Part shown: in pieces, positions 1 through 57,059 of the stretch
How the letters are laid out: each line of letters opens with the position of its first letter
Numbering within the stretch: position 1 is the stretch's first letter
Source of the DNA: Yersinia ruckeri ATCC 29473
GTDB lineage: Bacteria; Pseudomonadota; Gammaproteobacteria; Enterobacterales; Enterobacteriaceae
Length of the DNA stretch: 57,059 nt
Direction of reading: 5' to 3'
Assembly (NCBI RefSeq): GCF_000754815.1
Contig: NZ_KN150748.1
Location: forward strand, 3,957 to 61,015
The notes under the pieces: generated by a model
Told to the model about the DNA's origin: nothing
The model's input: only the letters and a program-made list of their open reading frames with translations
Database searches by the model: none
Program-made: the position numbers and the translations under genes

Positions 1-144
1 AGTTAGTGCATATGATACGCAAAGGACAACTTCAGCATCCAGTCGGGGAGCATTTATCACCGGCAGAACAATTTTATCTGTTGGCCGCCTGAAAAATAGA
101 CAGCCCTAGTTTTTTCGTCTTTCCTCCGTTAACGCGACACAACC
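1..144 (+). mobile_element. Right half of an IS6-family insertion sequence
   Basis: The segment contains the last 29 codons of an IS6-type transposase and ends in a terminal inverted repeat at 129-144. Read inward on the minus strand that repeat is GGTTGTGTCGCGTTAA, which matches 14 of 16 bases of GGTTCTGTCGCATTAA at 56732-56747 near the other end of the window. The two pieces are therefore probably the two ends of one element. The 8 bp outside each end (56724-56731 and 145-152) do not match, so no simple target-site duplication is visible. This fits an adjacent deletion, which IS6 elements commonly cause. Confidence 0.75.
3..92 (+). pseudogene. IS6-family transposase, C-terminal fragment
   Basis: The open frame from the window edge reads LVHMIRKGQLQHPVGEHL and then SPAEQFYLLAA before TGA at 90-92. 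The HMIRKGQ...SPAEQFYLLAA tail is typical of IS6/IS26-type DDE transposases. Only about 29 residues are present and no catalytic residues lie in this part. The N-terminal start of the same type of protein lies at 56795-56890. Confidence 0.75.
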
Positions 145-180
145 GAATGCGAAGCCACCTCTCAGCAGCCTTTTGAAGTA

Positions 181-555
181 GTGAATCGTATTGCGGAAAA
201 AAGCGACTTTAGCCGCATTGATACCACGCCGTTTATGTCGTCCGATCACCCGCTGGATGCTACCTATCAATATTATGGTGAGGGAAAAGAGCGGACAATC
301 GAGGCTGTCTCTGTTCAGGCCAGAAGTGCTGAAACCATTATGACGGCTGCACAGCTTGAGGATTTACTGAGTTACATCGTGTGTAATGGAAATCGCTGTA
401 ACCATTTTGAACCCTCAGAATTGCCCGCTGGGGCGCAGGGAATGCTGTATCGCTGTGAGGAGTCTGAAAGCTGGGTCATGGTGTGGATTGCTGGAGGGTG
501 GCCGGTTGCCGTCAATGACGTTTTTAATTTTGACGGTTTTTTGATGGCATCGTAA
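181..555 (+). CDS. Hypothetical protein, probably 5'-truncated by the IS6 element
   Basis: A 124-residue product with an internal GTG as the first usable start. I do not recognise the family. It is soluble and acidic, with a Trp-rich stretch near the C-terminus (SWVMVWIAGGWPV) and no signal peptide or membrane segment. No good ribosome binding site precedes the GTG. The frame stays open upstream, with protein-like codons, through 145-180 up to the IS6 end at 144. The real gene probably began further left and was cut by the IS. The stop at 553-555 lies 8 bp from the end of the convergent XRE gene. Confidence 0.5.
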   Translation: MNRIAEKSDFSRIDTTPFMSSDHPLDATYQYYGEGKERTIEAVSVQARSAETIMTAAQLEDLLSYIVCNGNRCNHFEPSELPAGAQGMLYRCEESESWVMVWIAGGWPVAVNDVFNFDGFLMAS

Positions 556-562
556 CGGACTG

Positions 563-796
563 TTAGTCCAGCAGTGTGTCGAGAACCGCACAGATTTCCG
601 CGCTGTTTTTACCTGACAGCGCGGGAAGCAATGAAGAAAGTGTCAGCGAACGGGTGGCGAGTTCGACAATGCGGTCGATAGCCGGTGATTTCTCGTAGGC
701 TTTGTACGTTCGCAGGCATTTACCAAGCTCTTCCGCTGCGCGTTCCTGATCCCAACCCATCCCTTTACGCCACAAACGCAATTCATAACCTGTCAT
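563..796 (-). CDS. Small XRE/Cro-like helix-turn-helix protein
   Basis: About 77 residues. The N-terminus (MTGYELRLWRKGMGWDQERA, then AEELG...TYKAYE) has the layout of a Cro/CI-type helix-turn-helix: a short first helix, a Gln-containing recognition turn and a Tyr-rich third helix, as in small plasmid and phage regulators. Two ATGs are possible (802 and 796). A GAG sits at the right distance only from the second, so 796 is chosen. A perfect 17-bp palindrome at 810-826 lies just upstream and could be its own operator. It is divergent from the toxin-antitoxin pair. The regulatory role is inferred. Confidence 0.6.
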   Translation of the reverse strand: MTGYELRLWRKGMGWDQERAAEELGKCLRTYKAYEKSPAIDRIVELATRSLTLSSLLPALSGKNSAEICAVLDTLLD

Positions 797-809
797 AATC
801 ATCTCAAAA

Positions 810-826
810 AGTGCAATTATTGCACT
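810..826. promoter_or_regulatory. 17-bp perfect palindrome upstream of the XRE gene
   Basis: AGTGCAATTATTGCACT is a perfect palindrome around position 818. It lies 14 bp upstream of the chosen XRE start codon, downstream of an AT-rich minus-strand stretch that could hold the -10 box. A near copy with one changed pair (AGTGTAATTATTGCACT) sits at 1623-1639, on the far side of the toxin-antitoxin genes. The likely role is a binding site for the XRE protein or the NadS-like antitoxin. Confidence 0.55.
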
Positions 827-865
827 ATTTTATATTTTTATTTAGCGAGCGTATACCTTTGTTTG

Positions 866-917
866 TTCGTACTCAGTACGAATAAATATTGATATTCGTA
901 CTGAGTACGAATATAAT
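866..917 (+). promoter_or_regulatory. Toxin-antitoxin promoter with two operator palindromes
   Basis: A near-consensus sigma-70 promoter is visible: TTGATA at 889-894, a 17-bp spacer and TATAAT at 912-917. Two related palindromes overlap it: TTCGTACTCAGTACGAA at 866-882, and a longer 23-bp perfect palindrome at 892-914 with the same core that covers the spacer and reaches both boxes. Their centres are 29 bp apart. This is the layout expected for autorepression by a toxin-antitoxin complex bound at two sites. Confidence 0.8.
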
Positions 918-947
918 AATCTTACGGTCAGCAAGGGACGAGCGTTA

Positions 948-1271
948 ATGGAGTATCTAGAATTCATTGAGACCCCCGTATTTAGCAGGCGAAGAGCTGA
1001 ACTGCTGCCAGATGATGACTTCAGAGCTTTACAGGAGCATCTTCTTAAAAACCATGATCTTGGCGACACAATCAGTAAAACAGGTGGATGTAAGAAAATC
1101 CGCTGGAGTCGCGAAGGCATGGGGAAGCGGGGGGGAGTAAGAGTTATTTATTACGTCATAACCAAATCGGGACGCCTTTATCTGCTACTGGTCTATCCCA
1201 AAAACGAAAAAGACGATCTGACTGAAGCCGAAAAAGCTGTCCTGAAATCGATAAGTCAGCAAATCGAATAA
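948..1271 (+). CDS. RelE/HigB-like toxin of a type II toxin-antitoxin module
   Basis: The 107-residue protein has the layout of the RelE/HigB mRNA-interferase superfamily: an N-terminal strand with MEYLEFIETPVFSRR, a helical part, then KIRWSREGMGKRGGVRVIYY followed by the strand LYLLLVYPKNEKDDLT. The basic patch and the RVIYY/YPKNEKDDLT segments are typical of HigB2-type toxins paired with NadS antitoxins. Family members cleave mRNA at the ribosome. It is the first gene of an operon, 45 bp ahead of its antitoxin, behind a strong promoter with operator palindromes. It probably serves post-segregational killing or phage response. Confidence 0.8.
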   Translation: MEYLEFIETPVFSRRRAELLPDDDFRALQEHLLKNHDLGDTISKTGGCKKIRWSREGMGKRGGVRVIYYVITKSGRLYLLLVYPKNEKDDLTEAEKAVLKSISQQIE

Positions 1272-1316
1272 CAAGCCCCCGCACTGCGGGGCATTATCTA
1301 CCTGAGAGGGGGAATA

Positions 1317-1613
1317 ATGAAAACTGAACTGTTTAATGATCTCGTTGAAAGTATGCAACAGATGGTTGCTATTGAGAAAGGTACGCTCTCTGTTCCAGCG
1401 GAAAACATCCATCGTCATCGACTTCCAGATGTAAAATCAATGCGTGAAGCGAGCGGTCTTAAGCAAAATGAATTTGCGGATGTAGTGGGGGTTTCTGCTT
1501 CTCTGCTCCAGAGCTGGGAACAGCATCGTCGTATTCCATCAGGTTCATCTCTAAAGTTGTTGATGATGATAGAGCGTGACCCAGCTGTTATAGACGCTTT
1601 ACGAACGCTTTAG
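1317..1613 (+). CDS. NadS/HigA-like antitoxin with XRE domain
   Basis: 98 residues. The N-terminal half (about 1-40) would wrap the toxin. The C-terminal half has a Cro/CI helix-turn-helix: MREASGLKQNEFADVVGVSA, then SLLQSWEQHRRIPSG. The WEQHRRIPSG run is characteristic of NadS/HigA antitoxins. An excellent ribosome binding site (GAGAGGGGG) precedes the ATG. The gene lies downstream of the toxin, the reversed HigBA order. The protein is expected to neutralise the toxin and, with it, repress the promoter at 866-917. A hairpin terminator follows at 1646-1669. Confidence 0.8.
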   Translation: MKTELFNDLVESMQQMVAIEKGTLSVPAENIHRHRLPDVKSMREASGLKQNEFADVVGVSASLLQSWEQHRRIPSGSSLKLLMMIERDPAVIDALRTL

Positions 1614-1622
1614 AGCAAATAA

Positions 1623-1639
1623 AGTGTAATTATTGCACT
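1623..1639. promoter_or_regulatory. Second copy of the AGTGYAAT palindrome
   Basis: AGTGTAATTATTGCACT differs by one base from the perfect palindrome at 810-826. It lies between the antitoxin stop and the terminator, not in an obvious promoter. Together the two copies bracket the toxin-antitoxin genes. Confidence 0.45.
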
Positions 1640-1645
1640 TTTGAT

Positions 1646-1669
1646 GCCGCTTATCGAAGCGGCTTTTTT
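1646..1669 (+). terminator. Rho-independent terminator after the toxin-antitoxin operon
   Basis: GCCGCTT-ATCG-AAGCGGC forms a perfect 7-bp stem with a 4-base loop, directly followed by six T residues. It lies 33 bp after the antitoxin stop codon. Confidence 0.85.
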
Positions 1670-1678
1670 ATGCGCGTT

Positions 1679-2014
1679 CGCCCTGGCCGCGCTTTGAACA
1701 CGCCCAGGGCGACGAAATACAACAGCCCGCTTGCAGCGCCCACAGGGTGCGCCGCTCTTACTGGCCACTTCCGTGGCCGCTAAGGATGCCGTCCATGCTG
1801 TCCGGCTTCTTTCTGGTGTCAGCCTCACCTTTGCCGTTAGCGGTTTCCCTTTTGCAGTGACAGACACTTGCACGGGGCACTGACCTCACAAGGGTGAAGG
1901 CTAAAGCCCGCCATCTCCCTTGTTCGTTCAGTTGATACCCCGCGCCGGTCTTTTGTCACAGCAACGGGCTCCCCGCCTTCATCACAACAAAGGGGAGACA
2001 CCGGAAAGAAGCCG
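1679..2014 (+). promoter_or_regulatory. Strongly folded leader; candidate single-stranded-DNA promoter (Frpo-like)
   Basis: This GC-rich 0.35-kb non-coding stretch precedes the DUF932 gene. It contains a hairpin CGCCCTGG (1679-1686)/CCAGGGCG (1704-1711), a hairpin GGCCAC-TTCC-GTGGCC (1763-1778) whose stem resumes with CTTA/TAAG after a 2-base mismatch, and a long-range inverted repeat, 1803-1820 against 1997-2014, that matches 17 of 18 bases. No convincing reading frame occupies it. In F-like plasmids, structured elements of this size in the leading region (Frpo/ssi) act as promoters on the incoming single strand. The position and orientation here fit that. The function is inferred, and an ordinary structured 5' leader is the alternative. 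Confidence 0.5.
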
Positions 2015-2046
2015 TAAGGCAATCGTATCTGAGAGGAGAAATATCT

Positions 2047-2865
2047 ATGCGTTTAGCTTCCCGTTTTGGCAATGCCAATATGATCCGCCGTGACCGACCA
2101 CTGACCAATGATGAGCTTGCCCGCTGTGTTCCAAGTGTATTTTCGGAAGAAAAACATGAGTCGCGCAGTGAACGCTACACCTACATTCCGACCATCACAC
2201 TACTTGATAAACTGCGCAGTGAAGGCTTTCAGCCTTTCTTTGGGTGCCAGACGCGCGTGCGCGATCAGGGAAAGCGTGAGCATACAAAACATATGCTTCG
2301 GCTGCGCAGGGAAGGGCAGATCGCCGGTAAAGAAGTCCCTGAAATTATTTTGCTCAACAGTCACGATGGCTCAAGCAGTTACCAGATGATCCCTGGCATG
2401 TTTCGTTTCGTGTGTATGAATGGTTTAGTGTGTGGCGATACGTTCGGTGATATTCGTGTCCCGCATAAAGGAGACGTCGTTGGTCAGGTCATTGAGGGTG
2501 CTTACGAGGTGCTCAATATCTTTGACAGCGTTGCTGAATCCCGTGAAGAAATGAAAGCTATCACGTTGCGACCGGATGAGCAGCACCTGCTGGCGACTAC
2601 TGCACTGAACTACAAATATGACGGCGCACATATACCGGTGGCCGCTGAAGATGTATTGCTCACACGCCGTCACGAAGACCGCAGCCCTGATTTGTGGACA
2701 ACCTACCAAAAAGTTCAGGAAAACCTTATTAAAGGCGGACTGAGCGGACGCACTGCGAAAGGCAAACGCTCAACGACCCGTGGCGTTAATGGCATTGCAG
2801 GGGACGTCAAACTTAATCGCGCCCTGTGGGAAATGGCGGAAAACTTCAAGAATCTGAAAAGTTAA
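2047..2865 (+). CDS. DUF932 family protein (YfjQ/YafZ-like)
   Basis: The 272-residue protein matches the YfjQ/YafZ type of DUF932 protein from memory of the family: MRLASRFGNAN at the start, RPLTNDELARCVPSVFS, SERYTYIPTI, HMLRLRREGQ, EIILLNSHDGSSSYQMIPGM, then CMNGLVCGDTFG and PHKGDVVGQVIEGAYEV. Relatives occur in genomic islands and in plasmid leading regions, and their biochemical role is unknown. The start is supported by GAGAGGAGAA just upstream. It is on the plus strand, as needed for early expression from the transferred minus strand. A 12-bp-stem hairpin follows the stop. Confidence 0.85.
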   Translation: MRLASRFGNANMIRRDRPLTNDELARCVPSVFSEEKHESRSERYTYIPTITLLDKLRSEGFQPFFGCQTRVRDQGKREHTKHMLRLRREGQIAGKEVPEIILLNSHDGSSSYQMIPGMFRFVCMNGLVCGDTFGDIRVPHKGDVVGQVIEGAYEVLNIFDSVAESREEMKAITLRPDEQHLLATTALNYKYDGAHIPVAAEDVLLTRRHEDRSPDLWTTYQKVQENLIKGGLSGRTAKGKRSTTRGVNGIAGDVKLNRALWEMAENFKNLKS

Positions 2866-2873
2866 TCACAGCC

Positions 2874-2903
2874 GATAACCAGCCGTTAAACCGGCTGGTT
2901 ATC
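2874..2903 (+). terminator. Hairpin after the DUF932 gene
   Basis: GATAACCAGCCG and CGGCTGGTTATC form a perfect 12-bp stem around a 6-base loop, 9 bp after the stop codon. No T run follows directly; a run of six Ts comes about 15 bp later. It may be a weak terminator or an mRNA-stabilising structure. Confidence 0.5.
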
Positions 2904-2951
2904 AAAGAGCACGATAATTTTTTAACGTCATTCTTAATACAGGGTATCGAT

Positions 2952-3257
2952 ATGTGCAGTACCTCTCCTGAGTTTAAAAAATGTCTGGTATGTAGTATCG
3001 GGCATATGACGCTGGCAGATTCAATCATTCTGAAAGGACGTTCATGGGAAACGGCCAGTTGAGTTGCAGAATATGATTATGGTTTGATGATTTCATTGTA
3101 CAACGGAAAGAGAACGCTTCTTCGTCTGAAAGATTTTGGTATGTCCAAGTCCTTGCGGAAATTCATTCTGAAGATGATACAAAAACATCATGTCCATATG
3201 ATTGAGTTCGATCGTGATGGTGATGCTATTGAGGGGGAAGAATTTTTCGAGTGGTGA
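2952..3257 (+). pseudogene. Small leading-region gene interrupted by one in-frame TGA
   Basis: From ATG at 2952 the frame reads MCSTSPEFKKCLVCSIGHMT... to SWETAS, then TGA at 3060-3062. It continues in the same frame with VAEYDYGLMISLYNGKRT and ends ...GEEFFEW before TGA at 3255-3257. Both parts look like one protein of about 100 residues resembling the small DUF5983-type proteins of plasmids and islands; that family name is tentative. No frame change is needed, so a single point mutation (for example TGG to TGA) explains the break. A hairpin follows the second stop at 3268-3293. Confidence 0.6.
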
Positions 3258-3267
3258 TTTTTGTTCA

Positions 3268-3293
3268 CAGCCTGACGATAATATGTCGGGCTG
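3268..3293 (+). terminator. Hairpin downstream of the broken gene
   Basis: CAGCCTGAC and GTCGGGCTG form a 9-bp stem with one T-G pair around an 8-base loop, 10 bp after the distal stop. No immediate T run is present, so termination is only likely. Confidence 0.4.
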
Positions 3294-3333
3294 TATGTGA
3301 TTATTTAAAAAAACCGATCACCATTTTCAGCGC

Positions 3334-3372
3334 ATTTCACCACGCAGGGGGTTGACCCCTTTGCGGTGAAAT
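3334..3372. other. Hairpin with GGGGT/ACCCC core in the gap before the MobC-like gene
   Basis: ATTTCACC (3334-3341) pairs with GGTGAAAT (3365-3372), and inside it GCA/TGC and GGGGT/ACCCC continue the stem with small bulges. It lies between the 3' ends of two convergent genes in the gap 3258-3403. It may serve as a bidirectional terminator or as a single-strand structure in the leading region. Nothing else is seen in this gap. Confidence 0.35.
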
Positions 3373-3403
3373 AACACACATCACATTAGCAGCAATATCG
3401 CCA

Positions 3404-3790
3404 TCAGGATGATTTTGATTCTGCCTGCTCAGAAATTTTTGAATTTGCTGATTTCTCAACAACCGGTTTCTTGCGACTTTTGGTCGTACCGGTATCAATC
3501 GCCTCTTTTATCGCTTTTATGCTGACAGTTATCCCAGCCAAATCAAGCGCTGATTTTATCTCAGCCACCGAATAACCTTTTTTCACAGACAGTTCAATCA
3601 ACTGTTCTCTGAGGTGTGAAAGTACATCCTTTCCTTTCATGCGTGATGCATTCAAATCAGGTAATTCAGCGAGCTGAATTTTTGCAAGTTCTAGCTGTTC
3701 CTGCGTGTAAAAACTGTTTGCGGCCATCCTCATATCCTTCTGTGCTTTGTGCAGAGTTAACTTTCCAATTATACCCTTGTATTCACTCAT
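3404..3790 (-). CDS. Putative oriT-accessory protein (MobC-like)
   Basis: 128 residues, divergent from nikA across the oriT region. The first 40 residues are helical. Residues about 60-95 (LREQLIELSVKKGYSVAEIK, then SALDLAGITVSIKAIKEAI) look like a helix-turn-helix of the kind found in small plasmid mobilisation proteins, and the C-terminal 30 residues are a Lys/Ser-rich tail. A role in relaxosome assembly is inferred from position next to oriT, as for MobC in IncL/M plasmids. I do not recognise the sequence with certainty. A regulator of the nikAB promoter is the main alternative. Confidence 0.45.
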   Translation of the reverse strand: MSEYKGIIGKLTLHKAQKDMRMAANSFYTQEQLELAKIQLAELPDLNASRMKGKDVLSHLREQLIELSVKKGYSVAEIKSALDLAGITVSIKAIKEAIDTGTTKSRKKPVVEKSANSKISEQAESKSS

Positions 3791-3844
3791 GAATCAAAGG
3801 TACCCCATTCCACATCTGGCGTAATGACTTTACAAAGAAAATCG

Positions 3845-3980
3845 GCCATAATGGCGCATATTGGATTAAAACGTGGGACAGGGTATGTTTTGTAGCACCG
3901 CCTGCACGCAGTCGGTCCCACAAAACGACCTGGTCAGGACTCCGTCCCGACACCCTACTTGCAGTGTCCGCCTCAGCGGT
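3845..3980. other. Origin of transfer (oriT), R64/IncI-like
   Basis: The minus strand carries CATACCCTG/TCCC, one base from the MOBP nick consensus YATCCTG/Y, which places the nick between 3878 and 3879 on that strand. Beside it is the NikA-type inverted repeat TTTTGTAGCACCG (3888-3900) and CGGTCCCACAAAA (3913-3925), with two mismatches. An 11-bp palindrome GCCATAATGGC lies at 3845-3855 and a small hairpin CCGC-CTCA-GCGG at 3968-3979. The transferred strand would run leftward, so 3.8 kb down to 0 is the leading region and nikAB and tra enter last. Confidence 0.8.
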
Positions 3981-3995
3981 TAAGCAGGATTGAAG

Positions 3996-4340
3996 ATGAG
4001 CAAGAGTGAAAAACGCCAGAGAACGGCTTTGCTGGGCAGCGTGCGATGCTTCCCTGAAGAGAAAGAACAGATACAGGCCAGTGCCAAATCAGCCGGTCTG
4101 TCTACCGGTGAGTTTCTTCGGCGTTCAGCTCTTGGTCGTCGTATTGTGGCTAAAGGCGACACACGGCAGATGAATGAGATACTGAAGCTGGGAGGATTGT
4201 TGAAGCATCTCTACAGTGAGATGAAGAAAGACGGTGTTATGACGACGGAAAGAAGCAAAGACTTTTCTGACGCTCTGATTGCGACAAAGGTTGCTTTGAT
4301 GAAGTTCAGAGCTGACAGCCTGAACAATACTGAGGACTAA
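3996..4340 (+). CDS. nikA: NikA-like ribbon-helix-helix relaxosome protein
   Basis: 114 residues from the ATG at 3996; a TTG two codons earlier is less likely. The N-terminal part has a basic strand (KRQRTALLGSVRCFPEEKEQ) followed by two helices with AGLSTGEFLRRSALGRR, the usual NikA/MobB ribbon-helix-helix layout. Family members bind the oriT inverted repeat, bend the DNA and recruit the relaxase. The gene starts just downstream of oriT, and its stop is 1 bp before the nikB start, indicating translational coupling. Confidence 0.85.
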   Translation: MSKSEKRQRTALLGSVRCFPEEKEQIQASAKSAGLSTGEFLRRSALGRRIVAKGDTRQMNEILKLGGLLKHLYSEMKKDGVMTTERSKDFSDALIATKVALMKFRADSLNNTED

Positions 4341-4341
4341 G

Positions 4342-6267
4342 ATGCTTGCGGTAGTCGCTGAAAGAAGGCGTGACGGTAAATCCAGTTTCGTACAACTTAT
4401 CTCTTACACCATCCTGCGTGATGATGTGGAGATGAGCGAAACGTTGTCGCCAGAAAAACCGTTTGTTCGTAAGTCCCGGGCGGAAGATAAAATTTTCAAT
4501 GACCTCGTTGGGTACGCGACGCGTAATGCGCTGCCTGATTCGCAGGATATTATCGCAACGTTCCCGGACGGACGCCAGCAGGTGCGTTGCGATAAAGTCA
4601 TCTGCGAAACTAACTGTTTTTCACTGGAGACTTCGTCTACGGAAATGGACATGGTGGCCATGCAAAACACGCGCTGCAATGACCCTGTCTACCACGCCAT
4701 CCTGTCCTGGCCGACCTCAGAACGGCCGACGCCTGACCAGATTTTTGAGTCAGCAAGGTATTGTCTTAAGCGTCTGGGAATGGAAGATCATCAGTATGTT
4801 TTCGCCATACATGATGACACTGATAATGTGCACTGCCACCTGACCGTGAATCGTGTCAATCCGGCCAGTTACAAAGTCGCCGCCCCCTACAATGATTATT
4901 TTACCCTTGACCGTTGCTGTCGTGAGCTGGAGCTTAAAAATGGCTGGAAGCATGACAATGGACCTTACATGGTTAATGGCGACGGTGCGATTTCCCGGAA
5001 CCGTAAGTTTTACAAATCAGCACCTTCCGCTGCACGACAGATGGAGCACTTTGGCGACAAGGAAAGTCTGTTCTCTTATGCCGTAGATAATTGCAGGGAG
5101 AAGCTGAATTCTTTGTTTATGCAAAGTGATTACAGCTGGGATGAAGTGCATGACATTCTGATCGCTGCCGGGCTTGAGCTACGTAAGAAAGGTGAGGGCC
5201 TCGCTATCTATGACGTTGCCAATGATGAGCAATGTTCAGTTAAGGCCAGCGATCTACATCCGGAACTGACGCTGAGCTGTCAGCAGGAATTGCTCGGGAA
5301 ATTTAATCCAGCATCCATTGTTCGTGAAGTTAACAAGGATGGTAAAGATGTACTGCTGAGTACAGTGAACATTGATTCGCAGTATGACAACCGCCTTCAC
5401 CGTCGCGATAACGGGGCGAGAGCTGAACGTCGTAATGCGCGTGCAGAGGCAAGACAGGATTTAATTTCCCGCTACAAGGCATACAAAACCAGTTTTGTCC
5501 GGCCGGGAATTTCTGCTGATGAATCCCGGACCCGATTCCGTGAACTGTCGGCCAGTTATCGCATTCGTAAAAATAATGTCCGCCTGAATGAACGTGATCC
5601 ACTGCTGCGTAAACTGATGTTCCGTGCGCTGGAAGTTGAGAAAATGAAAGATATGGCTGCGCTGCGTCTCCAGCTTCGTGATGAGAGAAAGGCTCTGAAA
5701 GAGAGACCAGATGCCCGTCCGCTGTCATATCGTGCCTGGGTGGAAGTGCAGGCAACGCAGTATGATGCTGCAGCCATCTCGCAGCTGCGTGGCTGGGCTT
5801 ATCGCGAAAAGCGTAAGAACCGCACGGCGACAATCTCCAATAACTTCATTCTTTATGCAGTTGCTGATGATATCAAACCTTCGCAAATTCGCGGCTATGA
5901 TACGCATGTGAACCGCGATGGTGCAGTAGTGTATTCGTCGGGTGGTAAACCTGTGCTTCTTGATCGAGGATTGTTTATTGAGGTTGCCGATGTGCCGGCA
6001 GAGAAGGGTAAAAATCTGGCGATGGCTTTGCATATTTCGGCCCAGAAAAGCGGCGAGAAGGTTGAAGTTCGGGGCGATAAGTCTTTTGTTCAGGGAACTA
6101 TGCAGTACATACCTCATTTCAATGCGTCGTCAGGAAAAACTGTACCATTAACGCACCCGGCTCAGCGTCGCCAGGCTGGTTATGACGTAGTGCCACAGAT
6201 GCGGGATAATGCTCCCGTGTCACCATCGAGTACACCCAACCGTTTTACGCCACCAAAACCACGCTGA
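4342..6267 (+). CDS. nikB: MOBP relaxase, NikB-like, with LPD7-like C-terminus
   Basis: 641 residues. The N-terminal relaxase domain has the candidate nucleophile Tyr22 (FVQLISYTILRDD) and the metal-binding motif HDDTDNVHCHLTVNRV with His157, His164 and His166. The C-terminal part (about 470-610) resembles the LPD7 domain of large plasmid proteins (RTATISNNFILYAVADD, then DTHVNRDGAVVY). The protein nicks the oriT minus strand and leads it through the transfer channel. R64 NikB is about 900 residues, so this is the shorter type, as in IncL/M MobA. A terminator follows. Confidence 0.9.
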   Translation: MLAVVAERRRDGKSSFVQLISYTILRDDVEMSETLSPEKPFVRKSRAEDKIFNDLVGYATRNALPDSQDIIATFPDGRQQVRCDKVICETNCFSLETSSTEMDMVAMQNTRCNDPVYHAILSWPTSERPTPDQIFESARYCLKRLGMEDHQYVFAIHDDTDNVHCHLTVNRVNPASYKVAAPYNDYFTLDRCCRELELKNGWKHDNGPYMVNGDGAISRNRKFYKSAPSAARQMEHFGDKESLFSYAVDNCREKLNSLFMQSDYSWDEVHDILIAAGLELRKKGEGLAIYDVANDEQCSVKASDLHPELTLSCQQELLGKFNPASIVREVNKDGKDVLLSTVNIDSQYDNRLHRRDNGARAERRNARAEARQDLISRYKAYKTSFVRPGISADESRTRFRELSASYRIRKNNVRLNERDPLLRKLMFRALEVEKMKDMAALRLQLRDERKALKERPDARPLSYRAWVEVQATQYDAAAISQLRGWAYREKRKNRTATISNNFILYAVADDIKPSQIRGYDTHVNRDGAVVYSSGGKPVLLDRGLFIEVADVPAEKGKNLAMALHISAQKSGEKVEVRGDKSFVQGTMQYIPHFNASSGKTVPLTHPAQRRQAGYDVVPQMRDNAPVSPSSTPNRFTPPKPR

Positions 6268-6340
6268 CGGTATTTCTATTGGGACTCATGGCCGTTTCTC
6301 AGAGCGGATTTGGCTGTAAACGGCTACGTTGCGATCAAAA

Positions 6341-6378
6341 AAGGCTCCGTTTTACGGGAGCCTTCTTCAAAAATATTT
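6341..6378 (+). terminator. Rho-independent terminator after nikB
   Basis: AAGGCTCC and GGAGCCTT form an 8-bp stem with an 8-base loop, followed by CTTC and then an A/T-rich stretch ending in T residues. It lies about 75 bp after the nikB stop and closes the nikAB unit. Confidence 0.7.
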
Positions 6379-6430
6379 TTTCGCATTCCGCACTTCTTCG
6401 AGTGGGGCGGGTGCTTACACAAGTAGAGTT

Positions 6431-6476
6431 GCCTCTGGATGGGGAATCTACGCCACATTCAGAGGCATGTCAATTC
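6431..6476. repeat. Small inverted repeat upstream of the Abi gene
   Basis: GCCTCTG (6431-6437) and CAGAGGC (6470-6476) face each other across 32 bp, about 30 bp upstream of the Abi promoter. It may be an operator or an mRNA-independent structure. The rest of the gap 6268-6563 shows only the terminator and the promoter. Confidence 0.3.
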
Positions 6477-6507
6477 CTTTCCAGAGTACTGATTCTACTA
6501 GCGGGGC

Positions 6508-6535
6508 TTTAAAGTTGTGCGGTCATCGGTATACT
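6508..6535 (+). promoter_or_regulatory. Promoter for the Abi gene
   Basis: TTTAAA (6508-6513), a 16-bp spacer and TATACT (6530-6535) lie about 30 bp upstream of the Abi start codon. The -10 box matches 5 of 6 consensus bases and the -35 box 4 of 6. Confidence 0.5.
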
Positions 6536-6563
6536 TTTAGTCACATAATGAGGATTAAAAACG

Positions 6564-7613
6564 ATGACTATCACGGCTATCACGCAGTCACTTTCTACAC
6601 CGCGTTTTGCGACTTACCAGTTGCCGATTTTGGGAGGTACCTCCCCGGAACAGTGTCTGGGAATGTACCTTTGGAACAAACAACTCGCCAGCGCCTTTTT
6701 ACCCGTTCTTCAGATTGTCGAAATCTCGCTGAGAAATGCGATTCATCAGTCATATGTTGCCGCGCAGGAAGCAGAAATCGAAAAAAGTTTTCCGCAACCC
6801 ACTTGGGCAGCTAGAAAAGAAGCGGCTAAAAGCTGGTTTATTAACGTGTTCACTCCGATAAATAACCGCGAAGCTAACAGAAATATCGAAGCTGCTAAAC
6901 GGCAGCTGACTATAGATAGAAAGCCACATACTCCTGAAAATATTATCGCAAAACTCACTTTCGGATTTTGGGTATCGCTCGTCAAAAATGATTATGACAC
7001 GCGCCGGGCTACCTATTTAACGCTTTGGCCCGACCTCCGCGCTGAAGTTTTCCCTAACGCAGTAGATACAAATACCCGTAATCCACTTTCTATAAACAGC
7101 ATTGGTAATGAACTGAAGGAAATTAACAAAATCCGCAACAGGTTATCCCATCATGAGCCACTGTGGCGTAATAATTCGGCTTATCAGGTGGAGGAAATTA
7201 TCAATAAGGTTATAGAACATTACGACCGCTGCCTGAAAGTCATTAACTGGATTAACCCTTCTAATCTGAAGCTGTTAGAGCTTATAGATAATAATCGTAA
7301 GATGGCCGGGCTTTGTAATCTACATGCCCTGTGGAAAAACAAACAGCTTCCGGCAGGTCTGGTAACATTACCGATGAATCTTGCGTGGGCTGATAGTGTT
7401 AAATTAGATACTGCACATACCGGTGAAGTTGTAGCGGTGATCTCCGCGACCGCTATCATGATAAAAAGCGAGAAGGATAAGGTTGTGTTTCACTGCATCC
7501 AAGCTGATGTTGATGGAGATATGACTGCATATACCATGGGTGCCAGGGTTCATTTTTATCCGCAAATCTCGGCTGCCAGGTATCCCAACGCTAAAAACGT
7601 AACGCGATTGTGA
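6564..7613 (+). CDS. Abi family HEPN protein with C-terminal cold-shock-like domain; likely phage defence
   Basis: 349 residues. The first 230 match the Abi_2 type: LQIVEISLRNAIHQSYV near residue 50, then the HEPN ribonuclease signature RNRLSHHEPLW near residue 195 (an RN-x3-H motif). Proteins of this family cause abortive infection, probably by cleaving RNA. The last 70 residues (TGEVVAVISATAIMIKSEKD, KVVFHCIQADVDG, GARVHFYPQIS, PNAKNVTRL) follow the strand order of a cold-shock/OB-fold domain, which would bind single-stranded nucleic acid. It is monocistronic, with its own promoter and terminator, in an accessory insert between nikB and nuc. Family assignment is firm; activity is inferred. 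Confidence 0.75.
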   Translation: MTITAITQSLSTPRFATYQLPILGGTSPEQCLGMYLWNKQLASAFLPVLQIVEISLRNAIHQSYVAAQEAEIEKSFPQPTWAARKEAAKSWFINVFTPINNREANRNIEAAKRQLTIDRKPHTPENIIAKLTFGFWVSLVKNDYDTRRATYLTLWPDLRAEVFPNAVDTNTRNPLSINSIGNELKEINKIRNRLSHHEPLWRNNSAYQVEEIINKVIEHYDRCLKVINWINPSNLKLLELIDNNRKMAGLCNLHALWKNKQLPAGLVTLPMNLAWADSVKLDTAHTGEVVAVISATAIMIKSEKDKVVFHCIQADVDGDMTAYTMGARVHFYPQISAARYPNAKNVTRL

Positions 7614-7627
7614 ATTGTATAAAAAAG

Positions 7628-7650
7628 CGCCGATAATTTGGCGGTTTTTT
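7628..7650 (+). terminator. Terminator after the Abi gene
   Basis: CGCC (7628-7631) and GGCG (7640-7643) form a short stem around 8 bases, followed by a run of six T residues at 7645-7650. It lies 15 bp after the stop. The stem is short but the T run is good. Confidence 0.5.
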
Positions 7651-7820
7651 GTGCTCATTAGGTAAGCAACTTGCTTTTCAATACTGCAATAGCATGGTCT
7701 AAGCCAGAACCGCGCAATGAAACGTTTGCTCATGCATTGTTGTCTCATGGGGAAGGGGCTGGAGTATCTCCAACAACTCGATTTCTGTGACTATCAACGC
7801 TGCGGGCAAGTAAGCTTGGT

Positions 7821-7850
7821 AGCCGTCCTTCGGGGCGGCTTTCCTTTTTT
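7821..7850 (+). terminator. Strong hairpin with UUCG loop and T run
   Basis: AGCCGTCC-TTCG-GGGCGGCT forms an 8-bp stem with one T-G pair and a stable TTCG loop, followed by TTCCTTTTTT. There is no gene directly upstream on this strand (7651-7820 shows nothing I can support), so it may be left from a former gene or protect the next unit from read-through. Confidence 0.7.
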
Positions 7851-7858
7851 AGGAACAC

Positions 7859-7907
7859 CGGCTTTGTGGGGCATCCCAAGCTTCGTTTGAAATGCCCCAC
7901 AAAGCCG
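7859..7907. repeat. 16-bp perfect inverted repeat upstream of the TrlF-like gene
   Basis: CGGCTTTGTGGGGCAT (7859-7874) and ATGCCCCACAAAGCCG (7892-7907) are perfect inverted copies around a 17-base loop. There is no T run on either side. It directly follows the UUCG hairpin and precedes the trlF-like promoter region. It could be the edge of an inserted cassette, a site for a DNA-binding protein, or an RNA hairpin. Confidence 0.7.
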
Positions 7908-7920
7908 TGACGTTACTGTG

Positions 7921-7956
7921 GTGCGCCTGTTAAGGCTGGCTTATGATTGAGCGCAC
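7921..7956. promoter_or_regulatory. GTGCGC/GCGCAC inverted repeat in the trlF promoter region
   Basis: GTGCGC at 7921-7926 and GCGCAC at 7951-7956 are inverted half-sites 30 bp apart (three helical turns), 37 bp upstream of the start codon. The spacing would suit a dimeric regulator bound across a promoter. No clean -35/-10 pair can be fixed. Confidence 0.35.
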
Positions 7957-7992
7957 ACACAGCAGGTAACCGCAGGATACGGAGAATAAAAA

Positions 7993-10695
7993 ATGAAAGG
8001 CTCTGAGTGGAGTAAATGGGATTTGCATATTCACAGTCCCATGACGTGGATGGCGAGTACATTTAAAGGTCCGGAAAGTATTCCTGAATTTATAAAAAAA
8101 CTGGGAGAGTCAGGAATATCGCTTATTGGCCTAACAAATTATTTCTTCCTGGCGGAAAACGAGATTGAGATTATACGTGAGGAAATAGACAGGCAGGGAT
8201 TTAATATTACTGTTTTGCCGAATGTTGAATTCCGTCTCGCACAACCAAACAAACAGGGAGACTGGATAAATATCCACTGCTTATTCTCTGAAAAAATCCC
8301 GACTGCTAAGATAAACCAGGTGTTGTCAAACATGACGATAGCAACGAAAACTGCTGCAGGTAGACCTGTTTATTGTTCAGAGTTGAGCCTGAAAGAAAGT
8401 GGAAAAAATATTTCCGAAATCACTGTCAACTTCGAAGCTCTTTGCGAACATATTTCTTCCCATTTTGAACTCTTCCGCGATGCCATTATTGCAGTCTGTC
8501 CAAATGGCTATGGTGGCTACAGGCCAAACGGTGAGGGGCGATCCAAAGAGGTGGCAACACAGATAGATCGCGAGGGGCACATAATTCTCGACAGCTCTCA
8601 GGACTCTCTACCTGTTAGGGAATTTTTCTTAATGACTGATCGCTATCCCGGCGCTAATAAAAAGCCGGTGTTCAGGTGTTCAGATGCACATGGCCTTGAG
8701 AAAACTGGAACGATATTTAGTTGGGTAAAAGCAAAGCCAACTTTTGAAGGTCTCCGCCAGACTCTGCTAGAGCCAGAGGCCCGCCTGAAACTCGAAGAAG
8801 ACTGGCCGCAGCAGCGCACTGCGAAAGTGCACTTCAGCAGAATAGAGGTAGAGGGGAAGATTTTTGACGGTCAGGAAATCCGATTCAAAAAGCTTTCAAT
8901 TCCGCTTAATGAGGACATGGTCGCTATTATCGGCGGCCGGGGTACTGGTAAGAGCCTAATACTGGATGGCCTGCAGTCGCGCTTTACGCCGTCACGTCCT
9001 GAAAACGTACGCGCACGTCCTGTATCGCCGCAACGGCTTTCTGTCCAGCTCAGTAAAACAGACGGAGAGTATAAGGAGTTTGACGGCATTGATAACTCTT
9101 ACAGCTATCTTCACGTTTCTCAGGGTGAAATTAAGGATCTGTGCCAGGAGCCTGAAAAAATCAGCGATGAGATAAAGAAAATGCTCCGTCTTCCTCCCCA
9201 GTCCTTCCCTGTGCCGCTCAGAAACGAGCTGGAATCGAACCTGAATGAATTCCGCAGTTTGTTCGAATTCTTCAATATGAAGAATGATAAAGGTCAGTTT
9301 ATAAATCGAGAGGAATATCACACTTCGACAATTTCTGCTGTACAGAAACATATTGATACGCTGACTAGCGAGAAAAACCGTGAACTGATTAAAACATTTC
9401 AGGGGAATGGTAAAAGCCTTGCGGATATTAACTCTCAACTAAACTGGTTAAATGAATTCCTAAAACAATTATCAGATAAAGAAAGCGAATTAAACGACCA
9501 GATTGACTTCATCAATGCGAAGGGAACTGAAGAACACGTCATACCCCATGTCAACTTCGAACCGCAGCGTGGTGTTATCAATAATAAAATCAAACTGGCT
9601 AAGTCTGAATCTGAAAAAATGGGAGCGGTAAATCAGGATATTATTAATCAGTTCCGCCAGCAGGGAATAGAACAGGACATTTCCGGTCTTCTCGATAAAG
9701 TTACCGAATATCAGCAGATGATTAACCGTGCTGAACTTGAGCGTGAAGAGTCGCAACGCAGACTGGCGGTGGGCAAGAAAAATCAGGAGAGCCGAAAAGA
9801 GCTGATTAATCGTGTTCTATCACATATCCGGCAGGAAAAGGAAACGGTGGATGCGGCGTTCAATGCCCTTACTGAAGCTAAAGAGCATTATACTGCTGAT
9901 CAGCAGACCCTTGTGGCGGAAATCCTGCAGGATATCGGGATTTATGGTGAGGTGACGTTTGACCAGAATGCGTTTTATGCGGGCGTCCTGAAATGCATGA
10001 ACGGTGGGAAATTTCGTGCCTCAAGGGAGGGAGAAACTCAGACCGACAAACTTGCGGTACTTTTCAACGTTCACACCGTTGAAGATTACACCCGCCTGGT
10101 CAGCAATGAAAATATCCTTAAGGTTCACGACGATAAACAGGCAATGACAGATATCTCTCTGAATAATCTGTTGTGGAAGCAGGAATATTTTAACAGTGCG
10201 GGGCCTCATGAGCTTCTGGCCCACCTGTTCAGCCCGGACAGGATCTCCGCCTATCTGGGCGTCAAGGCGCAGTTTACCTATAAAGGAAAGACCGTCGAAA
10301 AGCTTTCTGCTGGTCAGAGAGGGACGTTCTATGTCTGCCTTAAGCTCGCTACCGATCCGTTTGGTTCACCTTTTGTGTTCGACCAGCCCGAGGACGACCT
10401 TGATAATGACTTTATCATGCACCATCTCGTCCCGCTGTTCCGTAAGATAAAAAAGTACCGACAGGTCATCATTGTGACTCACAATGCCAATCTGGTAGTG
10501 AACTGCGACGCTGAGCAGGTTTTGGTGGCCAGCAACAATGATGAGGTTATTACCTATCGCTGTGGGGCCCTGGAAGCAGGAGAGCTGGCGCACGGAAACA
10601 CCATGCGTCAGGCCATCTGCAACGTGCTGGAAGGTGGACATCTTGCTTTTGAACAGCGTGAACGTAAATACGGTCTGCTGAGACCAGTTCTCTAG
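7993..10695 (+). CDS. TrlF-like PHP-domain ABC/SMC ATPase; candidate phage-defence protein
   Basis: 900 residues. The N-terminal PHP domain shows WSKWDLHIHSP with His12 and His14, Glu79 (LPNVEF), His95 and Asp231-His233 (RCSDAHG), which could bind metals for phosphoesterase or nuclease activity. The ATPase follows: Walker A GGRGTGKS (314-321), a long coiled-coil middle (about 400-650), the signature LSAGQRG (about 771), Walker B/D-loop FVFDQPEDDLDN and an H-loop VTHN. This SMC/Rad50-like head joined to PHP is the TrlF type. A GGAG ribosome binding site precedes the ATG. It is a single-gene unit beside the Abi gene; defence function is inferred from type and location. Confidence 0.8.
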   Translation: MKGSEWSKWDLHIHSPMTWMASTFKGPESIPEFIKKLGESGISLIGLTNYFFLAENEIEIIREEIDRQGFNITVLPNVEFRLAQPNKQGDWINIHCLFSEKIPTAKINQVLSNMTIATKTAAGRPVYCSELSLKESGKNISEITVNFEALCEHISSHFELFRDAIIAVCPNGYGGYRPNGEGRSKEVATQIDREGHIILDSSQDSLPVREFFLMTDRYPGANKKPVFRCSDAHGLEKTGTIFSWVKAKPTFEGLRQTLLEPEARLKLEEDWPQQRTAKVHFSRIEVEGKIFDGQEIRFKKLSIPLNEDMVAIIGGRGTGKSLILDGLQSRFTPSRPENVRARPVSPQRLSVQLSKTDGEYKEFDGIDNSYSYLHVSQGEIKDLCQEPEKISDEIKKMLRLPPQSFPVPLRNELESNLNEFRSLFEFFNMKNDKGQFINREEYHTSTISAVQKHIDTLTSEKNRELIKTFQGNGKSLADINSQLNWLNEFLKQLSDKESELNDQIDFINAKGTEEHVIPHVNFEPQRGVINNKIKLAKSESEKMGAVNQDIINQFRQQGIEQDISGLLDKVTEYQQMINRAELEREESQRRLAVGKKNQESRKELINRVLSHIRQEKETVDAAFNALTEAKEHYTADQQTLVAEILQDIGIYGEVTFDQNAFYAGVLKCMNGGKFRASREGETQTDKLAVLFNVHTVEDYTRLVSNENILKVHDDKQAMTDISLNNLLWKQEYFNSAGPHELLAHLFSPDRISAYLGVKAQFTYKGKTVEKLSAGQRGTFYVCLKLATDPFGSPFVFDQPEDDLDNDFIMHHLVPLFRKIKKYRQVIIVTHNANLVVNCDAEQVLVASNNDEVITYRCGALEAGELAHGNTMRQAICNVLEGGHLAFEQRERKYGLLRPVL

Positions 10696-10704
10696 CGTTT
10701 TCCG

Positions 10705-10732
10705 ATGATGGGCAGCACCGGCTGTCCATCAT
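10705..10732. terminator. Hairpin between the converging trlF-like and nuc genes
   Basis: ATGATGGGCAGC and GCTGTCCATCAT form a 12-bp stem with one G-T pair around ACCG, 10 bp after the trlF-like stop and 64 bp from the nuc stop. There is no T run; a bidirectional terminator is likely. Confidence 0.55.
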
Positions 10733-10795
10733 TCATCTGCGTTTGTATATCATTTTGGGTTTCCTTTTCTTGTACAGTAACGGCAATTCTTTGGA

Positions 10796-11338
10796 TTAGT
10801 ACGAAGACTGCCAGTCGCTTCCCAAATCCCAGCGAGACTGCCAGTGTGTCAGGTACGTCTGAGCCAGTGCGGGCATCTCGCGCACAACCAGAGCATTCTC
10901 TGAATTGGACCGTGCCGCTGCCCTGCTATAATTAAAGCTGCCTACTTCAACAGTATGATTATCAACAATTAAAAATTTATCGTGCATAATTTTAAACCGA
11001 TTAACTGTCCTGACAGGAATATCGGCATTAACCAGCAGGTTCATTGCTGCCACACTGGCTTTGCTGCTATTGCCTTTCTCATCGAGTACCACCTTTACAT
11101 CAACGCCACGGCGCTTCGCATCCGTTAGCGCTTTAACTACTTCGGGTGACGTAAAGGAATAGCCCATCAGCCGAATACTCTGCCGGGCATCATCGATGGT
11201 CCCTAGTACCAGTCGTAATGCACTGCCTTCTGGTGAGAAATCCGCCTCGATCGTCGGGGCTGCAACGGCAGAACTGACAGCCAAAAGTAGAACGCCGGCC
11301 AAAGTAATTGACCGTAATGTACGGATAGTCATTTTCAT
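10796..11338 (-). CDS. nuc: Nuc, secreted phospholipase-D-superfamily endonuclease
   Basis: 180 residues with a signal peptide (hydrophobic 8-26, then VAA/PTIEADFSP). One PLD motif is complete: HDKFLIVDNHTVEVGSFNYS with His119, Lys121, Asp126 and Gly133-Ser134. It matches the Nuc-type periplasmic endonucleases of conjugative plasmids, which work as dimers and degrade DNA and RNA. It is the last gene of the tra/trb unit, 80 bp after trbC. Its role in transfer is unclear; periplasmic DNA clearance is one idea. Confidence 0.85.
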   Translation of the reverse strand: MKMTIRTLRSITLAGVLLLAVSSAVAAPTIEADFSPEGSALRLVLGTIDDARQSIRLMGYSFTSPEVVKALTDAKRRGVDVKVVLDEKGNSSKASVAAMNLLVNADIPVRTVNRFKIMHDKFLIVDNHTVEVGSFNYSRAAARSNSENALVVREMPALAQTYLTHWQSRWDLGSDWQSSY

Positions 11339-11418
11339 TCCTTAATGATTAAAAAATTGAGCTTATTGAGCTAATGGTTTAGTCAACGGTTGGAGGAGCT
11401 GGCGGGGAAGTATTTATT

Positions 11419-13719
11419 TCAGTAGGTAAGATGTTCGGTTGTGTTATCAAAATCATCAGCAAAGGACTGGTCTGCCAGGTTTTCATAATAAGCATCTTGA
11501 GTATCGTAATGTGCCGTTGGGGGGGATGCTGCCCTTTGTAGTTGGCTAGATTCGGGGACTCCCTGCACGCTGGTATTATTCTGGTGTGCTTCTTCAATCC
11601 GTTTCTTCGATATGCGGATATTTTCCTGCTCTTTCAGCCAGCGATAGCGTCCTCCCGTTTCTTTCAGCGCATCGATGGCGGTTTCAAACAACAAAATCCC
11701 CCGTTCTTCAGGGGAGTAGATCACGTCATCGCGGTTATCGAGATCGGCAGCCAGAGTGGTGAGAGCCATCAGGGTTTTGTCAGCTATGCGGGCATTCAGC
11801 TGGCTGTTCCACTCCCCAGGAACGGTAGAGCGGCAGATATCCAGGATATGAGAGACACGTTCCTGAGAGATGGGACGCCGGCGTGCAGCTGCAGGCAGTT
11901 CACGGCAAAGGTCACTGAAGTCGGGACGCCGAATAGGTACATACCGGTTAATTTTCACATTCAGCTTTGAGATTTTTTCATCATCAGGGATGTATATCGA
12001 ATTGCTACGTATCTGCTGGTCTTCAAATACGATGATGCCTTCGCCGGATTTTAAAGCCTTTAGTTCCGACAGTTGGATATTGTCCCTATCGCGGAATTCC
12101 ACTCTATCGACGTCCTGATAGCTCCCCATACCTGTGCGATCCATCGTTCTTTGCTCAGCATACTGGCCTGTACCACCGACGGCTCGGATCATCTTCAACG
12201 TGTCCTCCGTATCTTCGGTTTTCATGAAGTGTTTGGTGCCCAGGTTGGCATTCACGGAATGTACCTCTTTACCGTGTTTAAGCATGGCCTGAATATCCTG
12301 TGCCAGGATAACCAACATGTAACGCAGGCTTCGCATTTGTGCGGCCAGCTTGGCCAGACCCGGGGCAAAGTAATAACCCACCTCATCGCAGATGATCATG
12401 AAGGGAAATTTGCTGGCAAATTTTTTCACCGTCAGCGTGTGTTCCGGAGAACCATCAATCTTGTTCCCCAGGTCTTTGGCTATATTCATCTGGATATCGG
12501 AGATATATAGCTTTCCCAGCGTGGCTGCTTCGTTGTCAGAGAGTTCCAGGGCGGGAATAAGTACCACCAGAGTGCGATCGTTGTGCAGAATATCCTGCAT
12601 ATCGATGTCGCCGCCGCCTTTCGGAAAAACGTGGCCATACGTGTCGTTAAACATGCTGAGCATGCGGGTGAACTGCTGGATAAGGTAGCCATGCTGATCC
12701 AGTGCGCCTTGCGCCCAGTCGGATGGACGATTTATGAGCTTCATGTCAAAGCCGGCGAGGTTAGCCAGATAGTTCTCCATCGGCTTGTAACCTTCTTCAT
12801 GCCACCCGTCGTTCAGTGCTTCCCGATACAAGCCAACGAATTTCACCAGTGGCAGGTAAGACTGGATAACTGCCTGTGTCAGCATAATGTTATCGCGGGC
12901 GCGCTTATAACACAGGGCATAAACCAGGGCATTCATCATGGCGCGCGCTTTGTCTTTCCAGCCTTCATCGCTGCCGTTCCCCGCCGGCAACAGTGATTCC
13001 ATCAGCTGAATGATGAATGTCGGACTACCGTAAGCAAACGGATTAGTGCTGTTTGACTGGGGGCGGGACTTATCTCCGAGCATCAGTTTTTTAAACCGGT
13101 CATCATTGCCGGTGATGAAGCTCAGCACATGCCAGTCGTCTTCCTGACCGAAACGCCGTGCCATTGACCAGGTGGCTACTGCGAGATCAATCTGTGCCTT
13201 CCCGTCGGAAATACAACAGCCACGGGTCATGCACAGTGAGTTCAGGTAAAGAGAGTAGAGCGTTTCTGTTTTACCACCGCCGGTGGTGGCCATGATTTGT
13301 ATGTGACGCATAGCATCAGAGGTTTCAAGCCACAGTTCTTTTCCCCGGTCACGACCACGGCCAACGCCGAGACACAGTGTACCGGCCGCTTCCCCACGGA
13401 CAATCTTAGGCAGATTCAGGTTCAGCAGCGGTATGTTCCAGCTCAATTCGCGTTCTGTAGACAAATCAAACCCACCCACGTCCATCGGGATACGCAGCGG
13501 TAAACGAAAGCGCTGATCGCTGAACGCGACCAGCAGGATAATATTGAAGGGCAGGGATAGCAGGAGGGTTGCCGGCCATATCACGCCGAACAAGAGGGAA
13601 GATACCAATAAAAACTGCACAGTAAACGGTGCCAGCATTAACCGTTCAGCCAGTCTGCCCTGTACCTGTCGGCTTATGAGCTGATTTCCTACCGGCCCGT
13701 GACGTCCTTTTAAATCCAT
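11419..13719 (-). CDS. trbC: TrbC, type IV coupling protein (DotL/IcmO-like ATPase)
   Basis: 766 residues from the ATG at 13719, which has a perfect GGAG six bases upstream; an in-frame start at 13767 inside trbB is unlikely. Two membrane segments (about 30-67) precede the ATPase with Walker A ATTGGGKT (144-151) and Walker B MIICDEVGYYF. The C-terminal 120 residues are poorly conserved and acidic. As the DotL/IcmO counterpart it would take the NikB-DNA complex to the channel together with TrbA (DotM). It follows trbB closely. Confidence 0.9.
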   Translation of the reverse strand: MDLKGRHGPVGNQLISRQVQGRLAERLMLAPFTVQFLLVSSLLFGVIWPATLLLSLPFNIILLVAFSDQRFRLPLRIPMDVGGFDLSTERELSWNIPLLNLNLPKIVRGEAAGTLCLGVGRGRDRGKELWLETSDAMRHIQIMATTGGGKTETLYSLYLNSLCMTRGCCISDGKAQIDLAVATWSMARRFGQEDDWHVLSFITGNDDRFKKLMLGDKSRPQSNSTNPFAYGSPTFIIQLMESLLPAGNGSDEGWKDKARAMMNALVYALCYKRARDNIMLTQAVIQSYLPLVKFVGLYREALNDGWHEEGYKPMENYLANLAGFDMKLINRPSDWAQGALDQHGYLIQQFTRMLSMFNDTYGHVFPKGGGDIDMQDILHNDRTLVVLIPALELSDNEAATLGKLYISDIQMNIAKDLGNKIDGSPEHTLTVKKFASKFPFMIICDEVGYYFAPGLAKLAAQMRSLRYMLVILAQDIQAMLKHGKEVHSVNANLGTKHFMKTEDTEDTLKMIRAVGGTGQYAEQRTMDRTGMGSYQDVDRVEFRDRDNIQLSELKALKSGEGIIVFEDQQIRSNSIYIPDDEKISKLNVKINRYVPIRRPDFSDLCRELPAAARRRPISQERVSHILDICRSTVPGEWNSQLNARIADKTLMALTTLAADLDNRDDVIYSPEERGILLFETAIDALKETGGRYRWLKEQENIRISKKRIEEAHQNNTSVQGVPESSQLQRAASPPTAHYDTQDAYYENLADQSFADDFDNTTEHLTY

Positions 13720-13729
13720 TGCTAGCTCC

Positions 13730-14794
13730 TTACTGGGCGTTGTTAAGGAAGGCCTGCAGTGCGGCATCGCTGGTCATTGCCTGCAACGGGATCATACGGC
13801 CGTCATCGCTGATAACGGTCGGCGTGCCCGGGAGATGGTAGAGCTCAAAGGCCATATCATTACGCGCCAAAGCGTTCTGCCCTGCTTCGCAGGAAGCTGG
13901 CTTCGGTTCTGATTTAGCGGTCGGGTTCAGCATACCGGCACCAATATCAAAAATGCTGCGCCACATATCGGCGCGTTTTGCTGCCGGTGCGCACAGTAAT
14001 GGGATCACTTGCTCTGCTGTGCGGGCTTTTCCTATCAGTGTGACCGGAAATATTTCCACATTGTATTGCGCGGAGAGGGCCTGCACGGTCGGCTCGAATA
14101 TCCTGCAGTTAGGGCATTCAGGATCAGAAAAGATATAAAGGGTTCTCGGATGGCCAGAGGATAACTGGATGGTGAATTCCTGTTTTGCGGCACCGTTCTT
14201 CAGACGTGTGGCCAGCATGTGGCGGGCTTCGGCCGCTTCTTCGGGAGATAGCGAAACTCGTTGCGCTGGCGTATTCACTGCAGCTGCTGAAGATGTGCTG
14301 ACGGATTCGGTTCGGGCTGGCATCACTACAGACGGCGGCAGAAGTGTACTTGCTGCTGATTCTGTGGTTTTCACTGGAGACTGAAACGCGGGCACGGGAA
14401 CCGGTGGCCGTGTCGGATGAGGGGGGTTAATGAGCCACGACGCCCATGCACCCGCCAGAAAGAGAAAAATGACGCCAGGAATGAGCCAGTGGCCTCCTCT
14501 TTTGTATAGCGGTTTCACTCTGGTTTCGTTCATGGCCATACGCTGCAACGCATCGGCTGTGGTGTTCATTATGTTGTTGGCAAGCTCAGGGTCGTCGGTA
14601 GTAAAGAGCTTGGCGAAGCCGTTGCAGGATTGCCGCATCCAGATAGTGTACTGACCCGCATCCTGCTCAAGCGTCAGTTGATAGCGATCGTCTAAAGGAC
14701 GATTCAGATTAAACAGGCTGCGACCGTTCAGTCGTACCTGTAGGTGCTGTCCATGAATTTCGATTGAGGTTTCGTTAACAGTCTGTTCTGACAT
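13730..14794 (-). CDS. trbB: TrbB, membrane-anchored DsbC-like thiol oxidoreductase
   Basis: 354 residues. An N-terminal cytoplasmic part (about 100 residues) is followed by one membrane segment (HWLIPGVIFLFLAGAWASWL), a Pro/Ser-rich linker and a periplasmic thioredoxin-fold domain with SDPECPNCRIF, a CxxC motif near residue 227, and the cis-Pro loop LPGTPTVIS. By analogy with R64 TrbB it would isomerise disulfides in envelope transfer proteins. It lies between trbA (4 bp upstream) and trbC. Confidence 0.85.
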   Translation of the reverse strand: MSEQTVNETSIEIHGQHLQVRLNGRSLFNLNRPLDDRYQLTLEQDAGQYTIWMRQSCNGFAKLFTTDDPELANNIMNTTADALQRMAMNETRVKPLYKRGGHWLIPGVIFLFLAGAWASWLINPPHPTRPPVPVPAFQSPVKTTESAASTLLPPSVVMPARTESVSTSSAAAVNTPAQRVSLSPEEAAEARHMLATRLKNGAAKQEFTIQLSSGHPRTLYIFSDPECPNCRIFEPTVQALSAQYNVEIFPVTLIGKARTAEQVIPLLCAPAAKRADMWRSIFDIGAGMLNPTAKSEPKPASCEAGQNALARNDMAFELYHLPGTPTVISDDGRMIPLQAMTSDAALQAFLNNAQ

Positions 14795-14798
14795 GGGA

Positions 14799-16082
14799 TT
14801 ATCTCATTTTAGGGCGAAAGGAATGTACGTGGCGGTGAACGTGTTGCTCATCAGAGTGGGTACCCGATTGCATCGGGTTGTCTTCGTCGTCATCGTCCTC
14901 TTCTTCATCATTAAAAGGACGCATGGCCGGGGGCGAGTCATCGACCACTGCACCGATATTTTTCAGGTCTGTTTCAAGCCCATCAAGCGCGAGTGACATA
15001 ATGGGTTTGCTCAGTTTGACGCGATAACGGGCGGCCAGTTTTTCCCAGTGGGACTGACTGATCACCCCGGCACCTTCAACGAACGGCCAGGGACGACCGG
15101 TGGATGCCAGGGCGTACCAGAGCGTGCGGTCGAGTCCTTTCAGCCAGCGGTATCGGCGGATAGGAAGGTGGAGGTCGTTATCATGCAATGCAGCGATAGC
15201 GGTGCGGACATAACCGTATTGTTTTATCCAGGCTTGCGCGGCTGGCGTTGCGGCCACTTTTCGAAATGCTTTGTCTGCCAGTGACAGGTTGGGATAGCCG
15301 ATTTTGTTTCGGTACTTGCGGTCTGATTTAAGTGTAGAGCGGTTTAGTGCATCCAGCAGCAGCTCTGCCTCTTTGCGTTTGTCCAGAAAGTGCTGCAGGC
15401 CAAAGATGGCGAACATGGCACGCTCATGGTCACTGAAGTGCTTAAATTCAGGGATTAACTGGCCCTGTTTCACAACATCGCCATTCTCATGAGGCAATCG
15501 TTCACCAAGTTGAGCAATAAATTTCTGCTCAGCCAGCTCCCGGCGAAGGCGGCTGTTAACTACCAGTTTGTACTCGATTGCAAATTCATCGGGAGACTGT
15601 GCGCTGCGGTGTTCTTCCGGATCCACATTCAGCAGCTGCGTCTTCTTATCGCCATAGGTCAGAGCCGGCACGATGGCCGGAGAAAATGACGCCATGATGC
15701 GGGGAAGCGAGTGAATGGAAATATCCCGGCGGGTCCGGCTTATCTGGTGGCGGCGAACGGAGATGGTGCCGATAACAGCAAGTGGGAACAGGGCAATCAG
15801 CAGGATACCCGCTGTTACATCCATCACCGAGAAGAATTCAGACCAGGATACTGCCTCCGCATTGTTGTGGGTTGAAGCCAGAAGATTAATACGCCAGGCA
15901 GCGTCAGCATGGAAGCGGGGGAAATCAGCCAGACTCCACAACCAGTAGAGCAAGGTGGTGGTGCATTCAATAGTGAGCTGCCGGAAAAACAGGGCTGCGA
16001 CCATCAGAGTAATAAACAGGCCGACAGCGGCCATTGTCCAGTCATTGCCTGACTGGACATCATTGCGAATGGGTTGCGCCAT
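14799..16082 (-). CDS. trbA: TrbA, DotM/IcmP-like coupling-complex protein
   Basis: 427 residues with three hydrophobic segments in the first 115 residues and a large, basic cytoplasmic domain rich in Arg (for example RRYRWLKGLDRTLWYALAST). This matches TrbA/DotM proteins, partners of the coupling ATPase TrbC/DotL. The C-terminus ends in an acidic stretch (NDEEEDDDDEDN) and a His-rich tail. A GAGGAGA ribosome binding site precedes the ATG. It starts the trbA-trbB-trbC-nuc group, after a hairpin that separates it from excA. Confidence 0.85.
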   Translation of the reverse strand: MAQPIRNDVQSGNDWTMAAVGLFITLMVAALFFRQLTIECTTTLLYWLWSLADFPRFHADAAWRINLLASTHNNAEAVSWSEFFSVMDVTAGILLIALFPLAVIGTISVRRHQISRTRRDISIHSLPRIMASFSPAIVPALTYGDKKTQLLNVDPEEHRSAQSPDEFAIEYKLVVNSRLRRELAEQKFIAQLGERLPHENGDVVKQGQLIPEFKHFSDHERAMFAIFGLQHFLDKRKEAELLLDALNRSTLKSDRKYRNKIGYPNLSLADKAFRKVAATPAAQAWIKQYGYVRTAIAALHDNDLHLPIRRYRWLKGLDRTLWYALASTGRPWPFVEGAGVISQSHWEKLAARYRVKLSKPIMSLALDGLETDLKNIGAVVDDSPPAMRPFNDEEEDDDDEDNPMQSGTHSDEQHVHRHVHSFRPKMR

Positions 16083-16121
16083 AGAGGAGACCTATAAATA
16101 TTTTGCGAATGCAAAAGAAGA

Positions 16122-16141
16122 GGCACCCTGAAAAGGGTGCC
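16122..16141 (-). terminator. GAAA-loop hairpin between excA and trbA
   Basis: GGCACCCT-GAAA-AGGGTGCC is a perfect 8-bp stem. On the minus strand it is followed by TCTTCTTTTGC, a poor U tract. It probably lowers trbABC transcription relative to the upstream genes, or protects the mRNA. Confidence 0.55.
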
Positions 16142-16177
16142 CCAGAGTCGGTACTGTGGGTTACTGCAGAAGGGGAA

Positions 16178-16858
16178 TTAGTTTGGCGGCAGGATCAGGT
16201 TAAGCCCCTGCTCGTCGGCGATACGTTTTGCCTGATGTTCAACGTAACCGGGTACATTGTTTTCATATGTCCAGGTTTGGTTACGCATGGCATTGATTTT
16301 TTCATATAGCTGACTGGCTTTACCAGTAGATATAGCGACAGACGGTAGCTCAGGTATGCCGGTATAAATTTTTAAGGTATTACCTTCCACTTCAATAGAT
16401 TTCCAGTCGTACATACCAAAGCCCATGACACGTACATCTTTAGGGGAAAAGAAGTTGAAGATAGTAGTGTCAGGGTGATTGATGTACAGCAGGGTCCCAT
16501 TTTTAGTATCAAGAGCCAGATAACTTAACCCGGTCCAGCTTTTAGCTGTGTTGGATGGAGACGCCTCGTTGAAGTGTTTTTCACTAAAATAAGAGGTAAA
16601 CGCTTTGATGTTTTTGTTCTGGCGGTATATGGCATATGTAGTTAACGAAATAACTACTAATAGTGATGCCCAGATAAACCAAACCAACGGTATATCTTGT
16701 TGGCGAATACCATAGTCCACATCATTGCGGTATACGTATAGCCAACTTGCAAAGATGAAATGAAACGGGAGTATGAAAAATAAATACATCCCTGATAATG
16801 TGCCAGCAAGCGCTACTGACCACTTTTTTGAATATGTATCTGTATATTTTACTGTCAT
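16178..16858 (-). CDS. excA: ExcA, entry exclusion protein
   Basis: 226 residues from the ATG at 16858, with AGGA eight bases upstream; the ATG at 16867 is too close to it. Two membrane segments (about 15-38 and 55-78) are followed by a soluble domain (SWTGLSYLALDTKNGTLLYI, FGMYDWKSIEVEGNTLKIY). Position between traY and trbA and the overall layout match ExcA of IncI/IncL/M plasmids, which acts in the recipient's inner membrane and blocks entry of a like plasmid through the donor's TraY. The base composition is lower in GC than its neighbours, as is common for exclusion genes. Confidence 0.75.
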   Translation of the reverse strand: MTVKYTDTYSKKWSVALAGTLSGMYLFFILPFHFIFASWLYVYRNDVDYGIRQQDIPLVWFIWASLLVVISLTTYAIYRQNKNIKAFTSYFSEKHFNEASPSNTAKSWTGLSYLALDTKNGTLLYINHPDTTIFNFFSPKDVRVMGFGMYDWKSIEVEGNTLKIYTGIPELPSVAISTGKASQLYEKINAMRNQTWTYENNVPGYVEHQAKRIADEQGLNLILPPN

Positions 16859-16879
16859 AAATATCATCCTGATACTTTG

Positions 16880-17098
16880 TTATCTGACCAATTTCTGTTT
16901 GATCAGCTCAACCAACCCCTGATCACCAATGTGTTCCAGCATCTGTTCATACAGATCTGCGGGTACACAGTAGAATGCTGGCTGGTTGCGATTCAAGATT
17001 ACCACCGGGTAGCCGTCACCGGCACTGACAGTAGCCATAGGATTCTTTTTGAGTTCACTGACACTGGCAGTCACATGACTATGAATGATGTTTGGCAT
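16880..17098 (-). CDS. Orphan Phd/YefM (StbD)-type antitoxin
   Basis: 72 residues from the ATG at 17098 (GGA five bases upstream); a TTG three codons earlier is less likely. The sequence MPNIIHSHVTASVSELKKNP and PVVILNRNQPAFYCVPADLYE is a clear Phd/YefM-fold antitoxin, close to the StbD type. Its toxin (a RelE/StbE-type gene) would normally follow, but 21 bp downstream excA begins. No toxin remnant is seen. An inverted repeat at 17117-17159 is the likely autoregulatory operator. It may act as an anti-addiction factor, or as a regulator of excA. Confidence 0.8.
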   Translation of the reverse strand: MPNIIHSHVTASVSELKKNPMATVSAGDGYPVVILNRNQPAFYCVPADLYEQMLEHIGDQGLVELIKQKLVR

Positions 17099-17116
17099 AT
17101 TTTCCAATCTGAGACC

Positions 17117-17159
17117 TGTTAACTGGTTTAATTTTATGCTGAATAGAGACCAGTTAACA
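17117..17159. promoter_or_regulatory. Inverted repeat operator upstream of the orphan antitoxin
   Basis: TGTTAACTGGT (17117-17127) and ACCAGTTAACA (17149-17159) are perfect 11-bp inverted copies; each holds the palindrome GTTAAC. It lies between the traY stop and the antitoxin start, so it could be an antitoxin operator or, as RNA, a hairpin ending the traY message. The 32-bp centre-to-centre spacing of the GTTAAC cores favours an operator. Confidence 0.6.
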
Positions 17160-17203
17160 AGGCCTTTAATAGGTTTTATCTCATAGATGTAGGCGATGTC
17201 ACA

Positions 17204-19345
17204 TTACTTAAAACCATCAGCATTACTAGGTGATTGGCTCTGTTCCATTTTTTTGATGCCTGGTGTGTGGCCTGCTTTGCCCCCAAAGCCTGCAAACATG
17301 TTACGGGTAGACTCTACTGCACCTTTCATCATTTGCGCAGCCTCACGACCTCCCAACCATGCAATGACGTAATCAGGTAGATATACCTGAAGGCTGAATG
17401 CTGACGAAACCAGCGTCGTACAAATTCGTGCGTAAATCATCAGAATTCCTATGATGCTGACTAATCCGGTGATGGAGTCTGCTTGGACATTAGCTAGTGC
17501 TGGAAGAAGTAGAATATTCAGCAAGGTACCAATAGCAACGACAACCAGGCTGGCAAAGAAAAACCCAAACACCATCAGGGAAGGGCGGATAGCAGCATCA
17601 ATCAAAAATATGTAACCGTAGTTTGAGCGACTACCTTTATCTTCCTCTGTGCCTATATGTGTTGCAGCCCATAGCGAACCAGCAGTTGTACCAATTAAGA
17701 CGCTTCCTAGCCATGACGTACAAGCCGTAATCCAGTAAATCAGAGGTATGAATGGAAGAAATATAGAGAGGGAAAATCCGACACTCAGCAGTATAAACAG
17801 GATGAAGTAGACAACTGGTGCTATGGACCCAATGATACTTTTGGCTATATAACCCGCACCTGAAACAGCATTAACCAATTTCCCTACGCCGGTTCCATTT
17901 CCCCAATCAACAATGGTTTTAGCGATAGTGAATGCTGAAAATGTGGTTTCAGCAATCCCCAGCGTATAATCACCTATGGCTTTCATTTTCAATAATGGGT
18001 TTACTTGCTCTGAGCTATCCTGATTCCCGCCTGTCATAACTGTATTGGCAATCCAAGCAGTAAATTGTTGCATTTTTGGCATTACTTTAATTATTGCTGA
18101 ATTAGCCGATTGCACATCATCGAGGTTATCGTTCCCCGGCATATTTGCTGACCCAAGCGGCGGTGTAAACGTTGAGTTTTTCCTTTGTGCCAACAGTGCT
18201 GTTTTTATTTCCTCTTGTAGTCGGCCGACGCCTACTTCTCCGATACTTGACGGCCCGGTCACTATTGGGCTCTGATGAGCTACATCATTTACTTTCTGGT
18301 TAGCGGTAGCAAAGGATTGATACCAGGCACCGAGAGATATCCAGCCGCTTTGTTTGAGATAATTAGCGAGCGCTCCCCTGATAGTTCCTTCATTATTTAC
18401 GGCTGAGGTTGCAGCGTTGATGGTGTCTTCATATTGCCTTGCTGCCTGCTGGATTTCTGATTCAACATCGGGAAGCTGGGATTGCACGCCATCCTGATAG
18501 CTGAGCCAGGCATTAACAAAGTTTTCCGCACTGGCTGAAAGCGTACTATTGATCGCGGTAAAAGCGGTGTTCTGTGCATTTTCCAGTGGGCCTGAGTTGA
18601 TTGGAACACTAAATGAGAACCCAGAACTATTCTCTGTTGTTTCAGGCAGTCTCGCACTGCCACAGATTGCACTGCCATTCGTTATTCTAATTTCTTTCCC
18701 ATCAGTCGAGTGTTGAACAGACATTTGCGGTGTGTTGCTGCTGCCGTTCTGATGCATTTGTGACTGCTCAGTATTTAATGCAACCTTACAGAGATACATA
18801 TCAAAGATGCCCCGGGCGGCGGTGATAGTTTCACCGGCGACAGGCTGCATAATCATTGACTGACCGTCCATGATCGTATCGGCAGCTTTATCAGTGAGAA
18901 GATTAGCGCTCCCGACGCCCATAATCGAAGCCATCCATAAAAATGCCAGATTGGAAATCGACCAGCCGGATGGGGTCGGCACCAAAGCCATGAAACCGGC
19001 CAGGGAGGATACGGGGGCCATCATTGTGGTACCACGACCAAAAACCTTTCCCCGGTTGCCCGTCAGGACGGTAGCCCTAAGTGTGACCCCCATAAACCAG
19101 ATAAAAGCGAGTCCGGCGATGATGCCGTTGAACACCCCGTAAAGTTGACCAATAAAGCTGATGTTCGCAGGTTGAAGCGGATTATTCACCACATCACCAA
19201 ACACCATGACTAACAACTGACGGGACAAATCTGAGCTGCGCGTAGCTGCAGAGTTTATTGTGTCAAAAGTAACGCCGTCAGCAAATGCTGGCAGCGCAAT
19301 ACAGGCCAGCGCGATGGCTGACATAAAGAGAAGGATTTTTTTCAT
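17204..19345 (-). CDS. traY: TraY, DotA-like polytopic transfer protein
   Basis: 713 residues with a signal peptide (MKKILLFMSAIALACIALPAFADG), membrane segments near 65-130, a large periplasmic loop (about 190-430) rich in Ser/Asn/Gln, and further membrane segments from about 475 to 640. This is the DotA/TraY topology. TraY is the target of ExcA in IncI plasmids and contributes to the inner-membrane channel. It ends the traH-traY series; excA and the orphan antitoxin follow. GC is lower in the loop region, which in this family varies with exclusion specificity. Confidence 0.9.
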   Translation of the reverse strand: MKKILLFMSAIALACIALPAFADGVTFDTINSAATRSSDLSRQLLVMVFGDVVNNPLQPANISFIGQLYGVFNGIIAGLAFIWFMGVTLRATVLTGNRGKVFGRGTTMMAPVSSLAGFMALVPTPSGWSISNLAFLWMASIMGVGSANLLTDKAADTIMDGQSMIMQPVAGETITAARGIFDMYLCKVALNTEQSQMHQNGSSNTPQMSVQHSTDGKEIRITNGSAICGSARLPETTENSSGFSFSVPINSGPLENAQNTAFTAINSTLSASAENFVNAWLSYQDGVQSQLPDVESEIQQAARQYEDTINAATSAVNNEGTIRGALANYLKQSGWISLGAWYQSFATANQKVNDVAHQSPIVTGPSSIGEVGVGRLQEEIKTALLAQRKNSTFTPPLGSANMPGNDNLDDVQSANSAIIKVMPKMQQFTAWIANTVMTGGNQDSSEQVNPLLKMKAIGDYTLGIAETTFSAFTIAKTIVDWGNGTGVGKLVNAVSGAGYIAKSIIGSIAPVVYFILFILLSVGFSLSIFLPFIPLIYWITACTSWLGSVLIGTTAGSLWAATHIGTEEDKGSRSNYGYIFLIDAAIRPSLMVFGFFFASLVVVAIGTLLNILLLPALANVQADSITGLVSIIGILMIYARICTTLVSSAFSLQVYLPDYVIAWLGGREAAQMMKGAVESTRNMFAGFGGKAGHTPGIKKMEQSQSPSNADGFK

Positions 19346-19411
19346 GGGGAGTTTCCGTAATACGGACAGGTGTAGTTCCCGGGGAGGGAGTAAGGCAATG
19401 CGAGATTTAGA

Positions 19412-20017
19412 TCAACGTTGCTGCCAGCTGAAAATGTCCCGTAGCCAGTTGCCAGCGGCTTTCCATTCCGAGAAAGTTCCAAGCTGGCGGGTCTGCAACT
19501 GCCACAAGTGGTATTGATTTTTCAGTGCCCGAACGAACATCAGGCCGCTAAATCCTGCCAGCATGAACGACATGCTGAGGGTCCGGCCGAAAAGCATGCC
19601 TGTGAAAGGTATGCCAGAGATGAGCATCGCGACTGGCAGGAACAGGGCAAGCAGTGCCGCACCGCCAAAAAGCAAAAGCCAAATGCGCTTACTACGAAGG
19701 TAACGGCTTAAAAGCACTTCACGGGTCTGGCCACTCGCCCTGACTGCATCATCAAATGACAAGAGTTCGGTTGTCGATTCATCCTTTACCTGTTTCAGAC
19801 GGCGGGCTTGTTCTGCCAGCTTACCGCCCGAATATTTCATAGCCCGCAGTATGCGGGCTGTTTCAGATAGAGGAAGTAACACATTGGCGGCACGGTAAGT
19901 TGCCTTGGTGAACCTCTGCCTGTTTTCACTTTGCTCTTTTTGAGGCTTGCGCGCTGGTTCTGACAACGGAAACAATACACTGGCTGCATGCCAGGCTGCT
20001 TTCATAATATTTTTCAT
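19412..20017 (-). CDS. traX: TraX, IcmV-like inner-membrane transfer protein
   Basis: 201 residues: a basic amphipathic N-terminus with two similar stretches (AAWHAASVLFPLSEPAR and ATYRAANVLLPLSETAR), then a membrane hairpin (about 113-165, IWLLLFGGAALLALFLP and LSMSFMLAGFSGLMFV). The layout and position after traW match R64 TraX. Its ATG overlaps the traW stop by one base (TGATG), so translation is coupled. The duplicated N-terminal motif is an internal repeat. Confidence 0.75.
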   Translation of the reverse strand: MKNIMKAAWHAASVLFPLSEPARKPQKEQSENRQRFTKATYRAANVLLPLSETARILRAMKYSGGKLAEQARRLKQVKDESTTELLSFDDAVRASGQTREVLLSRYLRSKRIWLLLFGGAALLALFLPVAMLISGIPFTGMLFGRTLSMSFMLAGFSGLMFVRALKNQYHLWQLQTRQLGTFSEWKAAGNWLRDIFSWQQR

Positions 20018-21210
20018 CAGCGGGTTGCTCCTGCAGAGGCCTGTTGAAGTTTCTGTGCCAGGCGGGGTTCATAATACTGTGCGCTGCTCAGACTCAGTTG
20101 CTGGCCAGACAGAATGGCGTTCTCCTGCAGCTGCTGTTTAATGCCCAAAAGAAGGGCGTTCTGCTGGCTCTGAACGCGGATGGATTCGCGCATCAGGTTA
20201 TCACCGTCCATATTTTGCAGGTCCGTTTGATAGTCAGTGTTGGCATAGCGGCGATTCACTTCAAACGACTCAAATTCGCGCAGGGACATCATGCCGGCGC
20301 GTTTGGCTTCAGCGGAGGCGTTCTGGTCATACCATGCGTTGCTGGACGGGGTTTGCAGGGTTTCAGCCAGTACGTCTTTGGTTGCCTCATTGGGCTGACT
20401 GGCGGCAACCATCGCCAGCTGTGGCTGCTCTGCCGCGCTCTGAATGGCGTCATGCTCGGTCATCATGCCGATGTACTGGCGACCGCTGTCTGTCTTGACC
20501 TCTCCTTTCTTCAGCGCTCGCCCCACATCGCGCCGCGATGAATTCTTCAGGTACATCATGGCCGCGTCGGTCTGTTCCTGGCTGAACGTCAGTTCCGGGG
20601 CTTTATCTTCAGCACCGGCACCGGCGAGTAGGGAACGAACCTGCTTGTCACCGCCGGGGAGATCGGAAACTCCGTTGCAGAGTTCCCCCCAGGCATCCGC
20701 ATCTTCCTGTGTGCAGTAATTACGATGAATATCAGCTGTGGCAAACTGGCTCTGTTCCGGTGCTGCAGGTTTTGATGACAACACTTTTTTAATTGCCGCG
20801 TTGCTGACACCACCGCCACTGGCCAGACTGTTTTGCTTCGCTCCTGCCTGTCGTGCTATCTGCGAAGCTTGTCCGGACGCTGATTCACTGCAGATTGACT
20901 CCGGAACGGTGTAGCTGCGTCGCGCTTCCTCCAGGTTCTGCACCTGCTGTGCGTAAGTAGCATATTGCTGCATGTTCTCTGTGGACTGCTGGATCATGGC
21001 TGCAATTTTGTCGTTTCCGGAGCTGACAGCGCCCCCAATCTGCTGATTGGTGCTGAGAATGCTGCCGAGCGTGCCGTTTGCGGTCGATAACTGGGGAACA
21101 ACCTCCAGTGTTATCGGTTTGCTGGTAATGACTTCAACGGGATAGGCGAACGCCTGAGACACAGGCAGCATCACACCGCCTATGCAGGCAGCCAGTATGA
21201 GTTTTTTCAT
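20017..21210 (-). CDS. traW: TraW, periplasmic/outer transfer protein (IcmX-like)
   Basis: 397 residues with a signal peptide (MKKLILAACIGGVMLPVSQA, then FAYP), followed by a Gln/Ser/Ala-rich, largely helical body (GGAVSSGNDKIAAMIQQSTE). Position between traU and traX and the composition match R64 TraW, the counterpart of IcmX. It is predicted to be exported and to take part in the envelope complex. It overlaps traX by one base and lies 13 bp from traU. Confidence 0.8.
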   Translation of the reverse strand: MKKLILAACIGGVMLPVSQAFAYPVEVITSKPITLEVVPQLSTANGTLGSILSTNQQIGGAVSSGNDKIAAMIQQSTENMQQYATYAQQVQNLEEARRSYTVPESICSESASGQASQIARQAGAKQNSLASGGGVSNAAIKKVLSSKPAAPEQSQFATADIHRNYCTQEDADAWGELCNGVSDLPGGDKQVRSLLAGAGAEDKAPELTFSQEQTDAAMMYLKNSSRRDVGRALKKGEVKTDSGRQYIGMMTEHDAIQSAAEQPQLAMVAASQPNEATKDVLAETLQTPSSNAWYDQNASAEAKRAGMMSLREFESFEVNRRYANTDYQTDLQNMDGDNLMRESIRVQSQQNALLLGIKQQLQENAILSGQQLSLSSAQYYEPRLAQKLQQASAGATR

Positions 21211-21223
21211 GGGAGTCTCTGTA

Positions 21224-24200
21224 TTAGATTTGCAGGCCGCGAGCAGCGATAAGCTCGCTGGCCAGACGGTTAATCACGTTGCCGTGGTCAGTTTCTTTGG
21301 CTTCTTTTTGGCGAAGGTTAATCAGTTTTTCTGCGCTGCCGGTCGGGAAAGATTCGGCCAGAATGGCACGGGCTGTTCGTCCGTCGAGCAGGTCATACAG
21401 CTGATCGCGCAGCGCGGCATCTTTCGGGGTGGAGTTCAGCGCCCAGAGTTCTTTCGGGCCCAATGTGTTTTTGAGAATTTGCACCACCCGGCCCGTTTTC
21501 AGACGGAAACACGCCAGGAAGTGAGTGCCGCTTCCGTCGGGTGATGCGCCGGAGCCAATATGGCGGAATGCCAGCGCGGTGTGCATCGGCACGCCAAAAT
21601 GCTCCGTCAGAAGCGGCAAGTCTTCATGGCTGATTTGCATCAGATACAGGCTATTAGCGGACTTCAGGATCTCATGCGGGAAGTGGTTGAGATACTGTGA
21701 ACTGAGGACGGTACGGATAAAGAATTTACGGTTTTCCAGATCCTGAGTGACCAGTTTGCTCATAATAAAAGGAATATCCTTTGCGTTATGAAGCTCATCA
21801 TAGATTTTGGTTTTAACCTCCTGTGCCAGCTGCGTCAGGCGTTCGTGATGGAAAGGGCGGTACATTTCTGGTAGGTGGCTCATCAGTTCGTTACGGTACT
21901 GCGGTAACTCAAAGTGTCCAGCGGCCAGTTGCCCTGCATAAAGGTACATCAGCCCGGTTTTCACCTGACCGGCGCGGGTTTTGCCACCGACCACGTTGTT
22001 CAGATCGATGGCAATCACACGGGTATCCGGGTTGAGCTCGAAGACTGTGCGGCCAGCCAGCATTTTATACGTGCGCAGCGCATCAGACAGACAGCGTTCA
22101 ATGTAGCTCAGCAAAGACTCACCGCTGCCGTGGCGGGTAATGGTTCCATATCTGGAAAGCACGTCGGCATCATTAAGGTAAAGCTGCAGGTCGCTCAGCT
22201 CAGGCATGGCCTGATAGTGCGCCCGTGAGGCGGCCTTCAACTCACCTTTTTCAAACAGCAAATCCCGGACTTCAAACCAGGTCGTCTTCTGCCACCAATG
22301 TGCATCATACTCATGATTCAGCCCTGTCTTCTCCAGTGCCGTATCGACGAGGGGCTCTATCGTCGGGGCATAACGTACCGGGTCCTTGTCGGCGTTGTTG
22401 TCAAATGCGGTTTCGATAACGGTCGTCAGGATTTGCCGGCAGTCCTGCGCGTTGGGTGGAATACCGGTTTCTGGATCAACGCAAAGTGCTTCACAGATAT
22501 TAACCATAAACTCTAATTCGGGTGTCAGGGGGTATTTCATACCCAACTGGACATCGAACGGGTTTTTGCAATGCTCGCGGCTGTTTTCCAGAACCAGGCC
22601 GACGACCTCATGTTTGCGATCGGGCGGCAGCGCATCACGCACCAGTTTGACCAAACCCTGTGCACCAAAGCCTTTATCCACATAGGAGAGGAAGGGAATA
22701 TTGTTTTGCCCGGAAAATAAAATGGCTTCGCTGAGCGCGCCAAGTGCAACGGTCTTACCCGTACCCGGCTCGCCAGCTACAATTTCGGTAAATTTCGTTT
22801 GCAGGCTACTTGCTAGTTTCACCGGGTAAGGTTTTCCGTCCGGTGTTGCAAACACAATGCTGGCATCGTCTGCCCAGGGGGTGGCCGGTCGCTGCAGGGG
22901 TAGTAATGCCAGCGCGGCTGAAAGCGGAGGAAACATCAGCGACGGAATACTCAGCGTATTGGCACCGGTGAGTGTTGAGACCCATGCGCCGATGGGATCA
23001 CCAAACGTACCGGTCACCTCGCAGACTCCCCAGGACTGTAAACCCTTCTGCAGCAGCGTGCGGTTACGCTTAACCACCTCTTTTGAGCGACCCCACGTAC
23101 TGGCACAGACCGTCATGACGCACACGGGATCGCTTTTGCCTGCATGCTCCAGCCACTGAACGGAGTTATAGACAGAACGAAGCGGAGGTAGAAGGGCAGC
23201 CATACCCAGTACCATTTTTTTACCGCCGAGAACTTTTAGCCCATTGGGCATCAGGTCCATACGAATACGCCAGGGAAGCCGGCGACTCATTTTACTGAAC
23301 AACTCGCTGAAGGTTTCCGGCTGCTGCGGGCCGAGGGACAGTGCAAGCGTCGCATGCCAGTGGCCATCAAGATGAACAAAGCTGCCATCTGCCTCCGGTT
23401 CACTATTAAATATTTGATAGTTAAGGTGCGGGGCCAGCAGCATCGAATGGTCCTGGCCTTTGGGTAACCCGTGTGGCCATTTTATATCGCCAGGCAGGAA
23501 AGGTTTCCAGTCTGGCGAGGTACTGTCACGTTCAACTTCTTCGCGCAGGTGGAAGCCAAATTCGCGGGCATTCATCAGACGAATACGCGTGCCAAAATCA
23601 CCGTTGCCAAACTGATTTTCCAGCGTGGTCACGAAGGTATCGTGGCGGATTTTCAGGCCTTCCAGCTCATGGAACAACGGATTCTGGCCGTAACGCGCGC
23701 CAGGCGCTGCTTTCAGTATCGCATCCCTGCGTTTCTCTTCATCCCTGCGTTCGGATGTGGCCAGCGCTTCTTTCGAGGTGTACACCACAAGAAAAGCACG
23801 CTCCCGGGCGACGAACGGTGCCAGTTTCTCAATACGCTCGTCCAGAATGTCAGTCAGGTCGAGGCCCATACGTCGGAGGCCCCGGTATTGGTGTGCCAGC
23901 AGTTTACGCAGCTCTTCGCGTGCCTTGTCTGGATCACGCTCAAACACAAAGCTGAGTTTATGGCCAACGGTCTGAAATTCGCTGGTCAGCAACGTTTGCA
24001 ACCGGTCGATATAGCTACTGAACAGCGCCTTATCGCGTTTTTCTTCTTCAGTAATAGCCTGTTGTTCGTTGAACTGGCAGTAAGTCCCTTCAACTTCGAA
24101 CACGCTGGCATAATGTCCTTCCTCAGTCACGAAGATATAAGACGCCTCCATATCCGGGCGGCGCTTTTTGTCATCGTCGGTGAGACCGATTGTGGTACGC

Positions 24201-24301
24201 AGATCGCAGTAGCGCGTAAAGTCCTGCCCCAGCGCGTAGCGGGAAGCATAAGCCAGCGCCTCTTCCACGCATTCAAGCGCGGAGACTAATGGATTTTTCA
24301 T
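21224..24301 (-). CDS. traU: TraU, DotO/IcmB-like transfer ATPase
   Basis: 1025 residues, close in length to other TraU/DotO proteins. An N-terminal domain (1-480) is followed by a VirB4-class ATPase with Walker A AGEPGTGKTVALG near residue 510 and a C-terminal RecA-like part containing MLAGRTVFELNPDTRVIAID. The protein sits at the cytoplasmic face of the inner membrane and energises the apparatus with TraJ. It is 22 bp after traT, in the operon. Confidence 0.9.
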   Translation of the reverse strand: MKNPLVSALECVEEALAYASRYALGQDFTRYCDLRTTIGLTDDDKKRRPDMEASYIFVTEEGHYASVFEVEGTYCQFNEQQAITEEEKRDKALFSSYIDRLQTLLTSEFQTVGHKLSFVFERDPDKAREELRKLLAHQYRGLRRMGLDLTDILDERIEKLAPFVARERAFLVVYTSKEALATSERRDEEKRRDAILKAAPGARYGQNPLFHELEGLKIRHDTFVTTLENQFGNGDFGTRIRLMNAREFGFHLREEVERDSTSPDWKPFLPGDIKWPHGLPKGQDHSMLLAPHLNYQIFNSEPEADGSFVHLDGHWHATLALSLGPQQPETFSELFSKMSRRLPWRIRMDLMPNGLKVLGGKKMVLGMAALLPPLRSVYNSVQWLEHAGKSDPVCVMTVCASTWGRSKEVVKRNRTLLQKGLQSWGVCEVTGTFGDPIGAWVSTLTGANTLSIPSLMFPPLSAALALLPLQRPATPWADDASIVFATPDGKPYPVKLASSLQTKFTEIVAGEPGTGKTVALGALSEAILFSGQNNIPFLSYVDKGFGAQGLVKLVRDALPPDRKHEVVGLVLENSREHCKNPFDVQLGMKYPLTPELEFMVNICEALCVDPETGIPPNAQDCRQILTTVIETAFDNNADKDPVRYAPTIEPLVDTALEKTGLNHEYDAHWWQKTTWFEVRDLLFEKGELKAASRAHYQAMPELSDLQLYLNDADVLSRYGTITRHGSGESLLSYIERCLSDALRTYKMLAGRTVFELNPDTRVIAIDLNNVVGGKTRAGQVKTGLMYLYAGQLAAGHFELPQYRNELMSHLPEMYRPFHHERLTQLAQEVKTKIYDELHNAKDIPFIMSKLVTQDLENRKFFIRTVLSSQYLNHFPHEILKSANSLYLMQISHEDLPLLTEHFGVPMHTALAFRHIGSGASPDGSGTHFLACFRLKTGRVVQILKNTLGPKELWALNSTPKDAALRDQLYDLLDGRTARAILAESFPTGSAEKLINLRQKEAKETDHGNVINRLASELIAARGLQI

Positions 24302-24323
24302 AGGTAGTTGTTCTCGGACTATG

Positions 24324-25280
24324 TCAGTTCTGACTGCGGTACTGATTTAACAGGGAAAGCCAGGTCGATGGCTTTATCGAATCAGCGGTGATATTGCCGG
24401 AAATCAGCTCAGGGTTTGGGATAAGTGCGATGTGCCTGAGACGTTGCTGTAGGTCTTCGCGCAGGCGATCCCGTGCCTGCAGTAGCGCCTGACCAAACTC
24501 ACCGGGATGACAGGTCCCCCAGAAGGCTTCGGCTTCTGCGCGATGCTCTGCCAGCCAGCGGAGAATAGTTGTAGCACCCTGTTTCTGGCGTTTATCCCCC
24601 TGTTGTCTGGCGATGCTCACCGTTCTGAGCAGATGACTGATGTCTGCCGGCGAAAGCTCAGGGAGGTAAACCATGACACCATCATTAGCACCCAGGTTAT
24701 TGAGGTGACGACTGCAGGCGCATACCGGACAAGCTACGCCAAGGTTGGTATCTGCCGTGTCCTCCGGATTACTGTTTCGAAATATCAGGGCGTTATGCTT
24801 ACTGGTGTAGCCGCAAAAGTCACAGCAGTCGTCGGTAAGCTTTCTGGCCCTGCGACGTATTGCTGGGGAATGAACCGCGCTTTCATGGCCCCATATTTGT
24901 TGCTCAATGCCAAAATTTTGCTGTCGGCGCGGCAGCGTCAGACGCAGCAGTTCGACATTGATATTAGCCCAGCGGCGAAAAGCCTTCAGGAGTCGTTCTG
25001 TCAGCGGCACCTGCGGGGTACTCTGTTTTATTGCCTTCAGGTGTTCTGTGAGCGGTGTCAGAGGTAAAAGCACAACGTCGCAGTCATAACCTGCCTCATG
25101 ACGAGTCATGCTGCAGTAATAAAAGTGGCTGACCAGCGGTGTGAGCAACTGGCAGAGGGTGAGATTATCTGGCTCATCAAGCTGGATAGCTGGGGTGTCT
25201 GTGTCGCCGTCATCACCGGGCAGACAGGGCTCCAGCGTAACGGGGAACAGGGCACTCACGTTTTCCGGGAACAGGTTCAC
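24324..25280 (-). CDS. traT: TraT, IcmJ/DotN-like zinc protein
   Basis: 318 residues with a GTG start (AGGAG nine bases upstream). The centre has two Cys pairs: CDFCGYTSKH and, after about 30 residues, CPVCACSRHL, with His residues nearby. This fits the zinc-binding HNH-like core of IcmJ/DotN. In Legionella, DotN belongs to the coupling complex with DotL and DotM; the same partner role with TrbC/TrbA is inferred. The N-terminal 100 residues extend beyond the compact DotN core. It lies upstream of traU, as IcmJ does next to IcmB. Confidence 0.75.
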   Translation of the reverse strand: MNLFPENVSALFPVTLEPCLPGDDGDTDTPAIQLDEPDNLTLCQLLTPLVSHFYYCSMTRHEAGYDCDVVLLPLTPLTEHLKAIKQSTPQVPLTERLLKAFRRWANINVELLRLTLPRRQQNFGIEQQIWGHESAVHSPAIRRRARKLTDDCCDFCGYTSKHNALIFRNSNPEDTADTNLGVACPVCACSRHLNNLGANDGVMVYLPELSPADISHLLRTVSIARQQGDKRQKQGATTILRWLAEHRAEAEAFWGTCHPGEFGQALLQARDRLREDLQQRLRHIALIPNPELISGNITADSIKPSTWLSLLNQYRSQN

Positions 25281-25340
25281 GTGTTTGGACTCCTTCTGTC
25301 TGATTGAAACCCCGGTGCAGGTGCACCGGGGGATGGCGAT

Positions 25341-25724
25341 TTAGCCCACATCAACCGGATTCAACTGGATAGTGCTCTGGCCTTTCTTGATGAACTGATC
25401 GATGGCAATAAGGATGAAGCCAGCACCAAACGCTGTCAGCACCCAGCCCCATGAGATTTGGGGATTTTTCTTCTTAGCTACCCAAAGGATCACCCCTACA
25501 ATTACGAGGCCGATGCCACCAAATTTGGCCAGTTTCAGCAGGCTTTTTCCTGAGTTGTCTGCACCATCAGCTACGCCGTCCAGCATTTCGAAAATACCGT
25601 CGGCAGCATGGGCTGGCAGTGTCACAGTACCCAGACCCGCGACGAGTGCAGATGTCAGACGCACTTGCAGGGAAGACAGTGCCAGCCAGAGACGGACGGA
25701 AACAAACAGAGAAACATTACGCAT
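25341..25724 (-). CDS. traR: TraR, IcmD-like small membrane protein
   Basis: 127 residues. A long N-terminal export signal (ending near VTLPAHA/ADG) is followed by two membrane segments (GGIGLVIVGVILWVA and WGWVLTAFGAGFILIAI). This matches TraR/IcmD in size and topology. A GAGGT ribosome binding site is seven bases from the ATG. It lies between traQ and traT. Confidence 0.85.
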   Translation of the reverse strand: MRNVSLFVSVRLWLALSSLQVRLTSALVAGLGTVTLPAHAADGIFEMLDGVADGADNSGKSLLKLAKFGGIGLVIVGVILWVAKKKNPQISWGWVLTAFGAGFILIAIDQFIKKGQSTIQLNPVDVG

Positions 25725-25748
25725 TTTGACTACCTCATTGTTGTTGAA

Positions 25749-26276
25749 TTAATTCCAGGTCAGACCCAGTGTTTTTTGCAGTGCATTCAGTAATTCGGGG
25801 TTACAGGCCAGCAGGATGCCGGTGATGGCCATGACCAGGCCTGTGCCGATGTCTTCACGGGCGGACAGGCCTGTATGGCCGTCAACCAGAGAACGCCGAG
25901 CGCGAACCACACCCATGTAAAAGAACAGCACGCCAACTGCCCGCAACAGCGTGAGGACAGCATCAATAGCCAGTTTTGCCTGCCCCATGGAGTCCGGGGC
26001 ATAGGCGATCGCGTCGAATGACACATCACCAAAGCTCAATGTGTGCGCGGCCTTGTTCATCATCTGTTGCAGGGCGATAAGTGCGCCGCCTAGGCAGACT
26101 GAGGCCAGCGCTTTCACGCTGCTTGTGGGCTTGCCGCTGCGTGAATTGCGGACTATGGATACCAGCGTGGCAATACAACCACCCAGGCCGAACATAAATC
26201 CCAGAGCAAGAACAAGTCGTATCCCGCTGGTCTTTAGGCCATCAGCCACATGGACCAGGATTTGAATGGCGTCCAT
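25749..26276 (-). CDS. traQ: TraQ, IcmC/DotE-like membrane protein
   Basis: 175 residues with four hydrophobic segments (about 20-45, 60-75, 105-128 and 145-162), for example GIRLVLALGFMFGLGGCIAT. The size and topology match TraQ/IcmC. Its ATG overlaps the traP stop by one base. It is expected in the inner membrane with TraR. Confidence 0.85.
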   Translation of the reverse strand: MDAIQILVHVADGLKTSGIRLVLALGFMFGLGGCIATLVSIVRNSRSGKPTSSVKALASVCLGGALIALQQMMNKAAHTLSFGDVSFDAIAYAPDSMGQAKLAIDAVLTLLRAVGVLFFYMGVVRARRSLVDGHTGLSAREDIGTGLVMAITGILLACNPELLNALQKTLGLTWN

Positions 26277-27031
26277 CAGCCCCCCTGGTGAATTACACCT
26301 TTGTCAGTGACGACAACCCGGCGCTGGGTATCGATGCTGCGAATAGTCATGCCTTGCAGAACATCTCCAGCCTGAACGGACCAGGTACTACCGTTGTGTG
26401 TTATCCACGCCATGCCGGGATACACCGTGTTAACTCGCCAACCGGTAACGCCGGTGGTTTTGGATAGTGTTGATGGGGGGCGGGAGGTTTTTTTAATCGG
26501 AGTCACTTTTCCGGCTGTTGTTGGGATCGGTGATTGCGCAACGGGTTTTGCAGTCAGTGCGTGCAGCTGAGCTTCCAGTGCAGCCAGACGTTGTTCTACA
26601 TTCCCTGTGCGCCCATTCAGTACCGTAATCGCCTCCCGGTTGGCGGCGCTGTACTGCTTCATTTCCTCTGAGTCAGTGGCTATGAAGGCGGGCGACGCGG
26701 GTGTGGAAATGGGGAGGGGGTGCGCTAACGAAATTGGCTCAGAAGTAGAGGCCGGTGTAACCGGCTGGGACACCTGCTGTGCGCGCTCATCCGGGATGAA
26801 TGCCCGGGAGGGCGGTGAGTCTGGCCAGACGGCGTACACAGTGAGCGCAATGAGGGCCGCGCCAGCAACCAGTAGCGTGCTCAGGTCATAGCCGAAAAAC
26901 TGGCGTTTCTTCGGTTTTTCGTCAGATACCTGAGGAGCAGAGGGTTCGGGTTCTTCTGTTGTTATGGTGTTATCTGTGGGCAACAGGGAAGCGTCCGGTG
27001 CAAGGTCCGGATCAAAATAGTCTTCTTTCAT
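26276..27031 (-). CDS. traP: TraP, DotF/IcmG-like membrane protein
   Basis: 251 residues: an acidic cytoplasmic N-terminus, one membrane segment (LSTLLVAGAALIALTVYAVW, about 50-69), a Pro-rich linker, a short coiled coil (VEQRLAALEAQLHALTA) and a C-terminal domain (TGWRVNTVYPGMAWITHNGS). The bitopic layout with a coiled coil fits TraP/DotF, an inner-membrane component around the core complex. It overlaps traQ by one base and lies 11 bp after traO. Confidence 0.85.
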   Translation of the reverse strand: MKEDYFDPDLAPDASLLPTDNTITTEEPEPSAPQVSDEKPKKRQFFGYDLSTLLVAGAALIALTVYAVWPDSPPSRAFIPDERAQQVSQPVTPASTSEPISLAHPLPISTPASPAFIATDSEEMKQYSAANREAITVLNGRTGNVEQRLAALEAQLHALTAKPVAQSPIPTTAGKVTPIKKTSRPPSTLSKTTGVTGWRVNTVYPGMAWITHNGSTWSVQAGDVLQGMTIRSIDTQRRVVVTDKGVIHQGG

Positions 27032-27042
27032 GGTGTGTCTCT

Positions 27043-28296
27043 TCAGGGGTGTGTTGCGGGGGCAAAGGTTCCGGCTGGCTGGATGCGCAGGCCTGCTGAT
27101 GCGGCATCTGCCGTCGTGGTGGTTTCTTTATCGCTCTCTTTGACTGCGGTCATAAAGAGCAGGGCGACACTCTGGCCGCGATCGACGAGAACCTGCTTAA
27201 CCGGCAGCTTCTGGGCATCGCTGGCAATGACCTGACCAGCCTGTTGAGCGGCACCGCCGAGGACTGTACCGGCAACGGCTGTTCCGTTTGGCATGCCGAC
27301 GCGACCTTCGAGGGTGTTGTAGCCATTACTCAGGATCTGCGTATTAGCGCTGGCATAAAGTTGTCCACCCAGCCCGAGTCCGTGAGCCAGCGCGGGGAGC
27401 AGAATACGCGTGCCGTATCGGTTATTTACGCTGGATGCCACCGATGACTGCAACGTATCAGGCATTGCTGCCCAGACATCAATGCGCCATGTGTCCTTAT
27501 TCCAGGTCATTTTGGTGAAATGAATATTGACGCCGTCACCTGCCAGCTGAACACCGTTAGCCATCAGCGTTGCTCCGGCATAGGGACCCGCAGGGATGTG
27601 AGCCAGCACCTGAGAGTTGGTGTTGTCAGAATCGACTGCCGTATCGATAACCCCACCTGGTCGGCTCCCTGCTGGGATCACCACATTGTCGGTATTTCTG
27701 GACGTGCTTCCTGATAGCGTCGCCGACGTTAGCGTCGGTGCCAGGCTCTCCGTCCAGCTTGCGTAAACACTCACCGGGGTTCCTCCCGGATTACCTCCTG
27801 CCTGACCACCAGTCATGCCGGTAATGCTGGCAATTTGTCCAGCAGGTGCGGCTCGCTGGATAACTAGCTCTTTCAGCATGGCTTCCAGAGCCTTCTTACG
27901 GTCCGGATCGATACCCGTCGGGGCGGGCTGTGATTGCTGAGAATACCCGGATGGTGTCGGTGTTTGCGGCGCTGGCAAAGGCACCTGAGATATTGGTGGA
28001 ACCTGTCTCACAGTTCCTGAGCCGACAGAGGCGATGAAACTGGTGTTAGCTGCCTGTGCCTGTTTTGCACCTTCCGCATTATTCTCACGAAGTATTTCCC
28101 GGTATTGCGGGCTTTCTGCAGCGATTTTTCCAGAGCCGCCTGCGGTCTTATCTACGTTGATCCTAGAGGCTGGCGGAGGTGGTGTGCTTATCCACGAAAC
28201 CAGCAGAAATCCGCCGGCAATCAGCGAAAAAATCACGGTTGCGATGATGATGCCGGTTTTTTTTACGTCCCGGCTGACGTCTTTTTCGGCGGACAT
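27043..28296 (-). CDS. traO: TraO, DotG/IcmE-like core channel protein
   Basis: 417 residues from the ATG at 28296 (GGAG five bases upstream); the GTG at 28302 is too close to it. One N-terminal membrane segment (KTGIIIATVIFSLIAGGFLLV) leads to a Pro/Gln-rich periplasmic linker and a VirB10-like C-terminal domain (IPAGPYAGATLMANGVQLAG, NRYGTRILLPALAHGLGLGG). DotG spans the envelope and joins the inner-membrane complex to TraN and TraH. The start lies 3 bp from the traN stop. Confidence 0.9.
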   Translation of the reverse strand: MSAEKDVSRDVKKTGIIIATVIFSLIAGGFLLVSWISTPPPPASRINVDKTAGGSGKIAAESPQYREILRENNAEGAKQAQAANTSFIASVGSGTVRQVPPISQVPLPAPQTPTPSGYSQQSQPAPTGIDPDRKKALEAMLKELVIQRAAPAGQIASITGMTGGQAGGNPGGTPVSVYASWTESLAPTLTSATLSGSTSRNTDNVVIPAGSRPGGVIDTAVDSDNTNSQVLAHIPAGPYAGATLMANGVQLAGDGVNIHFTKMTWNKDTWRIDVWAAMPDTLQSSVASSVNNRYGTRILLPALAHGLGLGGQLYASANTQILSNGYNTLEGRVGMPNGTAVAGTVLGGAAQQAGQVIASDAQKLPVKQVLVDRGQSVALLFMTAVKESDKETTTTADAASAGLRIQPAGTFAPATHP

Positions 28297-28298
28297 AG

Positions 28299-29294
28299 TC
28301 ACTCCAGTGAAATAGTCAGATACACCGTTTTTCCGGCGTGAGAGAACGCCACTTCTGGCGTCAGGGGCAATTTATAGAGCCAGGTACCGTCGCCGGAGGC
28401 TTGCGTCAGCTCGAATTCGTCACGAATTTCGTTGCGGGAGCGGATATAAAGGTCATCTCCCATCTGCCATACTTGCGTGTCCGGCAAAGTACCCTGAGTT
28501 TTCAGTCGTCGGGCCTCTTTAGGCGGAACGCCATCAAGGAAGGCCTGCAAGGTTGGATTATTGAGGCCAATCTTCGACTGACCGGCTGGCATTTTCTTCG
28601 CCTGAGGCCCGCGCTGTGGAATACGCAGATCCAGACGGCTATCGATGACTCGAGCTCCTGTGTCGTTGCCGGCCTCGCCGCTGTTGACATCAATGATCAC
28701 CGGTACCGCCAGCCCCTTCAGATATGCCGTTACGTTTCCCCGGTCGTACTGGCGTTTTGCCTGTACGGTCATCACGCTACTGTCCGGTATAAAGCTCACA
28801 GCAAAACCATCCGGATTGCCGTTATAGGGCGGTGCTGCCAGGGGCCATGGTGCTCCCGTGTTATCCGTAAACATCAGGGTGCTAGCCTGATTCGTCGTGG
28901 TACGCAGGACCGGCAGGGAGGCTCCGGGAGAAAGATTAACGGTCAGCGTGGAAATGCGTGGAACAATATCGGCGGGTTGCCATGCTCGCCCTCTGCTCGC
29001 TTCATCCATCACTTTGCCTACCATTTCAACACCCTGGCGATTATCCAGAGGGTTGGCCTGGCTCATCGCCCATGCTTGGGCTGCAGTGGGGGGGGTGGGC
29101 GGTGGTGTCTGGAGCATCAGGGCAGTGATATCTGTTTGAGGGACTACAGGTTCGTTTTGAGGTGCTGTAGGTTTCGGTGCCGCTGGGATCTCGGTGGTTG
29201 GTGTATTACCCGTGCGGGCTGGTACCCAATCTGTCGCGAGTGCCGGGACTGCTGACAGCAGCATAACCACTGCAGTGAGAGTGAGATTTTTCAT
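28299..29294 (-). CDS. traN: TraN, DotH/IcmK-like outer-membrane core protein
   Basis: 331 residues with a signal peptide (MKNLTLTAVVMLLSAVPALA/TDW), a Pro-rich stretch (about 30-70) and a C-terminal beta-rich domain (QVWQMGDDLYIRSRNEIRDE...GKTVYLTISLE) resembling VirB9/DotH. DotH forms the outer-membrane core with the lipoproteins DotC and DotD, here TraI and TraH. It lies directly before traO. Confidence 0.9.
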   Translation of the reverse strand: MKNLTLTAVVMLLSAVPALATDWVPARTGNTPTTEIPAAPKPTAPQNEPVVPQTDITALMLQTPPPTPPTAAQAWAMSQANPLDNRQGVEMVGKVMDEASRGRAWQPADIVPRISTLTVNLSPGASLPVLRTTTNQASTLMFTDNTGAPWPLAAPPYNGNPDGFAVSFIPDSSVMTVQAKRQYDRGNVTAYLKGLAVPVIIDVNSGEAGNDTGARVIDSRLDLRIPQRGPQAKKMPAGQSKIGLNNPTLQAFLDGVPPKEARRLKTQGTLPDTQVWQMGDDLYIRSRNEIRDEFELTQASGDGTWLYKLPLTPEVAFSHAGKTVYLTISLE

Positions 29295-29312
29295 GAGAGT
29301 ACCTGAGTAAAA

Positions 29313-30035
29313 TTAGCGGGCATCGCGGGTGATGATTGATGCACCCTCAATCCCTTCCGGTTTGACGTTGACGTCAGTTCGTTGGACGCGCACGGTAAAA
29401 ATAAAGTTCTGTGGTGGCAGGCTGCGGGTTTGACCATCCAGACTCAGTGTGACTGGATACTGTATGTCCCACATATAGGGACCGTTTTCTCCCTCGCGAC
29501 CGCGTCGGTAAATTATGCCTTTGCGTGTGACGTTGGCTGACATGAGCATCTTGTCTTTAACCACTTTCTCAAACAGATTCGAATTTGTCAGGGCGCTGTA
29601 GTAGCTGGCAAATCCAGTTTCAGATAACTTTTGTTGCTGATTGCTTAGCTGTACCCGGTAGTTTTTGAAATCGAGCTGGAAAGCATCGCGGATCAACTTA
29701 TCGCCAAATGCGATGACGTCATCATCAGAATATGCAGGTTCTGAAGTGGGGTGTTGCTCCAGTACGCTGCCTTTATAGGTAGCGAAGTATTTCGTCGGCG
29801 GGTTGGCTACTTTCCAGACCAGCCAGGCGTTAACCGGCCACTGCAGCAGGCTCACCGTGGCGGCGAGCAGTGCAACCTGGAGCGCCTTACGAGCAAAGGA
29901 GGCATTGAGCATTTTCTCTTTTTGCAGCTTCAGCGCTGCCATAAATGGCACAAGATGTTTATCGAACTCGATATCAGGATTTTCTTTAGCTACAGCCGAA
30001 GAAGCCTCTACTGGGGAGGCTGGATTCTTTTTCAT
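29313..30035 (-). CDS. traM: TraM, DotI/IcmL-like inner-membrane protein
   Basis: 240 residues: a cytoplasmic N-terminus, one membrane segment (LQVALLAATVSLLQWPVNAWLVW, about 50-72) and a periplasmic VirB8-like domain (YFATYKGSVLEQ, SDDDVIAFGDKLIRDAFQLD, YPVTLSLDGQTRSLPPQNFI). DotI and TraM share this fold and form rings at the inner membrane. It starts 16 bp after traL. Confidence 0.9.
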   Translation of the reverse strand: MKKNPASPVEASSAVAKENPDIEFDKHLVPFMAALKLQKEKMLNASFARKALQVALLAATVSLLQWPVNAWLVWKVANPPTKYFATYKGSVLEQHPTSEPAYSDDDVIAFGDKLIRDAFQLDFKNYRVQLSNQQQKLSETGFASYYSALTNSNLFEKVVKDKMLMSANVTRKGIIYRRGREGENGPYMWDIQYPVTLSLDGQTRSLPPQNFIFTVRVQRTDVNVKPEGIEGASIITRDAR

Positions 30036-30051
30036 CGTTGAATTACTTCCG

Positions 30052-30507
30052 TCAGTTCAGAGAAATGAAAGAGGAACTGCCGCCACTGGTCGCGGAACTT
30101 ATCGGTGCAGAAGTGACAGACTGACTCTGTGGTGCGGGAACGTAAGAGCTATATGACGACAGATTGGCGGAGGAGGGTAAATCTCCCCACGGATCAATAG
30201 TGGACGGGACATAGTCATTAATTTTGTCTCGTGCCGCCTTGCAGATTTTCTGGCCAATCTGGTTCATCATATCTGCCAGATTAGGAAATGTGGGGGCGGT
30301 GATTGTGGTGGAAATATTTCCCAGACAGTCACCCAATGACGCCGAAACGTTGTTTTGACGTTGTGACCAGGCTTCAGCTGCAGCTTTAGCACGATTGTAG
30401 CCCGTCTCGCGGCCTACCTGAGCTGCGGTACCTGCACGGCAGGAGGTTGCCTCTGCAGCGGGAAGGCACGCTAGGAATAAAAGTGTGAAACAGAGTGTAC
30501 GTCGCAT
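30052..30507 (-). CDS. traL: TraL, exported transfer protein
   Basis: About 151 residues. Of two adjacent ATGs (30510 and 30507) the second is better spaced from GAGG. A signal peptide (MRRTLCFTLLFLACLPAAEA/TSC) is followed by a helical region with three Cys residues and a Ser-rich tail. Position between the primase and traM matches R64 TraL; sequence recognition is weaker than for the neighbours. The cysteines are possible substrates of TrbB. Confidence 0.7.
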   Translation of the reverse strand: MRRTLCFTLLFLACLPAAEATSCRAGTAAQVGRETGYNRAKAAAEAWSQRQNNVSASLGDCLGNISTTITAPTFPNLADMMNQIGQKICKAARDKINDYVPSTIDPWGDLPSSANLSSYSSYVPAPQSQSVTSAPISSATSGGSSSFISLN

Positions 30508-30514
30508 CATGACC

Positions 30515-33500
30515 TCACATTGGCTGTGGTTGGATAGCCGGCTTTACCTGCGCACGGGGAGACTGAACAGGGTCTTCAGCCTTCGGTGGTGTATATGCCT
30601 GAGAGAACCCCAGTTTGCAGTGCAGGGCCGGCGGGATCTTTTCCGGAGTAACCAGTGGTACGGCAAATTTTGGCGCATCTTTTCCTTTCATTTGAAATGC
30701 AAAAGTGTCGAAATTAGCCGTGCCATTTTTCACCGTATTTACCGCTGAAGCATGCCCGATGAGGTGCACAGAACCGTTATCCTGAACGGTATTGAGCGCG
30801 AGATACGTATTGCCATTCCCGCCAGTGCAAATGCGAGCCAGTACGTTTCTAAGTTCTCCCTCATGGCGAATAATGCCCTGAAGATAATCACCATGCCCTT
30901 TCACCAGATGTGCCTGCAGCTCACCATCGGCGGCGAGCGCATGCATCACCACGGATCCGGCCGCTTTGGAATGAGGAGGGACCGGCGCATCAACCGGCGG
31001 TGTCCCTGGTGCGGGCTGACCTTTGCCATCCGGACCGGTGTACAGCAACCCGTGGCCACTGGCGTCAGGCATGGTAAGTGGTAGATTTGCTGCCTGAATG
31101 ATCTGCTGTTGTAACTTCCAGAAAGCGTTACCGTCGTAGGCGGCAAGTTCCGCCGGTGCGACGGCGTTTCTGTCCTCAACAAGTAGCCGGTTGTCCATGA
31201 CCGGGGAGACTGTCCAGTGGTTGCGATGGGTGTCGAGCCGTTCAAACCCAGTAACCTTACCGTCGGCATCTTTCACCGGCACGTTCACGGTGACCGGCTT
31301 CTTACCAAGGAATTGCAGTTTCACCATATCGCCGGGCTGCTTACCGCTGTCCTTCAACGCCTGCTCAAGCTCGACACCCCAGAAGGTTTTGTTACCGCCT
31401 TTGGTGCGCATCTGCAGATAAAAGCTGTCGGTTTTGGTTTTATCAAACTGGTATGGTGCTTTGCCAGCATCCAGCAGCTTGCCTGTGAGACCGGTGCGCA
31501 GCGTCTCTTTTTCAACCGTTGTCAGCTCCGGCGCAGCAGGTTGGGCGGGTGCTTCACTGGCCGCTGAGGCTGAAGGGGAGATCACCGGCGAATCAGCTGC
31601 AGCTTGTGCCGGGGCTGGCTCAACTGAGGGATTTGCGGGTCCGATATCCAGTCCGTTCTGTGGCACAGTATTCTCTGCCCGAGCTTTCAACAGTGCTTCG
31701 AACTGTTCACGTTGCTGTGGGTTTTTAAGGTGAACCTCAATGTTGTGATCTGCAATCAGCGCCATAGTCCTCTGGATAAACGCTTCGCTGCCAGTAATTT
31801 CTACTGCACCGCGCTGATTGGCTTTTGCGGAAAGCAGAGCCGCTAGGATCATGCGGTCATTCTCGCTGGCTTCAGGGGAGGCCATTACGATGCGATCGCC
31901 GTAATCACGGAAGGCATCCTGGCCATCGAGAGCGTATACCCACGTGCGGTCTTCCTGTCGGCTGCTGAGACCCTGCAGCAGTTCATCGAGATTGATACGC
32001 GGTACCGGATCTTCCTGCGGACTAACGTCACCGGCATGACGACCAAAGGTGAAGTTAAAGCCGTTCTCTTCGGCAGGTATATCCTGCGGTTCGGTCGGCG
32101 AAGCCGTATTCACTACTGGCGTTTCCCTGTCACTCAGTACCGGTAGCACTTCGGGATCCGGCGTTACGCCAACAGGACTCTCGGGCGGCTGCTGTGGTGA
32201 TGGCTCGGGGGATGTCGGCAACGCATCTGGCGGTGAAATATTCGCGTCAGGTAAGGCGGCTGCCGGGTCAGCAAGAACGCCGATATCTGTCGGATGTTGA
32301 CTGGCTTCAGTTGGCGCGGATTCGGTATCGCCGGGTTGCAATGTTGCATCAATAGACGCAATTCCTGCATCAAATGGTTGTGAAATTGCTATTTCTGGTT
32401 CGTTTTCTGCGTTAACCGGGGGTATTTCTGCATCAGATGGTGCAGGTGTGGCTTCAGTAGGTGCTGATACAGCTTCTGCCGGTTCGCTGCTGTTCTGCCC
32501 GACGAGGTGGTCTTCACTTTCCGGGGACTGTGAAGAAGACTCCTGCTGCATGTAAGCCGCATATTCTGCGATATCAGCAGGTTCCGGTAATTGCTCTTCA
32601 GGATCGTCCTGTCTGAGGTTGGTTTCTGGCATAGGATGTTCCTTTGTGAAGGTCTGACGCCAGTCAGGGAGTAAAGGGTCAAGAACTGGAGACAGCTGAT
32701 CGCGTACGGCATCGAGTCCCCGTGATGAATGAATGTCGTTGAAATCGCTGAATGAACCGGTGCCGGCGAATGCCTGTGCGCGTTCACTTTCAGTAAATTG
32801 TGGGATGATATAGGTGCCATCAATAGCCGTTGCGGCCTCCCGAGCTTTATTGAGTCCTTTGTTATCGGTTTTCGTGAAGTCATCTTCGCCAAGGATGATG
32901 TGGGCCGCATCGGGATAAAGAGCTTTAAGGTTTCGTGACACCGTCACCATGTTGCCAGCGTCGACCGTCATCACAACCGGAGTCCCGGTGGCCTGATGCA
33001 GGCTTGCCGCAGTGGCATATCCTTCTGCATAGAGAATGGGGAGTTGTGGGTTTAGTTCGCCGCCAACGACGAAGTAATTACCGGTCTTCTCAGCATCCTT
33101 CTTCAGGTTTTTGGTACCGTCGGGCTTGATGTATTGCAGCGTGCGAAGTTCGCCGGCGGTATTGCGCAGCGGAATGACCAGATTGTCGTATTTATCTAGG
33201 CGAACCCCGTCTACTGCCGGCACACCTTTTCGGGCCAGGTAAGTGTGAGTATCCGGTGCCGGTGGCATCTTGCTCCATTGCCGCGCCAGGGTTTTGCCCA
33301 TCTGCGCAAATTCCAGCTGAGATTGTATCTGCCGGTCCCAGCGCTTTTGGGCGGCCAGTGCCCGATGTTTTATTGCCTCTGCTGGGTCATAGGTATGTGA
33401 GCCGGTGGAGGTCCAGTTCACCTTGCCTTCGCTTGCCCGGTGATTCTCGTACCATCCAGCAGGTCGGCCATCCATGAATCCCTGATAAACACCAGAACCT

Positions 33501-33874
33501 CCGGGATAATCTCCATTTTTGTTTTTATGTTGTGAGGTGTTTTTTTGACCGTCAACATATACACGATGTTTCTTTCCATCCAATTCAGGTAAATCGCCAG
33601 CGGGAAATATAAAACCCGCATCCTGAAGCACTTGTGCAAATTCTTCTGCAGGCGTCAGATTATTGGTGGTGGTCTGGTTTGGTTGAGAGACGGTATTTTC
33701 AGGTACCCAGGGCTTTACCTTCTCAAGGTCGGCGTCTGGTTTTGCGAACCAGAGTTTTTCTGAACGATCATACTCAAGGGCATAATCTCCATCAGCAAGA
33801 CGCCCGGCCGCGCGTAATGCGTCCTTTTTGTTATCCGGCATAATGGTGAGATAAGTACGTTTCTGCATTGTCAT
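30515..33874 (-). CDS. Plasmid DNA primase (SogL/TraC-like) with LPD7-like domain
   Basis: 1119 residues. The N-terminal 60 residues resemble DUF5710. A primase/TOPRIM part follows, with KGVPAVDGVRLDKYDNLVIP and the TOPRIM Glu in LYAEGYATAASLHQATG and GEDD downstream. Residues about 430-610 are a long Pro/Ala/Asp/Glu linker of degenerate repeats around P-x-DA. Then come an LPD7-like domain (EDRTWVYALDGQDAFRDYGD) and a C-terminal domain with LGKKPVTVNVPV. Such primases are made in the donor, may be transported to the recipient, and prime second-strand synthesis. It sits between traK and traL as sog does in R64. Confidence 0.85.
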   Translation of the reverse strand: MTMQKRTYLTIMPDNKKDALRAAGRLADGDYALEYDRSEKLWFAKPDADLEKVKPWVPENTVSQPNQTTTNNLTPAEEFAQVLQDAGFIFPAGDLPELDGKKHRVYVDGQKNTSQHKNKNGDYPGGSGVYQGFMDGRPAGWYENHRASEGKVNWTSTGSHTYDPAEAIKHRALAAQKRWDRQIQSQLEFAQMGKTLARQWSKMPPAPDTHTYLARKGVPAVDGVRLDKYDNLVIPLRNTAGELRTLQYIKPDGTKNLKKDAEKTGNYFVVGGELNPQLPILYAEGYATAASLHQATGTPVVMTVDAGNMVTVSRNLKALYPDAAHIILGEDDFTKTDNKGLNKAREAATAIDGTYIIPQFTESERAQAFAGTGSFSDFNDIHSSRGLDAVRDQLSPVLDPLLPDWRQTFTKEHPMPETNLRQDDPEEQLPEPADIAEYAAYMQQESSSQSPESEDHLVGQNSSEPAEAVSAPTEATPAPSDAEIPPVNAENEPEIAISQPFDAGIASIDATLQPGDTESAPTEASQHPTDIGVLADPAAALPDANISPPDALPTSPEPSPQQPPESPVGVTPDPEVLPVLSDRETPVVNTASPTEPQDIPAEENGFNFTFGRHAGDVSPQEDPVPRINLDELLQGLSSRQEDRTWVYALDGQDAFRDYGDRIVMASPEASENDRMILAALLSAKANQRGAVEITGSEAFIQRTMALIADHNIEVHLKNPQQREQFEALLKARAENTVPQNGLDIGPANPSVEPAPAQAAADSPVISPSASAASEAPAQPAAPELTTVEKETLRTGLTGKLLDAGKAPYQFDKTKTDSFYLQMRTKGGNKTFWGVELEQALKDSGKQPGDMVKLQFLGKKPVTVNVPVKDADGKVTGFERLDTHRNHWTVSPVMDNRLLVEDRNAVAPAELAAYDGNAFWKLQQQIIQAANLPLTMPDASGHGLLYTGPDGKGQPAPGTPPVDAPVPPHSKAAGSVVMHALAADGELQAHLVKGHGDYLQGIIRHEGELRNVLARICTGGNGNTYLALNTVQDNGSVHLIGHASAVNTVKNGTANFDTFAFQMKGKDAPKFAVPLVTPEKIPPALHCKLGFSQAYTPPKAEDPVQSPRAQVKPAIQPQPM

Positions 33875-33883
33875 GTTCCTCTG

Positions 33884-34144
33884 TTATTCAAAGAACTTGC
33901 GATACCACCATGGACGACCTGTCAGGCGCTGTCCGCGAAGAAGATAGATGAGGCGCTGCCAGAGCACCGTGATGGTGAAGCCGAAGAAGGAGAGAAGCCG
34001 AAAGAAGAGGATGATGCCGGTGATAATGTACAGCGTGGTCGTTTCCGGCCACTGAAACCATGCGGCATACAGGGCAAAAAGCACGACCGGAATACCCAGT
34101 ATTTCTAGTCGTCGCCCGGCATCGCGCCAGGGGCAAATATTCAC
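33884..34144 (-). CDS. traK: TraK, IcmT-like small membrane protein
   Basis: 86 residues from a GTG at 34144, the same length as IcmT. The GTG overlaps the traJ stop (GTGA), and GGAGGA lies just upstream inside traJ; a longer frame into traJ is rejected. The sequence MNICPWRDAGRRLEILGIPV leads to two hydrophobic segments (VVLFALYAAWFQWP and LYIITGIILFFRLLSFFGFT). It ends 9 bp from the primase start. IcmT is an inner-membrane Dot/Icm component. Confidence 0.85.
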   Translation of the reverse strand: MNICPWRDAGRRLEILGIPVVLFALYAAWFQWPETTTLYIITGIILFFRLLSFFGFTITVLWQRLIYLLRGQRLTGRPWWYRKFFE

Positions 34145-35295
34145 ATCGACATCCTCCGCTCCAGTTCGCGTCGGGTAATGACGGTCAGCACCTCGTGCTG
34201 ACTGATGCGGCCCTGCTGATAAAGAGCCCAAGCCTTATCACTCATGCGAGCTTTACGTTCACTGAGATGGTTATCGATCCAGTCACGCCAGCGGGTATGA
34301 TCCAGACGCCCCAGCTCTTCACGAACATCATCATCAAACACCAGATACTCCCTCACCGCCTGACGTTTGCCGTCGGTGGTCCGTAACAGTCGCTGGGCAA
34401 TGATGTACTGCAGATTACTCAGCAGGTTGTGTGCCATCGCTTCCCTAAGTTCTGTCGGAACCAGCATCAAAGCGCGGGGAATGGTCTCTCCCGGGGAGTC
34501 GGTGTGCATGGTAGACAGGCAGAGGTGCCCGGACTGACCGTTCATGACTGCACCATAGAGAGTTTCGAGATCGCGTATTTCGCCCACGCCAATCACGCCC
34601 GGGGCGCGACGCAGTGAGAGCCGCAGGTGTTCAGCGAAGGAAGCCACATCGCGACCAATCTGCGATTGCTCCGGCATCAGGATGGCGTGCGGAAAGTTCA
34701 GCAGAAATTCAATCGGGTCTTCCGCAGTGACAATTTTGCGATCGGGATAATGCTGGGCGCAGTACTGATAAATAGCAGCCAGTAGCGTGGATTTTCCCGA
34801 ACCTGTTTCGCCGACAACCAGACCTATGCCCTTGTGAGGCAGTAACGCCGGGAATAAATCATCTTCCAGTCCAAGGCTTTCGAGCTGCGGAATTACGGTT
34901 GGGATGGTTCGCAGAGTGAGTGCTGGCACCATGTCATAGTCACCGATAGTCGCCTGCACGAAGTTACAGCGAAAGCGCAGACGTTCGCCTCGCCCGAGCC
35001 CGTAACGGTTATAAATATCTCCGGTCAGTTGAAGGGCTCGGTCGACGCCTTTGCCTGATTTGAGGTCGCCTTTAATCTGCTCAGAAAATACATCATCCAT
35101 CAAGCGAGCCAGTTGAGGCGGTTCAATGCGGAACTCGCTGGCCCGGACCTTACGACCATACAAATCAACAACCAGCGGACCTCCCCCCTGCAGGAAAATA
35201 TCGGAAACATTGTTGTGAGAACAGTGGACAAGAAAGGACCGCAAGGCATCGCCGGTTATGCCACCGTGCTGATGGAAATCAAATGCCGGTAACAT
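34141..35295 (-). CDS. traJ: TraJ, DotB-like hexameric ATPase
   Basis: 384 residues from the ATG at 35295 (GGAGG seven bases upstream). A PilT/VirB11-type secretion ATPase: NNVSDIFLQGGGPLVVD in the N-terminal domain, Walker A GETGSGKSTLL, the Asp box TAEDPIEFLL, Walker B GVIGVGEIRDLETL and the His box STMHTDSPGETI. DotB/TraJ docks to the DotO/TraU ATPase at the base of the apparatus. Its ATG overlaps the traI stop (TAATG) and its stop overlaps the traK start. Confidence 0.92.
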   Translation of the reverse strand: MLPAFDFHQHGGITGDALRSFLVHCSHNNVSDIFLQGGGPLVVDLYGRKVRASEFRIEPPQLARLMDDVFSEQIKGDLKSGKGVDRALQLTGDIYNRYGLGRGERLRFRCNFVQATIGDYDMVPALTLRTIPTVIPQLESLGLEDDLFPALLPHKGIGLVVGETGSGKSTLLAAIYQYCAQHYPDRKIVTAEDPIEFLLNFPHAILMPEQSQIGRDVASFAEHLRLSLRRAPGVIGVGEIRDLETLYGAVMNGQSGHLCLSTMHTDSPGETIPRALMLVPTELREAMAHNLLSNLQYIIAQRLLRTTDGKRQAVREYLVFDDDVREELGRLDHTRWRDWIDNHLSERKARMSDKAWALYQQGRISQHEVLTVITRRELERRMSM

Positions 35296-36083
35296 TATTG
35301 CGCCTCCTTGCGGATGACAGGTTTCCACTGCTTTTTATCCACGACAAAGCCTGCCGGATCCTGAATACGTTTCACCTTGTCACCAATCATCAGTTCATCA
35401 CGTGTGCCGGTGACGCTCTGCTGGGTCTCTTTGATATCCGGTGCCTGAATAATGCCCTGCTGTAGCAGCGTGGAATAACGGAGCATGCCTGTGTAATCAC
35501 GGGTCAAACGGTTGAAATTGGCTTCCAGCGTGCGATCGGCACTGAGACGGCCTTCCTCCCATCCACGACGCACGGCTTTTTCCCAGACGGCCTTCTCCTT
35601 GCTGTTTTTGGGGCGGACGCTGGCATCCGGTGCATCAATACGTTTGCTGGCAAGCCCCGGGAGGAGCCAGGTTCGCCAGCCCGGAGGGTTACTAACAAAG
35701 CGAGCCGGAACCAGAATGTTATAGGTGCGATACGCTGTGCGTATCTGATCCGGTGTGATATGTGCCATATCGGTCGCGGTGGCTATCACCGGCGGCATAT
35801 AGCCCTGTCGGCTGATAAGCGGCCGGAAGTCGTACATATTGTTGAGCGTGGTGTCGCGGGCCGTCAGTATCTGACGAAGTTCCCAGGCTCGCTGAGCTTT
35901 ACCTCCCTGAAACCCCACGGTCTGGCCAGCATCGTTGAGCATCTGCCAGACGGTATCGCTTAGCCCGTTAAAATCATTCACTGCCGGACTGAGGTAGTCC
36001 GCCATCTCAGATGGTGGGGCATCTTCGGCGAATGCGGGCAGCGTGCTGAATAGCAGTAAGCCTGCAAGTAGCTGTCGTTTCAT
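35295..36083 (-). CDS. traI: TraI, DotC-like outer-membrane core protein
   Basis: 262 residues with a signal peptide (MKRQLLAGLLLFSTLPAFA/EDAPP). The body matches DotC: LRQILTARDTTLNNMYDFRP, GYMPPVIATATDMAHI, TYNILVPARFVSNPPGWRTW. DotC in Legionella is a lipoprotein; here no lipobox Cys is seen, so processing by signal peptidase I is likely. It overlaps both traH (4 bp) and traJ (1 bp). This TraI is unrelated to the F-plasmid relaxase of the same name. Confidence 0.88.
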   Translation of the reverse strand: MKRQLLAGLLLFSTLPAFAEDAPPSEMADYLSPAVNDFNGLSDTVWQMLNDAGQTVGFQGGKAQRAWELRQILTARDTTLNNMYDFRPLISRQGYMPPVIATATDMAHITPDQIRTAYRTYNILVPARFVSNPPGWRTWLLPGLASKRIDAPDASVRPKNSKEKAVWEKAVRRGWEEGRLSADRTLEANFNRLTRDYTGMLRYSTLLQQGIIQAPDIKETQQSVTGTRDELMIGDKVKRIQDPAGFVVDKKQWKPVIRKEAQ

Positions 36084-36535
36084 GCGAGGCGGCCTCCTTT
36101 ATCTGGAAGCGCAAAGTACAGGTGTAACTCCAGTGACTGCTGTTTCAGGCTGGCGCGCCAGCCAATTTGAGTTTCCAGCTGGCGGAGCAGGTTCTCAAAC
36201 GTGATATTGTCGACATGAACGCTGACGGGCAGCGGTAGCCGAACCCCGCTGTATGCAAAATTAAGTCCGCGTTGACGGGCTAGCTGGGCGAGCAGTTCAA
36301 TCGCATCACCTTCCCAATCAACGGAAACTCGCTGGCTGTTTGCTGTGATACTGGCGGGTATATGTGGAGCTTTCTGATTTAATGCACCCTTTAAATACAG
36401 TTCCTGTTGGATGGCTTGAAGCTGCGCGGAATTGGCTGATGCCGGTTGTAACGATGGACTTGGAGGGTGGGCTTGGCGGGCCTGACAACCAGACAGCAGA
36501 AAAAGGCCAAGCGTGGCCAGATACGATAATTTCAT
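36080..36535 (-). CDS. traH: TraH, DotD-like lipoprotein
   Basis: 151 residues with a lipobox (FLLSGC) at residues 12-17, so an outer-membrane lipoprotein. The C-terminal half (VSVDWEGDAIELLAQLARQR, LPLPVSVHVDNITFENLLRQ) has the secretin N0-like fold of DotD. DotD and DotC place DotH in the outer membrane. It is the first gene of the transfer operon, with AGGAA six bases before the ATG and a 525-bp AT-rich gap upstream. Confidence 0.88.
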   Translation of the reverse strand: MKLSYLATLGLFLLSGCQARQAHPPSPSLQPASANSAQLQAIQQELYLKGALNQKAPHIPASITANSQRVSVDWEGDAIELLAQLARQRGLNFAYSGVRLPLPVSVHVDNITFENLLRQLETQIGWRASLKQQSLELHLYFALPDKGGRLA

Positions 36536-37060
36536 ATAAATAGTTCCTGTATATCGGAGATAACCTGAGGGTTTATTGAGTATGGTTACCTTTCCATTAA
36601 TATATAAACCAATGAAACAATAACTATGACTGACAGAATCTTAATGCCATAGATAATATTGACTAGGCTATTCTGTCAGAATAGTTGACCGAAAATCCTC
36701 CCAAGCTAAATCATAGTATTTTTGCAAATATTCAATCATTGTATTGAAGTCATGCAGAGCGCTTTCATCACACCCTGCCACCCGCAGCGTATTTCGTTGT
36801 TTGATAAACTGGCACTTTAATGAAATGGCTTATTTAATTTAAAAAAGACATCTTTATTGCGTTCACTACAGGCTAATAGAAGTTGCTTGAAGGTATTTTC
36901 AATATCATTCTTCCGTTCGCCTAAGTTTAACGTTGAAAGAGTGCTTTATATTAATGCCAGTATTTTTGTATTAATTTATATTTCATCATCACCTGCATTG
37001 AGAATGAGTGAATAATGTGAAACAGACATGAAATCTATTTTCTGTTACGGCTCTAATAAA
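36536..37060. promoter_or_regulatory. AT-rich gap between pilV and traH; presumed tra promoter region
   Basis: No gene is seen in these 525 bp. A perfect 17-bp palindrome CTATTCTGTCAGAATAG lies at 36668-36684. A 10-bp part of it also occurs inverted at 36630-36639 (CTGACAGAAT), so the protein that binds it may have two sites about 40 bp apart. They lie 95-150 bp upstream of traH. The rest is AT-rich with several possible -10 boxes; no clear promoter can be fixed. Confidence 0.5.
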
Positions 37061-38434
37061 TTAAGAGGTTAGGTCGATGCGGACATCACTAGTGTTGTGA
37101 TATGAACTGCCTACCAGCATAACCGTGACGCGACTGTTTGATTTTACATTGACCGCTATTTGTTTTTGAGCAATACCAAAATTCTGATAACCCCAGTAAT
37201 GTCCGCTACTACCGCCTTTATCAACCCGGACGCTGGTTTTAACAATACCAACCAACCCGCCATCGACATACACGTTAAAGGATGCGGAACCGGTGTGAGA
37301 ACCATCACCGGCATTGAATAAACTGGATACAGTCACCAACAAGACTTTGTATGATCCATTTGATACGATATCAAGATTATTGACGCCTGCACGCGACATG
37401 CCACCGCCCCCGATACTGGTCAATATTCCTTTCTGGCAGAAAAGAGGCGCACCTTCGGCATCCCGAGTTAATATACCGGCCTCACAGGATTGACCAGGCA
37501 CCATAATCTTATTGAGTTGCAGAAACTCATCTGTGGCCAGACGGCCTTCGGCGTGTATTGTTCCGCCTCGCAGTTGTCCTCCGGTATAAATCCCTTTGTT
37601 ATTGACGCTGCGTACCCAATCGTCGTCCGTCATGGTCAGCCCGCCCCCGTGGGTAGCATTCAGCCATCCCTTGTCGTTTTGGGTAATGATCCAGCCGCTG
37701 CTGCTCTTGATATCATTTTCTACTGTTGCCGTTTGGGCATTGACAGCATTAGTGTTGTTTAATGAGTTATTGCCCATATCTATGTCGGTATGCATCTTAT
37801 TAAGGTCTGGGCGGCCATTAACTTTGAAACGGTACAGCCGATCGCTTTCCTCTGCGTCCGTTCCCAGTACATCCGAAGACAGGTAGGCCGCCAGGTGACC
37901 ATTCTGCCCACTGAGGCCGAAATGGGTTAGATTGACTTCCCAGCCGCCACCGGCACCATTAGCGATATTCTCGGGATAAATGTACCCCCCCAGACCTGCG
38001 ATGTTTTGTGCAATGTAACGCTGGCCCTTGAAGGTGATTTGCTGTCCCCCAGAGGTCAGGATAAAGGCCACCAGTTTATCGGGCGGTGTCGGGTTGAGTG
38101 CAATGGCCACCACATAGTTTTGACCGTTGTTATTGGTCAGGGAAAAACCAGGCGGAAGGTAACCGGTGTCACGGAGTGCCTGACCTGTCACGGTCACCGT
38201 GCCCGTTTTGGCTTGAGTGAGCAGGTCGTTGTAGTTATCTTTTATATAGCGGCGAGCACCCTGACTGACGGTGCTCAGGTGCGTGGCTGTAACATGCCAC
38301 GTTTGTTCCTCCATGTAGTTTGAATAGCGTTCAAGCCCGATGGGGGCAGCAACCAGTACGATCCCCAGCACGATGGCCATGGAAATCAAGGATAACCCCC
38401 GGTTGATACGGGGAGGTGCAGTTTCAGCTGTCAT
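37061..38434 (-). CDS. pilV: PilV, tip adhesin prepilin without shufflon
   Basis: 457 residues from the ATG at 38434, which overlaps the pilU stop (ATGA); longer upstream starts lie inside pilU. A short leader ends at Gly13 (PRINRG/LSLISMAIVLGIVLV), then the hydrophobic pilin helix. Position +5 of the mature protein is Ser, not the Glu of major pilins. The constant region ends near VPGQSCEAGILTRDAEGAPL; the last 120 residues form a beta-rich adhesin-like domain. In R64 this part is switched by the shufflon; here no 19-bp shufflon repeats or rci gene follow. It should select recipients. Confidence 0.85.
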   Translation of the reverse strand: MTAETAPPRINRGLSLISMAIVLGIVLVAAPIGLERYSNYMEEQTWHVTATHLSTVSQGARRYIKDNYNDLLTQAKTGTVTVTGQALRDTGYLPPGFSLTNNNGQNYVVAIALNPTPPDKLVAFILTSGGQQITFKGQRYIAQNIAGLGGYIYPENIANGAGGGWEVNLTHFGLSGQNGHLAAYLSSDVLGTDAEESDRLYRFKVNGRPDLNKMHTDIDMGNNSLNNTNAVNAQTATVENDIKSSSGWIITQNDKGWLNATHGGGLTMTDDDWVRSVNNKGIYTGGQLRGGTIHAEGRLATDEFLQLNKIMVPGQSCEAGILTRDAEGAPLFCQKGILTSIGGGGMSRAGVNNLDIVSNGSYKVLLVTVSSLFNAGDGSHTGSASFNVYVDGGLVGIVKTSVRVDKGGSSGHYWGYQNFGIAQKQIAVNVKSNSRVTVMLVGSSYHNTSDVRIDLTS

Positions 38435-39081
38435 AGGGCACCAAATAGGGTTAATTGAGGGAAGCACACCGCAAGGCTTGCCAGTAAGGCAAATAACCAG
38501 GGTGCATAAGGCTGGGTCCTTTTTTGTGTCAGCACCGCCCCGATGATAAAAAGCAAAAAACCGCAGCCACTGAGCAGACTGGCCAACGGCCAGGGAAGCC
38601 AAGCGCAGAGTGCCGCAATCAAATGAACGTCACCCAGTCCAAAACCGTCTTCACCTTGACGCAACCACCGGGCACCGACATAAAAGGCATAAAGAAACAA
38701 GAACATGCCGCAACTGCCGAGTAAGGCTGCCCACCAGGACAACGTATTGCCAGGAAGAAGGGTAAATAACACCCCGGTCACCCAGAAGCCTGAGGTAAAA
38801 CGCAGAGGTAACCAGCATTGACGCAGGTCCAGTAACACCAGGGGGATCCCCCACGCTAACAATGTCAAGTATTTGGCGATGCTCAGCGGAGAGCCCCCCG
38901 AATGCAGACCGAACAGCAAGAGTGAAGACCCAGCAAGAACAAAACTGGCCATCACGCCACACACCTGCAGCAGGGTCAACGCCTCTCCGTCATGTACGTG
39001 TAAAAATTGTTTTGCCTGGATAACCAGCGGAATGGCCAGCAAGAGCATCAACAGGGAGATAGTCAATAATGAGGAGAACAT
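38431..39081 (-). CDS. pilU: PilU, prepilin peptidase
   Basis: 216 residues, highly hydrophobic with about seven membrane segments. The aspartyl-protease motifs of A24 prepilin peptidases are present: Asp in VLLDLRQCWLPLR and the GxGD-type FGLGDVHL. No N-terminal Cys-rich methyltransferase domain is present, as in R64 PilU. It would cleave the leaders of PilS and PilV. It overlaps pilV by 4 bp and pilT by 1 bp. Confidence 0.88.
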   Translation of the reverse strand: MFSSLLTISLLMLLLAIPLVIQAKQFLHVHDGEALTLLQVCGVMASFVLAGSSLLLFGLHSGGSPLSIAKYLTLLAWGIPLVLLDLRQCWLPLRFTSGFWVTGVLFTLLPGNTLSWWAALLGSCGMFLFLYAFYVGARWLRQGEDGFGLGDVHLIAALCAWLPWPLASLLSGCGFLLFIIGAVLTQKRTQPYAPWLFALLASLAVCFPQLTLFGAL

Positions 39082-39566
39082 CAGGCCACCCCACCTTTAA
39101 GCTTCAGGTACTTGGCATAGACCTTACGCGCATAAATCATCCGTCGTTCACCGTTGTTATCGGCAAATCCAGCATTATAAGAGCCTAGACACTGCCAGTT
39201 GACGCCGCATTTTTTGAGGTGCTTTGCCAATATCCAAGCACCAATCTGTACGTTGAGGCACGTATTGCTCAGCAGATCCTGTTCGTCTTGGATCAGGCCT
39301 AGTGTCCGCAACTGCGGAATATGTCGGTCGTTGATTTGCATCAGCCCATAGTCACGGCTGGTGACAACCCCTTTTTTATTACGATTCATACCGACAGCGC
39401 GGGGGTTCAGACTGCTTTCAACGGTCGCCATCGAACGCAGTAACAAAGGGTCGACTCTGTAGCGTATGCCCGCCTCATTGAAACAGAACGCCTGTGACGG
39501 TACAGAGAACAGTAACGTCCCGCCCAGCACCAGGCTGTACAGCATGCGTTGATAAGAAAACAACAT
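39081..39566 (-). CDS. pilT: PilT (R64 type), lytic transglycosylase
   Basis: 161 residues with a signal peptide (up to SVPSQA/FCF) and an SLT domain: LLLRSMATVESSLNPRAVG with the catalytic Glu, RDYGLMQINDRHIP, and CLGSYNAGFADNNGERR. It cuts peptidoglycan locally for pilus assembly. In the R64 naming PilT is this enzyme and not the retraction ATPase of other type IV pili. Confidence 0.88.
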   Translation of the reverse strand: MLFSYQRMLYSLVLGGTLLFSVPSQAFCFNEAGIRYRVDPLLLRSMATVESSLNPRAVGMNRNKKGVVTSRDYGLMQINDRHIPQLRTLGLIQDEQDLLSNTCLNVQIGAWILAKHLKKCGVNWQCLGSYNAGFADNNGERRMIYARKVYAKYLKLKGGVA

Positions 39567-39627
39567 GTGAATGCACTCCAGAGAGAAGCCGGCAGCAGCA
39601 TCACTACAACTACCGGCAGGATGGGCA

Positions 39628-40221
39628 TCAGGTGTTGCTGGTAAAGGTCAGGGTATTTTGACCAACAGACCCATTATCCGCAGTGCACTGGGCACCGACG
39701 GCGCTCGCGGCAATTTGACCGTTGGTGGTCGTCCCATTGACCAGCGTGGTCACCACACTGGGTGCCGCACTGATTTTGGTCGCCAGCGTAATACAGGCTT
39801 CCTGTGGCACGGCCGCATACGTCAGAGAGAACGATGACTTCTGCCCACCCGCCGTGGCGACCGGTTGCACGGTAACCGCACCTCCCCACAGGTTTTGCAA
39901 CTTGGCGGTCCCCGAGGTTTTGGTGCCCACCATCGTCATGTTGGCCGGTGCGCCACCAAACTGGATAAGTGCGCCCGTCATCGTATCTGCCGAGGAGAAA
40001 TCATAAATACCGGAGGTCTTTAGCATGGTGCGGGTGTTGGTCAATAACTCGGCAGCATTATTGTACTCGGTACTGGCATCATTTCGGTTAAACAACCCGC
40101 CTCCTTGTGTGACCGCAATAGCCAGTACCACCAAGGCAAGTACGATATACATCGTGGCTTCGATCAGGGTAATAGCACCCTGATTGATACCCACGCGAAG
40201 GGAGGTATTTGACAATTTCAT
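39628..40221 (-). CDS. pilS: PilS, major thin-pilus prepilin
   Basis: 197 residues. The N-terminus MKLSNTSLRVGINQG/AITLI, then EATMYIVLALVVLAIAV, is a type IV prepilin leader and hydrophobic helix. Cleavage after Gly15 would put the conserved Glu at +6; cleavage one residue later would restore +5. The C-terminal part has two Cys (CITLATKI and GAQCTADNG) able to form the pilin disulfide loop. Processing by PilU and assembly by PilQ/PilR are expected. Confidence 0.85.
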   Translation of the reverse strand: MKLSNTSLRVGINQGAITLIEATMYIVLALVVLAIAVTQGGGLFNRNDASTEYNNAAELLTNTRTMLKTSGIYDFSSADTMTGALIQFGGAPANMTMVGTKTSGTAKLQNLWGGAVTVQPVATAGGQKSSFSLTYAAVPQEACITLATKISAAPSVVTTLVNGTTTNGQIAASAVGAQCTADNGSVGQNTLTFTSNT

Positions 40222-40258
40222 AGGATGTGTCCTTTAGGTTTGATAAGAAATACGTGGC

Positions 40259-41401
40259 TTAATGTGAGCCAACGATATCGGTGAGGTTTTGTGTCGCCAG
40301 CAGAATGAGGATCATGTAGCCCGCATTGGTGCCTAATGCGAGGTAAGACAACAAGGCGGCAGTCTGTTTTATCCGTTTGACGGTTTGCACCAGCCAGGAT
40401 CGGGCAAAATTTTCGATAATTACTTCCGCATTATCGCCATCGGTCAACAGGACCAGTTTGTCGATAGCGCGGGGGGAGGGGAAACCATACCCGGCATGGC
40501 GTAGCGCCAGACCGAGATGGTCACCCTGTTTGACCTGCCCCTGTGTCGCGGTCAGCCGCTCAAACAACCAGGGTGGGGCGTGACGACTCAACATCTCTAG
40601 TGCATCTTCGGTCTTTACCTGAGCGCGCATCAGTGCACTGAAATTCAGCAAGAACCCGACGCCGAGCACATCCCGATACACACTCCAGGGCAGCAGATGG
40701 TCAAGCACATGCTGGCGTGCTTTACCGGTCAGGTTTGGCAGTGACCAGATGATGAACGCCGTGAGCAGCAATAATACCGCCCCGAGGATTGGGGCATTGT
40801 TGACAAAAAATTCTGACACGGTACTTAGCCACCACAGGGCTCCCGACCAGTTGTCACGACTCGACAACGATTCCAGGCGGGGCAGAAAATAGACGGTGAC
40901 CATTTTCATCATGGCAAACGTGGTGCCAAGCAACATCATGGGGTAGGCCAACGTGGAGATAAGCGCAGATTTCATATCGGCCATGCCCTGAACGACGGTA
41001 ATCGCACGGTATAACGCCGCCGCCAGATCCCCATCCTCAACGCTCGCGCTGAGGATGGCGGCCTCTTGTCGGGGTATCCAGGCAACCAGCCCCTGATCGA
41101 TTGATTGCCCCTGGCGTAATGCCTTCAACATATCTTCCAGGCAGAACACCACCGGTGGACGCTTTTTCCCGTAACTCTCAATCATCGACGTCAGGGCCTT
41201 TTCCACTTTGAGGTTGTTGTCGAGTAAAAAAGCCAAATCCTCATACAGCGCCAACCGGTCAGTGGTGGTAAAGGTTTTTTGCGCCAGCCAGCGGCCCAGC
41301 GAATCGCTGAGTGCAGGGGCCGAACGGGGTGGGTCAGGCAAAAAGCGCAGCCGCTGACATAATGCTGTCAAACGTAAGCGCATACTTTTTCGTGAGGTCA
41401 T
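40259..41401 (-). CDS. pilR: PilR, inner-membrane platform protein (GspF/PilC type)
   Basis: 380 residues with the duplicated GspF-type layout: helical cytoplasmic domains at about 50-160 and 245-340, and membrane segments near 165-190, 210-230 and 350-370. It would anchor the PilQ ATPase and help polymerise PilS. Its ATG overlaps the pilQ stop by 4 bp. Confidence 0.88.
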   Translation of the reverse strand: MTSRKSMRLRLTALCQRLRFLPDPPRSAPALSDSLGRWLAQKTFTTTDRLALYEDLAFLLDNNLKVEKALTSMIESYGKKRPPVVFCLEDMLKALRQGQSIDQGLVAWIPRQEAAILSASVEDGDLAAALYRAITVVQGMADMKSALISTLAYPMMLLGTTFAMMKMVTVYFLPRLESLSSRDNWSGALWWLSTVSEFFVNNAPILGAVLLLLTAFIIWSLPNLTGKARQHVLDHLLPWSVYRDVLGVGFLLNFSALMRAQVKTEDALEMLSRHAPPWLFERLTATQGQVKQGDHLGLALRHAGYGFPSPRAIDKLVLLTDGDNAEVIIENFARSWLVQTVKRIKQTAALLSYLALGTNAGYMILILLATQNLTDIVGSH

Positions 41402-42891
41402 ACGCTTTCCTTCTTCGGTAACAATGTCAGGCTGTCTTCATCTAACGGACTGATGTAATCCGCTTCAATGGGGTCAACCAGGCCCGCGTGGAGATAGCGC
41501 AACAGATGCTGCCCTCGGGTGATCCCCCCCAGTTCATTCACCCAGTAGCTGCGGGCAGCCAATTTTCCTTGATGACGGAACAACTCCATGAAGGTCGCAT
41601 CCGGGCGGATAACCTCGGCAATCACCTTGCGGCCGGTGATCCCTTTGTAACAGTGCTCGCAGCCCTCATGTTGGCGAAAAGCCAGCGTGTCGGTCTGGCA
41701 GAAACGCGTCAGCAGCGCCTTTTTCTCAAGATCCATCTCAGCTTCAACGTCATGCCAGCTTTTCTTGCAGTGTGGGCACAGCAATTGCACTAGCCTCTGG
41801 GAAATTAACCCAATCATCACCTGGGGGTCAGCCACCTGTCCCATCGGAATATCCAGGGTATCGGTCAGGCGGTCGAGTATCCCGACACTGTCATTGGCGT
41901 GCAGGGTATCCAGCACGATATGCCCTGACTTGGCGGCAGTGAGCGCCGACTTGACCGAGTTTGTATCGCGGATTTCGCCGACAATAATCGCATCCGGATC
42001 CAGACGTAACGAGGCTGAAATTGACCTGACCCAGGCGCGGTTGAGTGCTTCCGGGTCATTTCTGTCTGCAATAATTGGCATCTGGACGGCCCCATGAATG
42101 AGTCCTTCAGGGGGGTCTTCGATGGTCAACAACCGCTTGCGATTGCCCGTAAAAGCCAAGTACATCGCGCTGAATGTGCGAAGTGTCGTACTTTTCCCGG
42201 AGCCCGTGGGGCCGGCCACCGTCACATTCCCTTCAGGTCGAGCCACCATGCGACGAATAAGGACCTGTTGCTCAGGTAAATACCCCAGTTCATCCAGTGT
42301 GGGCGGCGATTTTCCCTCATCGGGCAAGATACGCATGACCACATACAGACCAAACTCTGACGGGGCATGAGCATAACGGGCACCGAAGAGGCTCAGCCCT
42401 TGTAAAAACTCCTTGCGTACCCGGCCATCTTGAGAGCGGTTAGGGTTGAAGCTCTTCTCCGCCATATCGCACATCGACATCACAATGGCCGAGGCTAACG
42501 TCATGCCCTCAGCCCGCTCTAACTGGGTAATGGTTTCAAGATCGCCATGCACCCGAAATTGCACGGTTGTCACGTTGTTCATGCCAATTAGCAAGTGAAT
42601 GTCGCTGGCCCCTTTCTCCTTGGCCTGTTTAAAGAAGCTGATCACTTTTGCTTGTTGGGCGGAAAAATCACCGTTGACCGCGTGTTCGGTGATACGACTT
42701 TGTTGCAGAGCCTTTAGTGCATCGAGCTGGACACGTTCAATGCGCAGGCTGGGGTACTTTTTGAACGCACTGGCGATTTCCGATTGCACCGATATATGGG
42801 TACTGTGGGCATCGGAGATAGACAGGACGGGGTGCGCGGAATTTGAGATATCAAGATGAAGGTAGGCAGACCCTTTTTGTTCATAAGACAT
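41398..42891 (-). CDS. pilQ: PilQ, pilus assembly ATPase
   Basis: 497 residues of the GspE/PilB class: KEKGASDIHLLIG in the N2 domain, Walker A AGPTGSGKSTTLR near residue 220, the Asp box TIEDPPEG, Walker B DAIIVGEIRDTNS, the His box DTLHANDSVGILDRL, and a zinc tetracysteine (CPHCKKSW...CEHCYKG). It powers PilS polymerisation. It is 3 bp from pilP. Confidence 0.92.
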   Translation of the reverse strand: MSYEQKGSAYLHLDISNSAHPVLSISDAHSTHISVQSEIASAFKKYPSLRIERVQLDALKALQQSRITEHAVNGDFSAQQAKVISFFKQAKEKGASDIHLLIGMNNVTTVQFRVHGDLETITQLERAEGMTLASAIVMSMCDMAEKSFNPNRSQDGRVRKEFLQGLSLFGARYAHAPSEFGLYVVMRILPDEGKSPPTLDELGYLPEQQVLIRRMVARPEGNVTVAGPTGSGKSTTLRTFSAMYLAFTGNRKRLLTIEDPPEGLIHGAVQMPIIADRNDPEALNRAWVRSISASLRLDPDAIIVGEIRDTNSVKSALTAAKSGHIVLDTLHANDSVGILDRLTDTLDIPMGQVADPQVMIGLISQRLVQLLCPHCKKSWHDVEAEMDLEKKALLTRFCQTDTLAFRQHEGCEHCYKGITGRKVIAEVIRPDATFMELFRHQGKLAARSYWVNELGGITRGQHLLRYLHAGLVDPIEADYISPLDEDSLTLLPKKESV

Positions 42892-42894
42892 GAT

Positions 42895-43482
42895 TTACCC
42901 CGCGAAAGACAGTGACACCAGTGACTGATCCGCACCAGAGACCACCACATCATTAATGCTGACATGTTTAACAACAAAATCCGTTCCGGGGATACGCTGC
43001 CCCACTTGAACGGTCACCTGATTACCATTGCCGAGCGCCAGTAACGCTGTAAAAACCTTACCGTTGCCGGTTATCTCGATGACGTGTGGCAGTACCGCGT
43101 CTTTTGTGGCCCCTTTAACCTCTTTTTTACTGTTATCCTGCGACGGGGGGGCAGGATTGAAGGGTTGATCCAGCGAGCGGTCATAACCGTTCTTCTGCAG
43201 CTCGTTCAGGGCTTTGGCTCGGGCCAATTGGGCTTCGTACAGCACAGTTTCAGCCTGAATAGATTCCAGTTGCCCCAAGTTGAGTGCCCGTCCAGCCTCC
43301 GTTCGAGTAAAGACCGTGGTCGGCGGGATATCGCTGGATGCGGGCGCGGGCACCACGGTTTCTGTGTCGGGGATTGCTGTCGGGGTGGTGCGCACATCAG
43401 TAACGGGGGCGGCGAACACACTTGGCGCAGTCAGTGCCAAGTACAGCGCCCATGGGATAATCTTGAATTTAACGTTCGGCAT
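42895..43482 (-). CDS. pilP: PilP, pilus assembly protein
   Basis: 195 residues from the ATG at 43482 (GAGGGAG upstream), inside the end of pilO. A signal peptide (KIIPWALYLALTAPSVFA/AP) is followed by a Pro/Thr-rich part, a helix (LNLGQLESIQAETVLYEAQL) and a C-terminal beta domain (NGNQVTVQVGQRIPGTDFVV) like R64 PilP and the GspC/PilP HR domain. It should connect the inner-membrane complex to the secretin. Confidence 0.85.
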   Translation of the reverse strand: MPNVKFKIIPWALYLALTAPSVFAAPVTDVRTTPTAIPDTETVVPAPASSDIPPTTVFTRTEAGRALNLGQLESIQAETVLYEAQLARAKALNELQKNGYDRSLDQPFNPAPPSQDNSKKEVKGATKDAVLPHVIEITGNGKVFTALLALGNGNQVTVQVGQRIPGTDFVVKHVSINDVVVSGADQSLVSLSFAG

Positions 43483-44782
43483 ACAAAACTCCCTCAATGG
43501 TATACTCCAGACGATTATTTTTGAGCGTGGTCACAATGCTTGATGCCCGAATACCGCTGCTATTAAAACGTGTCGGTGCAAATAACCGATCTGGTGGGAT
43601 ATCCGTAATGAATGCGAAGCTGTAGGTGCGCCACGGTAGGCTTTGTGCTTCGCCCTGCGTGAGTTGTGTTGACGTGTCTACGGCACTCAGACGCAGACGG
43701 GCATTGATGCGTTGGGCATAACTGGTCAGATGTTGTATCTGTTGGTCCCCCGGTAATAAGTCTTCTGGCCGATCGGGCTTAACCAGTGTGACAGGCAAGA
43801 TAAAGGAAGCATCATTAGCCGAACCGGGAATATTGAATTCGGGCTGAATATCCTGGCCATACAGCACAGGCAAACGCACCGCGAAATCTCCCACTGTGCC
43901 GCCATTTGGCAAGGTGTAGTGCAGCACCATTCGGCCGTTGACCGTACAGTCAGCCGTATTGAATACCCAACCTGCAATGGATATCTGGGCAGATTTCCAC
44001 ACGGTACTGCAGCCACTGAGCATTTCTGAGAAGAGGGGCTGCTTGCCCCAGGGCTTGAGGCTGTCAGCGGGGGCCTGCTGGCGGACGTTCTGCTTTTCAA
44101 GCAGTGCGGCCTGTGCAACAGCGATACGTTGGTCATTCAGATGGGTCTGCCAGATTGAATACCCGAAATACCCTCCCAACAATGCCACCATGGCCCCCCC
44201 CCAGAACCACATGGCTTGGGTGTCATGCGTTTTATAGAGCCTGGCACGACGTAACCCTGAGGTATTGCTGAGCTGCGGGATAAGTTCTCGCGCTTGTATT
44301 GCCGTATCAGGGAAAAAACCTGCTGGGGCATAGACTGTCCAACCACCGTCCGGCACCGCGGTGATTTGCAGGAAATTGTCCACGGCTGTGCGGACTGCGG
44401 TTTCACTCCCAACAATATCGCCAAACGGAGACAACATGCCATTATTGATGGCCACAAACCAATATTGCCCATTCGGTAACAGAAAAACGGCGTAGCAATC
44501 AGCCGGTAACGTAGGCAGAACTGCCAGTGCCATCGAGGCTTGCTGCAAACGGCCACGTTTGTGACCTGTTATATCATTTATGTTGACCGTGCCGAGTAGT
44601 GTGCCCTGAGCCTGTCCCTCCTCTGTCGGCAAGGCGGCCCAGTGACTGGCTTTTGCCGCCCGCGCTCTCAGGCGCATACTGCGCCGCCCACGCAGAGGCA
44701 AATATTGCCAGTAGAGTCCGGCAATCAACCAGACCTTTCCCACTTGCACGCTATAGCGTCCGGGGGTTGTTTGTCGTGTCAT
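43469..44782 (-). CDS. pilO: PilO, pilus assembly protein (R64 PilO type)
   Basis: 437 residues: a cytoplasmic N-terminal half (YWFVAINNGMLSPFGDIVGS, VDNFLQITAVPDGGWTVYAP), one membrane segment near 195-215 (MWFWGGAMVALLGGYFGYSI), and a periplasmic half ending at TSIVTTLKNNRLEYTIEG-like sequence. This matches R64-type PilO and not the short PilO of other type IV pili. It overlaps pilP by 14 bp and lies 3 bp from the secretin-like gene. Confidence 0.82.
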   Translation of the reverse strand: MTRQTTPGRYSVQVGKVWLIAGLYWQYLPLRGRRSMRLRARAAKASHWAALPTEEGQAQGTLLGTVNINDITGHKRGRLQQASMALAVLPTLPADCYAVFLLPNGQYWFVAINNGMLSPFGDIVGSETAVRTAVDNFLQITAVPDGGWTVYAPAGFFPDTAIQARELIPQLSNTSGLRRARLYKTHDTQAMWFWGGAMVALLGGYFGYSIWQTHLNDQRIAVAQAALLEKQNVRQQAPADSLKPWGKQPLFSEMLSGCSTVWKSAQISIAGWVFNTADCTVNGRMVLHYTLPNGGTVGDFAVRLPVLYGQDIQPEFNIPGSANDASFILPVTLVKPDRPEDLLPGDQQIQHLTSYAQRINARLRLSAVDTSTQLTQGEAQSLPWRTYSFAFITDIPPDRLFAPTRFNSSGIRASSIVTTLKNNRLEYTIEGVLYAER

Positions 44783-44785
44783 GAT

Positions 44786-45439
44786 TTATTCCAAAATAAC
44801 CGGGGTGATAAGAATGAGGGTTTTATGGCGCTCTCCTTGATTGCTACTCATTCCACTCAACACCAACGTCTGCCCTGACTGAATATTGACGCGTTGGGTA
44901 AACGTTTTGAGGTGGGTTTTCGTCAATTCCACGGTATTACCCCCACTGGAGAAAGGTTGGATTTGGGTGTCATATCCACTGAGGCTAAGCTGCAGTTGCA
45001 TTTTTGAAGAAGATGGCATCAATAATGGTAATACCGTCATGTTGACCCCTTCATTGTTACTGCCTGACTCTTGTTGATACTGGAAGGGAGCTACTGCTTG
45101 ATTGGTGGTCAAGGTTGTCGATTGCGTGATGACACTGACTGTCGCTTGCGTCGACAAGGCGCTGATAAACCCCTTAGCACCTGGTTTTTCGTCCACGATA
45201 GCAACACCACTGAACTCATCTGCGGGGGTATCAGTAAAGGGAGACTTGACGACTGCACTCCAGTCAATTTTTTTGTTATTACTCGGCGCTTCAACACGCA
45301 GTATCTGTGTATGGATAGCCACCTGCCGGTCCATCTCATTTTTCCCGTTGTTGGGGAGGGATAGGGAAGTCTGCGCAGTTGCGACGAGGGGTAACGAGAG
45401 TAACGTTGTTAATACACAACGGAAAAATTGTCTTTTCAT
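44786..45439 (-). CDS. Truncated paralogue of the PilN secretin
   Basis: 217 residues with a signal peptide (MKRQFFRCVLTTLLSLPLVATA/QTS) and no lipobox. It matches the C-terminal half of PilN along its length: GAKGFISALSTQATVSVITQ, NMTVLPLLMPSSSKMQLQLS, then VELTKTHLKTFTQRVNIQSG and LILITPVILE. The N-terminal domains of PilN are missing. At DNA level 44884-44953 is about 90% identical to 45681-45750, pointing to duplication or gene conversion. The frame is intact with its own signal, so it is probably made. It may mix into or cap the secretin ring. Confidence 0.8.
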   Translation of the reverse strand: MKRQFFRCVLTTLLSLPLVATAQTSLSLPNNGKNEMDRQVAIHTQILRVEAPSNNKKIDWSAVVKSPFTDTPADEFSGVAIVDEKPGAKGFISALSTQATVSVITQSTTLTTNQAVAPFQYQQESGSNNEGVNMTVLPLLMPSSSKMQLQLSLSGYDTQIQPFSSGGNTVELTKTHLKTFTQRVNIQSGQTLVLSGMSSNQGERHKTLILITPVILE

Positions 45440-45513
45440 GGTAGGCCTTGCAAAAACAGGGGGGAATGGGCGATATGCTTGATAAATAGCGATGGAGACT
45501 AAAGGACGATGAG

Positions 45514-47136
45514 CTACCCCAGAATGACGGGGGTGATAAGAATGACCAACATGGTCTTGTTATTTTCACCGTTGGCTCCACCACCGAGTCCCCAGAAACG
45601 GAAACTGCCGACACCCTGACGGTCGACGGTCTTACCCAATGACTGATAACCACTCAGCACCAGCGTCTGCCCCGATTGCATATTGACGCGCTGGGTAAAC
45701 GTTTTGAGGCGGGTTTTCGTCAATTCTACGGACGTATCCCCACTGGAGAACGTCCTCATGGTCGGGTCATCAGAGATGTTAATGGCAAACTGCAACTGCA
45801 TTTTTGGTGACTGTGGCACCAGGAAAGGCAACACGGTCATGTTGAACCCGGTGGTAATCGTCGATTTGGTGATGGTACTGGTTGACCCGACATTGGCAGT
45901 ATTCTGCGTAGAGACCCCCGAAGCGTAGTCCTGTTGCAATGCGACCTGAATGGGTACCGCTGACAGATTGGTGGTCATACTGGAGGCTTCAGTCATCACG
46001 CTGACATTCGCCTGTTCCGACAACGCTTTGATAAAGCCCTTGGAGCCTTTGCCTTTACCGTCCAGGATAGAAACTCCACCACTCAGGACATTGGAAGCCG
46101 AACCGGTAAACGCATTGGTGAGGGACAGTCCGACACTGCCACTGTTAAACACGGCGTCCAAATCAATCCCCAGTTGGTCCTGAGTCCGTTTTTCTACGCT
46201 GTAGACCTGAACGTTGAGCACGACTTGTCGGTTCAATTCAACATTTCGTTCATTGATATAACGGCTGATTTTCTCCAGAACGCGCGGGGTATCCGTCACC
46301 GTCAGAACCCCTGCAGAGAGGTTCATGCGGCCGGTATCCGGTGTCAGCATTGACTTGATGGTATTGGTCACGTCCTCATACAGGCTGGACTTGATTGCCA
46401 TATCGGTGGTTTGTGATGTATTGGAGTCACCACCCAATCCGCCTTCGGACGTTCCCATTGAGGAGGTCGTCCCGCTGACTGTCTTCGACGTAAACCCAGC
46501 TTTACTGTCCATGAAGTTTACCGGGAAGGTGCGGGTATCTAGGTAGAAAATAGCAATTCGCCCTTGCTCATGGCGCCACGATAACCCCAGGCGCGTGGTG
46601 ACGTTATCGAGCAATCCGCTCAGTTCCCCCTGCCAGAACAATCCACGTAGTGCGGTACCATTGGAAGGCAAGGCGGCAGGGCGTATCGCAGCCCCCCCAA
46701 ATGCGGACAGCGGCATCATGCCATTGGGGTCAGGCGGGGGGACAGGGCCGCTCAACTGTTCAGTTTTACCGCCGCCAGAGGGGATCAGCATTGCTTGCGC
46801 GTCCGGGGTAACGACCACTGGCAGATGACAACGCTTGCTGACATAGGCGCTCACCTCCGCCAGGGTAATGCTGCCGGGACGATTAATGGCCACCGCACAA
46901 GGCGGGAGTGAATTGCTGCCACCTGGCAACGCATTCAACGGATAAGGGTTTATCCATTGCGAGGTTAAATCACGGACTACGGCACCATTTTTTAGGGTGT
47001 TCAGGTGTTTATCTGCCTGTTTCTCATCTTTTGTAACCTGATTATCGCGCTGATCGATACGCTCAATGGGCGCACACCCACTGAGCTGTAGGCACAGAAC
47101 CGCCGCCAGCCCAATAAGGGGAAGCTGTTTTTTCAT
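45514..47136 (-). CDS. pilN: PilN, outer-membrane secretin lipoprotein
   Basis: 540 residues with a lipobox (CLQLSGC) near residue 22. N-terminal domains include an STN-like part (GLFWQGELSGLLDNVTTRLG) and an N1-like part (SKYINERNVELNRQVVLNV-type). The secretin domain covers about 290-540 and ends in ILITPVILG. It forms the outer-membrane channel for the pilus. A short truncated paralogue follows 74 bp downstream. Confidence 0.9.
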   Translation of the reverse strand: MKKQLPLIGLAAVLCLQLSGCAPIERIDQRDNQVTKDEKQADKHLNTLKNGAVVRDLTSQWINPYPLNALPGGSNSLPPCAVAINRPGSITLAEVSAYVSKRCHLPVVVTPDAQAMLIPSGGGKTEQLSGPVPPPDPNGMMPLSAFGGAAIRPAALPSNGTALRGLFWQGELSGLLDNVTTRLGLSWRHEQGRIAIFYLDTRTFPVNFMDSKAGFTSKTVSGTTSSMGTSEGGLGGDSNTSQTTDMAIKSSLYEDVTNTIKSMLTPDTGRMNLSAGVLTVTDTPRVLEKISRYINERNVELNRQVVLNVQVYSVEKRTQDQLGIDLDAVFNSGSVGLSLTNAFTGSASNVLSGGVSILDGKGKGSKGFIKALSEQANVSVMTEASSMTTNLSAVPIQVALQQDYASGVSTQNTANVGSTSTITKSTITTGFNMTVLPFLVPQSPKMQLQFAINISDDPTMRTFSSGDTSVELTKTRLKTFTQRVNMQSGQTLVLSGYQSLGKTVDRQGVGSFRFWGLGGGANGENNKTMLVILITPVILG

Positions 47137-47156
47137 GGAAAGCCTTAAGATAGGAG

Positions 47157-47582
47157 TTAGTTGAGGTATACCAGACTGCCATCAGGGATGGTGGCAGGAA
47201 CGCTTACCTGCATGTCATTACCGAGACTGTCAATCAAACGGCGACTGACGACTTTACCGACCAACGCTGACTGACGACTTTGAGCCAACATGGCGGCCAT
47301 TAACCCTGGTTGGTCTATTTGGTAGACATACACCCGGTCAGTCTGCAGTACATGATGCAATCCAGGAACAGACACCCAACTAAAGTTGCTGTCTGGGATT
47401 ACACCGTCTTTTGGTCCTGGATTGTTATAGCGCCAGTCATTGATTTCATTGATATAACGTACTGTCAGAATCGTTCGTTGACTTAATGAGCTGTCCTGAG
47501 ATTGCATGCCGGCCTCATCATGGGGAGAATAATTACTCCAGACGAACAATCCGACAAAGATAGAGAGCAGCCAGTAAATCAT
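47157..47582 (-). CDS. pilM: PilM, thin-pilus protein
   Basis: 141 residues with an N-terminal membrane anchor (MIYWLLSIFVGLFVWSNY) and a periplasmic domain containing RYINEINDWRYNNP and VVSRRLIDSLGNDMQVSVPA. Size, anchor and place between pilL and pilN match R64 PilM. This is unrelated to the actin-like PilM of type IVa pili. Its ATG overlaps the pilL stop by one base. Confidence 0.8.
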   Translation of the reverse strand: MIYWLLSIFVGLFVWSNYSPHDEAGMQSQDSSLSQRTILTVRYINEINDWRYNNPGPKDGVIPDSNFSWVSVPGLHHVLQTDRVYVYQIDQPGLMAAMLAQSRQSALVGKVVSRRLIDSLGNDMQVSVPATIPDGSLVYLN

Positions 47583-48634
47583 CAGCGCACCTCCTTATCA
47601 TCCACGGAAATCACACACTGAGGCTGACGAACCCCCGCGTACAGAGGTACTTTCGCCGCACCATATAATGTGAACAAACTATTCAATGCATCACGGAAGT
47701 CACCTTCAAACTGCAATGGTGCATCAATGCGATAGTTGACCGAAGTCAACCAGGCAATGGTCCAATTGGATATGCCAGGAACAGCGCATTTTTCACCGAC
47801 AGCCCAAAGGAACAAGGTGTCTTTGAGTGTTGAACCCTTCTCTGCCTGCCAGTTTTTCGGCTTGGCTACCGTTTTTATCACTGGCTTAATGGCCGGCGTT
47901 ATTGACGATACCGGCGTGGCTGATGGTGTTGTTCTTTTACCTCTAGGGAGTGCGGTGGATTCTGTTGCTTGGCGTGATGCACTGAACGGGTTGCGTGGCC
48001 CCGGTGACACCGGTGAAGATGATTTTGTCGGTGTTGATTTATTGTCCGTTTTAGCCAGTAGGGCTGGATTAAATGCCGCTGTCCAGTGTGCAATAGAGAC
48101 TCTCTGTGTTGGCCAGTTTATCAATGCAACTAATTGATGTTGGATTAAGAATCTGTCCAGAACAAATGGCCATTGGTCATTAGCTTCAAAATCAATCCGC
48201 TGCTGAGATATTCCTTTCAGGTCTGCAGAATATTCAATCGACCATCCCTGTGGAATAATTTGGCGAAGAACAGCGTTAATAGATTGATTGTGTGTGCTCC
48301 GCTTAACAAGCGTAAATGCCCCAGGAGTCCCGAGTGATTTCACATTTTTTAATCCCCGAATTGAAGATGGATTATCCTGTGCTGAATTCAGTGGTGCTGC
48401 AGATGATTTGATACCAAAAGATGATATAGGGGTTGGCGAACGAGACCGTTGTGTCATAGCACTGGCTTGCTTCAGTGCTTCTTGTGCCAATAAGATTACT
48501 TGAGTGTTTGTTTGTATCTGTACATCCACAAATTGTAGGGCGTCGCTGCTGGCCGGTTGACGATGCGGCAGGCTGCAGCCACCCAATATAATGGGGAGCA
48601 GCATTGATGTGTGAATGATTTTCATAGGTTTCAT
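47582..48634 (-). CDS. pilL: PilL, TcpQ-like lipoprotein
   Basis: 350 residues with a lipobox (PIILGGC). Two TcpQ/STN-like domains frame a Ser/Thr/Pro/Lys-rich linker: about 130-190 (VLRQIIPQGWSIEYSADLKG) and 270-345 (SVNYRIDAPLQFEGDFRDAL, NSLFTLYGAAKVPLY). This fits R64 PilL, a lipoprotein at the outer membrane likely to help the PilN secretin. The gene is AT-richer than pilM-pilV. Confidence 0.82.
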   Translation of the reverse strand: MKPMKIIHTSMLLPIILGGCSLPHRQPASSDALQFVDVQIQTNTQVILLAQEALKQASAMTQRSRSPTPISSFGIKSSAAPLNSAQDNPSSIRGLKNVKSLGTPGAFTLVKRSTHNQSINAVLRQIIPQGWSIEYSADLKGISQQRIDFEANDQWPFVLDRFLIQHQLVALINWPTQRVSIAHWTAAFNPALLAKTDNKSTPTKSSSPVSPGPRNPFSASRQATESTALPRGKRTTPSATPVSSITPAIKPVIKTVAKPKNWQAEKGSTLKDTLFLWAVGEKCAVPGISNWTIAWLTSVNYRIDAPLQFEGDFRDALNSLFTLYGAAKVPLYAGVRQPQCVISVDDKEVR

Positions 48635-48702
48635 CAGGTAATGGAATAGCCATATCGATTGATGTATATGGGGACGATATTGCTAGGGTGACGAGAGGAG
48701 GG

Positions 48703-48903
48703 CTAACGGATATAGTCTTGCTGAAATTCTGCGATTTGCTCCTCTGTCTCATCGATTAAATTACGCAGAGAGGACAGCGTACTGAGTGACATTTTATCGG
48801 GTGATCTTGCTCTTAGGCGACAGGCTCGTTTGAACTGAATAACCCGTGCTGCCCTGCGGATATGGAATTCACGCAGGTCCTTTTCAGTGACGGTGATACA
48901 CAT
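48703..48903 (-). CDS. Small basic protein upstream of pilL
   Basis: 66 residues from the ATG at 48903 (GAGGAAA upstream); a longer frame to 49017 lacks support. The sequence MCITVTEKDLREFHIRRAAR, then VIQFKRACRLRARS is rich in Arg and helical, and the C-terminus is acidic (DETEEQIAEFQQDY). I do not recognise it. It is in the place of the pilI-pilK genes of R64, whose roles are also unclear. Confidence 0.6.
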   Translation of the reverse strand: MCITVTEKDLREFHIRRAARVIQFKRACRLRARSPDKMSLSTLSSLRNLIDETEEQIAEFQQDYIR

Positions 48904-48965
48904 ATGAACTTTCCTCAGTATTGATGTTGGTTTTTTCTTTAGACCAAATGAGAAACTCTTATTAT

Positions 48966-49667
48966 TCAGTGATAACTCTCCTTCTTGAAGGGGGCTGAGT
49001 TTTTCGGTGGTTGCCAAATATTGTCCTTACTGGGACTCCATTCACCGGCAGGTATAGAGGGCGTTCCGATGTGCAGAGTGCGGATGATACGCCGGTTATC
49101 CAACTCCATTTCATTCGCCACAACGCCCTGAAATCCTTCTGTATGGAATATCATTTCCGCATCTTCACTGTTCTCTGTTGTACGATTTAACAGAAGTTGA
49201 AATGTGATGGGCTGTACCATATTCCCTGCAGGTTGGAATGCATTTTCCGTACACGTTAGTTGAAGCGCATGTTTACGGCGGCCCTGCCGGCGTTGCATTA
49301 GTTCCGTCGTTATGTTCTCTGGAAACCGGCAAATAACAAGGTGCCAGCCTTTCTGCATCAGGATATTAAGTGCGGAACGAAAGCGGAACAGGTCGCATTG
49401 TTCTACCGCGGAGGCATGACTCAGTAGAACGCTAAGGGTTGAGTCAACCGGAACGCCTTTATCACTGGTTTCCAACAACTGACGCAGCGTGGTGAATTCG
49501 GCATTCATGCCACGAAAACTGGGATTACCGCGTGCCGTATCTAGCCAGTTCGCGATAAAACGTCTGCGAGCCATTTCCGAGGTGAAGGTTTTTTCCTGAT
49601 CGGCGGTACGTAGCGCAACCAGAATGCACCAGAGCAGATGGTGAACGGTATTATCTGCGGAGTACAA
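48966..49667 (-). CDS. Unknown protein of the traB-pilL interval
   Basis: 233 residues starting with TTG at 49667; AGGAG six bases upstream decides this start. It is soluble, with no signal peptide, Cys pairs or catalytic motif that I can name. Segments include KTFTSEMARRRFIANWLDTA and LNILMQKGWHLVICRFPENI. It follows the 48-residue ORF with its ribosome binding site inside that ORF's end, suggesting coupling. By position it may correspond to R64 traC/traD or pilI-pilK genes. Confidence 0.6.
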   Translation of the reverse strand: MYSADNTVHHLLWCILVALRTADQEKTFTSEMARRRFIANWLDTARGNPSFRGMNAEFTTLRQLLETSDKGVPVDSTLSVLLSHASAVEQCDLFRFRSALNILMQKGWHLVICRFPENITTELMQRRQGRRKHALQLTCTENAFQPAGNMVQPITFQLLLNRTTENSEDAEMIFHTEGFQGVVANEMELDNRRIIRTLHIGTPSIPAGEWSPSKDNIWQPPKNSAPFKKESYH

Positions 49668-49670
49668 AGG

Positions 49671-49817
49671 CTATCTCCTTTTAATTGAGTTGGTGTATCG
49701 AATGCCGGCAATGGTGTTTTTATCACCCTCCAACAGAAGGAATACACCATAAATGACCAGCCGGTAAAGGGACAGGGATGTCCATGGCAGGACCAGCTCA
49801 GACACCATTGCCGGCAT
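49671..49817 (-). CDS. 48-residue hydrophobic peptide flanked by inverted repeats
   Basis: MPAMVSELVLPWTSLSLYRL, then VIYGVFLLLEGDKNTIAGIR and YTNSIKRR. The middle (about 9-29) could be a membrane helix. Its stop (TAG, 49671-49673) lies within the ribosome binding site region of the next gene, so it may act as a leader peptide. Both ends of the ORF lie in the 16-bp inverted repeat 49704-49719/49802-49817. No family recognised. Confidence 0.4.
   Translation of the reverse strand: MPAMVSELVLPWTSLSLYRLVIYGVFLLLEGDKNTIAGIRYTNSIKRR
49704..49817. repeat. 16-bp perfect inverted repeat, arms 82 bp apart
   Basis: ATGCCGGCAATGGTGT at 49704-49719 is repeated inverted at 49802-49817. The arms enclose most of the 48-residue ORF between traB and the first unknown gene of the pil operon. 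In the minus-strand RNA they would close a long hairpin that hides the start of the small ORF; as DNA they could be crossover sites for an inversion. Confidence 0.75.
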
Positions 49818-49893
49818 CCAGTGTTGTAGTAACGCATCTGGGGAAAAGAGCCCGACACAAGGCCGGGTTAACTGCTAAATGCCGGGAGTGTAA

Positions 49894-50406
49894 TTAGAAC
49901 CCCAGCAAACTAGGTTCGAAGACAAGTTTCATTAACAAAGTCACTCTCGACACCGGGCGGGAGTCTTGCTCTATACTGAGAAGATATTGGTACTGTGTTG
50001 TTGTGAGCCATTTCTGGGACGCGGATTCCAGCTCATTCAGAGCCTCTGGGCTAAGAGTGGGGTCAGGATGACATTTCATCAAACCTTCCACGATCAATGG
50101 GCGAAGTGGTGCAATTTGAGGACCATTCATAACAAAACCACAGAAGGCAGAATGTCGGCGGATATTATCAACGGTCTGAGTGGCCAGGTTTGCTTTCAGG
50201 AAAAAATAACCGGGGAACAAAGGTGAAATGCGCTTGCGTATACAGTTGATTTTATCCGTGCGCCGAATGGTTCTAACTGTCAGTGGCGTCCAGGGTGTGA
50301 TGTGCTGCTCGCAAAGCCAGCCAAAAAGCTTTTCGCGGTTTTTGCCACCGGTAATGTACTGCGCTAGGTACCAGGATTGTCCGTTAAGTTCTTCAATATC
50401 CATCAT
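49894..50406 (-). CDS. traB: TraB-like NusG/RfaH-family antiterminator
   Basis: 170 residues from the ATG at 50406; the longer frame to 50502 is not preferred. The N-terminal NGN domain is clear: GQSWYLAQYITGGKNREKLF, then QHITPWTPLTVRTI and ISPLFPGYFFLKANL (the FPGY(V/F)F motif of NusG paralogues). The C-terminal part lacks a clear KOW motif, and the last 50 residues are helical. It would ride on RNA polymerase and allow transcription through the 13-kb pil operon. It is the first gene of that operon, divergent from an XRE regulator. Confidence 0.8.
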   Translation of the reverse strand: MMDIEELNGQSWYLAQYITGGKNREKLFGWLCEQHITPWTPLTVRTIRRTDKINCIRKRISPLFPGYFFLKANLATQTVDNIRRHSAFCGFVMNGPQIAPLRPLIVEGLMKCHPDPTLSPEALNELESASQKWLTTTQYQYLLSIEQDSRPVSRVTLLMKLVFEPSLLGF

Positions 50407-50570
50407 GCTCTCGCCCGAACCGATCCCCCTTAGGGGCCATTCATTGTATCCGGCAGGGACCGAATACACTGGGCGATAACGCTGAAACAGTGGCTGTCTC
50501 ACTCAGCTCTCTGCAGTTCAGACAGCGGCATCGCTCAGTCTATTCTTGTTCAGATGCACTCCATTCTCTT

Positions 50571-50581
50571 GGCGGTAGAAC
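50571..50581 (+). promoter_or_regulatory. ops-like element (GGCGGTAGAAC)
   Basis: GGCGGTAGAAC matches 10 of 11 positions of the RfaH ops consensus GGCGGTAGNNT. It lies in the 287-bp gap between the traB and XRE genes, but on the plus strand, thus in the XRE leader and not in the traB-pil leader. The gap also has an AT-rich stretch with GTAAATATATTAC at about 50624-50636. Confidence 0.3.
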
Positions 50582-50693
50582 GGGTACAGGAAAAATCATA
50601 ACGTCAAAATACAAGAAAGTAAATATATTACAAATTCTAATAGTCGTGACTGCTGAGCTTTATATGATCCCAAGACACTAAGAGGTAGGTCAC

Positions 50694-51065
50694 ATGGTTC
50701 CCAAGCGACTAAAGGCAGCTCGTGAAGCCGCGGGATTATCACAGGAAAAACTAGCTGAGCTTGTTGGTATTGAAGGTGTAAGCCTCAATTCTCGCTTGTC
50801 AAATTACGAAGTCGGTCGCAATACCCCCTCCTTCGACTTTATAGTCCGTATTGCAAAAGCACTGGACTATCCGGAAAGCTATTTCTACACCATTGATGAC
50901 GACGTAGCGGAAGCTATCCTTCAGTTCCATCGGCATAAAAATAATGCAGTCTTAAATCCATTTTATGATGCTCAGGACGACGCTCGGAAGTACAAAACAT
51001 CCTTGGATGAAGCCAAGAAAATGGTTGAGCGTCTTTTAGAATTCATCAACAAATCAACTGGTTAA
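50694..51065 (+). CDS. XRE-family transcriptional regulator
   Basis: 123 residues. The N-terminal Cro/CI domain is plain: VPKRLKAAREAAGLSQEKLA, ELVGIEG...RLSNYEVGRNTPSFD and FIVRIAKALDYPESYFYTID. The C-terminal 50 residues are helical (DDARKYKTSLDEAKKMVERL) and may dimerise. Divergent placement opposite traB suggests that it represses the pil operon and itself. GAGG lies upstream of the ATG. Confidence 0.8.
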   Translation: MVPKRLKAAREAAGLSQEKLAELVGIEGVSLNSRLSNYEVGRNTPSFDFIVRIAKALDYPESYFYTIDDDVAEAILQFHRHKNNAVLNPFYDAQDDARKYKTSLDEAKKMVERLLEFINKSTG

Positions 51066-51231
51066 CAGGCTTGCTATATATATGCCTGAGTTCGTTTATC
51101 TCTGCTCTTGGCGGGGAGAAGAGACGATTATCGATTAAACTTGGTGAATCATACGAGAACAGGCGTTGGTAAAGTAGTGCCGTCTCGGCACTACTAATTT
51201 TTATAAGGGACTGATATTATAAAGGGTTTTC

Positions 51232-51523
51232 ATGAGGAGATTGGTGGCGCGGATCTGTGATCCTGTTGCCGGCATCCGAATTGCGTCTTTGCAAAAGGGT
51301 ACTGCGCTGAACAGCTTTGGTACTCGCATGGATCAAGGAACAAAAATTAGTTGGCATGTGCATGGGTGATGAATGGTTTTCCATGCTGGATGGAGAAGGC
51401 GTTATCTACCTTGCCGATCTGGTCGAGGGCGGGTTGAAGAATAAACGGCATTACCTGGTTAAAAAAGGAGATACATTCTGCATCTCCGGTAATACTGCGC
51501 ATCAGCTGCACGCAAAAATATAG
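51232..51523 (+). pseudogene. Cupin-domain gene broken by a frameshift
   Basis: From ATG 51232 the frame reads MRRLVARICDPVAGIRIASL, ...GTRMDQGTKISWHVHG and stops at TGA 51367-51369. Shifted by one base it continues DEWFSMLDGEGVIYLADLVE and ends ...KKGDTFCISGNTAHQLHAKI at 51521-51523. Together they form a cupin: motif 1 G-TKISW-HVH-...E-WFSMLD-G and motif 2 GDTFCISGNTAHQL. The spacing of motif 1 is one residue short, as expected for a 2-base loss. Such small cupins bind a metal or sugar ligand, often in regulation. The gene is now probably inactive. Confidence 0.6.
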
Positions 51524-51579
51524 CTCGTTATGCCCTGATTCACACCTGAGCACAGGCAGAATTTTTTAGATGACCTCTG

Positions 51580-52290
51580 CTAAGGTAATATACGGTGATG
51601 ATGTGTCAGAAGTTGTTCTGGCACATATCGATGCCAGCCTTTTTCTCTAATAAAATCGATAAGCATCCGCGTATTAGTAACCCCCGCTTTATCATAAATC
51701 ATAGCGATTATATTTTTTATATATCCTTCAGAACGATTCAATATCATTGCAATTTCCTTTCTGCATAAATGAGAACGTAAATAAAATATAATCATCCATT
51801 CTATTTCTGAAAAAAAATCACTGGGAAGTGTGAGTAATAAGGATTCAGGTTGACATTCTGATGTGTAAAACCGTAATGAGATATGTTCTGCTTTACGTCC
51901 ATGAAAAAAAGTTCCGACTATATTCCCGAAAGCATCGGGAAAAGGTGTTTTATCAAAGAAATAAGCGCTCAATTGTTGCTCTCTACCGAAAGGGTGTATC
52001 TCCAGTGAGCTTCGTCGTTTTCCTGTATTTTCTACAAGACGATCATGAGCTTGGAACAAGCTAGCATACTCAGATGTTGGTGCCGGTAGGTCGTTATCCT
52101 TACGACCGATGACGCTGTAACCTTTTGGTAAGTTTAGTAGGTCATGATACGCCTTATTAGCATATCTAAAAATTGAGTATTTATCTTTAATGCCGCAGGG
52201 TTCGTCCAGATTGTCCATATAAAGCTTGAATATGACTGGTATTTCTAGTTCATTTTTATGCGCGGTTTTTTTATTTATCTTCCGGGACAT
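51580..52290 (-). CDS. PAS/LuxR-type transcriptional regulator
   Basis: 236 residues. A PAS-like sensor occupies about 20-140 (EPCGIKDKYSIFRYANKAYH, DLLNLPKGYSVIGRKDNDLP). A helix-turn-helix of LuxR type follows at about 165-215 (LPSDFFSEIEWMIIFYLRSH, LCRKEIAMILNRSEGYIKNI). Signal and targets are unknown; a comparable PAS plus helix-turn-helix layout is seen in TraJ regulators of F-like plasmids, so control of transfer is possible. The gene is AT-rich and stands alone between the broken cupin gene and the replicon, suggesting later acquisition. Confidence 0.75.
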   Translation of the reverse strand: MSRKINKKTAHKNELEIPVIFKLYMDNLDEPCGIKDKYSIFRYANKAYHDLLNLPKGYSVIGRKDNDLPAPTSEYASLFQAHDRLVENTGKRRSSLEIHPFGREQQLSAYFFDKTPFPDAFGNIVGTFFHGRKAEHISLRFYTSECQPESLLLTLPSDFFSEIEWMIIFYLRSHLCRKEIAMILNRSEGYIKNIIAMIYDKAGVTNTRMLIDFIREKGWHRYVPEQLLTHHHRILP

Positions 52291-52415
52291 GAATTTTCCT
52301 CTATTAGTAAAAGGAAACTAGAATAAACCGGCATAATGAAATACATTATTTTTAGACAGTTACGCAACTTCGATAGCGTTTATAAATATTTACCCAAGGT
52401 TCGATTGTTAATCAT

Positions 52416-52556
52416 TTAGGGGGATTTTATGAATATTAAAGGTTGAAAAAAAAGGGGGTAGGGTTTTGGACAATATTGTAAGTTTAGGTTCTTTTTTGAA
52501 CTAACCCCCAAAGCACCCTCACTGGCTTGTTCAACGACGTCTTTCATTTTGGCCAT
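52416..52556 (-). CDS. Possible 46-residue ORF upstream of the replicon
   Basis: MAKMKDVVEQASEGALGVSS, then KKNLNLQYCPKPYP and a hydrophobic end. AAGG is well spaced before the ATG. The first 22 residues look protein-like; the rest runs through an A/C-rich stretch and may not be selected. It could be the head of a truncated gene. The remaining parts of 52291-52890 are AT-rich, and I see no other supportable gene there. Confidence 0.25.
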   Translation of the reverse strand: MAKMKDVVEQASEGALGVSSKKNLNLQYCPKPYPLFFQPLIFIKSP

Positions 52557-52899
52557 AAGTGACCTTTTATTTAGAATACTTAGAAATAGTATTGTTGATA
52601 AATAAATTCTCTGCGTTCAATAAAGAGAACCTTATCAGAAGGTGTGTTAAGTATTGATTTTTAACGTTATTTAAATTTCACTGAGTGATGAGGATCGTTT
52701 TCCCGCGATCCACTAGTTGCAAGCTGTATAAAATCGAGTAGTATTTGCAAGAGTTTATGCTGGTGATATGGTTCTGTAAGGGGCTGAACAGCAAGCGAAT
52801 GTAGTCTTATGTGGCTTTTTTGCGGCATAATGAATATTGGATGGGACATATCCTTAAATGTCTAGGGTAAGAGGTACCAGAGCAGCGGGCCTTAAATGC

Positions 52900-52976
52900 A
52901 AAAACCCCCCGAAATCTGTTCGCAACTTGGCGGAAGGGAGCAGATATCAGGGGGTCACAAAGCAGGCGCTGGCCTG
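52900..52976 (-). ncRNA. Antisense RNAI controlling repA
   Basis: On the minus strand a perfect -10 box TATAAT (plus-strand 52983-52988) with TTGTTT 16 bp upstream would start an RNA near 52976. It would run through the complement of the stem-loop and end after the same hairpin at a run of five U residues (plus-strand AAAAA at 52900-52904). Length (about 75 bases), loop sequence and location match RNAI of IncI/IncB/IncL/M replicons, which pairs with the repA leader, blocks the leader peptide and pseudoknot, and sets copy number and incompatibility. Confidence 0.8.
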
Positions 52977-53022
52977 TGAGAGATTATAACTCATGCAATT
53001 CAGAAAACAATACCCATCCGCC
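52905..53022 (+). promoter_or_regulatory. repA leader stem-loop and pseudoknot
   Basis: A stem-loop is formed by CCCCCCGAAATCTG (52905-52918) and CAGATATCAGGGGG (52941-52954). Its loop contains GGCGGA (52929-52934), exactly complementary to TCCGCC (53017-53022), which lies 17 bases ahead of the repA start. This is the pseudoknot of IncI/B/L/M replicons: translation of the leader peptide opens a competing structure, the pseudoknot forms, and repA translation is enabled. Confidence 0.82.
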
Positions 53023-53046
53023 ATCTGTGTAGGATGGGGTGAATAG
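52993..53046 (+). CDS. Leader peptide for repA (RepY/RepB type)
   Basis: 17 residues, MQFRKQYPSAICVGWGE, ending at TAG 53044-53046. It overlaps the repA GTG (53039) by 8 bases in another frame, the arrangement that couples repY to repZ in IncI1 and the leader to repA in IncB and IncL/M. The coding act matters more than the peptide. RNAI covers its upstream region and would repress it. Confidence 0.8.
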   Translation: MQFRKQYPSAICVGWGE

Positions 53047-54136
53047 TCAAAGCCAACAGGCCATTCAGGTACATCCTGATCCTCTAAAACGTACACGGCG
53101 AGGCGAATCAAACGCTTTGCGACGTGGACAATCTAAAGTTCATCGGCGTTATACACCCCAGTTGTGTTGCTCTGTGCCTCGAGGCATGGCGGCTAAAGTT
53201 GTGGCGCGTATGCAAAGCCATAATTGGCACCGCAATCATGATCTCATTGAACTGCGGCGGGAAGGTTATGTGCCATATACCAAGCGTAATGACCCTTACT
53301 TCACGCCAAAGGCAATGCGTATCTCAGCACGTTCTGAAAGCTGTGAGGCATTGACCGCGTTGTCAATGGCTCTGGCTGCCAATTGCGATTACAACCCAGA
53401 CAGTGACTACCCGTTTGAAATCATGGCTCCGTTTGAGCAAATAGCGGCCGCGATGGGGATGTTGCATGTTTATGATAATGGCCGCAAAGCCTATGACAGC
53501 CCATTACATGCCTTGTCAGTACAGGAACAGCTCGGGTACGTGATTGTTCTACACGGTAAAGATACTGACAGTGGCCAGAATAAACCGTTGCGGTTATGGC
53601 TGACCGAAAAATTCTTCATTTCACGGGGGATCGCCGTTGAAGAGATCCGTCATTGGCTTGGCCAGTTCAAAACCTGGGCGATTAAAAACGGGTTGACTGA
53701 AAGTTTACGTAAAAAGTATGAACGGCACCTGCTGCGTGTTGAGCGTATTGGTATTGATCTAAATGACAAACCCTCTCTACGGAATCGCTTGAAACAAATC
53801 AAACGTTGGGTTGTCAGCCCTGACCTGGCAAAAGAGAAGCAAGAAAAAGTGGCTCTATTAGAAGGACGACTGGCTGAAATAGAGCGTGATAATACCCAGC
53901 GTCTCGATCTTATTCTGGACCAGACACAGCAAAATATCCGCAGTCTGGCCAAAGCGAAGCATAAACGCAAAACTCCGTATTATGATGCGTATGTAAAATG
54001 GTCAACCAGTTCAAAAGTCACGAGATTAGACGTCGTGATGCAAGAACAGGCCTTACAGAAAGAGCAACCCGGACTGAGCCACAGTGACCCGGAAACTTAC
54101 TACCGCCTGTTGCTTGAGCGAGCAGGCATAATCTAG
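53039..54136 (+). CDS. repA: RepA, replication initiation protein (IncFII_repA family)
   Basis: 365 residues starting with GTG, fixed by the overlap with the leader peptide and by AGGAT just upstream. The basic N-terminus (about 10-50) is followed by the winged-helix-type initiator region (FTPKAMRISARSESCEALTA, NPDSDYPFEIMAPFEQIAAA) and a long helical, basic C-terminal part (KEKQEKVALLEGRLAEIERD). It matches the IncFII_repA group that includes IncI, IncB and IncL/M initiators. It should act in cis at the origin just downstream. Confidence 0.88.
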   Translation: MNSQSQQAIQVHPDPLKRTRRGESNALRRGQSKVHRRYTPQLCCSVPRGMAAKVVARMQSHNWHRNHDLIELRREGYVPYTKRNDPYFTPKAMRISARSESCEALTALSMALAANCDYNPDSDYPFEIMAPFEQIAAAMGMLHVYDNGRKAYDSPLHALSVQEQLGYVIVLHGKDTDSGQNKPLRLWLTEKFFISRGIAVEEIRHWLGQFKTWAIKNGLTESLRKKYERHLLRVERIGIDLNDKPSLRNRLKQIKRWVVSPDLAKEKQEKVALLEGRLAEIERDNTQRLDLILDQTQQNIRSLAKAKHKRKTPYYDAYVKWSTSSKVTRLDVVMQEQALQKEQPGLSHSDPETYYRLLLERAGII

Positions 54137-54163
54137 CCCCAAGATGACCCCATCCCGAACCCT

Positions 54164-54184
54164 ACCGTGCGTTGCGCGGTTTTT
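54164..54184 (+). terminator. Rho-independent terminator after repA (CIS-like element)
   Basis: ACCGTGC-GTT-GCGCGGT forms a 7-bp stem with one T-G pair and leads into TTTTT. In related plasmids a Rho-dependent CIS region lies between repA and the origin and loads RepA in cis; this hairpin occupies that place. Confidence 0.6.
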
Positions 54185-54245
54185 GTGTTGGCCGAACCCC
54201 TGAAGTTGAGTGTTATTTAACCTCTACTCAACGGACTATTTTTCA

Positions 54246-54368
54246 TTATCCACCCGAATTTATGATCGACAGTCACGCAATTCTCATTACGGTGAATATT
54301 TGTACTATTAACTTCGAATTGATGTACTTAATTTCGTAACCTGTTAGATAAATATCATTAATTTCGAA
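54246..54368. other. Putative oriV: DnaA box and helically phased repeats
   Basis: TTATCCACC (54246-54254) is one base from the DnaA box TTATCCACA. An AT-rich stretch follows with three direct repeats of TTAAYTTCGWA: TTAACTTCGAA at 54308, TTAATTTCGTA at 54328 and TTAATTTCGAA at 54358. The spacings are 20 and 30 bp, so all three face the same side of the helix. They are good candidates for RepA binding sites. Position about 110-230 bp downstream of repA matches the origin of IncI/L/M replicons. Confidence 0.6.
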
Positions 54369-54390
54369 CGTTATTACTGAACAAAATAAG

Positions 54391-54527
54391 CCTCTAAAAA
54401 GAGGAGTACTTTTCGAGCGGCTAAAGCCTGCTCTCTAAAGTAGCTCCCCTCGCTTCGCTCAGGGCAAATTACTCATTGGCAATACAGCATAAAGAACAAT
54501 AATAAGTAGCTCCCGGCTAAAGCCGGG
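54391..54527. other. Cluster of small hairpins downstream of the origin
   Basis: CCTCT-AAAA-AGAGG (54391-54404) and CCCGGC-TAAA-GCCGGG (54512-54527) are perfect hairpins; GGC-TAAA-GCC also occurs near 54419. AGTAGCTCCC appears twice (near 54440 and 54505). No reading frame is supported here. They may belong to the origin or be termination sites for rightward replication or transcription. Confidence 0.4.
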
Positions 54528-54664
54528 CAAAAGAACTTCACATAACCATTAGCTATTAACGGGGGTCAAAGCCCAATGGAACGGAAACGTACGCTAAGAG
54601 CGTAACCTTCTGTATTGTCAGTTTTAAGTACACATCAAACGGACATCATCCTTCAAAAAACGTA

Positions 54665-54690
54665 CTTACCGTACGTTTTCGTACGGTAAG
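54665..54690. repeat. 11-bp perfect hairpin with TTTT loop
   Basis: CTTACCGTACG-TTTT-CGTACGGTAAG. The stem contains the palindrome CGTACG, and further CGTAC copies lie just upstream (54588, 54661). No gene adjoins it within 500 bp. It could be a single-strand initiation site or a site for a DNA-binding protein. Confidence 0.6.
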
Positions 54691-54944
54691 GCTTCAAACC
54701 CCTTAACTAAAAATTAATCCGGCTACATCAATTCCAATCGCTAATTCTTTCTTTTGTCTCCGACCATTAAACAATTTCATTGCTGTAAGCTGGGTTATAA
54801 CGGCTCTCGCATAGCTCAAGCCTCAAAAAAATGGTCTGGTAGGGGAAGGGATGGATTGGTGGAACCTATCAACAGCGTAACCGGCTGCGCCGGGCTACGG
54901 CGCCATTAACCACTGTGCTCTGGTCAACTTCTCAGGGCGCCTCT

Positions 54945-54992
54945 ATGCGCCTTCGGCGCATTCCTGGAATGCCTGCGCACTGCTCGGCATTC
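54945..54992. repeat. Two adjacent hairpins in the gene-free region
   Basis: ATGCGCC-TTC-GGCGCAT (54945-54961) and GAATGCC (54967-54973)/GGCATTC (54986-54992). The stretch 54780-55030 is richer in GC than its surroundings and has no supportable reading frame, so a structured RNA or DNA site is possible. Confidence 0.4.
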
Positions 54993-55068
54993 TTAACCAG
55001 TCACTACTCCAATAATCATTTATTGATAGTAATGGATTCAATTAATCAACATAATTGGGGTTCCACGC

Positions 55069-55117
55069 GGCGTTGTTGAATAAATCGAACTTTTGGCCGT
55101 AGTTAGGATCAGATCAC
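55069..55117. mobile_element. Remnant end of an IS5-family (IS903-like) element
   Basis: GGCGTTGTTGAATAAATC (55069-55086) matches 17 of 18 bases of the IS903-group terminal repeat GGCTTTGTTGAATAAATC, as remembered. It is followed by CGAACTTTTGGCC and GGATCAGATCACC, which resemble the non-coding start of such elements. No transposase frame or opposite end is seen, so this is a relic. The small minus-strand frame through 55038-55349 is not supported as a gene. Confidence 0.55.
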
Positions 55118-55239
55118 CACACTCCTGATCCTGGGGTTCTACGCCGGAACCGCCGAAATTTCCGTTACGCCATTTCAGCCCGACTGCTAGCGCATCCAAG
55201 GGACTGTTTGGAGAACGGAAATAGTGCCCCCCCTCCGAG

Positions 55240-55992
55240 TTAGCTGATCTGCTTTCTAAACCAAGCCTTGAACTGATTGCGTTTTGAGTGAGTGTACAGG
55301 TCGTATTCAATAGGGTACTTTTTACGGAACTCGTTGATTGCTCGCTCACACCCTTCTTTTGTTTTCACTTGCTCAGAGGAAAAACCTACCGATGCTATTT
55401 TTTGCATTATCTGAGGATCCGTATGATGTGAAGGTTTTTTTAATTGAGGGCCGACGTCTAACCCGAACCGAATCAATTTTTCATAAGCTAACTCTCTCAC
55501 ATCAAAAATATGGTCGTTATTCATCAAATCAATCAGGGTATCGATACACTGCTGACATTTATATTTTCCAAGCAAATGAACAGCCAGCATTCTTTTCTCA
55601 AATGAATATACGATGTTTTTATTTCTTATTATTTCTTTCCTTGCTTTTTCTGTTGGCTCAGATTCTATATATTTATCTTTAGGTTCTTCAAGTGAAACTA
55701 AGTAATCTGCTGCTGACATGGAATTTTTAACTAAATTTTGTTGGAAGCTACGAAATGCAGTTCGCATATAAGATAAAGGATGAGCCATCGGGTGCGATTT
55801 ACCAGGTTTTGTTAACCTCTCATGCTCCTGGTAGCGCTTATTAACTCTTTCCCAATCCTTCGGATAGACACGTTTAAACTCAGAAAAGAAAGAATCGAAA
55901 TCACAACCAACAGGAAGGGAAGATAGCACAGTTGCTATTTTGAATTCTTTTTTCGGTATAACACTACCTTTTGATACCCGTTGTCTACTCAT
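55240..55992 (-). CDS. Hypothetical protein with a HEAT-like segment
   Basis: 250 residues from the ATG at 55992 (GGAGAAGGTG upstream), 13 codons inside the longest frame. It is basic and helical, with no signal peptide. Residues about 155-200 (KRMLAVHLLGKYKCQQCIDT, LIDLMNNDHIFDVRELAYEK) look like one or two HEAT repeats. I do not recognise a family. The gene is AT-rich and stands alone between IS relics, which suggests transfer from elsewhere. Confidence 0.6.
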   Translation of the reverse strand: MSRQRVSKGSVIPKKEFKIATVLSSLPVGCDFDSFFSEFKRVYPKDWERVNKRYQEHERLTKPGKSHPMAHPLSYMRTAFRSFQQNLVKNSMSAADYLVSLEEPKDKYIESEPTEKARKEIIRNKNIVYSFEKRMLAVHLLGKYKCQQCIDTLIDLMNNDHIFDVRELAYEKLIRFGLDVGPQLKKPSHHTDPQIMQKIASVGFSSEQVKTKEGCERAINEFRKKYPIEYDLYTHSKRNQFKAWFRKQIS

Positions 55993-56079
55993 AGTCACCT
56001 TCTCCACACCAAATTTGGTTGCAAACCCCACTTTGATATGAGGTTACAATTTGAATTATATAAGATTTTTTTGGAAGCG

Positions 56080-56247
56080 TTACAACTTCTCGACATCCAC
56101 ATTCCAAGCCTGACGATCGCTTATCTGAACAAGGTAGCCAGCTTTTTCCAATGTATTTAAGAAATAGGGTTGTAAGCCGTAATCCGCCAAAATTTTGTCA
56201 CCTTTTAGATAGGGATTTTGATTACGTCCTTTTACTACGTAAATCAT
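56080..56247 (-). CDS. Possible 55-residue ORF overlapping the next gene
   Basis: MIYVVKGRNQNPYLKGDKIL, ADYGLQPYFLNTLEKAGYLV and QISDRQAWNVDVEKL, from ATG at 56247. The composition is protein-like to the end. Its start lies inside the last 26 bases of the preceding membrane-protein gene, in another frame. It could be a separate small protein, or the tail of a longer gene that has lost its head by a frameshift. There is no strong ribosome binding site. Confidence 0.4.
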   Translation of the reverse strand: MIYVVKGRNQNPYLKGDKILADYGLQPYFLNTLEKAGYLVQISDRQAWNVDVEKL

Positions 56248-56575
56248 ATTTCATCGCATCAATCATGTCTTTCTCTAAGATTTCATTTTTCCTAGCTTCA
56301 TCATCAGTATAAACAGCTTCACTTATCAGACTTGCAACTTTGTCTGAACCAAATAGCTTGACCTTCATGTGTGCAAGCCCGAAATCTTTAGATGTCTCGT
56401 GATTTTTTATGACTGATATCTTATGTAACGCCAAAAGAATCCCGATATATGCATCACATGTTTCGGCATATTGAGTTTTATTTCTTCCGGATTTTTTATT
56501 TAAAAAATAATCCACAATTGATTTTAAAATAGCGCCTAAACCAACCCCACCTAAAATCGCTAAGAGAGAATCCAT
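56222..56575 (-). CDS. Hypothetical small membrane-anchored protein
   Basis: 117 residues. An N-terminal membrane segment (MDSLLAILGGVGLGAILKSI, then VDYFL) is followed by a helical, charged cytoplasmic part (LALHKISVIKNHETSKDFGL...KNEILEKDMIDAMKYDLRSK). GGTAAAAAT lies ahead of the ATG, so the binding site is weak. The layout resembles small chromosomal and prophage proteins of unknown role. It is AT-rich and adjoins the resolvase relic. Confidence 0.55.
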   Translation of the reverse strand: MDSLLAILGGVGLGAILKSIVDYFLNKKSGRNKTQYAETCDAYIGILLALHKISVIKNHETSKDFGLAHMKVKLFGSDKVASLISEAVYTDDEARKNEILEKDMIDAMKYDLRSKRT

Positions 56576-56637
56576 TTTTACCTCTAAAATAATGTAGTTA
56601 ATTTGATTGTTAAGTCTGAAATTACATTAAATCACGC

Positions 56638-56731
56638 CTACCCAACTACCTTACGAGCAAGCGTTCGATAAACAGTTGGCCGCGAAACAGAAAATAATTC
56701 AGCCAGATCGCTGATCGAGTACTGCCCGGTT
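56638..56731 (-). pseudogene. Serine recombinase (resolvase/invertase), C-terminal fragment
   Basis: The frame ends TGQYSISDLAELFSVSRPTV, YRTLARKVVG and TAG at 56638-56640. The ISDLAELFSVSRPTVYRTL part is the C-terminal helix-turn-helix of serine recombinases. Upstream codons run straight into the IS6 terminal repeat at 56732, so the IS removed the catalytic part. Confidence 0.7.
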
Positions 56732-56894
56732 GGTTCTGTCGCATTAAGGCGTAGTCAGGTAACATGCTGTTTTTTTTTACGATGTTGCCTGCCCATGTCT
56801 CTCATCCGAAAAGCCTTCCGTCGCCTGCATTACCCCACTGATGTTATCGCTCAGTGTGTTCGCTGGTATCTCGCTTATGCACTGAGCCTGGCTA
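56732..56894 (+). mobile_element. Left half of the IS6-family insertion sequence
   Basis: It begins with the terminal repeat GGTTCTGTCGCATTAA (56732-56747). Transposase coding starts at ATG 56795 and reads MSLIRKAFRRLHYPTDVIAQ, CVRWYLAYALSL up to about 56890, an IS6-type N-terminus. After that the sequence changes to GCTAGGCGTAAGG, where a Tn3-family end seems to begin. The missing right half is at 1-144. Confidence 0.75.
56795..56890 (+). pseudogene. IS6-family transposase, N-terminal fragment
   Basis: About 32 residues of transposase (VRWYLAYALSL is the conserved part), then 12 foreign codons and TAA. The DDE core is absent from the window. Together with 3-92 this shows one element interrupted by a later insertion or rearrangement. 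Confidence 0.7.
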
Positions 56895-57059
56895 GGCGTA
56901 AGGATTCATGCGTAAATGTGTAAGATCGCCCTCTAGCCCTTACCACATAAGCTCTATCAGAATTTTATGTCATAACTGGCAGGTACTGGATAGCGTTCTT
57001 TCACCTCAGAAAGGCCAAAACGATTGATATGATGAGTTCGATATGGGCTTAGTCCGGCC
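56895..57059 (-). mobile_element. End of a Tn3-family transposon with TnpA C-terminus
   Basis: On the minus strand, from the window edge to TGA at 56957-56959, the frame reads AGLSPYRTHHINRFGLSEVK, ERYPVPASYDIKF. LSPY...HINRFG close to the C-terminus is characteristic of Tn3-family transposases. The stop is followed by about 60 bp ending in GGCGTAAGGATTCATGCG (read from 56895), the place expected for the terminal inverted repeat. The element enters the window from the right and interrupts the IS6 copy. Confidence 0.65.

What the first reader, a model, noticed from the sequence alone, without database searches (positions are those of the whole stretch)
1679..2046. Candidate single-stranded-DNA promoter in the leading region
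A 0.35-kb GC-rich, non-coding leader has two stable hairpins and a 17/18 inverted repeat linking 1803-1820 to 1997-2014. The oriT nick predicted here sends the minus strand leftward, so genes on the plus strand (DUF932, the small broken gene) can be read from the incoming single strand. Frpo-type ssDNA promoters of F-like plasmids have this size, place and orientation. I am not aware of this one being described.
Basis: partly seen in the sequence, partly recalled or inferred. Interest (0 to 1): 0.7.

Follow-up and report, generated by a model that had tools for sequence, protein, structure and literature searches.

The report
Folding DNA leader of incoming plasmid
A stretch of non-coding plasmid DNA before a gene that enters the new cell first is built to fold up while still single-stranded, probably so that the gene can be read before the second strand is made; it belongs to a repeated family unlike the known F-plasmid version, and this particular copy has lost its tip.

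Summary
1796-2021 is one long imperfect hairpin and 1730-1755 a small conserved hairpin. The window is Yersinia ruckeri plasmid pYR3 or a near twin. The inferred oriT nick (minus strand, 3879|3878) makes this region leading and the minus strand the entering T-strand. The leader is one copy of a family: 46 distinct matches at score 60 or more in the loci held, up to five full copies per leading region; 35 of 46 end within 12 nt of a same-strand start codon. In 21 non-redundant copies the fold covaries strongly, and departures from Watson-Crick pairing are those a folded minus strand tolerates, so the T-strand, not the mRNA, is kept foldable. Sigma70-like boxes sit at canonical spacing in the hairpin, but the -10 is weak. 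The small hairpin is shared with F Frpo1/2 and ColIb-P9 and looks like a primase priming site. The main hairpin is not homologous to Frpo: it works like Frpo, but is a second class. The window copy lacks a 54-nt apex that relatives have, so its activity is doubtful. Transcription from single-stranded DNA was not tested. Verdict: new variant of a known kind, reader partly supported.

The parts
1646..1663 (+). terminator-like hairpin after the upstream higBA genes, just before the leader
1678..1712 (.). outer hairpin of the leader
   Evidence: (12-nt arms, 92%)
1730..1755 (-). conserved hairpin module (variable stem between two fixed flanks) shared with F Frpo1/2 and ColIb-P9; candidate primase priming site (G-site) on the T-strand; the stem of this copy is imperfect
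   Evidence: (helix 8)
1763..1778 (.). short perfect hairpin between the module and the main hairpin
   Evidence: sequence, fold
1796..2021 (-). main imperfect hairpin of the T-strand (arms 1796-1820 and 1997-2021 are its base)
1916..1917 (.). apex of the hairpin; relatives carry 54 nt here that this copy lacks (placement ambiguous by a few nt)
1954..1959 (-). -35-like hexamer GTGACA on the gene-proximal arm of the T-strand, paired in the fold
1932..1937 (-). -10-like hexamer TATCAA, spacer 16, mostly unpaired in the fold
2047..2865 (+). DUF932 gene served by the leader, 68% identical to the DUF932 gene behind Frpo1 of F
2952..3257 (+). remnant of a DUF5983 gene, in-frame stop at 3060-3062
   Evidence: second piece matches DUF5983; first piece matches nothing
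3878..3879 (-). oriT nick inferred by comparison with ColIb-P9; the 5' end runs to lower coordinates
3990..4340 (+). NikA-like relaxosome protein (trailing side)
4342..6267 (+). MOBP relaxase

Best explanation
1679-2046 is a leading-region single-strand element, one copy of a family ('window-type') that stands before leading-region genes of enterobacterial plasmids. Supported by computation: the region is leading; the minus strand enters; the minus strand folds into a conserved hairpin plus a small conserved hairpin module, and it is that strand whose fold is conserved. Inferred: on arrival the hairpin acts like Frpo and offers RNA polymerase a duplex promoter on an otherwise single-stranded template, so that DUF932 is made before the second strand; the small module primes second-strand synthesis through primase. 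The likeliest boxes are GTGACA (paired) and TATCA (bulged) on the gene-proximal arm. Polymerase would then copy the other arm, pass the apex and run on into the gene, with the RNA starting near + 1885-1890; in double-stranded DNA the same spot reading rightward has a poorer -10, so the promoter would fall weak or silent. This window's copy keeps the boxes but has lost the apex, so it may be weakened or dead.
For: Leading side and T-strand polarity. Minus-strand fold z -7.0 against -5.2; T-strand lower in energy in 20 of 21 non-redundant copies and 5 of 5 F/ColIb elements, z lower in 17 of 21 and 5 of 5. Covariation: 93.6% of cells paired, 27 of 49 pairs changed on both sides, 144 such cells against a mean of 46 in 500 shuffles and 18-32 in slid controls. 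Strand asymmetry on the 31 pairs found from both strands: G.T 16 against A.C 3, purine-purine 24 against pyrimidine-pyrimidine 3; 53 against 13 single mismatches, shuffles 152 against 128. 35 of 46 matches end within 12 nt of a start codon; the full copies on two whole plasmids lie in one block between parM and the relaxase, same direction. Boxes: column score 7.43 of 12, 0 of 300 permuted consensuses reach it; the TATAAT match peaks at spacing 16-18 among 56 offsets. Same gene family and same module behind Frpo1 of F. The related pYR4 is conjugative (passages of PMC11429247).
Against: No transcription or priming data. The -10 is TATCAA or TATCAG in 7 of 21 copies, TATAAA or TACAAG in 3 more and poorer in 11, and mostly lacks the T at its last position. 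In double-stranded DNA the same boxes would point leftward, away from DUF932, so they could be an ordinary leftward promoter; and the same spot read rightward on the + strand scores 6.33, reached by 9% of controls, so it is weaker but not nil. The F/ColIb control set gave no significant boxes by the same scan (70% of 300 controls reach it), and the boxes I can see there run the opposite way along the hairpin. Single sequences show no box beyond the 95% shuffle level. Copies are related, so counts are not independent events. On structures taken from the T-strand alone, G.T against A.C is 14 to 5, p 0.06. The F/ColIb set has only 7 against 3 mismatches. The window's own copy lacks the apex. The weak ColIb-P9 relative shows no strand preference (z -4.2 and -4.5). 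Four of 21 copies have the better z on the plus strand.
Confidence: 0.55

Rival explanations
1. Priming only: the whole leader is a single-strand initiation signal for second-strand synthesis (primase or primosome), and the downstream genes are read later from ordinary double-stranded promoters.
For: The module at 1730-1755 recurs in F, ColIb-P9 and beside repA of ColIb-P9 (1817) and an IncFII repA: 14 copies in 332 kb against 0.25 per shuffled set (mononucleotide shuffles, 20 sets). That R1-type origins carry a primase G-site downstream of oriR is recalled.
Against: Leaders mostly stand directly before start codons, several per plasmid; no + strand double-strand promoter is seen in the window; sigma70-like boxes at canonical spacing.
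Confidence: 0.25
2. RNA leader: a structured 5' UTR of the mRNA that controls translation or termination.
For: The + strand also folds well as RNA (z -6.3).
Against: Mismatch asymmetry favours the minus strand in 53 of 66 cases and G.T over A.C 16 to 3, the opposite of what selection on the mRNA would leave; no Rfam match at gathering score in the leader.
Confidence: 0.08
3. Decayed copy: the family is functional, but the window's own leader is a dead remnant in a plasmid whose leading region has been cut down by an IS6 element. (This can be true together with the best explanation, which is about the family.)
For: 54-nt apex missing here; six Y. ruckeri plasmid records are 100% identical to this leader and so lack it too; 19 of 21 aligned copies keep the apex; the leading region is truncated by IS6 (PMC11429247 passages); the next gene is broken.
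Against: The DUF932 frame is open over its whole length; both boxes and both arms are kept; a second natural copy without apex stands 45 nt before an open 118-codon frame (L007 7132-7446).
Confidence: 0.35

Closest known systems
Frpo1 and Frpo2 of plasmid F (Masai and Arai 1997, recalled; PMC9849209 passages)
   Same: Leading region, non-coding, a few hundred nt, T-strand hairpin with the better z on the T-strand, same priming-like module, Frpo1 before a small gene and a DUF932 gene
   Different: No sequence homology in the main hairpin; AT-rich apex in Frpo against a conserved GC-rich apex in the relatives of this leader; putative boxes on the opposite arm
Frpo-like elements of ColIb-P9 (L002 27858, 34891, 37829)
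   Same: Architecture and, in two of three, the module
   Different: Frpo-type hairpin; ColIb-P9 also carries one weak window-type stretch at 22393-22514
Frpo' and Frpo* candidates of PMC11541004 (passages and one section seen)
   Same: Repeated ssDNA promoter candidates before leading genes
   Different: In their S. marcescens plasmid I find four Frpo-type hits, the same number as the paper's one Frpo plus three Frpo'; whether Frpo* includes the window-type could not be checked
Primase G-sites of plasmid origins (recalled)
   Same: Hairpin module beside repA in ColIb-P9 and an IncFII plasmid
   Different: Here placed in leading-region leaders; priming untested

Membership tests
Frpo single-stranded promoter | in the leading region, before leading genes read from the T-strand | tested here: met
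   (nick polarity, by comparison)
[quoted passage not shown]
Frpo single-stranded promoter | sequence similarity to known Frpo/ssi (published searches used blastn E 1e-6) | tested here: not met
   five Frpo-type sequences against 41 window-type copies match only 29-33 nt at the small module in two copies, best E 3e-6 in a tiny set
Frpo single-stranded promoter | -35 and -10 boxes reconstituted in the stem-loop | tested here: inconclusive
   significant at family level, weak -10, not beyond shuffles in single sequences, control set not significant
Frpo single-stranded promoter | sigma70 RNA polymerase starts on the single strand; early expression in recipients | not testable with these tools
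   experiment needed
Primase G-site | conserved hairpin also found next to repA-type origins | tested here: met
   (ColIb-P9 1817; IncFII repA of L096); not found in 54131-55300 beside the window's own replication gene
Primase G-site | primase-dependent priming on the single strand | not testable with these tools
   experiment needed

The most novel reading that the evidence does not exclude
Enterobacterial plasmids carry a second class of single-stranded-DNA promoter, unrelated in sequence to Frpo and opposite in geometry: polymerase loads at the base of the hairpin on a paired -35 and a bulged -10 supplied by the other arm, copies one arm, rounds the apex and runs into the gene. The full promoter exists only while the strand is single, because in the duplex the better -10 lies on the wrong strand. 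It is coupled to a primase priming site, so one leader starts both early mRNA and the second strand.
Probability: 0.33. Interest if true: 0.78.

Novelty: new variant of a known kind. Interest (0 to 1): 0.55.

Why it matters
Leading-region genes protect an incoming plasmid before it is double-stranded. If this class works, surveys that start from the known Frpo sequences miss a set of early-gene switches, here found before DUF932, antirestriction, ParB-family and other leading genes. The strand-asymmetry test used here (which strand's mismatches are tolerated) is a cheap way to tell a folding DNA strand from a folding mRNA and could be applied to any leading region.

Tried and rejected
Rejected: homology of the main hairpin to Frpo; RNA leader; an ordinary + strand sigma70 promoter in the window; an Rfam family. 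Led nowhere: best single-sequence promoter scores, none beyond the 95% shuffle level on the T-strand; literature for plasmid G-sites (listings only, no paper that I recognised as defining plasmid G-sites, none opened for it); a priming module beside the window's own replication gene (none in 54131-55300); a blastn alignment of the two oriT regions (printout cut, not used; the comparison is by eye); an estimate of spread over genomes: 5 of 394 order-level genomes match by DNA in each of two queries, the window's own genome among them. In PLSDB 64, 216 and 134 of 72,556 records match three different copies.

Dropped rows: of the 46 matches (some are partial, and L016 1591 and 1860 may be one interrupted copy) one search kept the 41 that span at least 280 model positions and reduced them to 21 below about 90% identity; all 21 were aligned. 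The 46 are the matches at score 60 or more with a distinct last 150 nt; weaker matches were left out. In one search module matches with a stem under 4 pairs were dropped, which removes the window's own module; its 43 hits (27 beside window-type, 9 beside Frpo-type, 7 neither) include three duplicates (L091, L094, L095).

Full report
What and where. The window is Yersinia ruckeri plasmid pYR3 or a near twin: six Y. ruckeri records of about 103.9 kb match the leader at 100%, and the neighbourhood agrees with what the pYR4 papers say of pYR3: a cbtA gene cut by an IS6 element, a shared higBA, a shared backbone of about 55 kb (passages of PMC11429247, and PMC6232867; annotation). The main text of PMC6232867 does not use the words leading region, oriT or DUF932. 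The genome search places the window on contig 2 of a two-contig genome.

Polarity. The minus strand around oriT resembles that of ColIb-P9, compared by eye: a GGTGTCGGG..CCTGACCAG block, an inverted repeat, then CCTG|TCCC. Taking the ColIb nick (recalled), the cut lies between 3879 and 3878 and the 5' end runs left. Hence 1679-2046 is leading, the minus strand is the T-strand, and + strand genes can be read from it.

Observation. The repeat and hairpins are real. The fold shows more: almost the whole stretch 1796-2021 pairs with itself on the T-strand, -99.7 kcal/mol, z -7.0, against z -5.2 for the + strand. F's Frpo1, folded the same way, gives z -5.9 and -4.2. Of the 22 regions folded, five of them from F and ColIb-P9, the T-strand is the more stable one in 22.

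A family. The leader matches 64 of 72,556 plasmid records. A profile built from 16 copies gives 46 distinct matches at score 60 or more in the loci held. 35 of 46 end within 12 nt of the start of a same-strand ORF of at least 50 codons (34 of them behind a Shine-Dalgarno-like stretch); 11 do not, with gaps of 18 to 190 nt to the first such ORF found. Genes served include DUF932, antirestriction, ParB-family, DUF1419 and DGQHR proteins (annotations). On two complete plasmids the full-length copies (four in E. tarda, three in pYR4) lie in one block between parM and the relaxase, in one direction. ColIb-P9 has a weak stretch of the class at 22393-22514 (E 2e-4), before a DUF1281 gene; its fold shows no strand preference.

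Which strand folds. 41 long copies were reduced to 21. On their alignment the consensus fold pairs 93.6% of cells; 27 of 49 pairs are changed on both sides somewhere; 144 such cells against a shuffle mean of 46 and 18-32 when slid. The structure was drawn from the same alignment, which favours it, but hardly by that margin. For the strand I used only the 31 pairs found when folding the alignment of either strand; the counts are the same with wobble forbidden. Departures on the T-strand are G.T 16, A.C 3, purine-purine 24, pyrimidine-pyrimidine 3, T.T 5. Single mismatches inside helices common to both strands' folds give 53 of the kind a folded T-strand tolerates against 13 of the kind a folded + strand would; shuffles give 152 against 128. 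On folds of the T-strand alone G.T against A.C is 14 to 5 (p 0.06), and the F/ColIb set has only ten such mismatches, 7 to 3. Relatedness of copies and a possible C-to-T bias of exposed single strands are the caveats; the second would explain G.T but not G.A. Energies agree in 20 of 21 copies, z in 17 of 21.

The small module. CTTGCAGC, a variable stem, GCGCCGC at 1730-1755 recurs in both Frpo of F, two of three ColIb-P9 leaders, beside ColIb-P9 repA (1817) and, with one change, beside an IncFII repA. Fourteen occur in the 332 kb scanned against 0.25 per shuffled set; that count leaves out the window's module, whose stem is imperfect, and pYR4's three leaders. Among all loci held, 43 hits were 27 beside window-type hairpins, 9 beside Frpo-type and 7 beside neither. 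Its stem covaries in the family (helix 8). From recalled work on R1-type origins I read it as a primase G-site acting on the T-strand. It is the only part in which I found sequence shared between window-type leaders and Frpo. Both classes also occur on the same contigs (L012, L017, L018), which suggests they are interchangeable parts.

Promoter. Individual sequences show no box beyond the 95% shuffle level on the T-strand. Across the alignment one column stands out: GTGACA followed after 16-18 nt by TATCA or weaker, mean 7.43 of 12 matches; 0 of 300 permuted consensuses reach it, while the + strand maximum, 6.33, is reached by 9%. Given that column, the TATAAT match is highest at spacings 16-18 among 56 offsets (3.14 against a mean of 1.68, sd 0.50; 15-17 gives 3.05). 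The -35 is mostly paired (mean unpaired 0.18) and the -10 mostly unpaired (0.59). The boxes lie on the gene-proximal arm and point to the apex, so the template would be the other arm and the RNA would pass the apex before the gene. In double-stranded DNA the same boxes would point away from DUF932, so an ordinary leftward promoter is not excluded. In F/ColIb the -10-like unpaired stretch that I see lies on the other arm, and the scan there is not significant. I therefore call the promoter reading likely but unproven.

The window's copy. Against pYR4 and an Erwinia plasmid it lacks 54 nt at the apex; 19 of 21 aligned copies have that apex, a run of nearly invariant columns. A second natural copy without it exists (L007 7132-7446). 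In pYR4 the reverse holds: the leader has its apex, and the DUF932 frame ends after 132 codons.

Known or new. PMC9849209 (passages) reports that early expression of ygeA, ssb and yfjA fusions in recipients depends on Frpo1 or Frpo2; that the DUF932 gene behind Frpo1 is ygeB is my inference from gene order. PMC11541004 (passages and one section) reports thousands of Frpo-like candidates by BLAST. In its S. marcescens plasmid, of which I held all but the last 3.3 kb, my Frpo profile finds four elements, the same number as the paper's one plus three; the window-type profile finds one weak stretch besides and two matches to the small module only. PMC12826799 (passages) reuses those lists. I found no description of this class in searches; supplementary tables could not be read. 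Hence: new variant of a known kind.

Noticed in passing
2952-3257: Gene after DUF932 is a DUF5983 remnant interrupted by an in-frame stop; DUF932-DUF5983 order recurs in other leading regions.
   Followed up: partly
L008 from 9432: pYR4 has a leader with its apex, but its DUF932 frame ends after 132 codons and is not annotated; the reverse of the window.
   Followed up: no
L002 22393-22514: Model plasmid ColIb-P9 carries a weak window-type hairpin before its DUF1281 gene, besides three Frpo-type elements.
   Followed up: partly
L012 3680, L017 6899, L018 6901: The small priming-like module stands 336-355 nt before a start codon (in L012 a frame that looks like ssb by its first residues, not searched) with a hairpin of neither class: perhaps further classes.
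   Followed up: no
52903-53028: PK-repBA pseudoknot before the replication gene (Rfam RF01089); no priming-like module found in 54131-55300.
   Followed up: partly
6564-10695: Abi_2-family gene and a TrlF-type ATPase lie behind the relaxase, on the trailing side.
   Followed up: no
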